A stretch of 33,857 nucleotides of DNA from Blastocatellia bacterium. GTDB lineage: Bacteria > Acidobacteriota > Blastocatellia > UBA7656. The stretch lies in assembly GCA_023265195.1 (NCBI GenBank), contig JAHFUG010000006.1, positions 11,867 through 45,723 of the forward strand, given 5' to 3'. This document shows, one piece after another, positions 1 to 33,857 of the stretch. Made by a program: the position numbers and the translations under genes. The notes below the pieces were generated by a model. It saw only the letters and a program-made list of their open reading frames with translations. It searched no databases and was not told the DNA's origin. Within the stretch, counting starts at the first letter, position 1; every line of letters starts with the position of its first letter.

Positions 1-483
1 GCGGAAGACAAAGCACGGCAAAGCTTGTCGATATTCCGGGCGGCCCAGGCGGCAAGCCATGAGGCAGTCGCGCTCCTCGTGCTTGGACGCGTGTTAGCGG
101 CCAAGGGTGAATCGAACGAAGCGGAGGAATCCTACAAGCGGAGTCGAGAGATCGCGCACAAGCTGGGTTATGCACCGCTACTGCTCCGCTCGCTAGACAA
201 GTTGGGGGCTCTTTATCGCTATCGGGGCCGCTACGAAGAAGCTGACGCTTGTTATCAAGAATATGCAGCCATCTCAAAAGAACATGGCGAATTGCGGCAG
301 GAGGCGTTCGCGCTTAGCAACCTCTCGTCCATTCATGAAGCAAAGGGAGATTATCGGGGAGCCTTACAGTTTTCTCAGGACAGCGCAAACCTCTTCAATC
401 AAGTAAGTGACCAGCGCGCCGTTTACGACGTTCAGGAAGACGTTGCGAGACTGAAGAGAAGGCTTGAGGCCGCTACGTCGTGA
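1..483 (+). CDS. Tetratricopeptide-repeat protein, C-terminal part
   Basis: The reading frame is open from the first base, so this is the 3' end of a larger gene whose start lies outside the window. The visible 160 residues are helical TPR repeats of the Kinesin-light-chain/MalT type: alternating A and B helices with the spaced A/G/Y pattern (for example GESNEAEESYKRSREIAHKLG, then GRYEEADACYQEYAAISKEHG, then GDYRGALQFSQDSANLF). Such repeats are protein-protein interaction scaffolds. In this kind of genome they often sit at the C-terminus of signalling ATPases, winged-helix regulators or serine/threonine kinases, but nothing here shows which. The last 11 bases overlap the end of the convergent toxin gene. 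The fold is secure; the function is unknown. Confidence 0.8.
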   Translation, partial: AEDKARQSLSIFRAAQAASHEAVALLVLGRVLAAKGESNEAEESYKRSREIAHKLGYAPLLLRSLDKLGALYRYRGRYEEADACYQEYAAISKEHGELRQEAFALSNLSSIHEAKGDYRGALQFSQDSANLFNQVSDQRAVYDVQEDVARLKRRLEAATS

Positions 484-901
484 AACCAGCCGCGCGCGCC
501 GCTTCCGCGAGCTTATGGTCGAAGCAAACAAACAAGCGGTTTCTCGGTTTCTCCTTGCACCATACGAGCGCCGAGGCAAGTTGAATCGCGTCCGCGGCGC
601 GCGGATCGTAGGTCGAAAGTAAGCTTATCGCCGAACTCCGGACCTGATCGCTTGCTACTATCTCCGTCCACCTTTTCTCGAGTTGACCGAGCCGGCTAAG
701 CACCCGCTTTGCGTTCGATTTGCTCAGGCCGCCGAGCCGAACCGCCCGATAAATGGCCCCCGCCGCTTCGATCGGTGCGGTCCACGCTACAACCTGTTTG
801 GTAACGTTTCTATACGCTAGTCTGGCCTCTTGACTGCTCCCCTGCGCTACGCGGAGTGGAACGATGGCGCTGGTGTCAAAGAACGCCGCACGATCCGGCA
901 T
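473..901 (-). CDS. PIN-domain ribonuclease toxin (VapC-like)
   Basis: A 142-residue single-domain PIN protein, the usual length for VapC toxins, which are Mg-dependent RNases. All four acidic positions of the PIN active site are visible: D9 in FFDTSAIVPL, E45 in PIEAAGAIYRA, D104 in RAADAIQLASAL and D128 in FVCFDHKLAEAA. The ATG at 901 follows an AGAGGA Shine-Dalgarno and lies inside the end of the antitoxin gene (26-bp overlap), so the two are translated from one message with the antitoxin first. Its 3' end overlaps the convergent TPR gene by 11 bp. Function as a toxin is inferred from fold and context; target RNA unknown. Confidence 0.85.
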   Translation of the reverse strand: MPDRAAFFDTSAIVPLRVAQGSSQEARLAYRNVTKQVVAWTAPIEAAGAIYRAVRLGGLSKSNAKRVLSRLGQLEKRWTEIVASDQVRSSAISLLSTYDPRAADAIQLASALVWCKEKPRNRLFVCFDHKLAEAARAAGFTT

Positions 902-1181
902 TCCGGTCCTCTCTGAGGAGATCTATCAAGTCAACTCTTGTTTTTGGGAGTGGGTCGCTCCAGAAAGACCCTGGGAGGGGATCGTTGTTTCGCGGCAGCC
1001 TCGCAATCCCTGCCGCTATAAGCTCCATCAACTCCGCCTCGTCGCCGCCTTCCGCCGTCAGCGGGACAATTCTGGCGATCGGCTTGTTGCGATCCTTAAC
1101 TAACACCTCGGCCCCGCCGAGGACTTCATCTAGATAGCCTCTCAGGTTGTTCTTCAAGTCCGCGATATTTACTGCTCGCAT
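876..1181 (-). CDS. Phd/YefM-family antitoxin
   Basis: A 101-residue protein. Its N-terminus (MRAVNIADLKNNLRGYLDEV, then VLVKDRNKPIARIVPL) is the Phd/YefM DNA-binding and dimerisation fold: a short strand, a helix with the KNNL motif, and the 'xDRxxPIARIVP' strand. The acidic, less structured C-terminal half would wrap the PIN toxin. A GGAGG box lies 5 bases before a GTG at 1184 and 8 bases before the ATG at 1181; the ATG gives the canonical N-terminus and is preferred. It is the first gene of the bicistronic toxin-antitoxin operon. Members of this family normally autorepress the operon through upstream palindromes; none is obvious here. Confidence 0.85.
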   Translation of the reverse strand: MRAVNIADLKNNLRGYLDEVLGGAEVLVKDRNKPIARIVPLTAEGGDEAELMELIAAGIARLPRNNDPLPGSFWSDPLPKTRVDLIDLLREDRNAGSCGVL

Positions 1182-1289
1182 CACTGTTCCCTCCAGGAGA
1201 TTTAGAACGCAGACAACTTGGACTTACGCGAGTATAGGTTTCTTCCCAACGTTGAAGGTCGGCGGATACCGAACGCTTACAATTAGCTT

Positions 1290-1359
1290 ACCTGTGATTT
1301 TTTTGAAGCTTGTCGAACTAAGCCAATTTCGTCCCGTCAAAAACGCAGCCCCCAATGGC
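1290..1359. repeat. Degenerate tail of the palindromic repeat family
   Basis: Starting at ACCTGTGATTTTTTT, this stretch aligns over about 70 bases with 2852-2920, the right flank of the large palindrome. Shared blocks include CCAATTTC, CGTC/CTGAC and the terminal CCCCAAATGGC-like end. The hairpin arms are missing in this copy. It lies between the antitoxin operon and the end of the MFS gene. Confidence 0.5.
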
Positions 1360-1381
1360 GAACGTCAGAGCGAACGAGCTA

Positions 1382-2602
1382 TTACTCGCCGAACGTTATT
1401 CCGCGGCGCTCGCTGCCAAACGCCGCTACCACGGCGGCGATCGAAAAGACGGTCAGCGCCGTCAACGCCATCGCTTTAGCATAGCTTGTCCTTTCCGCGA
1501 AGATCGCTTCGACGTAGACGACCGAACTGGCCAGCAGCACCCCGCATTGATAAGCGAATCCCGGAAGGAAACCTCGGACGGAGTCGGGTGAAAGCTCCGT
1601 CAGATGAGCGGGTATTACGCCCCACGCGCCTTGCACCATGAACTGCATCAAGAACGCTCCGATTATCAGCAGCATGAGAGAAGGCGAGAACGCCCAAAGT
1701 GGAATCATTGCTATGGCGCACAGCAGCGCTACGATCATCGCGCGCCGCCGGCCCGAGCGGTCCGAGTAATACCCGAAGACGACGCCTCCGCAGATGGCTC
1801 CAACCATCGAAATCGCGGTGACGCCGGCGCGTCCCTTCGGACTGAAGCCCCAATCTCTCTCCAATAACGTCGGGTACATGTCCTGAGTGCCGTGAGAAAC
1901 AAAGTTCATCATCATCATTAACAACGTCAGGTACAGAAAGAGTTTCCAGTGCGACGCGATCCCGCGGCCGAGTTGGCCCCAAGTCTCGTGCTTCGTCTTA
2001 TGCCAGACCTCGGACTCCTTCACGCGGAGCCGAACGAAGAGAGCCAGCAGAGCGGGCAAGCCGCCGATAAAGAACATCGGACGCCAGCCCCACCGGTCGA
2101 AAACGAAAAAGTAGCAACCCGCCGCCAGCAGATAGCCCGCCGCGTATCCCTCTTGAAGCAAACCCGAAAGCACGCCTCGGAGCCGCGGCGGAACTTTCTC
2201 CATCGCCAGCGAAGCGCCCACTCCCCACTCGCCGCCCATGCCAATTCCGAATAAAGCCCGAAGCACCATGAAAGTCGTGTAGTTTGGCGCGAGTCCCGAG
2301 AGCACCTCGATCGCCGAATAGAAAATGAGATCGATCATCAACGGGAGGCGCCGTCCATAGCGGTCGGCAAGCAGGCCGAAGATGAACGCGCCAACCGGTC
2401 TGAACGCTAGGGTGACCGTTATCGAAAGCGCGATGTCCTTGACCGGCCGGTTGAACTCTTTTGCTATGGCGGTAATCGAGAGGACGACGAGGAAGAAGTC
2501 GAATGCGTCCAACGTCCATCCGAGAAATCCGGCGAGCACGGCTGAGCGATGATCGGCCGTTAACGCGGCTTGTGGTTCCGATGCGGTGTCGTTTGTTTTC
2601 AT
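1382..2602 (-). CDS. MFS transporter, metabolite:H+ symporter-like
   Basis: A 406-residue inner-membrane permease with about 12 hydrophobic segments. The family signatures are clear: LADRYGRRLPL in the loop between helices 2 and 3, GMGGEWGVGASLAMEKVP in the helix 4-5 region, and the repeat signature YYSDRSGRRRAM in the second half. The GGEWGVG motif with an early WTLDAFDFF segment is typical of the sialate/aromatic-acid/lactate (MHS, NanT/JEN-like) branch of proton symporters for small organic acids; the actual substrate cannot be read. I start at the ATG at 2602 (MKTNDTASEP) because the open frame further upstream runs into the palindromic repeat and is arginine/proline-rich. The Shine-Dalgarno there is weak. 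It is monocistronic as far as visible. Confidence 0.85.
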   Translation of the reverse strand: MKTNDTASEPQAALTADHRSAVLAGFLGWTLDAFDFFLVVLSITAIAKEFNRPVKDIALSITVTLAFRPVGAFIFGLLADRYGRRLPLMIDLIFYSAIEVLSGLAPNYTTFMVLRALFGIGMGGEWGVGASLAMEKVPPRLRGVLSGLLQEGYAAGYLLAAGCYFFVFDRWGWRPMFFIGGLPALLALFVRLRVKESEVWHKTKHETWGQLGRGIASHWKLFLYLTLLMMMMNFVSHGTQDMYPTLLERDWGFSPKGRAGVTAISMVGAICGGVVFGYYSDRSGRRRAMIVALLCAIAMIPLWAFSPSLMLLIIGAFLMQFMVQGAWGVIPAHLTELSPDSVRGFLPGFAYQCGVLLASSVVYVEAIFAERTSYAKAMALTALTVFSIAAVVAAFGSERRGITFGE

Positions 2603-2760
2603 TTGTCTGTTGGCGTCCAGCGTCTTTGGTTTCGGGAATCTACAGGAGTAACGCGGCGGTTTACAAGGCTGCGATCGACGGCGCGGCCGTTGAACCGCAT
2701 TTGCTTGGCGCCGACGAACTGACTGGAAGCCCTCAACCCTCTTTATCGAGGAGTTCAGGC

Positions 2761-2862
2761 AAATCACAGGTTGGGAAGAGGGATTTATCCCCGCTCCTCG
2801 TTCAGTCAAACTTGCGGCAAGAAGAGGAGCGGGGATAAATCCCTCTTCCCAACCTGTGATTT
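2761..2862. repeat. Large perfect palindrome, family copy 1
   Basis: Two 39-bp arms (2761-2799 and 2824-2862) are exact reverse complements separated by a 24-base loop. The arms contain the core GGGAAGAGGGATTTATCCCC. The flank to about 2920 also recurs at 1290-1359. A second, imperfect copy lies at 5865-5972. It would form a very stable cruciform or RNA hairpin and sits in the intergenic space before the MFS gene. Confidence 0.9.
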
Positions 2863-2929
2863 TTTCATTTTTGGCGAGCTAACCAATTTCTTCCTGACAA
2901 CGGCGCAACCCCAAATGGCCCGACTCCGG

Positions 2930-2951
2930 ACACCTCACTGAAGTGAGGTGT
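2930..2951. repeat. 10-bp perfect inverted repeat
   Basis: ACACCTCACT and AGTGAGGTGT are exact reverse complements separated by two bases. It lies 160 bases upstream of coaD and downstream of the large palindrome. No run of T follows, so it is not a classical terminator on the plus strand; it could be an operator or a short repeat. Confidence 0.6.
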
Positions 2952-3035
2952 TAATGAGACAGGACGCCAGGCGCGCAAGCATGCCGCACTCTTGATTGCA
3001 CCCAGGAAAGTGGGCGGAACTGGAACATTCTTGTT

Positions 3036-3065
3036 TTGACTTTTGCGCGTATGTTAGTGTATCGC
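3036..3065 (+). promoter_or_regulatory. Possible sigma70-type promoter of coaD
   Basis: TTGACT at 3036-3041 matches the -35 consensus in five of six positions. A weak -10 candidate, TATCGC, follows after 18 bases at 3060-3065. It is 50 bases before the coaD start. The -10 is poor, so this is only a candidate. Confidence 0.3.
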
Positions 3066-3114
3066 ACTACCGATTAGAGTTATGTTGTTTTCCTGTCGTA
3101 GATGAGGAGATGGC

Positions 3115-3594
3115 GTGACGCGGAGAGCAATCTATCCCGGCTCTTTCGATCCCATAACAAACGGACACCTCGACATCATCGAGCGTTCGGCTAATATGTT
3201 CGATGAGGTGATAGTTGCGGTGCTGGTGAACGACGGCAAGGATCCGATGTTCTCGCTCGAAGAGCGCGTGGAGATGATACGGGCCGTCTCGCGCTGGAGT
3301 AACGTGCGCGTAGGAACGTTCGAAGGGCTGCTCGTGCAATACGCCGTCGAGCAGGGCGCTCAGGTTATCGTGCGAGGTATTCGAGCCGTGTCCGATTATG
3401 AGTATGAACTCCAGATGGCGCTCATGAATAGGAGGCTGGAGCCGAGGGTTGAAACGGTCTTCATGATGTCCGCCGAAGCGTATTCCTATCTTAGCTCTCG
3501 CCTGATCAAAGAGGTCTTCAAGCTTGGCGGCTCCATCTCCGGCCTGGTGCCTCCCGATGTTGAACAGCGAATGAAGCAAAGGTTCCCAAGCTAA
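3115..3594 (+). CDS. coaD: Phosphopantetheine adenylyltransferase
   Basis: A 159-residue protein, the standard CoaD length, catalysing ATP plus 4'-phosphopantetheine to dephospho-CoA and diphosphate, the penultimate step of coenzyme A synthesis, in the cytoplasm. The nucleotidyltransferase signature [17 protein letters not shown] (with the T/HxGH motif) opens the protein. The family blocks [39 protein letters not shown] and the SSRLIKEV region follow in order. The start is GTG at 3115 with GAGGAGA seven bases upstream; the family N-terminus fits this exactly. The aminotransferase gene follows after 20 bases, probably in the same transcript. Confidence 0.97.
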
Positions 3595-3614
3595 TCAAAT
3601 CAATTGGGGGAGCG

Positions 3615-4820
3615 ATGTCGAATAAGACGTCGAAGAGATCGTTTGTGGAGTCTCGTCACGTGGCGAGCATGGAAGTGTCTTCCACTCTGCTCGTCTTGAT
3701 GGAAGCCGAGCGGCTTCGAGCCGCCGGGGCCGATCTGGTGGATCTCGGAGCCGGGGAACCGGATTTTCCCACGCCGCCCAACGTCAAGCTGGCGGGAGAG
3801 AGAGCCATCGAAGAGAACTTCACGCGCTACACGGCTACCGGAGGCACGGCGCAGCTCAAGCGGGCGATTATCGAGATGATGGAGCGCGGCTTCGGAACCG
3901 GCTACAAGCCATCGGAGTTGTTGGTGACGGCCGGGGGAAAGCAGGCGCTATTCAATGCGATGGCGGCGCTCCTGAATCCGGGCGATGAAGTGTTGATACC
4001 GGCGCCCTACTGGGTGACCTTCCCCGAGATAGCGAAGTTCTTCCGCGCGGTTCCGATCTTTATCGACACCGAACAGGAAAGTTTCCTGCTCAGCGCCGAA
4101 ATGGTGCGCTCATCCATAACGCCTCGCACAAAGCTGTTAATTCTAAACTCGCCGAACAATCCTTCGGGGAGAATAATCCCGCCAACCGAGTTCCGCCGAA
4201 TCGTAGAGATCGCCGCCGAAAACGAAGTGATGGTGATCAGCGACGAGTGTTACCTGCAATTCGCCTATCCACCGGCGCGCCCGTTCACCGCGGGTCAATT
4301 GCCGCCCGAACTCCGCGCAAACGTCATGGTCTGTGGCTCGTTCTCGAAGAGCTATGCGATGACCGGCTGGCGGATCGGCTTTGCGCTCGGGCGCGAAGAT
4401 TGGATTCAAGCGATGTTGAAGGTGCAGAGCCACTCGACGTCGAACGCGGCTTCGATTTCGCAGCGAGCCGCTGAAGAAGCGGCAAAGGGCCAGCAGGAAT
4501 CGCTCAAATACATGTTGGAGGAATACAGAAAGCGGCGGGATTGGCTCATACCTGCGCTCAATCGAATTCCAGGAATTGAATGCCAGACGCCGGAGGGAGC
4601 GTTTTACGCCTTTCCAAACGTTAAACGGCTGCTCAACGCCGGCGTGAGCGACTCGGCCGCCTTCGCGAAGCTATTGCTTGATCGGGCGCTTGTAGTGGTG
4701 ACGGCGGGTTCCGCATTTGGAGCCGAAGGTTATATACGGATGTCGTACGCGAATTCGCTTGACGCCATTCAACGCGGGGTCAGCCGAATCGCTGAAGCTG
4801 TCGAAAAAATGAATTTGTAG
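3615..4820 (+). CDS. Class I PLP-dependent aminotransferase (aspartate type)
   Basis: A 401-residue fold-type I aminotransferase of the aspartate aminotransferase 1b/prephenate aminotransferase group, transferring an amino group from aspartate (or a related amino acid) to 2-oxoglutarate. Visible landmarks are the substrate loop RYTATGGTAQLKRAI, the NNPSG motif near residue 181 (cofactor-binding Asn), D210 in VISDEC (pyridine nitrogen), the Schiff-base K245 in GSFSKSYAMTGWRIGF, and the substrate-carboxylate arginine in YIRMSYANS near the C-terminus. A GGGGGA Shine-Dalgarno precedes the ATG at 3615. Co-transcription with coaD is likely (20-bp gap). The exact amino-acid specificity is not readable from sequence alone. 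Confidence 0.92.
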   Translation: MSNKTSKRSFVESRHVASMEVSSTLLVLMEAERLRAAGADLVDLGAGEPDFPTPPNVKLAGERAIEENFTRYTATGGTAQLKRAIIEMMERGFGTGYKPSELLVTAGGKQALFNAMAALLNPGDEVLIPAPYWVTFPEIAKFFRAVPIFIDTEQESFLLSAEMVRSSITPRTKLLILNSPNNPSGRIIPPTEFRRIVEIAAENEVMVISDECYLQFAYPPARPFTAGQLPPELRANVMVCGSFSKSYAMTGWRIGFALGREDWIQAMLKVQSHSTSNAASISQRAAEEAAKGQQESLKYMLEEYRKRRDWLIPALNRIPGIECQTPEGAFYAFPNVKRLLNAGVSDSAAFAKLLLDRALVVVTAGSAFGAEGYIRMSYANSLDAIQRGVSRIAEAVEKMNL

Positions 4821-4965
4821 AGTTGCCTCGCTGAGAGCGGCCAGTCCCTCTTCCGGGGCGGGGAGAAGAGAAGCCGGAACGCCGAACGGATTCGGAAAAG
4901 ACTTTGCCCGCCTGCGCGCCACCCTCATAAGCGAGGGAAACTCGCGGCCCAAAGTGGAGATGCTT

Positions 4966-5178
4966 TTAGTACTTCGTGATGCTGATATCCTGCTGCCCTT
5001 CTTCTCGAAATCTCTTGAAGAAGAAGATGGCCCAAAACACCAGAGAGATCACAAAGAACACGCCGGCCAAAGCCAGTGAAGTTCTTTCCGTCCCAGGAGT
5101 AGCTTCAAGATACTTGACGAAGTAGAAGATCGTCGGCGCAAGCGTCGCAAGCCCTATCACCCAAAGTATGTGCTTCAT
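4966..5178 (-). CDS. Small two-helix membrane protein
   Basis: A 70-residue protein of unknown function. Two hydrophobic segments, HILWVIGLATLAPTIFYFV (residues 3-21) and SLALAGVFFVISLVFWAIFF, are separated by a short polar loop (LEATPGTERT). The C-terminus is charged (KRFREEGQQDISITKY). The start is chosen at the ATG at 5178 because GGAGGAG sits three bases before it; the longer reading upstream has no ribosome site. It is convergent with the aminotransferase gene. No family is recognised. Confidence 0.65.
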   Translation of the reverse strand: MKHILWVIGLATLAPTIFYFVKYLEATPGTERTSLALAGVFFVISLVFWAIFFFKRFREEGQQDISITKY

Positions 5179-5286
5179 AGCTCCTCCAAACAGAGTTAAG
5201 ATTAAGGCCATCTCAGGTGCGGTATGGAATAATTCACGGCGATTATACACTAATTGCGCGCACGTCACCTACGAGATGGAGTGCTT

Positions 5287-5718
5287 AGTAGTGTCCTAAT
5301 TCCGTGTTGCTCGCTCTAGAGAAAAATCTCGAAACCCGAGAATACCCCCAACGCAGTTGGGGATACGTTCATTCGCTCGCTACAGACGCGCACCGCGGCT
5401 TTTTTCTTGAATACCCCCAACCCCGTTGGGGGATGGTTCATATGCAGCCTATCCAACGCGCGAGCATTCGTGGGCACGCTAACAAGGGCTCGGATCGCCT
5501 TGGAGATTCGTTGATGGCCCAGCGCCGCTAGCAGGCTGGTATTGAACGATCCCCCAACTGCGTTGGGGGTATTCCGGAGATCAACGGGGCGACGCGTGAG
5601 TAGGCCGGATTTGAAAAAGTCCCCCAACTGCGTTGGGGGTATTCCGGTCGTTCTTTGGTGGGAGCCTCCCGCCTCAGTCATAGTTATCCAATCAGCAACA
5701 CAGTATTAGGACACTACC
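5287..5718. mobile_element. MITE-like non-autonomous element, 432 bp
   Basis: The ends are terminal inverted repeats of 25 bases matching at 22 positions: AGTAGTGTCCTAAT at the left and the complement of GGTAGTGTCCTAAT at the right, both continuing into GTGTTGCT. The octamer GAGTGCTT occurs immediately outside both ends (5279-5286 and 5719-5726), as expected for an 8-bp target-site duplication. There is no transposase gene inside. Short open frames within it are only translations of the internal repeats. Eight-base duplications occur in IS1595-like and several other DDE families; the parent family is not determined. Confidence 0.85.
5340..5645. repeat. Four CCCCAAC-nnn-GTTGGGG hairpins inside the MITE
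   Basis: Four short palindromes have centres near 5354, 5423, 5560 and 5630, giving spacings of 69, 137 and 70 bases, as if one unit were missing in the middle. The first two units carry a GAATAC flank on the left. The last two carry the complementary GTATTC flank on the right, so the array is arranged symmetrically about the element centre. Loops are GCA, CCC, TGC and TGC. Confidence 0.85.
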
Positions 5719-5864
5719 GAGTGCTTGATCGCACCCTTAAATATAGTGGTCTTGAACGGAGCAATCCCCCAACCTCGTAAGCGGAGACAGGCCCACCTAA
5801 CGGAGGGCTGAGTTTGGCCAATTCTCGGAAAGAGCAAAATCAAATTTCATGTTCAATCTCAAAA

Positions 5865-5972
5865 AATCACGGGACGGGAAGAGGGATTTATCCCCGCTCT
5901 TCTTCTTGCTGCAAGTGTGAATGGAACCCTGAACGAGGAGCGGGGATAAGTCCCTCTTCCCGACCTGTGATT
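5865..5972. repeat. Palindromic repeat, family copy 2
   Basis: Imperfect inverted repeat with the same arm as 2761-2862: AATCAC, GGGAAGAGGGATTTATCCCC, then GCTC on the left. The near-complement on the right (GAGGAGCGGGGATAAGTCCC, then TCTTCCCGACCTGTGATT) closes it, with a loop of about 30 bases. The right flank to about 6050 is distantly similar to the flank of copy 1 (GGAACCAAAACGGCC versus GCAACCCCAAATGGCC). It lies downstream of the GT9 gene. Confidence 0.85.
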
Positions 5973-6090
5973 CTTTGATGTTTGGCGGTCTCCTTCATCT
6001 GGCCGCCTCATAAAGAGTGGAACCAAAACGGCCAGACTCCAGGGCCGTACCTTGATTTCATCCGGAAGCGTGAGTTTCTTTCTCGGTCCT

Positions 6091-7080
6091 TCAGAGGCTG
6101 AACAGCGTCGCGGTGCGGCTTTGCCGAAGAAGTTCCGCCGCGGCGTCGCAAAGCCGGTCGACGGCATTGGCGCTGGAACCGGCGATTATTCTGTGAATGC
6201 CTGAGTCTCGTGGCCCATTAGTGTTGGAGAGCTCGATCGCCGGCGTCCCCATTGAAGCCGCCGCGCGCGCCAGACCCGGGTCGTCCGTCACAAGCAGGCT
6301 AGCTCGCGCCAACACCGCGACAATCTGCGCCGCGCGCGGCGTCTTCAGGCTTATCGAGCCGCCGGGAAGAATTTCGCTTACACGCGAAGTGAAGCTCTTG
6401 TCGTAGGGAGCATCGATTGCGACCACGCGGACGCCATAATTACTCGAGAGCCTATGAGCCGTTTCGCCGAAGCGCTGAATCGGCCACGCCCCCGGCTTGC
6501 GCGCCTCGGCGGAGAACAACGCCAGAAGCGGAGCGCTATCGCGCGAACCGCGTTCAAGCAGCTTCTCGAATTTGTCACTCTCCTCGCGCAAGGGCCTCAG
6601 CATCGGTTGATCGAAATCGCATCTGATTCCGAGCTGGCCCAACATCTGTTTATAGCGAGAACCGGAGGAAGGAACGCCGCTTGGCAAGCGTCCGGCCAGC
6701 CGCTCCAGCAAGTCGAGCGGGTGGGAGGGAGTGATCGTTCGCGGCCAGGCGCCCAGCCAGCGAGCGATCCGAGTCTCGGACCGTGGCGAAAAATCGAGCA
6801 CCAGGTCGAATCTCATTCGCTTCGCGGTTCGGATCAATCGTATGAACCGCTTGAGAGCGCGCGTTGAAGTGTGAGTCGATGAGTCGATCAGGCCAAGATC
6901 GACCAGATCATTGGCGAGCGATTCAGCGCCAATCAATTCGCATATTCCCGTCGACGACGCGGCGGCGATGAAGCTGTTTTCATACCTCGACCTGACGGCT
7001 CGCATTGCCGGTAAGAGGGCGAGCGAGGTCCCGAAATCCGCGGAGTCTATGATGAGAATGGCGCGCGGCTCGCTAGGCAT
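6091..7080 (-). CDS. Glycosyltransferase family 9 (heptosyltransferase-like)
   Basis: A 329-residue protein resembling ADP-heptose:LPS heptosyltransferases (GT-B fold), which add heptose or related sugars to lipopolysaccharide core or other glycans at the inner face of the membrane. It has the N-terminal ILIIDSADFGTSLALLPAMR (family pattern R/D-x-x-G-D-x-L-x-x-P-x-L-R) and the C-terminal sugar-nucleotide region LVTDDPGLARAAASMGTPAI, where the family has T/SNDSGP-x-H-x-A-A-x-x-x-P. The usual SGPMH is changed to DPGLA, so catalysis may be altered. The ATG at 7080 gives the canonical N-terminus. It lacks a Shine-Dalgarno, but a TATAAT box lies seven bases upstream, suggesting a leaderless message. 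A 53-bp piece is duplicated at 12367-12419. Confidence 0.75.
   Translation of the reverse strand: MPSEPRAILIIDSADFGTSLALLPAMRAVRSRYENSFIAAASSTGICELIGAESLANDLVDLGLIDSSTHTSTRALKRFIRLIRTAKRMRFDLVLDFSPRSETRIARWLGAWPRTITPSHPLDLLERLAGRLPSGVPSSGSRYKQMLGQLGIRCDFDQPMLRPLREESDKFEKLLERGSRDSAPLLALFSAEARKPGAWPIQRFGETAHRLSSNYGVRVVAIDAPYDKSFTSRVSEILPGGSISLKTPRAAQIVAVLARASLLVTDDPGLARAAASMGTPAIELSNTNGPRDSGIHRIIAGSSANAVDRLCDAAAELLRQSRTATLFSL
6962..7014. repeat. 53-bp repeat, source copy inside the GT9 gene
   Basis: This stretch encodes the GT9 residues LPAMRAVRSRYENSFIAA. It recurs in the same orientation at 12367-12419 with a single mismatch (CCTCGACC here, CCTTGACC there). Confidence 0.9.
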
Positions 7081-7087
7081 GAACCGG

Positions 7088-7119
7088 ATTATACAGCAGA
7101 GCGCGCGCCGCCATGACAA
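7088..7119 (-). promoter_or_regulatory. Candidate promoter of the GT9 gene
   Basis: On the minus strand, a perfect TATAAT (7093-7088) ends seven bases before the GT9 ATG. TTGTCA (7119-7114) lies upstream with a long spacer of 20 bases. Transcription would begin at or next to the start codon, which fits the missing Shine-Dalgarno. Confidence 0.4.
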
Positions 7120-7768
7120 GTCCAGCTTCTTGTCTTGATGTCGATCACATTGACGGTCGGTCTGCAAGCCCCTCACCCCGCCGTCGGGGAGAAGGGGAAA
7201 AGGGAGGGGAGGCGTCTCCGTTGTAGGCCGCGCGTTAATAGATAACCACAGTCCCGTGTGGCGTATTTTGGACTTCCACACAGTCTCAAGACAGCCGATC
7301 CGTGGCCGCAAAGGCAGTCTTGGAGATCTCCCAGCGCAGCAACGGGATCGCCGCGTCGTACAACCTTGGTTGCGGGAAGGCCCTCAAAACCCGCCCTCGG
7401 GACGAAGGGGAACAATCCAGGAGCCCAGCGAAAACGCCGATCCAACGCCGATAGAACCAACCCTGAGTTCCGCGGACTGTGTAACGCTGATCCTGCGCGG
7501 ATTCGCGATCCGAAGACAACGCTGATCCGCGGTTATTCCGGAGAACCGCCGCGCGGGGTCACTCGAGAGGGAATCACTAGGCGCACGCCGCGAGTGAGTT
7601 GTGCCCAATGCCTTATTCTTTGATATTATACCGCCGCGTTCGATCATCATTTACGTGGCATTCTCTGGTGGTGCGGGGAGACTTTGGACTTGCGTGGTCG
7701 AGGTGCGGCGCGCTGTCCTGACTTGGGATCATCAGTCAAGCGACGTGGCTCTTGCTGAATATAGATAT
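7120..7768. other. Intergenic region without recognised gene
   Basis: No convincing coding sequence is seen. It holds an imperfect GC-rich hairpin around 7169-7197 (CCCCTCACCCCG against CGGGGAGAAGGGG) and one copy of a 62-bp dispersed repeat at 7481-7542. An open frame starting with GTG at 7601 runs through the tRNA-like sequence into the gwsG remnant, but its first part resembles nothing and is read as a chance fusion. Confidence 0.5.
7481..7542. repeat. Dispersed 62-bp repeat, copy A
   Basis: Aligns with 17736-17796 at 49 of 61 positions with a one-base gap, beginning with the identical GTAACGCTGATCC and ending in CGGCGGTTA/CGCGGTTA. Both copies are intergenic. Confidence 0.55.
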
Positions 7769-7866
7769 GAAGGCGAATGGGGTCTGGTGATCTCCGCGGG
7801 CTTCAAACCCGTTGCGGGTCCCCGACAGGCGGGCTGGGTGGGTTCGATTCCCACAAGCCGCCGCCA
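7769..7866 (+). tRNA. tRNA-Sec-like gene with damaged 5' acceptor strand
   Basis: The features of a bacterial selenocysteine tRNA are visible. A six-pair D stem GGGGTC/GATCTC closes a four-base loop (7779-7794). The anticodon stem GCGGG/CCCGT has loop CTTCAAA, anticodon TCA (7803-7805). There is a long variable arm with CCCG/CGGG, a T arm GTGGG-TTCGATT-CCCAC, an eight-base 3' acceptor strand AAGCCGCC, a G discriminator and an encoded CCA (7864-7866). The 5' acceptor strand should read about GGCGGCTT, but the sequence there is GAAGGCGA, pairing at only four of eight positions (five with a shifted register). It is probably a pseudo-tRNA or a recombination half-site. No selA or selB is visible nearby. 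Confidence 0.65.
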
Positions 7867-8395
7867 GCACCTGCGAAGCGAAACGATTTTTCAGGCAAGA
7901 ATCACCAAGTCGATTGGTAATGCGCTTGTATGTGATTTTGACGGTCGTTCCTTTGCAACTTATACGTCGTTGATCCAGCGGGAGGCGTTGGATAGGAGCG
8001 GCCGCGAACGCGTTTTCCCAACTCTCATCCAGGAATACTTGGAGAAAGAATACGAGATACGCGCCGTCTATCTGGATGGCCGGTTTTACACCATGGCCAT
8101 TTTCTCTCAAAGCGACGAGCAGACCAGTGTTGATTTTCGGCGCTACCTGTTCACTAGGCCGAATAGAACCGTCCCTTATGAGCTTCCCGATGCTCTCTCT
8201 TCGAAGCTGTCAACCCTAATGCAAAAGTTAGGATTGGAAACCGGGTCGCTTGATCTGGTCAAAACAGTAGATGGCCGCTTCGTGTTCCTCGAGGTAAATC
8301 CCGTGGGCCAGTTTGGCATGGTGTCGTACCCGTGCAACTACTTTCTCGAGCGCGAGGTAGCGTCGGCCTTGGTGAGGCGATTGAATGATAGCTAA
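7867..8395 (+). pseudogene. gwsG: gwsG: ATP-grasp peptide maturase, 5'-truncated
   Basis: The frame encodes about the last 170 residues of a grasp-with-spasm ATP-grasp maturase (family length about 310-330). Recognisable blocks are ITKSIGNALV, YTSLIQREALD, FPTLIQEYLEKEYEIRAVYL, FYTMAIFSQSDEQTSVDFRR, PNRTVPYELP, ETGSLDLVKTVDGRFVFLEV and NPVGQFGMVSYPCNYFLERE. The last segments include the Mg/ATP-binding E-x-N of ATP-grasp enzymes. The N-terminal pre-ATP-grasp half is absent, and family similarity begins right after the tRNA-like CCA. No good start codon or ribosome site precedes it. In intact systems GwsG would ligate side chains of a precursor peptide using ATP. Its stop overlaps the next ORF by 11 bases. 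Confidence 0.75.
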
Positions 8396-8582
8396 AGACA
8401 AGACTTTTCTCGATTACATCAGGCCCGAATTGCTTCACCTTCTTCCTGTTCATCTCTGGCTTGTCGAGGAGATGCCAATGTCAGAGACGGCGACTAGGGC
8501 TGCGGAAAGCGATACCTACCATACGGAAGGGTATGTGTGCGGGAGATTCTACAAGCCAATCTCACGCTGCATGCCGGAATGA
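8385..8582 (+). CDS. 65-residue small protein between the gws maturases
   Basis: Unknown function. The ATG at 8385 overlaps the end of gwsG (ATGATAGCTAA) and follows GGTGAGG, so translation is probably coupled. The N-terminal half is a hydrophobic, amphipathic stretch (FLDYIRPELLHLLPVHLWLV). The middle is polar (EMPMSETATRAAESDT). The end carries two cysteines (GYVCGRFYKPISRCMPE). The position between gwsG and gwsS suggests a pathway role, either as substrate peptide or accessory protein. It lacks the double-glycine leader of the Bacteroidetes gws precursors, so precursor status is unproven. Confidence 0.55.
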   Translation: MIAKDKTFLDYIRPELLHLLPVHLWLVEEMPMSETATRAAESDTYHTEGYVCGRFYKPISRCMPE

Positions 8583-8597
8583 AATTAGGGAGCATCG

Positions 8598-9662
8598 GTG
8601 TTGAGCGACTCGATTTTTAGATTGTTCGCGAATTGCCTTCCTGTAAAGGGAGCCATAAGAAGCACAATCTGCGATTTACAGTTAGGTAGATTCGACTTTA
8701 TCCCCAACGGGCTCTACCATATTCTCACGGAAATGAAGGGTCTTACAATCGTTGAGATCAAAGCCTCGTTTCATGACAACCAACATAAGATAATCGACGA
8801 TTACTTCGCGTTTCTCGAGCACGCGAGGTATGGGTTTTTCTGTTCCGAACCGAATCTGTTCCCGGACCTGGACCTGACGTGGGATGCGCCAGGGCAGATC
8901 ACGAACGCTATTATTGACATAAACGAGGAGTCTAATCACCCGTTTGGAAGTATTTTCACCCAGCTCGACTGTTTAGGCTGCAAGGCTCTCCAGATTCGCA
9001 TATTCACCCCTATGTCTCCGGAAGAGCTACGGAGAATTCTCGACCTCACACGGAGGGGTGGGCTAAGACATATCGATCTCCTGTTAGCATACTCCGGCGA
9101 ATTCACCGGTGACCTTCTCGAAGGCATCTGCTCAGAACATCAGCGAGTGTCGAAAATCGTGGTTCACTCCGCCCCGGACGAGAGAGTGATTAAGGTTGGA
9201 AACACGAACGTTCAGATCAGTTTCACGACTGCGCAATGCGATTCCCCTTCGTGTTGTGGAGAAACCTCGCCGAGGTACTTTGCGGTCAACATCGAACTTT
9301 TTACGGAAGCGCAGTCGTGGAACACGTGTTTGAACCGTAAGATTTCGATCTCAACGGACGGCCTCATCAAAAACTGTCCTTCAATGTCTGACTCGTTCGG
9401 ACATATCACCACGACTCCCTTGAATGCTGCCTTAACTGCGCCTATGTACAAACGCTTATGGAGCATTACGAAAGATCAGGTAAAGATTTGCCGGGATTGT
9501 GAGTTCAGGTATATCTGCACTGACTGCCGCGCGTATCGGGAGGACCCGAGTGATATTGCTTCCAAGCCGCTCAAGTGTGGGTACAATCCCTATACTGCGG
9601 AATGGAGCGAGCCGGCGGGAAAGGGACGCAGCAGCGTTTCCAACGGTGATACCAAATCGTGA
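8598..9662 (+). CDS. gwsS: gwsS: grasp-with-spasm SPASM-domain peptide maturase
   Basis: A 354-residue protein matching the SPASM partner of grasp-with-spasm RiPP systems. The C-terminus has the SPASM-type cysteine set: C244 (WNTCLNRKISISTDGLIKNC), C260 followed by PSMSDSFGHI, then C298, C301, C307, C310 (CRDCEFRYICTDC) and C327 (KPLKCGYNPYTAEW), likely ligating auxiliary Fe-S clusters. No CxxxCxxC radical-SAM motif is visible in the N-terminal half, which is also the pattern I associate with this family. It acts with the ATP-grasp maturase on a ribosomal precursor peptide. The start is GTG at 8598 with AGGGAG six bases upstream, 15 bases after the small ORF. Its stop overlaps the permease start (GTGA). 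Confidence 0.9.
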   Translation: MLSDSIFRLFANCLPVKGAIRSTICDLQLGRFDFIPNGLYHILTEMKGLTIVEIKASFHDNQHKIIDDYFAFLEHARYGFFCSEPNLFPDLDLTWDAPGQITNAIIDINEESNHPFGSIFTQLDCLGCKALQIRIFTPMSPEELRRILDLTRRGGLRHIDLLLAYSGEFTGDLLEGICSEHQRVSKIVVHSAPDERVIKVGNTNVQISFTTAQCDSPSCCGETSPRYFAVNIELFTEAQSWNTCLNRKISISTDGLIKNCPSMSDSFGHITTTPLNAALTAPMYKRLWSITKDQVKICRDCEFRYICTDCRAYREDPSDIASKPLKCGYNPYTAEWSEPAGKGRSSVSNGDTKS

Positions 9663-12109
9663 GAATCAGATTAGAAACGTCAGGCGGCGCGCGGAAGAAC
9701 GGCGGGCTGCAAGGGATGACTGCGGATTTCGCGTACGATGTCCGCCACGGATTTAGAAGGCTGTTGAAGAAACGACTCTTCAGCGCGGCGGTGGTGCTTA
9801 CACTGGGTATCAGTATTGGCGTCAACGTTGCCGTGTTTAGTCTGGCCAATAGACTGCTTGTAAGCGGCTTGCCCTATGCAGACAGCGCCCGCCTTGCGCT
9901 TGCCGGGGGATTGCCGTTGGTGACTTTCATCCGGTCACCGGCTTCTTTCAATGACTGGAAGTCCGACTCTTATCTGCTGGACGACGGCGCTCTCTACGCT
10001 GTAGGGGAGACAACTCTGTTGGCGGATCCCGAACCAATTGCATTACACGTAGCACATGTGACGTCCAATCTTTTCAAGATTCTTGGGACTGTTCCTACGG
10101 TCGGGCGTACGTTTTCGCCGGAAGAAGAAGACCCTAAGTCGGCCAAGGTGGCGATGGTTTCAGAGCGGCTTTGGCGGAACCAGTTTGGCGCCGATAAATC
10201 CATTTCTGGAAAGACCCTTAAACTGAACAACGAAGATCACACGATCATTGGGGTGGTTCCCGCTATTTACGGTTTTCCAGTGGGCGCCGACGTGTGGACT
10301 CCCACTGGCCATAATTTGCGCGCCTGGGCGAGGTCGCATGCCGTGGGTAGTACCGTGCTTGTGCGGATGAAGCCGATGGCTACCGTGGCTCAGGTTGACG
10401 CCCAGCAGCGCGGGTGGCTGCAAAACCACCAACTCCTGGACCAGCAGACGGATCACGCGGATGCTGAAGCTCTCGTTCAGCCGCTCGAATCGCAATTCAT
10501 AGGCGAGTTGAAGTGGCCGGTTCTGTTATTGATTGGCGCCGTCGCCCTTGTGCTTTTGATTGGCTGCGCCAATGTATCCAATCTAATTATCGTCGATTCG
10601 ATAATGCGTGATCATGAGTTTGCCGTTAGACGGGCGGTCGGGATGACCACAGGCCGTTTTTTTCGTCAACTGGTTGCAGAACAATTCTTGATTAGCATGT
10701 TGGGCGGCTTCACTGGTCTCGTTTTGGCTTATTGCAGTCTTCCTTACCTCAAAGAATATTTACCCGAGAAATGGCCGGAATTCGCACTGGTCTCAATCGA
10801 TGCTCGCGGGTTCGTATTCACTCTGGCCGTTTCCATGCTTGTAGGCGGTGTCGTAGGACTACTGCCCGGCTGTGCGGTTGCCAAGAGACTAGATACAGTC
10901 GCTCTGCAGATTGGAGGCCGAGGCAGCGAACCACCGTCTCGCAAACGATGGAGGGAGGCTTTAGTGTGCGCTGAAACCGGTCTCGCTATGGTTCTGTTGG
11001 TGCTTGCCGCGCTCTTTATTCAGACACTGCGCGATCTGATTGCGGTAGACTGCGGCTTCAGGCCAGGGAATGTACTGGTTGCGAGCGTAGCCCGGCGCAA
11101 TGCTAATGATCGAGAACTTGCCGGTTCTCAAGCTTTCTATGTCGAGGTGCTCGCGCGCCTTCGATCGCTTGAGGGAGTGCTCGCCGTGGGCGGAGTAGAC
11201 TATTTGCCTGCCCGCGATGAGATAGCCATTCTCAAGGACGTGCGGCAAATTCCGGCCGAGACCGATCCCTCTTCGTTACAGGTAAGTGCGAGATCAGTTG
11301 CACCAGGGTACTTTGAGGCGATGGGGATTCCGTTGGTCGCGGGAAGGGAGTTTAGCGAGCTAGACGACCGGTCTCACCAGCAGGTTGTGATTGTAGATCA
11401 GAAGCTCACCGATAAACTGTGGTCCGGACTCAACCCAATCGGGCGCAGAATCTCACTGGATTCCGATGTTACTGCCGTAGTGGTGGGCATCGTCGGGGCG
11501 GTTCGCGCACAGGGGCCCCAATCCGAACCATTGCTCGAAATGTACCGGCCGCTGACACAATCATCGCCGCCAGCCGTGTTCAATTTCGTTGTCCGGACTT
11601 CAGTTACCCCGACGGCTTTAGCCTCACAGGTACGATCGTTGATTCGTTCCAATGATCCGAACCAGCCGGTAGAGATCGCGACAATGGAGAGTTACTTAGC
11701 TCGCAAGCTGAAGCGCCCGCGAGGGATTGCCGGATTACTTGGTGTTCTATCAGGGCTCGGTCTCTTGTTGGCTGTCGTTGGCATTTCCGGGTTGGTGTCG
11801 TACTCCGTAACGACAAGGACACGGGAGTTTGGTATTCGATTAGCGCTTGGAGAGAGCCCTATGCGCCTTTTTCTCCGCGCTGTTTCTAGTGGCCTACGGC
11901 CGGTGTTGCCCGGGGTTGTATTGGGATGCCTACTTGCATCGGCAGCGGCCAAGCTCGTTCAATCGGAGTTGTTTGGGGTTAAGTCCACCCCGGCAATAAC
12001 ATTGAGCGTTACCGCGATATCGCTACTGTGCGCGAGCGCTCTCGCCGGTATCTTTGGCGGACGCCGCGCGGCTAGTTTGGACCCAATGACGGCGCTGCAC
12101 GAAGAGTAG
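9659..12109 (+). CDS. MacB/FtsX-type ABC permease (duplicated orphan permease)
   Basis: An 816-residue membrane protein built of two MacB_PCD-FtsX units. It has a first membrane helix near residues 40-60 (SAAVVLTLGISIGVNVAVFS), a periplasmic domain, and an FtsX core near 280-400 (WPVLLLIGAVALVLLIGCAN, then EFAVRRAVGMTTGRFFRQLV). A second unit follows, ending in GLLLAVVGISGLVSYSVTTR, EFGIRLALGESP and the terminal DPMTALHEE. This is the acidobacterial duplicated-orphan-permease (ADOP) layout, in which no ATPase gene is adjacent. The GTG at 9659 overlaps the gwsS stop by four bases, supporting coupling; an internal ATG at 9716 (MTADFAYDVRHG) matches the usual family N-terminus and is an alternative start. 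Export of the gws product is a contextual inference only. Confidence 0.85.
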   Translation: MRIRLETSGGARKNGGLQGMTADFAYDVRHGFRRLLKKRLFSAAVVLTLGISIGVNVAVFSLANRLLVSGLPYADSARLALAGGLPLVTFIRSPASFNDWKSDSYLLDDGALYAVGETTLLADPEPIALHVAHVTSNLFKILGTVPTVGRTFSPEEEDPKSAKVAMVSERLWRNQFGADKSISGKTLKLNNEDHTIIGVVPAIYGFPVGADVWTPTGHNLRAWARSHAVGSTVLVRMKPMATVAQVDAQQRGWLQNHQLLDQQTDHADAEALVQPLESQFIGELKWPVLLLIGAVALVLLIGCANVSNLIIVDSIMRDHEFAVRRAVGMTTGRFFRQLVAEQFLISMLGGFTGLVLAYCSLPYLKEYLPEKWPEFALVSIDARGFVFTLAVSMLVGGVVGLLPGCAVAKRLDTVALQIGGRGSEPPSRKRWREALVCAETGLAMVLLVLAALFIQTLRDLIAVDCGFRPGNVLVASVARRNANDRELAGSQAFYVEVLARLRSLEGVLAVGGVDYLPARDEIAILKDVRQIPAETDPSSLQVSARSVAPGYFEAMGIPLVAGREFSELDDRSHQQVVIVDQKLTDKLWSGLNPIGRRISLDSDVTAVVVGIVGAVRAQGPQSEPLLEMYRPLTQSSPPAVFNFVVRTSVTPTALASQVRSLIRSNDPNQPVEIATMESYLARKLKRPRGIAGLLGVLSGLGLLLAVVGISGLVSYSVTTRTREFGIRLALGESPMRLFLRAVSSGLRPVLPGVVLGCLLASAAAKLVQSELFGVKSTPAITLSVTAISLLCASALAGIFGGRRAASLDPMTALHEE

Positions 12110-12512
12110 ATTGGAATCGCCACAAAAACGCGCTGGTGAGAACATGCTCCTTCCAGGATAAAGCCAGGAAGAACTGCCTCGCGGCCGTTCATCCAGTACC
12201 TGCGCCCTGCGGCGGCCTAGATCCCCGAACGATCGGGTTGAATACTGGGATCGCTGGACGACCCCGTGATTTTGACTTGCCATTCATCCGCCAAGGAGGC
12301 GTAAAGAATATCTTCCCGTTTTGACCGTCTGGCGCGGAATGAATGTACGGGCGGCACTCCGTGGCCGCGGCGATGAAGCTGTTTTCATACCTTGACCTGA
12401 CGGCTCGCATTGCCGGTAATCTAGTTCGGTCCGCCGTCCATGTCTATGGCGCTCTGGCCCGAAGCGTGGCAAATTATGCAATCGCCCAATCATAAGATTG
12501 AAGGGAATCCAT
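12110..12512. other. Intergenic region holding a GT9 gene fragment
   Basis: No intact gene is seen. It contains a small hairpin after the permease gene (CCCGA-ACGA-TCGGG near 12223) and the displaced 53-bp GT9 fragment. The upstream region and ribosome site of the S33 hydrolase are at its right end. Confidence 0.5.
12367..12419. repeat. Displaced 53-bp copy of GT9 coding sequence
   Basis: Identical at 52 of 53 positions to 6962-7014, same orientation, about 5.4 kb away. Read on the minus strand it still encodes LPAMRAVRSRYENSFIAA, but the flanking sequence on both sides is unrelated to the GT9 gene, so it is an isolated fragment. Confidence 0.9.
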
Positions 12513-14375
12513 ATGAAATCAATTGGAACGATAGCGCTCGGTTTCATTGTGGGGCTGTCGGCCGCGGAAGGCGCCAAGGCCCAGAGCAGTGCAAACAACG
12601 GTAGTCAGGATGAACAGCGGGCTACGGCGCCGGCGCCGAAACTGCAACTCGAACCATGCCGGTTGCCGGGCTGGAGCGAAGACGTGCGATGCGGCAAGTA
12701 TGAGGTCTACGAAGACAGACAGGCTAAGACGGGCCGCAAGATCGCGCTCCGCGTAGTGATGCTGCCCGCGCTCAGCGACAAGCCGGTCTTGGATCCGGTC
12801 TTCTACTTCGCGGGCGGGCCAGGCGGCAGCGCCGTCGATACTGTTATCCATGCGGGCAAAGGGTATCTGTCGGCTCTCCGAGCCAGCCGTGACTTGGTCT
12901 TTGTCGATCAACGAGGCTCGGGGGCCTCGAATCCGCTTGTTTGCGACCTATACGGCGATAAGAACGACATGGCGGCTTACTTCAACGAGAGGTTCCCGCT
13001 CGACAAAGTCCGCGCGTGCCGCGCCGCGCTTGAAAAAGTCGCCGACTTGAAGCTCTATTCCACTACGATAGCGATGGACGATCTCGACGAAGTTCGGGCG
13101 GCGCTCGGCTACGACAAGATAAATTTGTTCGGCGCATCGTATGGTTCGACCGCGGCTCTGGCGTACCTGCGGCAGCACCCAGGCGCCGTGCGCACGGCGG
13201 CGGTGCTTGGAGTTGTGCCCCCTGATGCAAAGATTCCTCTTCCTGTGATGCGAGGAGTTCAAAATGCGGTCGATCGGTTGTTCGCCGATTGCGCGGCCGA
13301 TGAGAAATGCCGCGCGGCGTTTCCGAATCTAAGGGCCGACTTCGACGCCGCCCTCAAACTACTCGACAAAGAGCCCGCCTCTTTTGAAGCGCTCAATCCG
13401 TTTACAAAAAAGCCGCACCGGATCACTCTCACGCGGCCGGCCTTTGGCGAATTCGTGCGCACGATGCTCTACTTCCCGGACTCGTCGCAATGGCTTCCGT
13501 TGCTGATGCATCAGGGCGCGGGCGGCGAGTTCAGCATATTCGCGAGCCTCGCCTTCCAGACCTTCCGTACTATCGAGGATTCGGTATTGCGAGGTATGAA
13601 CTTTTCCGTGGTGTGCGCCGAAAGCGTTCCGTTCATCACCGACGCCGAGATCGCTCGTGAGAGAGCCGGTTCGTTTTACGGAGATTCTCGCATTCAAGTC
13701 ACTCGTCAAATCTGCGACAACTGGCCGCGTGGGAGCGTTCCCGCAAGCTTCGCGGCGCCTGTGAAATCGGACGTTCCTGTCCTGTTGATCTCCGGCGAGG
13801 CCGACCCAGTGGCTCCGCCGTGGCTCGGCGCTTCGGCCGCAAGCCACCTCTCAAACAGTCTTCACGTCACTGTTCCGCATGCAGGCCACTCGTTCGGGTT
13901 TCCGTGCGTTGATAAGCTGGTGGCCGATTTCGTGTCGAGCGGATCGGTCAAACAGCTCGACGCGTCTTGCCTGAAGGAAATTCGCCGCGCGCCCTTCTTC
14001 ACCGAAGAGATGGTGAACGCGATGGTGAAGGTTCAGACGGCTAAGGATCACCCTTCCGAAAGAGCGGCGAACGAGCAGATATGGCAAGGCGTTCTCGATA
14101 CCGGTCAGGGCAAGCTGAGGCTCGTTCTGCACATATCCAAAGCGGCGGACGGCAAGTACACCGGCAGCGTGGACAGTCCGGATCAAGGCATCGATGGACT
14201 GCCTATCGACGCAGTCGTCTGGAAAGACGGGTCATTGCGATTCGACGTGCCAATGGTAGCTGGAGTGTACGAAGGCAAAATCAGCGGCGACGCCTCCGAG
14301 ATCAGTGGACAGTGGAGCCAGCAGGGCCACACGTTGCCGTTGAGTTTCAAACTTGCGCAAAAGGGCGTGAAATAA
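12513..14375 (+). CDS. Secreted alpha/beta hydrolase, S33 tripeptidyl-aminopeptidase type
   Basis: A 620-residue protein with a signal peptide (MKSIGTIALGFIVGLSAAEG, cut near AKAQ-SS). It is a serine peptidase of the S33/TAP family releasing short peptides or proline-containing residues outside the cytoplasm. Visible motifs are the oxyanion loop FYFAGGPGGSAVD, the VFVDQRGSGASNP block, the nucleophile S209 in NLFGASYGSTAAL, the acid D431 in VPVLLISGEADPVAPP and H459 in VPHAGHSFG. Paired cysteines fit an exported protein. A C-terminal extra domain of about 100 residues (LVLHISKAADGKYTGSVDSP and after) forms a beta-rich tail. The ATG at 12513 has GAAGGGA six bases upstream. Confidence 0.9.
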   Translation: MKSIGTIALGFIVGLSAAEGAKAQSSANNGSQDEQRATAPAPKLQLEPCRLPGWSEDVRCGKYEVYEDRQAKTGRKIALRVVMLPALSDKPVLDPVFYFAGGPGGSAVDTVIHAGKGYLSALRASRDLVFVDQRGSGASNPLVCDLYGDKNDMAAYFNERFPLDKVRACRAALEKVADLKLYSTTIAMDDLDEVRAALGYDKINLFGASYGSTAALAYLRQHPGAVRTAAVLGVVPPDAKIPLPVMRGVQNAVDRLFADCAADEKCRAAFPNLRADFDAALKLLDKEPASFEALNPFTKKPHRITLTRPAFGEFVRTMLYFPDSSQWLPLLMHQGAGGEFSIFASLAFQTFRTIEDSVLRGMNFSVVCAESVPFITDAEIARERAGSFYGDSRIQVTRQICDNWPRGSVPASFAAPVKSDVPVLLISGEADPVAPPWLGASAASHLSNSLHVTVPHAGHSFGFPCVDKLVADFVSSGSVKQLDASCLKEIRRAPFFTEEMVNAMVKVQTAKDHPSERAANEQIWQGVLDTGQGKLRLVLHISKAADGKYTGSVDSPDQGIDGLPIDAVVWKDGSLRFDVPMVAGVYEGKISGDASEISGQWSQQGHTLPLSFKLAQKGVK

Positions 14376-14379
14376 GGGG

Positions 14380-14529
14380 AATTGATGATTGATGATTGAT
14401 GATTGATGATTGCGGATTGCGGATTGCGGATTGCGGATTGCGGATTGCGGATTGAGGATTGCAGATTGAGGATTGCAGATTGCGGGTTACAGGCCCCGTT
14501 CATCAATCATCAATCATCAATCATCAATT
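14380..14529. repeat. Heptanucleotide tandem repeat with 29-bp inverted ends
   Basis: From 14380 to 14407 GATGATT-type heptamers repeat. From 14408 to 14484 there are 11 heptamers, six identical GATTGCG followed by five variants (GATTGAG, GATTGCA). The left end 14380-14408 and right end 14501-14529 are exact 29-bp reverse complements, so the transcript could fold into a long hairpin with a 92-base loop. It fills the gap between the hydrolase and amidohydrolase genes. Translations of it are low-complexity artefacts. Confidence 0.95.
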
Positions 14530-14654
14530 CTTCCTTAATCTCCCATGGCTTTCGACGAGCGCGATGTCGGCCAGAACCAAGCAGGTCGCCGTACTCAAAG
14601 GTGGTGACGCTTTGATCCGGCGGGAATTTTCCAGACTTCAATGAGGGTGGCTCA

Positions 14655-15926
14655 ATGTGCAAACTTGAAAGGATGAGTACAGTGCGCGGGGTGCTACTGG
14701 CCGCATCAATGTTTTTAGCTGTGAGCTTCGGCTGGCCCGTGGGCTCCGGGTCCGCCGGACAAGGCGGCAATATCTACCTGCTCAAACCCGCTCGCGTCTT
14801 CGACGGCGAATCGGCCCAACTCCACGAAGGTTGGGCGGTGCTGATTCGCGGTGAACGCATCGAGGCTGCAGGACCTGCCGGTGAGATCAACGCTCCAGCC
14901 GGAGCCAAGGTCATCGAACTGCCGGGGACGACGTTGACGCCCGGCCTGATCGAAGCGCATTCGCATGTCTTGCTTCACCCCTACAGCCAAACACCGTGGA
15001 ACGATCAGGTGGCGCACGAATCGTTGAGCCTCAGGGTCGCGCGGGCTACGAATCACTTGCGAAACACGCTTCTCGCCGGGTTCACAACGATTCGCGACCT
15101 TGGCACCGAAGGCGCGGGATACGCTGACGCCGGCCTCAAGCAAGCGGTTCAGCAAGGAATAATTCCCGGACCCCGGATGATCGTTGTCACGCGCGCCATC
15201 GTTGCAACGGGGAGCTACGGCCCCAAAGGCTATGCGTCCGAGTGGCGCGCGCCACAGGGCGCCGAGGAAGCTGACGGAATCGATAGCCTCACCCGCACCG
15301 TGCGAGATCAAATCGGAAAGGGCGCCGATTGGATCAAGGTGTACGCGGATTATCGCTGGGGCTTGCAAGGCGCCGCACCGACCTTCTCAATCGAGGAACT
15401 GAAGCTGATCGTGGAAACAGCGCGAAGCTCGGGTAGAGCGGTGGCGGCCCACGCAACCACGGCGGAGGGTATGCGGCGCGCCGTTCTGGCCGGCGTCGAG
15501 ACAATCGAGCACGGCGATGGCGGGACCGCTGAGGTGTTTCGTTTGATGAAAGAGCGCGGGGTTGCGTTATGTCCGACGCTAGCCATCGCCGGAGCGAACG
15601 CCGACCGCAAACGAGCGAGTTTCAAAGCGGCGTTGGAAGCTGGGGTTACAATCGCGAGCGGCAGCGACGCCGGCGTGTTTGCCCACGGCGACAACGCACG
15701 CGAGTTGGAAGCGATGGTGAGCTTCGGAATGCCGGCCGTTGATGCGCTGCGTGCGGCGACTTCGGTCAACGCGCGAGTCTTTCACATGGAGAATCAGATT
15801 GGACGTGTGAAGACCGGTCTGCTGGCGGATCTGATCGCCGTGGATGGCGACCCAACCCGCGATATCTCGGCGGTGCGTCACGTGCGTTTTGTGATGAAGG
15901 GCGGAACGGTGTACAAGGCTTTTTGA
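14655..15926 (+). CDS. Secreted metal-dependent amidohydrolase
   Basis: A 423-residue TIM-barrel amidohydrolase of the imidazolonepropionase/Xaa-Pro dipeptidase-like group that hydrolyses cyclic amides or dipeptides. A signal peptide ([16 protein letters not shown]) indicates export. The binuclear metal ligands are readable: H102 and H104 (IEAHSHV), the bridging lysine K228 ([10 protein letters not shown]), H266 (AVAAHATT), H286 (ETIEHGDG) and D338 (IASGSDAG). The C-terminal composite beta domain ends with [13 protein letters not shown]. The ATG at 14655 is preceded by GAGGG; a later ATG at 14673 is possible. Neighbouring the secreted S33 peptidase, it may take part in extracellular peptide breakdown. 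The substrate is not determinable. Confidence 0.9.
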
Positions 15927-16110
15927 GGGAGCAACACTAACAGATCGTTCGCAACTTGAAACCGTAAAGCTATGGCGCGGCAGTAGAGAAAGGCTCGGGG
16001 AAAACAGATGGAAGATCGTGATCATAACACTGAACGATAACCGTTGTTACCGGCGCCGTATTTCTCGGGCTTCACTATAATTTAATTACAGTGATCGCGT
16101 AGGAAAGGAA

Positions 16111-16260
16111 ATGTTTTGCTTGACGGCTAAGCGCGTTCTGATAGAATTGGCGCGCCTGTTTTACACTAGTTGTGCGGCGTTTATGGTGGCAATCGCCAGG
16201 GAATTACCGCGGGACGCCAAGCGGCGCAAACAGAACAGAAGAAACGCGCAACAAAAGTAG
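16111..16260 (+). CDS. 49-residue small basic protein (tentative)
   Basis: The ATG at 16111 follows AGGAAAGGAA, a strong ribosome site. The product is MFCLTAKRVLIELARLFYTS, then a hydrophobic CAAFMVAIA, then a strongly basic tail rich in K, R, N and Q ending at TAG 16260. A TATAAT lies 30 bases upstream at 16076-16081 without a good -35. It looks like a small membrane-associated or nucleic-acid-binding peptide. No family is recognised. It precedes the avidin-like gene by 85 bases. Confidence 0.4.
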   Translation: MFCLTAKRVLIELARLFYTSCAAFMVAIARELPRDAKRRKQNRRNAQQK

Positions 16261-16345
16261 TTTTCAGATCTCCAACTAAAACAGTATGTCAACCGGAAAC
16301 GCCGCGCCAGTTCGCTACATCCGTTCTTGATAGGGGGATTTTGAT

Positions 16346-16816
16346 ATGATGAAAAGATGGTTAGCTAAGGTCACTCTACTGTTCGCCGTCCTATCGGTTT
16401 CCATTTCAGCCTCCGCACAGAACATAAAGTGTACTGACTTGTTGAATAAGACATGGGTGAACCAGTTAAAGTCCAAAATGGTGGTAGAAAAGTGTGACGA
16501 CAAATCAGGGACCTTTGAGGGCACGTACCAGTCGCCATCAGGTACGGCAGGGCAGAAGTTTGGAATGCGCGGGGTCTTTAACCAGATGCCGCAGACCACG
16601 GGCGACAACGTTACCGTTATTTCATTCACTGTCCGATGGAACGTCCCTGGACCGCCGCCAGTTAATTTCGGAAGCATTACAGCTTGGAATGGGATACTGC
16701 GGCCCGTGAGCGGCGCGCCAACAATTACCGCCCAGTGGTTTCTATCGAGATCGAACAGCTCGTTCGAGTGGGACCACATTCTGACCGGTCAGGACACTTT
16801 CAAGCCCGAGAAATGA
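16346..16816 (+). CDS. Secreted avidin/streptavidin-family biotin-binding protein
   Basis: A 156-residue precursor with a signal peptide cut near SASA-QN. The mature part aligns with streptavidin throughout, and nearly every biotin-contact residue is kept. They are, with streptavidin numbers in brackets: N39 (N23), S43 (S27), Y61 (Y43), S63 (S45), W98 (W79), S110 (S88), T112 (T90), W114 (W92), W131 (W108), W142 (W120) and D150 (D128), in segments TWVNQLKS, GTFEGTYQS, FTVRWNV, SITAWNG, ITAQWFL, EWDHILTGQDTF. Retention of the W120 equivalent favours a tetramer over dimeric rhizavidin-like forms. C29 and C50 could form a disulfide. The ATG at 16346 follows GGGGGA. No biotin genes are adjacent. 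Binding itself is inferred. Confidence 0.92.
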   Translation: MMKRWLAKVTLLFAVLSVSISASAQNIKCTDLLNKTWVNQLKSKMVVEKCDDKSGTFEGTYQSPSGTAGQKFGMRGVFNQMPQTTGDNVTVISFTVRWNVPGPPPVNFGSITAWNGILRPVSGAPTITAQWFLSRSNSSFEWDHILTGQDTFKPEK

Positions 16817-16981
16817 GGGGACGAACGCAGGCGCCGAGCGTCTCCTATCCAGAAGAGGTTTGCCTCGGCTTGAATCCGTAGTGACGATTCGACATGGAAG
16901 GGGAGCGGCCTGTTCACAGGTATACTCCGGTAGGCCGATCGGAGAATTCAAGGACGAACTTGCACGGCTGCGAGGCGGCTT

Positions 16982-17575
16982 TCAGGCGCCTTCGAACGTT
17001 ACGCCGTCGTAGATGTCTCGCAAGGACAGGGTGCAGCCGATCGATGTGAGCTTCACTGCGCCGTCCAAGCTCTTCACATCTTCACGCATCCATCTATCAT
17101 CGGCCTGCCGAGCGTAGTGAGTCACTTTTGGCGTCTCCTGACTGATCAGTAGATGGTGGCTAAAGCTGCTGATCGCCTTGTACGCGGTGAACTTATCGTC
17201 CTGGTCCCGGCCGGCGGAGTTTTGGGACATCACCTCCACGATCAAGACCGGGTTGATGAGAGCGTCGACGCCGCGGATGTTTTCGAACATAAGTGGCTGA
17301 CATCCGACCGTGACATCAGGATACCGGTACGGTGGCGCCGTGGGAGTCTTTACAGGCAAATCGGCAGTGAACGCCCGGCAGCGTCCGTCTCTGAGGTGAA
17401 GTTGCAGATGAAAATGGGCATTGCTCGAAATCAGGCTATGCCATTGGCTTCCCCCGCTCATGCACACGATGTCGCCGTCCCAATACTCGTAACGCCTATC
17501 GCTTGCATGCTCGAGAGCAAAGTACTCTTCAAGAGTGTAGAAGTGGTCCGGTAGGTCTTTGCGGTTCGTCGCCAT
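16982..17575 (-). CDS. Uma2-family (DUF820) PD-(D/E)XK nuclease-like protein
   Basis: A 197-residue protein with the Uma2 layout: FYTLEEYFALEHASDRRYEY at the start, the glycine-rich MSGGSQWHSLISSN, then the predicted restriction-endonuclease core YRYPDVTVGC followed by NPVLIVEVMSQNSAGRD and DKFTAYKAI. The D and E of the PD-(D/E)XK motif are present, but the lysine position is VEV rather than E-x-K, as is common in this family. These proteins are expanded in acidobacteria and cyanobacteria and their role is unknown. A GGAG box lies about 10 bases before the ATG at 17575. It is convergent with the avidin gene and appears to stand alone. Confidence 0.88.
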   Translation of the reverse strand: MATNRKDLPDHFYTLEEYFALEHASDRRYEYWDGDIVCMSGGSQWHSLISSNAHFHLQLHLRDGRCRAFTADLPVKTPTAPPYRYPDVTVGCQPLMFENIRGVDALINPVLIVEVMSQNSAGRDQDDKFTAYKAISSFSHHLLISQETPKVTHYARQADDRWMREDVKSLDGAVKLTSIGCTLSLRDIYDGVTFEGA

Positions 17576-17735
17576 CGCGGCTATGCTCCAACGTATCCAT
17601 GCGTGAGCAAGAGCGAGTGTATCACGGAATTCCGTACGTTACGATGCGGGCGCCGGACTTCTTGTACTCTGATCAGATTGCCTGGTGGCGCTGACAAATC
17701 GCCATCCAGGAAAGCCGCTGATTGACCATGACCGC

Positions 17736-17796
17736 GTAACGCTGATCCGCGCTGATCAGCGGTCCGAAGGCGGCGAAGATCGGCGGTTAATCCCGA
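17736..17796. repeat. Dispersed 62-bp repeat, copy B
   Basis: Second copy of the repeat at 7481-7542 (49 of 61 positions). It lies in the gap between the Uma2 gene and the end of the kinase gene and has internal dyads such as CGCTGATCAGCG. Confidence 0.55.
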
Positions 17797-17870
17797 AGCT
17801 GACCCGGCTAGACCGAGAGTAGCGAGGTTAAATAATTCCCACCGGCAATTTCTTGCCCTGGCTGGTCTTT

Positions 17871-20150
17871 TTATTGCGAGCGGCCTCCGGCGGTTCTTGT
17901 ATGACCGACGTAATCGAGCACCTCGCGCACCTTTGTTGAAAGCTGCTCGGGCGTGAACGGCTTCTGAAGGAACGGCTTGCCGGCTAACGAAAACCCGTTG
18001 CTGCCCAGGACGTCGTCGGTATAACCGGACATGAACAGCACCTTCATTTCCGGTCGAATCGAGGCCACTCGGTCCGCTAATTCACGCCCGCTCAGCCGCG
18101 GCATCACCAGATCGGTAATCATCAGATGTATTGCGCCCTCGTATCTCTCGCACTGCGAAAGCGCCTCGGTTCCATTAGGCGCTTGCAGCGCGTTGTATCC
18201 GGAATTGGTCAGAACATACGTTACGAGATCCAACAATATTTCGTCGTCCTCAACCACCAGAATAGTCTCGGTGCCGGGATTAGCAGGCGATCCTGATTCA
18301 TCATGGCTCAATTCATTGGTTTCGCTCTCAACCCGAGGCAGATAGATTTTGAAGGCTGCGCCGTTTCCGACTTCAGTCTTGACCGTAATCTCGCCGCCGC
18401 TTTGTTTAACGATGCCGTAGACGGTCGACAGCCCGAGGCCCGTGCCCTTGCCCATCTCCTTGGTTGTGAAGAACGGCTCGAAAATCCGTGATGCAGTGGC
18501 GGCGTCCATTCCGGAACCGGAGTCGGTGACCGAGAACATTACGTAGTCGCCTGGTTTGAGTCCAGGATGCGCCGGGTCGCCCGATTCCGGGATACGGACG
18601 TTCGCTGTTTGAATGACCAGTTTCCCTCCATTCGGCATTGCGTCGCGGGCGTTGACCGCCAGATTGACGATCACCTGTTCGATTTGTCCCGGGTCGGCCT
18701 TTACCAGCCAAAGCCCGGGCGAAAAGATGACGATCAGCTCTGTATCCTCACCGATCAGCCGCCGCAGAAGCTTGTTGACGTTATCCACAACGGTATTAAG
18801 GTCTAGAACCGCGGGAAGAAGTATCTGCCGCCTGCTGAATGCGAGCAGTTGTCTGGTAAGAGACTGGGCTCGCTCACCTGCTCTGAGCACCTGCTCGACA
18901 CGGTCGTAAGCAGGACTGCCCTTTTTGAGGTCGGCAAGCGATATCTCGCTGTAACCAATGATCGCCGTGAGCAGGTTGTTGAAGTCGTGCGCGACGCCGC
19001 CGGCGAGGCGTCCGATCGCTTCCATTTTCTGCGAGTGAAAAAGTTGAGCCTGGAGCGTTTTCTGCTCGGTTATGTCGCTGAGATGGCCTTGCACGCCGAT
19101 CTGCCGCCCTCGCTCGTCGTGGATCGGGCCCCAGGAACCCGAACACCACTTCGGCCTCCTGTCCTTCGTTTCCAGTCTGAACTCTCCTTCGGCGCACCGT
19201 TGGCCGCCGATGAGCTTTTGCCACACGTCCGAAAGCCTGGCTCTGTCGCCCGGATGCACTATGGACAGAAAACGCTGGTTCGCCATTTCAGTAGCCGAGT
19301 ATCCGCTGATCGTCTCAATCGCGGGATTCACGTATGTAATCCAGCCGTCCAGGTCGAAGGCGAAGATAACGTCGGATGTGTTGTTCACGATCAGGTGTAT
19401 TCGTTCGCCGGCTTCGAGCCGCTCTTCCGCCCGTTTGAAGTACAGGTGAAAGGTCGTGTAGCTGACCGCGATGAGAGGCGCCGCGGCCAGAAGCGCGCCG
19501 ATTCCGATCTGCTGCATCGCCAAATGAACGAGTCCCGCGGTTGCCGCGCTCGCCAGATAGGTCAAGCTCGCCCAGGAGTAGTTCGCTTTCCAATGCGATA
19601 AGAATGGAGTCCTGCGTTTGAGTGATTGATGCGCCGCCAGAAGCATCGAGTTCAAAAGAAAGTAAACGGCGGAGAAGGCCAAAACCGCGGCTAGGAACGT
19701 CGCATTCCCTAGCGCCCCCCTATCCCGCAGCCACGATTGCGAAAGGTCGAACAGACAAGCCGAGACCGAGATTGCAACGGCCATCAAGGCCGGGCCCCCG
19801 AGCCTGCTCGTCCAACGGCGTGAATTGCGATACGACACGAAGGAGGCTTCGGCGACGGCTACAAAAGTGGCCGCCGCCGGACCCTGAATAACAGCCGCTA
19901 AGAAAACGAAAACATCGCCGGGCGTTATCACAACCTGAGTCCCAGGCACTTGTGTAGGTTTCAGGCTGGCGACGAGCGCCAGAAGCGTCAATCCGGCGAC
20001 GGTAAGTTGCGCGGAGTGATCCATTAGCGCGACACGACCCACCGCCCACGCCGTAATCACGAGCCCCGCCATCACCGCCGTCCGCCAATAGGCGCGGGCG
20101 GCGGCGTGATAATCCGACATATCGATCAGAACGCGCCGCTTGTTTTCCAC
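17871..20150 (-). CDS. Hybrid sensor histidine kinase with receiver domain
   Basis: A 759-residue membrane kinase. Residues 20-240 form about seven hydrophobic helices of a MASE-type integral sensor. A PAS domain follows (250-360; VNNTSDVIFAFDLDGWITYV). The dimerisation/phosphoacceptor helix has H388 in GGVAHDFNNLLTAIIGYSEI, then come the ATPase N box (NLAVNARDAMPNGG), G1 (DSGSGM), F (FEPFFTTKEMGKGTGLGLST) and a C-terminal receiver (625-745) with D680 in MITDLVMP and the conserved lysine in LQKPF. It autophosphorylates and passes phosphate to its own receiver; no DNA-binding output is visible. The GTG at 20150 shares one base with the stop of the subtilase gene (TAGTG) and has GGAGA upstream, so translation is coupled. 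Confidence 0.92.
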   Translation of the reverse strand: MENKRRVLIDMSDYHAAARAYWRTAVMAGLVITAWAVGRVALMDHSAQLTVAGLTLLALVASLKPTQVPGTQVVITPGDVFVFLAAVIQGPAAATFVAVAEASFVSYRNSRRWTSRLGGPALMAVAISVSACLFDLSQSWLRDRGALGNATFLAAVLAFSAVYFLLNSMLLAAHQSLKRRTPFLSHWKANYSWASLTYLASAATAGLVHLAMQQIGIGALLAAAPLIAVSYTTFHLYFKRAEERLEAGERIHLIVNNTSDVIFAFDLDGWITYVNPAIETISGYSATEMANQRFLSIVHPGDRARLSDVWQKLIGGQRCAEGEFRLETKDRRPKWCSGSWGPIHDERGRQIGVQGHLSDITEQKTLQAQLFHSQKMEAIGRLAGGVAHDFNNLLTAIIGYSEISLADLKKGSPAYDRVEQVLRAGERAQSLTRQLLAFSRRQILLPAVLDLNTVVDNVNKLLRRLIGEDTELIVIFSPGLWLVKADPGQIEQVIVNLAVNARDAMPNGGKLVIQTANVRIPESGDPAHPGLKPGDYVMFSVTDSGSGMDAATASRIFEPFFTTKEMGKGTGLGLSTVYGIVKQSGGEITVKTEVGNGAAFKIYLPRVESETNELSHDESGSPANPGTETILVVEDDEILLDLVTYVLTNSGYNALQAPNGTEALSQCERYEGAIHLMITDLVMPRLSGRELADRVASIRPEMKVLFMSGYTDDVLGSNGFSLAGKPFLQKPFTPEQLSTKVREVLDYVGHTRTAGGRSQ

Positions 20151-22240
20151 TATGGTTCTCCAGGCGTCGCCGGATCCGCCAACCCTTCCGCAAGAGTCAT
20201 GCCCTCGGCGAGGGTCATACCTTCGGCGAGAGTCATGCCTTCAGACAGGAGCACGCCTTCCGCCAGCGTCATGCCGTCGGACAGGACTACTCCTTCAGCC
20301 AACGTCATCCCTTCGGCCAGCGTCATGCCCTGACCAAGCGTAATCCCGGCGCTCAATGCGGAGCCCCGGATAAATACGCTCGCAAACCCGGCGATCGGAC
20401 CGGCGTCGATAACCCCCGAGCTAATCAGCGCGCCGCCGCTGATCGGAGACTCGTTCAGCGTAATCCTCGAACCCGCCCACACCAAACGCGGGTCGTAGAC
20501 GGCCTGATATCGCTTGAAGAGATCGACTCCGGCAAGAATGTGGTTGCCGCCCGCGAAGATATAACCGCCCCAGGCGCAGGTCCGGCCGCCAATGACTGAC
20601 GGTGATTCGGGCATGACGGCGCCGGCTCTAAGTATCGGGTCGCCTGCGGCTAGCGTTCCCTGAGCGATCCTCGAGCTTATGTCGCCGCGTAGGACGCCCG
20701 CCAGACGGGTAGCGCCTTCGACATTGAGGAGACCCGCGCCTTGCTGAACGATGTTCGCTCCTTCAACCTGCTGCGCGGTGTATTGAAGAACCGCCTTGAT
20801 CAACGGAGGCGTCAGTCCCGGGTTCCGCTGCAGCATTAGCGCAACCGCTCCCGCAACCGCCGGGGCGGCGACCGAGGCGCCGCTCAATTGCATAAAGGGC
20901 GGATTGGTTCCAGTCTCGTGCAGTTGGGGGCAGGTTGAGACCAGAAAGTTGTTTGCCGATTCCGCCGAGACGAGTCTGTTTCCCGGAGCCACGACGTCGG
21001 GCTTCAGCAAGTTGTCGAAGTGTTTCGAGCCCTCGCCGTCTATTGAATAGCCCCTGGTTGGACCTCTCGAGCTGAAATGCGTTATAGAGTCGTCGTCCCG
21101 GCTATTGGTCTGGTGAGTATTCGCGGCGCCGACGGTTATTACAGTTGGGTCATTACCAGGCGATGAGATGCTGCCGTACCTCTCGAGTCCATCGCTTGTC
21201 TTGCCGTAGTTGCCCGCGGCGGCTACCGCGGTCACGCCGCACGCGACCGCGGTTCGGACCGCTCGGCACAATGGATCGGTCACCCAGGACTCGGCGGACG
21301 AAGCGCCCAGGCTGAGGTTCATCACTCTGATGTTGCGCAAGACACGGTTCTGGATAACCCAGTCGATCCCAGCGAGGACATCGCTGACCTGGCCAAGCCC
21401 GTACGCATCGAGCACGCGCACGTCGATCAAGCTGGAGCCGGGCGCGACGCCTTCAAATCCGGGCGATCTCGTCGGGTCACGGCCCGCCGCCACACCCGCT
21501 ACATGCGAGCCATGCCCATAACCGTCGACGTTTCCGGTCAAGAGGGGGAGCGGCAGACCTAAGGTGTTCTCGAACTGTCGCAGGAAAGGGTTGGAGGACA
21601 CGATATCGATGGCTCCGGTTACTCGCGAAAACCCAAGCAGGCCGCGGAAATCGGGATGCGCGGCCATTATCCCAGAGTCCAGAACCGCTATGCCGACGCC
21701 GCTTCCGTCCAGGCCGCTGAAGGTTCCGAGCAAGGGCTGGTAGCTCCGGAGCGCATAGGCGCCGGTAGTGACTTCCAGGTGGCTGCCGCCTTGTCTGACC
21801 AGATGGTCGGCGCTTATCCGGACAACTTCGGGCAAGGAGGCCACCGAAAGCAGGTGGGACTTTGGCAATTCCACGAGCAAGCCGTTGATCGAGGAGAATT
21901 GATGGATTACATGGCCGCCTTGGAGACCTATTGCAGTGGGTAATGATTGCGGCGCCGAGCCGTTCGTTTGAAGTATTACACGAACCATGCCGGTGGATGA
22001 GTTCTCCCATACCTCTGACGTATCGTCTGTAAGCGCCCAGCGCAACGCAGCAGACAGCTTGTCTACGGGTTCGCTGCCTTCACTCCGGACATAACCTGCG
22101 CTGCGCTGCGCTGACACGCTGAGAAGCGCGGCGAGTATCGAGGCCGTTATCAAGTAAGCCATACCATTCTTGCGGGAGGCCTGTTTGGAAAACTTTGTGC
22201 AGGGACTGATTCTTGAAAGGACAAGTTTATTGTCGCGCAT
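20150..22240 (-). CDS. Secreted subtilisin-like protease with hexapeptide-repeat tail
   Basis: A 696-residue S8 family serine protease with an N-terminal hydrophobic export segment (MAYLITASILAALLSVSAQ near residues 27-45) and an I9-like propeptide. The catalytic residues are D188 (GIAVLDSGI), H243 (GYGHGSHVAGV), oxyanion N344 (AAAGNYG) and S456 (LSGASVAAPAVAG; usually GTS, here GAS). After residue 520 comes a beta-rich, non-catalytic domain. It ends in eight consecutive hexamers of the type GMTLAE (residues about 638-686), then LADPATPGEP. The ATG at 22240 follows AGGGG. The gene is directly followed by, and coupled to, the hybrid kinase gene, implying linked function such as proteolysis of surface or signal proteins. 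Confidence 0.92.
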   Translation of the reverse strand: MRDNKLVLSRISPCTKFSKQASRKNGMAYLITASILAALLSVSAQRSAGYVRSEGSEPVDKLSAALRWALTDDTSEVWENSSTGMVRVILQTNGSAPQSLPTAIGLQGGHVIHQFSSINGLLVELPKSHLLSVASLPEVVRISADHLVRQGGSHLEVTTGAYALRSYQPLLGTFSGLDGSGVGIAVLDSGIMAAHPDFRGLLGFSRVTGAIDIVSSNPFLRQFENTLGLPLPLLTGNVDGYGHGSHVAGVAAGRDPTRSPGFEGVAPGSSLIDVRVLDAYGLGQVSDVLAGIDWVIQNRVLRNIRVMNLSLGASSAESWVTDPLCRAVRTAVACGVTAVAAAGNYGKTSDGLERYGSISSPGNDPTVITVGAANTHQTNSRDDDSITHFSSRGPTRGYSIDGEGSKHFDNLLKPDVVAPGNRLVSAESANNFLVSTCPQLHETGTNPPFMQLSGASVAAPAVAGAVALMLQRNPGLTPPLIKAVLQYTAQQVEGANIVQQGAGLLNVEGATRLAGVLRGDISSRIAQGTLAAGDPILRAGAVMPESPSVIGGRTCAWGGYIFAGGNHILAGVDLFKRYQAVYDPRLVWAGSRITLNESPISGGALISSGVIDAGPIAGFASVFIRGSALSAGITLGQGMTLAEGMTLAEGVVLSDGMTLAEGVLLSEGMTLAEGMTLAEGMTLAEGLADPATPGEP
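20183..20326. repeat. 18-bp tandem repeat coding for GMTLAE hexapeptides
   Basis: Eight 18-bp units encode the hexapeptide tail of the subtilase (MTLAEG, VVLSDG and VLLSEG variants). Units differ mainly at synonymous positions, so the array is older than a fresh slippage event but still able to change copy number in frame. Confidence 0.9.
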
Positions 22241-22587
22241 GTATACCCCTTGTTTTACCGATGTCCGTTCGTCCCTGGTTCTTTTTGGTTATCGTTTTGC
22301 CAGGCTCTCGCCTTAGATGCAGGGGGGATCCGCTCGGCCAAAGCTATGACGGTTCTCTTAGGCTACGTACATCATCACTCGATGCGGGTATGAGTGTTTC
22401 GTGGTTGCGACGCGTCAGATCAAAATGTATCAGCCGCCGCCATTTGTGTCGAGGCTGGGCAGCCTCGGCAGTGTAAGCAGTGAAGGCGGCCTTCGCCCTT
22501 CTTTCACTCACCGCCACATGGTGTTTCTAGGTATTCAGTAACTGCGAATAAGAAGCGCCAGCTAATTCACTGTACGCATCTATGGCC
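22241..22587. other. Intergenic region upstream of the subtilase gene
   Basis: No gene is seen in 347 bases. On the minus strand the stretch holds the subtilase leader (with CCTGG/CCAGG pairing around 22274-22305) and several dyads such as GAGGCTG/CAGCCTC near 22451. No riboswitch class could be matched with confidence. Confidence 0.5.
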
Positions 22588-24402
22588 TTAATCGCCGCTG
22601 ACTATTACTAACTTCATGACATTTGAAAGAGACCCGTTCGAGTTTCGCACTTGAATAGCGAGTTCGCCGGGATCGGCCACCATTGGCTGAGTGAACAAGC
22701 CCACCAGTTCGGTTGCGCTCGCGCTCTCGAGTTGAACCGCGGAGCCGTTGACCAACAGAGCCGCTCCGGCGTCGAATCGAAGGCCGGCCGCAATGAGCCT
22801 GAGTTTCTTGGCTTTGCTGCCGGCGAGTACTTGATCGATGACCCGGCCCTTCTTGGTAACGGACAACTGGGTCAATTGAGGCTCGTCGCAGCCGGGCTTT
22901 TTCAGAGTGACGCTCTGTGTGTTCGACGTGGTTCCGTCGAGATTCCTAACCTGGAATAAAGTAATTCGGCTGCAAGCCGTGAGAGCCGGCAGGCTCGCCG
23001 TAAGCTCGAAATTGGAAGGTCCCTGTTGGGTTTGTACGGGCGCGCCGTCAGCCAGTATGACGGCGCCGGGCTTGAAATGACGCCCCACGATACTTACCGA
23101 CGCATTTCCGTCAGCCGTAACGGTTGCACGCACCGGGCCGATGAACGGCAGACTGTCGCTGCCGCTCTTGTGAATTCGATAAATGAAATTGTGGTGCTCG
23201 CTCAGATTGCTGTGGGTCACCGGGTCTATTCGCGCAACGTAGATATCTCCGCTGATCGGATCGATGGCCGTATCTATAGGGCCATCGAACGGATCTATGA
23301 GGCCGAAGTCCGCGATCGGAGGATCTACCGCGGTCAGATGGAAACCGCCGGCCGTACTTCCGGTCAGTGTGAACCGCTGCAGATTGCCTCCTTGAGCATT
23401 CAGCCGCTTGTAGATCGTCACCAGCATCTGGTTTCGGGAATCGCCTGCTTGAGGACCGGTGTAAAAGGCTATGGAAGTCGGCGTGAGGTGAGGCATGAAT
23501 TGAGCTATCGCCGGCCTCACGCCGGCGCAATCCGGATTGCTCGAGACGGGGATCCCGTCGCATTTTGGAAACCCATAGTTCCCTCCTTCGACGACCCAGT
23601 TCACTTCCTCAGGCGGCGAGAGGTCGGGTTCTCCCGTGCACCCAATCTGGCATATCTCACCGGCGCCTACGTCGGTGCAGAACAGCGCGCCGCTGACTGG
23701 ATCAAAAGCCATCCCGATCGGCTGGCGAAGTCCAGTCGCGAATACGAACAGCCCGAAATTATCCACGTTCACCCGCAAGACGGTTCCATTGAGCGGCCGT
23801 TCGGCGGGATGGCCCGGGGCTGGCGTTCCAGCATCCGTGGACGATCCCTGGCCAATGTAAAGCAGCCCATCCGGTCCGAACTTGAGCTTGTCCGTTTGGT
23901 GATCGCCGTCGCTTGGCAGGTTATCAACTATTGTGGTGATCTCATCGGCGACGTCGTCTCCGTTTGTGTCCCTGAGCAGGAGCACTCGACCGGCTCCATT
24001 GACCTTGCTGCTCGTGGCGAAGAGATCGCCGTTCGATCGAAACTCCAAGCCAAGCGGTTGCGAGATCCCGGTTGCGAAAGTCTTCACCGTGTCTACGACG
24101 CCGTCATCGTCGTTATCCAGCAGTATCAAAATCTTCCCTTGCAGCGTCCCGGCAAACAGCCTGCCGCGCGGGTCGAACGCCATCGACGTAGGCCCGGAGA
24201 AGGCGTTGAATCCGAAGTCGGGAACCTTTGAAGGATCGGCGAACACGTTGAACTCGAAGCCGGGCGCGACAGTCACCGGCCTCGTCTGGGCTCTACCCGC
24301 GGGTATCGACGAAGCGAACAAGAGCAGCGCGGCGAGAAGACAGACGGCGGCAAGTCTGCGCATCAGTCTACCAATGAATCGTTGGTGGTTAAGTTTCTTC
24401 AT
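22588..24402 (-). CDS. Secreted sorbosone/glucose dehydrogenase-like beta-propeller protein
   Basis: A 604-residue exported protein (signal MRRLAAVCLLAALLLFASSI). Residues about 40-420 form a six-bladed propeller like soluble PQQ sugar dehydrogenases. Landmarks are GPTSMAFDPRGRLFAGTLQG, PLGLEFRSNGDLFAT, DHQTDKLKFGPDGLLYIGQG, the strand LRQPIGMAFDPVSGALFCTD, VNWVVEGGNYGFPKCDG and a late DTAIDPISGDIYVA. Paired cysteines suggest disulfides. The C-terminal 180 residues form two IPT/TIG-like beta sandwiches (VSIVGRHFKPGAVILADG, LRLIAAGLRFDAGAALLVNG). It may oxidise sugars with PQQ or only bind carbohydrate. The start is uncertain: ATG 24402 has no clear ribosome site and an ATG at residue 15 is possible. 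It lies upstream of the subtilase gene, same strand, with a 347-base gap. Confidence 0.85.
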   Translation of the reverse strand: MKKLNHQRFIGRLMRRLAAVCLLAALLLFASSIPAGRAQTRPVTVAPGFEFNVFADPSKVPDFGFNAFSGPTSMAFDPRGRLFAGTLQGKILILLDNDDDGVVDTVKTFATGISQPLGLEFRSNGDLFATSSKVNGAGRVLLLRDTNGDDVADEITTIVDNLPSDGDHQTDKLKFGPDGLLYIGQGSSTDAGTPAPGHPAERPLNGTVLRVNVDNFGLFVFATGLRQPIGMAFDPVSGALFCTDVGAGEICQIGCTGEPDLSPPEEVNWVVEGGNYGFPKCDGIPVSSNPDCAGVRPAIAQFMPHLTPTSIAFYTGPQAGDSRNQMLVTIYKRLNAQGGNLQRFTLTGSTAGGFHLTAVDPPIADFGLIDPFDGPIDTAIDPISGDIYVARIDPVTHSNLSEHHNFIYRIHKSGSDSLPFIGPVRATVTADGNASVSIVGRHFKPGAVILADGAPVQTQQGPSNFELTASLPALTACSRITLFQVRNLDGTTSNTQSVTLKKPGCDEPQLTQLSVTKKGRVIDQVLAGSKAKKLRLIAAGLRFDAGAALLVNGSAVQLESASATELVGLFTQPMVADPGELAIQVRNSNGSLSNVMKLVIVSGD

Positions 24403-24670
24403 TATGTGTTTGTGTTTGAAGTTTATGATCGCTCAAAGCGCCGGCGATCGGCGCCTCTGGGATAGTAAACCGCCGTCACTGTGCGCCGCAAATGATAGCG
24501 GAATCGCGGGCTTGAAATGTCGCAGCGAGACGCAAGCCGGCGCCTGTTACTTCTCGATTTCGCCGTTGGCTGGTCCTTACCGTCAGACGCCCCATCGTTG
24601 CGACGGTTTCAATCGCCAAGCGTCAACCATATTCGCATACCCGGCCCGCTATGATGAAGTTGGCCGATCT

Positions 24671-26677
24671 TCAAACATGTTTGCCGCGGCGAAGGAGCGC
24701 CACATCGATGTCGCCGTTGTCGCGATCGCTATCTTGGGGCGCCTCGTACAATGCTTCCAATTCGCGCTTAGCGGCTTTATTATTCGAGCCCAGCATCAGC
24801 GCCTGCTTCAAGTAAATCTCCGCTTTCTTCAACAGACCGGCGTCTTTATAGAGCAGGCCAAGCTTGAACGCTATTTCGCCGTTCGACGGATCGATCTCGG
24901 CTGCGCGTAGAAAATGTTTTTCCGCTTCGTAGCGCACCTTCGGATTACTGACAAGGGTCCCTCCCAACTTGCAAGTAACGTGACAGCCTTCGTGGTGCAA
25001 GTGCTCGTACCTCGCGTTGGCTCTAATCGAGAGGGCCACCGCAAGGTAGAAATGATAGCTGGACTTCGTTGGATCAAGCCTGACCGCCGCGCGGAACAAG
25101 TGCGCCGCCGCGTCCAGTTCGTGGCGCTCGAATCGAATCCGGCCCTGCCGGTAGAAGTGCAGCGCCTGGTCTTCTTTGTTTGCGCCGGCCTCGAATCTAG
25201 ATGCCTCCTCGGGTGAAAGAACGGCAGGCGGACGCGTCAAGGGCCCGGAGGGACGCGGGGGCGGCGGGGCCAGACCCGGGCTCTCCCACTGACCTCGCTC
25301 AATCCGGACGCCGCCGTTTTTTGGGGCGGCCGGCATCTGAATCTCGGGTATCGGAATCGGTTTTCTAAACGGAGTCTTCTCGACGTTGCTTCGCGAAACG
25401 GAAGACTGGCCTCGCTCGATGACCGGCTCCGGCGTTTTTCGTCTCAGCAAGTCAGACGGGATAGGCGGCGTCGGCAACGGGATCGCGACGGGAATCGGAA
25501 CCGGCTTTCGAAGCGTGGCCGGCCGGTCTCCAGGCTGGTTCAAGCGCCGCTGTTCACCGGCGGCTATGCTTTGAGAGTCCCTTGGAACCGGATAAGAGGG
25601 CGGGGAAGCCGGGGCCGGCGTTGTGCGCCCCCGGTCGTACTCCCGACGCTTCGGCGAATCGCTGAGCGTCTTGTAAGCCGCTTTGACTTTCGCGAATAGA
25701 TCCTCCAGAGGGCGGCGCACATATCCCCGATCGCCGAATTCCGCCAGATGTGATTCGAACATCTTTTCGAGTTGATCATACGCATCGTCGATGGCGGCTG
25801 GGGACGCGAGTTCGCCGACCCCTAGAATCTCGTAACAACTCGCCGTCTGAAATAGGCGCAGCTTACGCTCTATCCCTTCGAGAATACTCCGGACGTCTCC
25901 CTCCGGCAGGCCGGGTTCAGCGAGTTCGACCGGCGCCGGCGGTTGATCTCCAGGTTCTTCGATTCTCGTGAGCAAGCCCAGCGCGAGCAGTACACAGACG
26001 GCAGGCCCAATCTGTTCGTCGGGCAAACCCGCGAGCGCGCCGATCTCGGAGAGACGAGTCGGCGAATTCGCGAGGGAGAAGACATAGCCTTCGATGGAGT
26101 TCAGTTTGGCCGAGACCGCGACGTGGCCGCCCGCGGTCAGGCTTCGCGCGACTTTCAAATCTGAAGGGGCGATCAGGTTGACGAAATCTTGTTTCGACGC
26201 CGCCTGCCTCGTTCCTTCGACGATGAGATCGGCGGCGCTCGCTTGCATCACTCGATGGCAAGGCGCCTTCTCGCTCTCCTCAAAGCAATACTCGGCGTCG
26301 GTCCATTGAAACAACGAGACCGTTATCTGAGCCGCCAGTTCCTCCGCGGTTCTCATCATCACGTCGGCGGCGACAACGCCTTTCTCGACGAGAGCCGGCC
26401 CGAGCAAGGCCGGATCAGGCTGGCCCCGCTTCACCACGCTGACCAATGCCGCGGTTGCTCGGCCTTCCTTTATCAATCGGCCGTCGAGATGTTCTGATGG
26501 AATACTGCTGAAGGCGTTTATTGGCTCGCCCGATTCAAACGCGATGCTCTTGCTGATCTTGCCGCGGGATAGGCGGAGGAACCCCGTCTGTTTCCTCGCG
26601 GCTATGTCCCGCAAGAGCTCGGGGAGCAGTTGCCGACCCTGCCTCACCTCACAGCGAGAAGCCATCCGTGGAACCAT
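24671..26677 (-). CDS. DUF4388, degenerate J-domain and TPR protein
   Basis: A cytoplasmic protein of about 668 residues. Residues about 15-175 form a DUF4388-like module (LPELLRDIAARKQTGFLRLS, SIAFESGEPINAFSS, LFQWTDAEYCFEE). Residues 280-350 form a DnaJ-like domain (ASCYEILGVGELASPAAIDD to AAYKTLSDSPKRREYDRGRT), but the Hsp70-activating HPD tripeptide is missing (FESHLAEFGDRG in its place). A proline-rich linker of about 150 residues leads to C-terminal TPR repeats (QALHFYRQGRIRFERHELDA; AEIDPSNGEIAFKLGLLYKD). This layout is known in acidobacteria and myxobacteria; its role, perhaps assembly or signalling, is undefined. I start at the ATG at 26677; several nearby ATGs are possible and none has a clear ribosome site. 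Confidence 0.8.
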   Translation of the reverse strand: MVPRMASRCEVRQGRQLLPELLRDIAARKQTGFLRLSRGKISKSIAFESGEPINAFSSIPSEHLDGRLIKEGRATAALVSVVKRGQPDPALLGPALVEKGVVAADVMMRTAEELAAQITVSLFQWTDAEYCFEESEKAPCHRVMQASAADLIVEGTRQAASKQDFVNLIAPSDLKVARSLTAGGHVAVSAKLNSIEGYVFSLANSPTRLSEIGALAGLPDEQIGPAVCVLLALGLLTRIEEPGDQPPAPVELAEPGLPEGDVRSILEGIERKLRLFQTASCYEILGVGELASPAAIDDAYDQLEKMFESHLAEFGDRGYVRRPLEDLFAKVKAAYKTLSDSPKRREYDRGRTTPAPASPPSYPVPRDSQSIAAGEQRRLNQPGDRPATLRKPVPIPVAIPLPTPPIPSDLLRRKTPEPVIERGQSSVSRSNVEKTPFRKPIPIPEIQMPAAPKNGGVRIERGQWESPGLAPPPPRPSGPLTRPPAVLSPEEASRFEAGANKEDQALHFYRQGRIRFERHELDAAAHLFRAAVRLDPTKSSYHFYLAVALSIRANARYEHLHHEGCHVTCKLGGTLVSNPKVRYEAEKHFLRAAEIDPSNGEIAFKLGLLYKDAGLLKKAEIYLKQALMLGSNNKAAKRELEALYEAPQDSDRDNGDIDVALLRRGKHV

Positions 26678-26838
26678 ATTATTGGAGTTGCACGCCGCGG
26701 CCATGAAATGCGGGGGCAGACATAGGCATCTTAAGGCCAATGGTGGTTGGCCGCAATAGTTGCGTTTTTGGCCTTTTTGGACTTTGAAAAACAGACCGAG
26801 TTGCGCGTAGAGACTTCATTCGCGCTGGTCAGTTCCTG

Positions 26839-27378
26839 CTACCCATCCGCATTCGCTAGAATCAATCCATGCTTCCGGGCCAGGCGGTCGTTAATGACAG
26901 CCACGGCGGTTGGCGGAAGCGCCCAGGTTTTGACCGTTGGCTTAAGGGCCTTGCTAGGCGCCTCTTGCAAGGGTTGGAGCCATTCTTCCTTATGGCCGTT
27001 GATGACCAGAACGAGTCTGAAACTCGCGACCGAGAGATCAAGCGTCTTGAATGCCTCCGAGAGTTCCGCATCCGCGGCTGCGTGACGCTTCAAGCAGGCC
27101 GCCAAGCCCAATGACAGGGCATTAGTGAGCTTCCGCCGAATTTCGTCGATGAACTCAGCGAAGTTCGGTTGAGTTTCCGCCCTGGGAGTGCTCGATTTAG
27201 CTTCGACCACCCAGACGGTAGGGAGATGTCCGTCCTTGAGGCGCAAGAGTAGGAATTCGGCCATCTGCACGCCATCCTTCACTTTCTGATAGACCGCGCT
27301 CCTTTCGATGCGAAAACAGTGTCCCTCAGGGAAAGGGCCAAAGGTCATGCCGGATTCGATAATCGGTTCCGCGGTCAT
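26839..27378 (-). CDS. Small nuclease-like partner of the AAA ATPase
   Basis: A 179-residue protein without a recognised family name. The region QMAEFLLLRLKDG followed by VWVVEAKSSTP looks like a restriction-endonuclease core: E41 and then E59-A60-K61 (E-x-K) at the end of a hydrophobic strand. It continues with a helical section (FAEFIDEIRRKLTNALSLGL) and a strand FRLVLVINGHK. Its ATG overlaps the stop of the upstream ATPase gene by four bases (ATGA), so the two are made together and probably form a complex. The most reasonable reading is a nuclease effector controlled by the ATPase, in the manner of paired OLD/AAA defence systems. That is inference; the motif is short. Confidence 0.7.
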   Translation of the reverse strand: MTAEPIIESGMTFGPFPEGHCFRIERSAVYQKVKDGVQMAEFLLLRLKDGHLPTVWVVEAKSSTPRAETQPNFAEFIDEIRRKLTNALSLGLAACLKRHAAADAELSEAFKTLDLSVASFRLVLVINGHKEEWLQPLQEAPSKALKPTVKTWALPPTAVAVINDRLARKHGLILANADG

Positions 27379-28385
27379 TGCAGCGCCAACTCAACTTCCT
27401 GCCTGTAGAGTTCAATCGATTCGTTGATGATTGAGTTATCAGGCATTCCGTCCTTCAAGTCGGCATATTGCCAACTGTTGCGGTCAGCCGAAATGACCGG
27501 GATCGAAAGACTATTCTCCTGCGCGATCAAGAAAAGTTTCTTCACCACGAAATAAGAATGGCTGGCGAGAAAGAATTGGATGCCGCGCCCGGCTAACATC
27601 GCAACAATTTCCAACAGTTGCGAAATGGCTACCGGATGCAGAGCCGCCTCCGGTTCATCGATGAAAATAATCGAATCAGTTCCGAGGTAGCGGTTGCCCA
27701 ACAGGGTATCGAGAATAGCGATTTTCTTGATGCCCTCCGCCGTCACGCCGATGGGGAACCGTTGGTTTCCCTTCTTGAACTGCCATCCGGATTTCTCGTC
27801 GTAGTCCACCTTGCCGCCCAGAATAGTCTCCAGCCTTTGTCGCGACTTGCCAAACTCCGAATAATTCTTACCACCCTTCGGCGACTGCCTTAGCGCGCGG
27901 GCAAGATCAAGATAAGTGTCATCAAAGCCAAACACCCTGTGCTCTTCACGGGATTCCAAAATGATGTGGTACAGAGACAGCACCTCTTTGGCTGGTAGGA
28001 AAACTGAATTACTCGCCCGTGTCATGACGTGGTTTTCGACAGTGGCTATTTGTTTGGTCGTATCCTTGCCAAAACTGTAGCTAAATTCGCGATGGTCTAA
28101 TGAAAGGGAGCAGGACAAGGCGGCATTGGCGCCCTTACTAACCAGATCACCGATTTTCTCAGCCTGGAATGTCCAGTGGAGTTTGTCGGCCAGAATCTCC
28201 GCCGCGGTTCGCGGATCATCCCCACGCTTATACTCCTCCAGTGTGCGCATCCCGCTGTAGAGCGCCTTGAGCAGGAATGTCTTGCCGGTGTCATTAGCGC
28301 CAATTATCAGATTGATCGGACCTAGGTTCTTCCACTCAATTTGCCTAAGCGGACCGAAGTTCGTTAGTTCAATCCGGTTTAGCAT
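27375..28385 (-). CDS. AAA/OLD-like ATPase (RecF/SMC-type head)
   Basis: A 336-residue SMC-like ATPase of the AAA_15/AAA_21 type. It begins with the standard MLNRIELTNFGPLRQIEW and the Walker A GANDTGKT (residues 29-36). A central insertion follows (residues 60-210, helical and charged), then GVTAEGIKKIAILDTLL (signature-like), Walker B SIIFIDEPEAALHP (D243, E244) and the ASHSYF switch (275-280). There is no Toprim nuclease domain, unlike full OLD proteins; the catalytic part may be supplied by the coupled downstream gene. AAGGAGA sits eight bases before the ATG at 28385. Similar ATPase-nuclease pairs are common in phage defence. Confidence 0.9.
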   Translation of the reverse strand: MLNRIELTNFGPLRQIEWKNLGPINLIIGANDTGKTFLLKALYSGMRTLEEYKRGDDPRTAAEILADKLHWTFQAEKIGDLVSKGANAALSCSLSLDHREFSYSFGKDTTKQIATVENHVMTRASNSVFLPAKEVLSLYHIILESREEHRVFGFDDTYLDLARALRQSPKGGKNYSEFGKSRQRLETILGGKVDYDEKSGWQFKKGNQRFPIGVTAEGIKKIAILDTLLGNRYLGTDSIIFIDEPEAALHPVAISQLLEIVAMLAGRGIQFFLASHSYFVVKKLFLIAQENSLSIPVISADRNSWQYADLKDGMPDNSIINESIELYRQEVELALQ

Positions 28386-28985
28386 AGTTATGTCTCCTTC
28401 GCTCTACTTCAGTTCAATACTTTGAGTTCCACGGTCATAGTGCCGATATCCGCCGGCTTTGCCGAAGCGCCGCGACTAGGCGACCCCGAGTAAACCGGCA
28501 TATGTAAAAGCAGAGCAAAATGCAGATTGAGCGGGAACAAGAGGGTCGTCGCTATGGGTTCGCGCATTAAGCTATCAAACGAACTCGTAGACAGTCGCCT
28601 CTACCGGTCTCGCCCTTAAAGGTCACCGAAGGAAGATACCATCAACTGCGTCACCGAGCATGTACATTCTGGTAGATCGGAGGATCCGGTTGGCGGGCTG
28701 CCGCTTGCGCGCGGAGGCTCGCAAATCGGTCGCTATTCGCCGGCAGGATTTCCAGATCGCGTGAGAGGCGATCTGGAAATCTCGGCGGAGACTCATTCGA
28801 ACTCTCGGCGGTTCGACGCAGAACGCGAAGAACGGCCTTCACCGACCGTGGTTGCCTACTAGGCAGAGCGAAAGAAAAGCCAGGGAACCGCCACGCGGCA
28901 ATCCCCCGGCCGAATTCAGTACGGGCCGACGTCCGATTGGTCGATCGGCCCTTCCGAAGTTAATAGAACATCGCGCGCCTCTTTC
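28386..28985. other. Intergenic region between ATPase and TonB receptor genes
   Basis: No convincing gene is found in 600 bases. It must hold the promoter of the ATPase operon and the 3' end of the receptor transcript (both minus strand). The one clear structure is the hairpin at 28747-28781. Confidence 0.5.
28747..28781. repeat. 14-bp perfect inverted repeat with 7-base loop
   Basis: GATTTCCAGATCGC and GCGATCTGGAAATC are exact reverse complements around GTGAGAG. No T run follows on either strand, so it is not a standard intrinsic terminator, though it may stabilise or process the 3' end of the receptor mRNA about 200 bases downstream of its stop. Confidence 0.85.
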
Positions 28986-31900
28986 TTAGAAGTTGAGGCG
29001 TGCGGCGAATTGCAGTTGCCGCCCGGGCAGAGCCGACGTGAATCCCAACGGCTGGCTCGGCGAGAGGGCGCTGTCGCCATGAAGCTTAAACGGTGGCGCG
29101 ATGACGCCCACAACGTTGTTGACGCTTCCGAAATTGGTCCGGTTGAAAAGGTTGAAACCCTCCGCGATCAATTGCAAGCTCGCCTTTTCGGTGAGCTTGA
29201 ACTGGCGAGCCAGCCTCATGTCGAAGTCGACGTAATTCGGCCCAACGCCGGTGTTCCGGCCTGCTCCCGGCGGACGGTCGGTGGTGGAGTGCCGGTCGTT
29301 GTTCACGTTAGTGCCGGCCAGCAGATTGAAAGGATGCGCGCCGTTGTAGCGGAAGATCGGAGACAATTGGAAACCCGAGAAGATGCGCTCTCCCAGGCCC
29401 GCGCCCTTTCCGCCCTTCCACGGACTCTCCAGTACGGCGGCGATCACAACCTTGTGTCTTTGATCAAACGTGGAAAGACTACGTTCCGCCGCGAGATTTG
29501 TCTGATCGTTCGGCCCGTAATCACTGTTGAAATCCGTTACCTGATCGATTGCCTTGCTGTACGTGTAATTTCCAATCAGGCTGAAGTGATTACTAAAGCG
29601 CTTCCTGACCTCGAGAATGCCGCCATGATAGACGGCGGCTCCGGCGGACGAGTATTGATCGCTTTGTAGAAGCGCGGGATTGGCGAAGCAATTGACTATG
29701 TTGGCGCCCGCGCACGGGAAGCCCGCACCGGTGCTCCATTGACGGATAGGTATGCCCGCTGGTCCGGCGGGTACAAACGGAGCCGGCAACAGGTTGATGT
29801 CGATTGCAACAGGGAGCTTGAGGGTGTGAACGTAGATGTAGCTGGCGGAAATCGACAGTCCGCTGGCGATCTCGCGTTCAATTCCGAATTCACCCTGCTG
29901 TGAATACGGGTTCACGTAGTCCCGCTGGCCGCTGAAGATCACACTGAGCGGCGGAATCGGGCCGGTGTGCGTTATGTTGACGCCGAACTGGGTCAGGTCG
30001 GCGGGAGTTATGCAGGCGGCGTTGCCGGCCGATGGCGTTGTGCAAGCTACTTTCCCTTGCGCAAAGAGTGTTTGGAAAATCCCCGCCGACGTGAGCGGAG
30101 GACTGCCCGGAGTAAGAGTCACGCCGGTCAGAGGCACGAAGACCTGAGCGATCTGCCTGAACCCATTCACGACGCCCAGAGTCTGCACCACGTTCGGAAT
30201 CTGCGCGTACACCGGCGAATAGAAAAATCCGTACCCGCCGCGAATCACCGTCTTGCGGCCCTTGAACGGATCCCACGCGAACGAAACACGCGGGGCGAAG
30301 TTGTTTTTGTCGGTGGCCAGGTTTCCGTATTGCACGTCAAGCTCGTACCGCACGCCGAAGTTAAGAGTGAAGTTCGGCTTTACCGCCCACGAGTCTTGCC
30401 AGTAGAAGGCGGCGTAGGGCCTGTTCGATCTGTAGACGGGATTGTCAAAGCCCTGTTGATAGAACTGGGGCAGTCCCAGCGAAACCGATTGAAGAGAGTT
30501 GATGCCCGCTGGATTGACGCCCGTGAGACCGCAGCTAGCCGGCGAGGCAAGACACGGGCTCAGCAGGCTGCCTGGCAAGCTCCCGAAAACGAATCTCCCC
30601 GGGAAAAACGTATGCGACTCGGTGTGGTTGCCGCGGATTAATCCGTAGCCGCCGAATTTCATGCCGTGCCGGCCGCGAGTCATCGTGAAGTTGTCGGCGA
30701 ATTCGTAGCGCCGAGCGATCGTCAAACTAGGCAGAAAAATCTGAGTTCCCAGATTGGCGAAGCCGGGTATATCGAGTCCAACTTGGCCGGGCGCGTTGGG
30801 AATCACGTCGAAGCTGTTGTATGACCACTGGCCGCGAGCCTCGTTGGCGGTCTTCGGCCCGAATAGGTGGAACCACGACGTCTGAATGGTGCTGTCGTAC
30901 GTGCGGACCGAGCTGCCTCGGGAAAAGCCGGTGAGAGATTGCACGTCGGGATTCTCCTCGACGTCGTGCACGTAGCTGTAGCGAAGATAAATCTGGTCCT
31001 GATCGCTGAAACGATGATCGAGCCGGCCCGAAGCCTGGTATTGGCGGGTGTTGAACGAAAACAATCCGCCGTTGCTTTCGAACTGGTTGATCAGGAATGC
31101 GTTTCGAGCGGTCGCGCCGGCATTGAGGCCGGTTGACTGAGACACCGTCAGAGCGCTGGTCAACAGGCCCGCGCAGGTGGCCGCCGGCAATGCGGGCTGT
31201 CCGTTGAGGCACGGCACGAGCGCCGCGCCTCTCGCGGCAAGCGCGTTGAGAATCGCCACTTGATTATTTAACGGGTCGCTTTGCGGCCTGAAGATGCTGG
31301 TGTTTGTCAGGAGCGGCACCGCGTTCTGCGCGTCCTGGCGTAAACCCTCGAAAGCGGCGAACAGGAATGTTTTGTCCTTCTTGATTGGGAACCCCAAGGC
31401 GCCGCCGAATTGCTGCCGGTTCAAGGAGTCGTTTACCGGCCGCCCTTGAGAGTCGGGCGAGCCTGGACTGAACGTCTGGCCCGGCTGCAACGCCTGGCTG
31501 AACGAGAACGGGTTGCGCGCGTCAAATACGTCATCGCGGAAGAAGCTGTAGATGCTCCCGTGGACGTTGTTCGTGCCCGACTTCGACACTATGTTTATGG
31601 AGGCTCCGCTGGCGCCTCCAAGCTCAGCCGAATAATTGCTTCGGTTTATTTGAAATTCCTGGATAGCGTCCTGACTCATGGTGGTGCGGACACCGCCCGC
31701 GTCGTCATTGGCCTCGCCGCCATCCACGGTCACGCTGTTGCCTCTGCCGTTGCTGCCATAAAACGAGAGTCCGCTTTGCGGCGTCTGTTTGACCCGGAAA
31801 TCCAGGTCGGACGCAACCCTGGTCGAATCGGTGACGCCCGGCATCAACAGAGTGTAGGTAAGATAGTCACGCCGGTTTATGGGTAAGTCGCGAATGTACT

Positions 31901-32327
31901 TTTCTTCGACGGTATTCGCTTGCGTGGCTTTTTCGGTGTCAACGACGGGCGCGTCCGCGGTCACCTCGATTCGAGCGGCCACCTGTGACACCTTCAATTG
32001 AAAATCCGCTATGACTGTCTGTCCTATGGTGACGGTCACGCCTTTTCGAACCGCGGTCTCGAACCCCTGGTGTTCGGCGCTTACTTCGTAGGTCGATGGC
32101 GGCAGGTTGGTTACTCGATACTGGCCTGAATCATCGGTAACCGCCGTGCGCCGCAAGCCCGTCTGCGCGCTGATTACAACGACGGCTGCGTTTGCTACTG
32201 TGGCGCCACTGGGATCCGTTACGGTTCCCTTTATGTCTCCTGAAGAGCCTACCCCTTGTGCGTGAGCCCCACTCAGTAGCAGCGGGCCCAAAATAACGGA
32301 CCCGAGTATGCGGATGAGTGTCTTCAT
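28986..32327 (-). CDS. Oar-like TonB-dependent receptor with carboxypeptidase-regulatory domain
   Basis: A 1113-residue outer-membrane protein. The signal peptide is MKTLIRILGSVILGPLLLSG (cut near AHAQ). A CarboxypepD_reg-like beta domain follows (residues 30-115; GTVTDPSGATVANAAVVVIS), then a plug (DLPINRRDYLTYTLLMPGVT; VDGGEANDDAGG; QDAIQEFQINRSNYSAELGG) and a long beta-barrel. The barrel ends in LQFAARLNF, with the terminal phenylalanine needed for outer-membrane assembly. Such Oar-like proteins are greatly expanded in Acidobacteriota and are thought to take up oligosaccharides, peptides or other large nutrients with TonB energy; the substrate is unknown. AAGGAGG lies five bases before the ATG at 32327. 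No SusD-like partner is adjacent. Confidence 0.95.
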   Translation of the reverse strand: MKTLIRILGSVILGPLLLSGAHAQGVGSSGDIKGTVTDPSGATVANAAVVVISAQTGLRRTAVTDDSGQYRVTNLPPSTYEVSAEHQGFETAVRKGVTVTIGQTVIADFQLKVSQVAARIEVTADAPVVDTEKATQANTVEEKYIRDLPINRRDYLTYTLLMPGVTDSTRVASDLDFRVKQTPQSGLSFYGSNGRGNSVTVDGGEANDDAGGVRTTMSQDAIQEFQINRSNYSAELGGASGASINIVSKSGTNNVHGSIYSFFRDDVFDARNPFSFSQALQPGQTFSPGSPDSQGRPVNDSLNRQQFGGALGFPIKKDKTFLFAAFEGLRQDAQNAVPLLTNTSIFRPQSDPLNNQVAILNALAARGAALVPCLNGQPALPAATCAGLLTSALTVSQSTGLNAGATARNAFLINQFESNGGLFSFNTRQYQASGRLDHRFSDQDQIYLRYSYVHDVEENPDVQSLTGFSRGSSVRTYDSTIQTSWFHLFGPKTANEARGQWSYNSFDVIPNAPGQVGLDIPGFANLGTQIFLPSLTIARRYEFADNFTMTRGRHGMKFGGYGLIRGNHTESHTFFPGRFVFGSLPGSLLSPCLASPASCGLTGVNPAGINSLQSVSLGLPQFYQQGFDNPVYRSNRPYAAFYWQDSWAVKPNFTLNFGVRYELDVQYGNLATDKNNFAPRVSFAWDPFKGRKTVIRGGYGFFYSPVYAQIPNVVQTLGVVNGFRQIAQVFVPLTGVTLTPGSPPLTSAGIFQTLFAQGKVACTTPSAGNAACITPADLTQFGVNITHTGPIPPLSVIFSGQRDYVNPYSQQGEFGIEREIASGLSISASYIYVHTLKLPVAIDINLLPAPFVPAGPAGIPIRQWSTGAGFPCAGANIVNCFANPALLQSDQYSSAGAAVYHGGILEVRKRFSNHFSLIGNYTYSKAIDQVTDFNSDYGPNDQTNLAAERSLSTFDQRHKVVIAAVLESPWKGGKGAGLGERIFSGFQLSPIFRYNGAHPFNLLAGTNVNNDRHSTTDRPPGAGRNTGVGPNYVDFDMRLARQFKLTEKASLQLIAEGFNLFNRTNFGSVNNVVGVIAPPFKLHGDSALSPSQPLGFTSALPGRQLQFAARLNF

Positions 32328-32886
32328 ACGTCCTCCTTTTCAGTTTGCGGAAAAACCTCCAAGACTATCGAACGGATCTTCGTCTTAGAGAGATATAGAT
32401 ACTAACACACAAGGATCGGTGAGCATTAGCGGCCGAGAGACGATCGGATCTCTTACACAGCGGTGAACCTGCAGCGTCTCCCAATCAATTTCAGTCTCAT
32501 AGCGGAAAGCGAGAGTCTGAGACATTGCTAACCAAACGAGAGGTCCCCTTCAGGAGCTTCTACGCGCAAGGTTTGAATACCGCCGGTCATCGAGGTAATG
32601 CTCACCGGCTCATCCATACTTTACTGAAGACGAACTCCGGCTTGGAATGTTGTAAAGACTTAAAGCGGATATCTGAGACCTAAAGTGAAGGGTTGATCCT
32701 GTGTCAGCAAGAACGCAAAGCCAGTTGATCTTCCGAGTTAATGTTGAGCACTCGAATCGTAGTCCCGCCCGTGGCTGTCTTACCGGCCAAACAAATTAGG
32801 ACCCAAGATTTCCGAAGAAACGATAGGAAAGAGCCACTTGCTTGGATCTACGCGGTTGACCGCCTTGTCGCGCTCTTCCTCTCACG
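32328..32886. other. Intergenic region upstream of the TonB receptor
   Basis: About 560 bases with no supported gene. It should contain the receptor promoter on the minus strand; no clear -35/-10 pair stands out. A short plus-strand open frame overlapping 32741-32947 runs antisense to the small conserved gene and is rejected. Confidence 0.5.
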
Positions 32887-33048
32887 TTACGATGCAAGTA
32901 GCAGAGATTGCTCGGCCTTTTTGGGTACTTCTACAGACACGAAGTAGTTTGCCGGATACAAGTAATCTTCGCCTGACTCGTCAATGATTCTAAGGTGTCC
33001 TTCTTTCTCCGCACTTTCGTCAGGCGCCGCCTGATATATCTTTCGCAT
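32887..33048 (-). CDS. 53-residue conserved small protein
   Basis: A compact protein, MRKIYQAAPDESAEKEG followed by HLRIIDESGEDYLYPANYF and VSVEVPKKAEQSLLLAS, ending at TAA 32887. The 'L-R-V/I-I-D-E-S-G-E-D-Y-L-Y-P-A-x-x-F' core is a pattern I associate with a family of small uncharacterised proteins in cyanobacteria and acidobacteria, often found near toxin-antitoxin or mobile regions. It reads as a small beta-barrel-like strand set. The ribosome site is weak (TTTGGA directly before ATG). Function unknown. Confidence 0.6.
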   Translation of the reverse strand: MRKIYQAAPDESAEKEGHLRIIDESGEDYLYPANYFVSVEVPKKAEQSLLLAS

Positions 33049-33092
33049 TTCCAAATCAGACTCTGAATCCGTTATGCAAACGGCAAACTTGA

Positions 33093-33857
33093 TCTCTTAG
33101 CTTAGCTAAGCTAGCGAAATGGCAGACATCGGCAGACCGAATAATCGCAATTCTCAACGCGAAGCCAACCTCGGTTCCCGATTCGATTACACCGAAGGCC
33201 AAGCTACTGCGGTCTTTCATCAGCGGCGCTATTGACGCTGACAAAATGGATTACCTTTTGAGAGATGGCGAGCGAATGCGCTTGCCTTATCCAAGAGGCA
33301 TCGATGTCGATAGAATCCTAAAGAGTCTCACGGTCGTCGTCATCGACAAAGTTCCCGGTGGAGCTCGCGACGTACCCATAGTCGGAGTACACGCCAAAGG
33401 CAAAGTGGCTGCCGAATTCGTGAGCATCGCTCGTTACGCAACGTTCTCACAGGGTTATTGGCTGCCACACCGTTCGATCGATGAAGGCGATGCTGGCTCG
33501 GGCTATACAGGCCCTCGTTGCTCTACCAACCGATGAAGAGCGGAATAGATTCCAAAGCGCATTTATTGCTTTCGTGACCGCGCTTCCGGACTCGCTCTAT
33601 ACACTCGCCCCTTCGCAACTGCCACTGTTTGATGATCAGGCGCGCGTTGCTAAGCTGGAGACGAAAAGTGTGGATGCTGACGTACCGCAGTTGGCACCGA
33701 CAGACGTAGCTACCCTCAAATGGTTTGAACAAAAGCTAGCTAGCCCTAAAGGGTCGACCTGAAGTGAGCCTCATAGACGGCATATTGAAACGCAGACTCT
33801 TTAAGCGACTGTGGGTCGTCAGCGGTGACATGGAGAGGTCACGTTGGGATCAGATTA
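33093..33857 (+). pseudogene. HD-superfamily phosphohydrolase remnant, truncated and frameshifted
   Basis: Three frames together give the C-terminal part of a COG1078-type HD phosphohydrolase (dNTPase-like). Frame one (33093-about 33477) has LRSFISGAIDADKMDYLLRD, then RGIDVDRILKSLTVV and VAAEFVSIARYATFSQGYWL. Frame two (33481-33762) continues with MKAMLARAIQALVALPTDEE. Frame three (from about 33743 to the window end) has SLIDGILKRRLFKRLWVVSG. The first junction lies at CGTTCGATCGATGAAGG, where one base too many breaks the frame. The second lies just before the TGA at 33760. The N-terminal part with the HD metal-binding motif is missing, and an in-frame TGA at 33090 closes the upstream side. 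The gene continues beyond the window. Sequencing error could explain the frameshifts but not the truncation. Confidence 0.65.

Follow-up and report, generated by a model that had tools for sequence, protein, structure and literature searches.

A grasp-with-spasm locus of a Blastocatellia bacterium, probably truncated at a tRNA-Sec gene

Described gws loci and their relatives

Peptide-maturation loci of the grasp-with-spasm (gws) type are described mainly from Bacteroidota (families TIGR04192 and TIGR04193; ATP-grasp branch 5, PMC8939145). According to published inference, GwsG of an intact locus would cross-link a GG-leader peptide by ester or amide bonds, GwsS would introduce another modification, and LPL would serve as an accessory protein. 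The LPL proteins are always encoded directly upstream of the SPASM gene, and the SPASM protein of these loci is treated as a radical SAM enzyme (PMC8939145). A search of a paper library for the exact term grasp-with-spasm found none.

When genome contigs were scanned with the GwsS of the window, that is, the whole stretch of 33,857 nucleotides analysed here, 14 loci were obtained, 13 from Bacteroidota and one, L015, acidobacterial by title. Where the Bacteroidota contigs reach far enough, most loci carry gwsG at full length ahead of gwsS, frequently preceded by a small ORF that contains GG; the gwsG of L021 is divided between two frames, and some gws contigs are cut. Two plasmids of Elizabethkingia anophelis, NZ_CP071549.1 and NZ_CP016375.1, both carry an annotated gwsS, with gwsG upstream of it on the former. 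The Elizabethkingia system differs from that of the window in being plasmid-borne, in having an untruncated gwsG, and in its GwsS, which is about 34% identical to the window protein. The window resembles the Bacteroidota loci in having a GwsS over the family cut-off, the C-terminal half of GwsG and an LPL-type gene between them, all in the same order and on the same strand. It departs from them in its truncated gwsG, the lack of a precursor gene, a host outside Bacteroidota, and an ADOP permease gene downstream.

The L015 locus, on contig JAJKHS010000081.1 of a Thermoanaerobaculum MAG, has the ordinary gws arrangement, as follows. A GG-containing small ORF at 6376-6576 (...VAGGELDGG...) lies upstream of a complete gwsG, whose product scores 277 bits, over the TIGR04192 cut-off, and the gwsS frame at 7701-9008 carries a fused LPL-like segment at its N-terminus. 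L015 is the locus nearest to the window in both GwsS (50-51%) and GwsG (53-54%), but it has a full gwsG, the GG-containing ORF, the LPL fusion and no permease, whereas the window has half a gwsG, a separate LPL gene and the ADOP gene. About 1.7 kb upstream of its gwsG, L015 also has a Lant_dehydr_C frame (4296-5014).

The gene block of the window

The window comes from contig C29 of a draft genome of 7.55 Mb in 686 contigs, 94% complete and with 3.83% contamination. The features of the block and its edges are the following.

6959-7014, + strand: 56 bp to the left of the block, within a resident GT9 (heptosyltransferase-like) gene, matching 12364-12419
7771-7866, + strand: tRNA-Sec gene (Rfam RF01852 at 7772-7862, 56.8 bits)
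7853-8395, + strand: gwsG fragment encoding the C-terminal half of the ATP-grasp maturase (TIGR04192 positions 157-318, 218.3 bits)
8385-8582, + strand: LPL-type accessory protein gene, 65 aa, assigned by homology to the L015 fusion and by position in relatives
8598-9662, + strand: gwsS, SPASM-domain peptide maturase, 354 aa (TIGR04193, 340.7 bits)
9716-12109, + strand: ADOP-family duplicated permease, 797 aa from ATG 9716 or 816 aa from GTG 9659 (TIGR03434, 674.2 bits)
12293-12368, no strand assigned: interspersed repeat copy on the right border of the block, with dozens of genome copies, often in inverted pairs
12364-12419, + strand: 56-bp copy (96%) of the internal GT9 gene piece, at the right edge of the block

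An earlier note on this DNA had read 7867-12109 as a gws locus of a putative acidobacterium, and an ORF check finds every frame that it named. The ATP-grasp C-terminus ends at 8395 as described, the small ORF of 65 codons overlaps it by 11 bp, and 15 bases separate the small ORF from gwsS. The family assignment is right: GwsS lies over the TIGR04193 cut-off of 175 bits, and for the GwsG half TIGR04192 is the best-matching family, although its score, from the C-terminal half only, stays below the cut-off of 230. An acidobacterial host is plausible, given 18 ADOP permeases in the genome and a nearest gwsS from an acidobacterial MAG. Position 7867, on the other hand, is not the start of a gene; it is the base that follows the CCA of the tRNA-Sec.

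The 65-aa ORF is homologous to the N-terminal part of the L015 fusion (E 1.7e-11) and also matches a second locus, L024 (E 8e-5). Small frames occupy the gwsG-gwsS slot of other gws loci, most with a KPIS-like C-terminus, and plasmid NZ_CP071549.1 has an unannotated LPL-like frame there; these likenesses are short and divergent, and position and motif carry them more than statistics do. By homology and position, the ORF is an LPL-type gws accessory gene, and it fits the published LPL family (PMC8939145). We also considered it as the precursor, a role rejected for its LPL type and lack of a GG motif.

GwsS carries the full SPASM cysteine set that had been claimed for it, with CX10GX4C, CX2CX5CX2C and C327 all present (C244, C260, C298, C301, C307, C310 and C327) and a TIGR04085 score of 30.5 bits (cut-off 27). 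The two SPASM patterns tested are present in 12 of 13 GwsS proteins, L026 being the exception, and the radical-SAM CX3CX2C [4Fe-4S] motif is absent from all 13 (the window protein and 12 relatives). A sequence-profile search for relatives in the PDB found none. The AlphaFold2 model (mean pLDDT 65) shows a strand-helix unit at the N-terminus along with an incomplete beta-alpha barrel; residues 1-80 are mostly above 80, and the SPASM part is below 50. Foldseek places CteB first and the heterocyclase 4v1u and SuiB next; lasso-peptide B1 proteins (RREs) match at a TMt of about 0.6-0.7, and whole-chain TM-scores are about 0.2. The model thus resembles the radical SAM peptide maturases CteB and SuiB (PDB 5wgg, 5why, 5v1q) in what appear to be an RRE-like N-terminus and a C-terminal SPASM part, but GwsS lacks CX3CX2C, and the C-terminus of the model is of low confidence. 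GwsS may accordingly be composed of an RRE, a degenerate barrel and a SPASM domain, as the modelled N-terminus suggests. Since the motif is missing from a protein with an RRE-rSAM-SPASM-like model, the question arises of whether GwsS is an enzyme or a substrate-binding partner of GwsG.

The two-unit MacB/FtsX permease described earlier is also there, as an 816-codon frame to 12109 with two PF12704 (MacB_PCD) and two PF02687 (FtsX) stretches, matching TIGR03434 over its full length (cut-off 622.3 bits). The 4-bp GTGA overlap with gwsS exists in the letters, but the GTG start at 9659 that it requires is questionable, because the match to the ADOP profile sets in at residue 25 of the GTG frame. 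This point lies 5 residues past the ATG at 9716, and a start at this ATG would replace the overlap with a 53-bp gap. In this genome, 18 ADOPs score over the TIGR03434 cut-off. Compared with 16 of the others, the window ADOP shows 26-33% identity, and its GC3 of 58.2% is the lowest of the 17 (others 60.8-73.0%). No link of the family to gws was found: the ORFs of the 14 related loci, read to at most 8 kb either side of gwsS and in some cases much less, include no ADOP homologue, and ADOP as a conserved gws exporter is rejected on this ground. Transport-type genes of other kinds lie near some gws loci, for example a C39-peptidase ABC transporter (L025) and an outer membrane efflux protein (L019).

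The tRNA-Sec junction and the borders of the block

The 3′ end of the tRNA-Sec runs straight into gwsG after the CCA. ARAGORN makes no call at 7771-7866; the sequence is 80-90% identical to tRNA-Sec of relatives, and it is the only clear copy in the genome, the next best match scoring 47.1 bits, at the cut-off. A DNA search of the genome found neither a second tRNA-Sec copy nor a second tRNA end, and selB is present. The acceptor strands are GGAGGCG/CGCCTCC in relatives and GAAGGCG/AGCCGCC here, giving a mismatched stem. Minimum-energy RNA folds say little about this copy, as the tRNA-Sec of relatives gave no cloverleaves either.

Read in the gwsG frame, the tRNA end encodes TSRR, the same residues as L015 GwsG has at that position, with the codons ACA AGC CGC CGC in the window and ACC AGT CGG CGC in L015. 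It is tempting to propose that recombination took place at this short similarity, so that the 3′ acceptor strand of the tRNA-Sec may now be gwsG sequence. The open gwsG frame begins at 7601 but passes through the tRNA. Its product aligns with residues 160-338 of L015 GwsG (53% identity), and the N-terminal half, ~150 residues, is gone; no match to it was found elsewhere in the genome, where an MvdC/MvdD-type pair on contig C399 provides the clearest ATP-grasp relatives of full length. Without this half, the graspetide step should be dead. The tRNA-Sec occupies the place upstream of gwsG where a GG-type precursor gene would be expected, and none was found there. Nor did any ORF on the contig show convincing similarity to five gws precursor candidates, which is a weak test because gws precursors are very diverse (PMC8939145).

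The gwsG, LPL, gwsS and ADOP genes have a GC3 of 58-61%, against 69-71% for the flanking genes. To the left, the aminotransferase and GT9 genes match contig C80 of a genome of the same genus, G160, and to the right, the hydrolase and amidohydrolase genes match its contig C100, so the block sits between flanks that look resident. The low GC3 of the gws and ADOP genes between such flanks suggests an acquired block. Gene order around the block differs from that in G160, and therefore no empty site is demonstrated. Marks of a tRNA-integrated genomic island are an integrase gene and direct-repeat att sites. The block has a junction at the tRNA 3′ end and a direct repeat of 56 bp on either side, but no second copy of the tRNA end; the two repeat copies differ by two mismatches. 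Further interspersed repeats, with several to dozens of genome copies, are found at 5287-5718 and 5802-6045.

Origin and possible activity of the block

We consider it probable that this is a horizontally transferred gws RiPP locus that lost its 5′ part by recombination into the tRNA-Sec gene. The presence of only half of GwsG, the tRNA-Sec junction, the complete loci of L015 and Bacteroidota, the GC3 values, the resident flanks, the right-edge repeats and the rarity of GwsS all favour this reading; a GwsS over the cut-off occurs in one of 162 genomes of the class and in one of 396 sampled from the phylum, with no second. In the proposed course of events, a gws locus would have entered the genome by horizontal transfer, probably together with the ADOP gene, and recombination into the tRNA-Sec gene would have removed the precursor gene and the N-terminal half of gwsG. 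Base composition is the ground for thinking that ADOP probably came in with the gws genes, and it speaks to arrival, not to shared function. The LPL and gwsS genes, still open and conserved, may be recent leftovers or may act alone. Against truncation we count the state of the proteins: invariant positions are changed at 2 of 27 in the GwsG fragment and 3 of 49 in GwsS, compared with 0-4 and 0-3 in other loci. There is no sign of long neutral decay, so the locus was either truncated recently or is in some part still being maintained. The gwsS tree resolved neither the place of the window sequence nor the donor and direction of transfer.

A misjoin of contigs at the tRNA-Sec, perhaps also at the 56-bp repeat, is possible and likewise counts against truncation; the real locus would then be complete or belong to another organism. 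The fragmented draft with its contamination, the breakpoint within a conserved tRNA and the deviating composition of the block would all fit such an artefact. Because both flanks match genes of G160, however, a foreign block would need two misjoins, one per side; moreover, the two mismatches in the repeat are unlike k-mer collapse, and the assembly has no other clear tRNA-Sec. On balance, an artefact appears unlikely. Quite unlikely, in our judgement, is a working minimal variant in which a precursor encoded elsewhere is modified by LPL and GwsS, alone or together with the GwsG half, and ADOP exports or senses the product. Co-directional open frames with short gaps, the common composition of LPL, gwsS and ADOP, and the retained SPASM cysteines speak for it, but the ATP-grasp enzyme is only half present, the contig offers no precursor-like ORF by the similarity search above, and ADOP is missing from the related loci. 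ADOPs, besides being abundant in this genome, are orphan permeases without an ATPase of their own. A more specific version, which we regard as very improbable, is that of a pared-down working system in which LPL and an RRE-SPASM GwsS would modify a peptide in trans with no ATP-grasp step and the co-acquired ADOP would export it, while gwsG sequence would have taken the place of the acceptor strand in the only tRNA-Sec of a genome that has selB.

The earlier note had suggested a different layout, without a GG leader and with the permease as possible exporter, and had named a repeated gwsG-small ORF-gwsS-permease order as support. We weighed it as a layout particular to Acidobacteriota. The arrangement is as seen in this one genome, and the small ORF does have counterparts in other gws loci. 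The permease, however, does not recur in the related loci, L015 has a GG-containing small ORF upstream, a full gwsG and no permease, and no second gwsS passes the cut-off among the 396 phylum genomes. A new layout is thus unsupported and, in our estimation, barely credible, the small ORF not being new and no other examined gws locus having an ADOP. Under the truncation that we favour, a cut at the tRNA-Sec accounts for the loss of the precursor and of half of gwsG. A missing precursor can thus reflect deletion and not a new layout, and the locus indicates that gws systems also occur outside Bacteroidota, rarely and probably by transfer.

Other peptide-maturase loci are found in the same genome. 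On contig C399, a second graspetide locus at 5622-8386 encodes an MvdD (479 bits, over the cut-off), an MvdC-like maturase (416 bits, just under the cut-off of 425) and two microviridin-like precursor frames with a PFFARYLE motif and TLKFPSD/TLKYPSD cores. Contig C591 has, at 8386-9963, a gene for a radical SAM/SPASM peptide maturase-like protein, whose best match is CcpM at 201.7 bits, far below the cut-off of 500.
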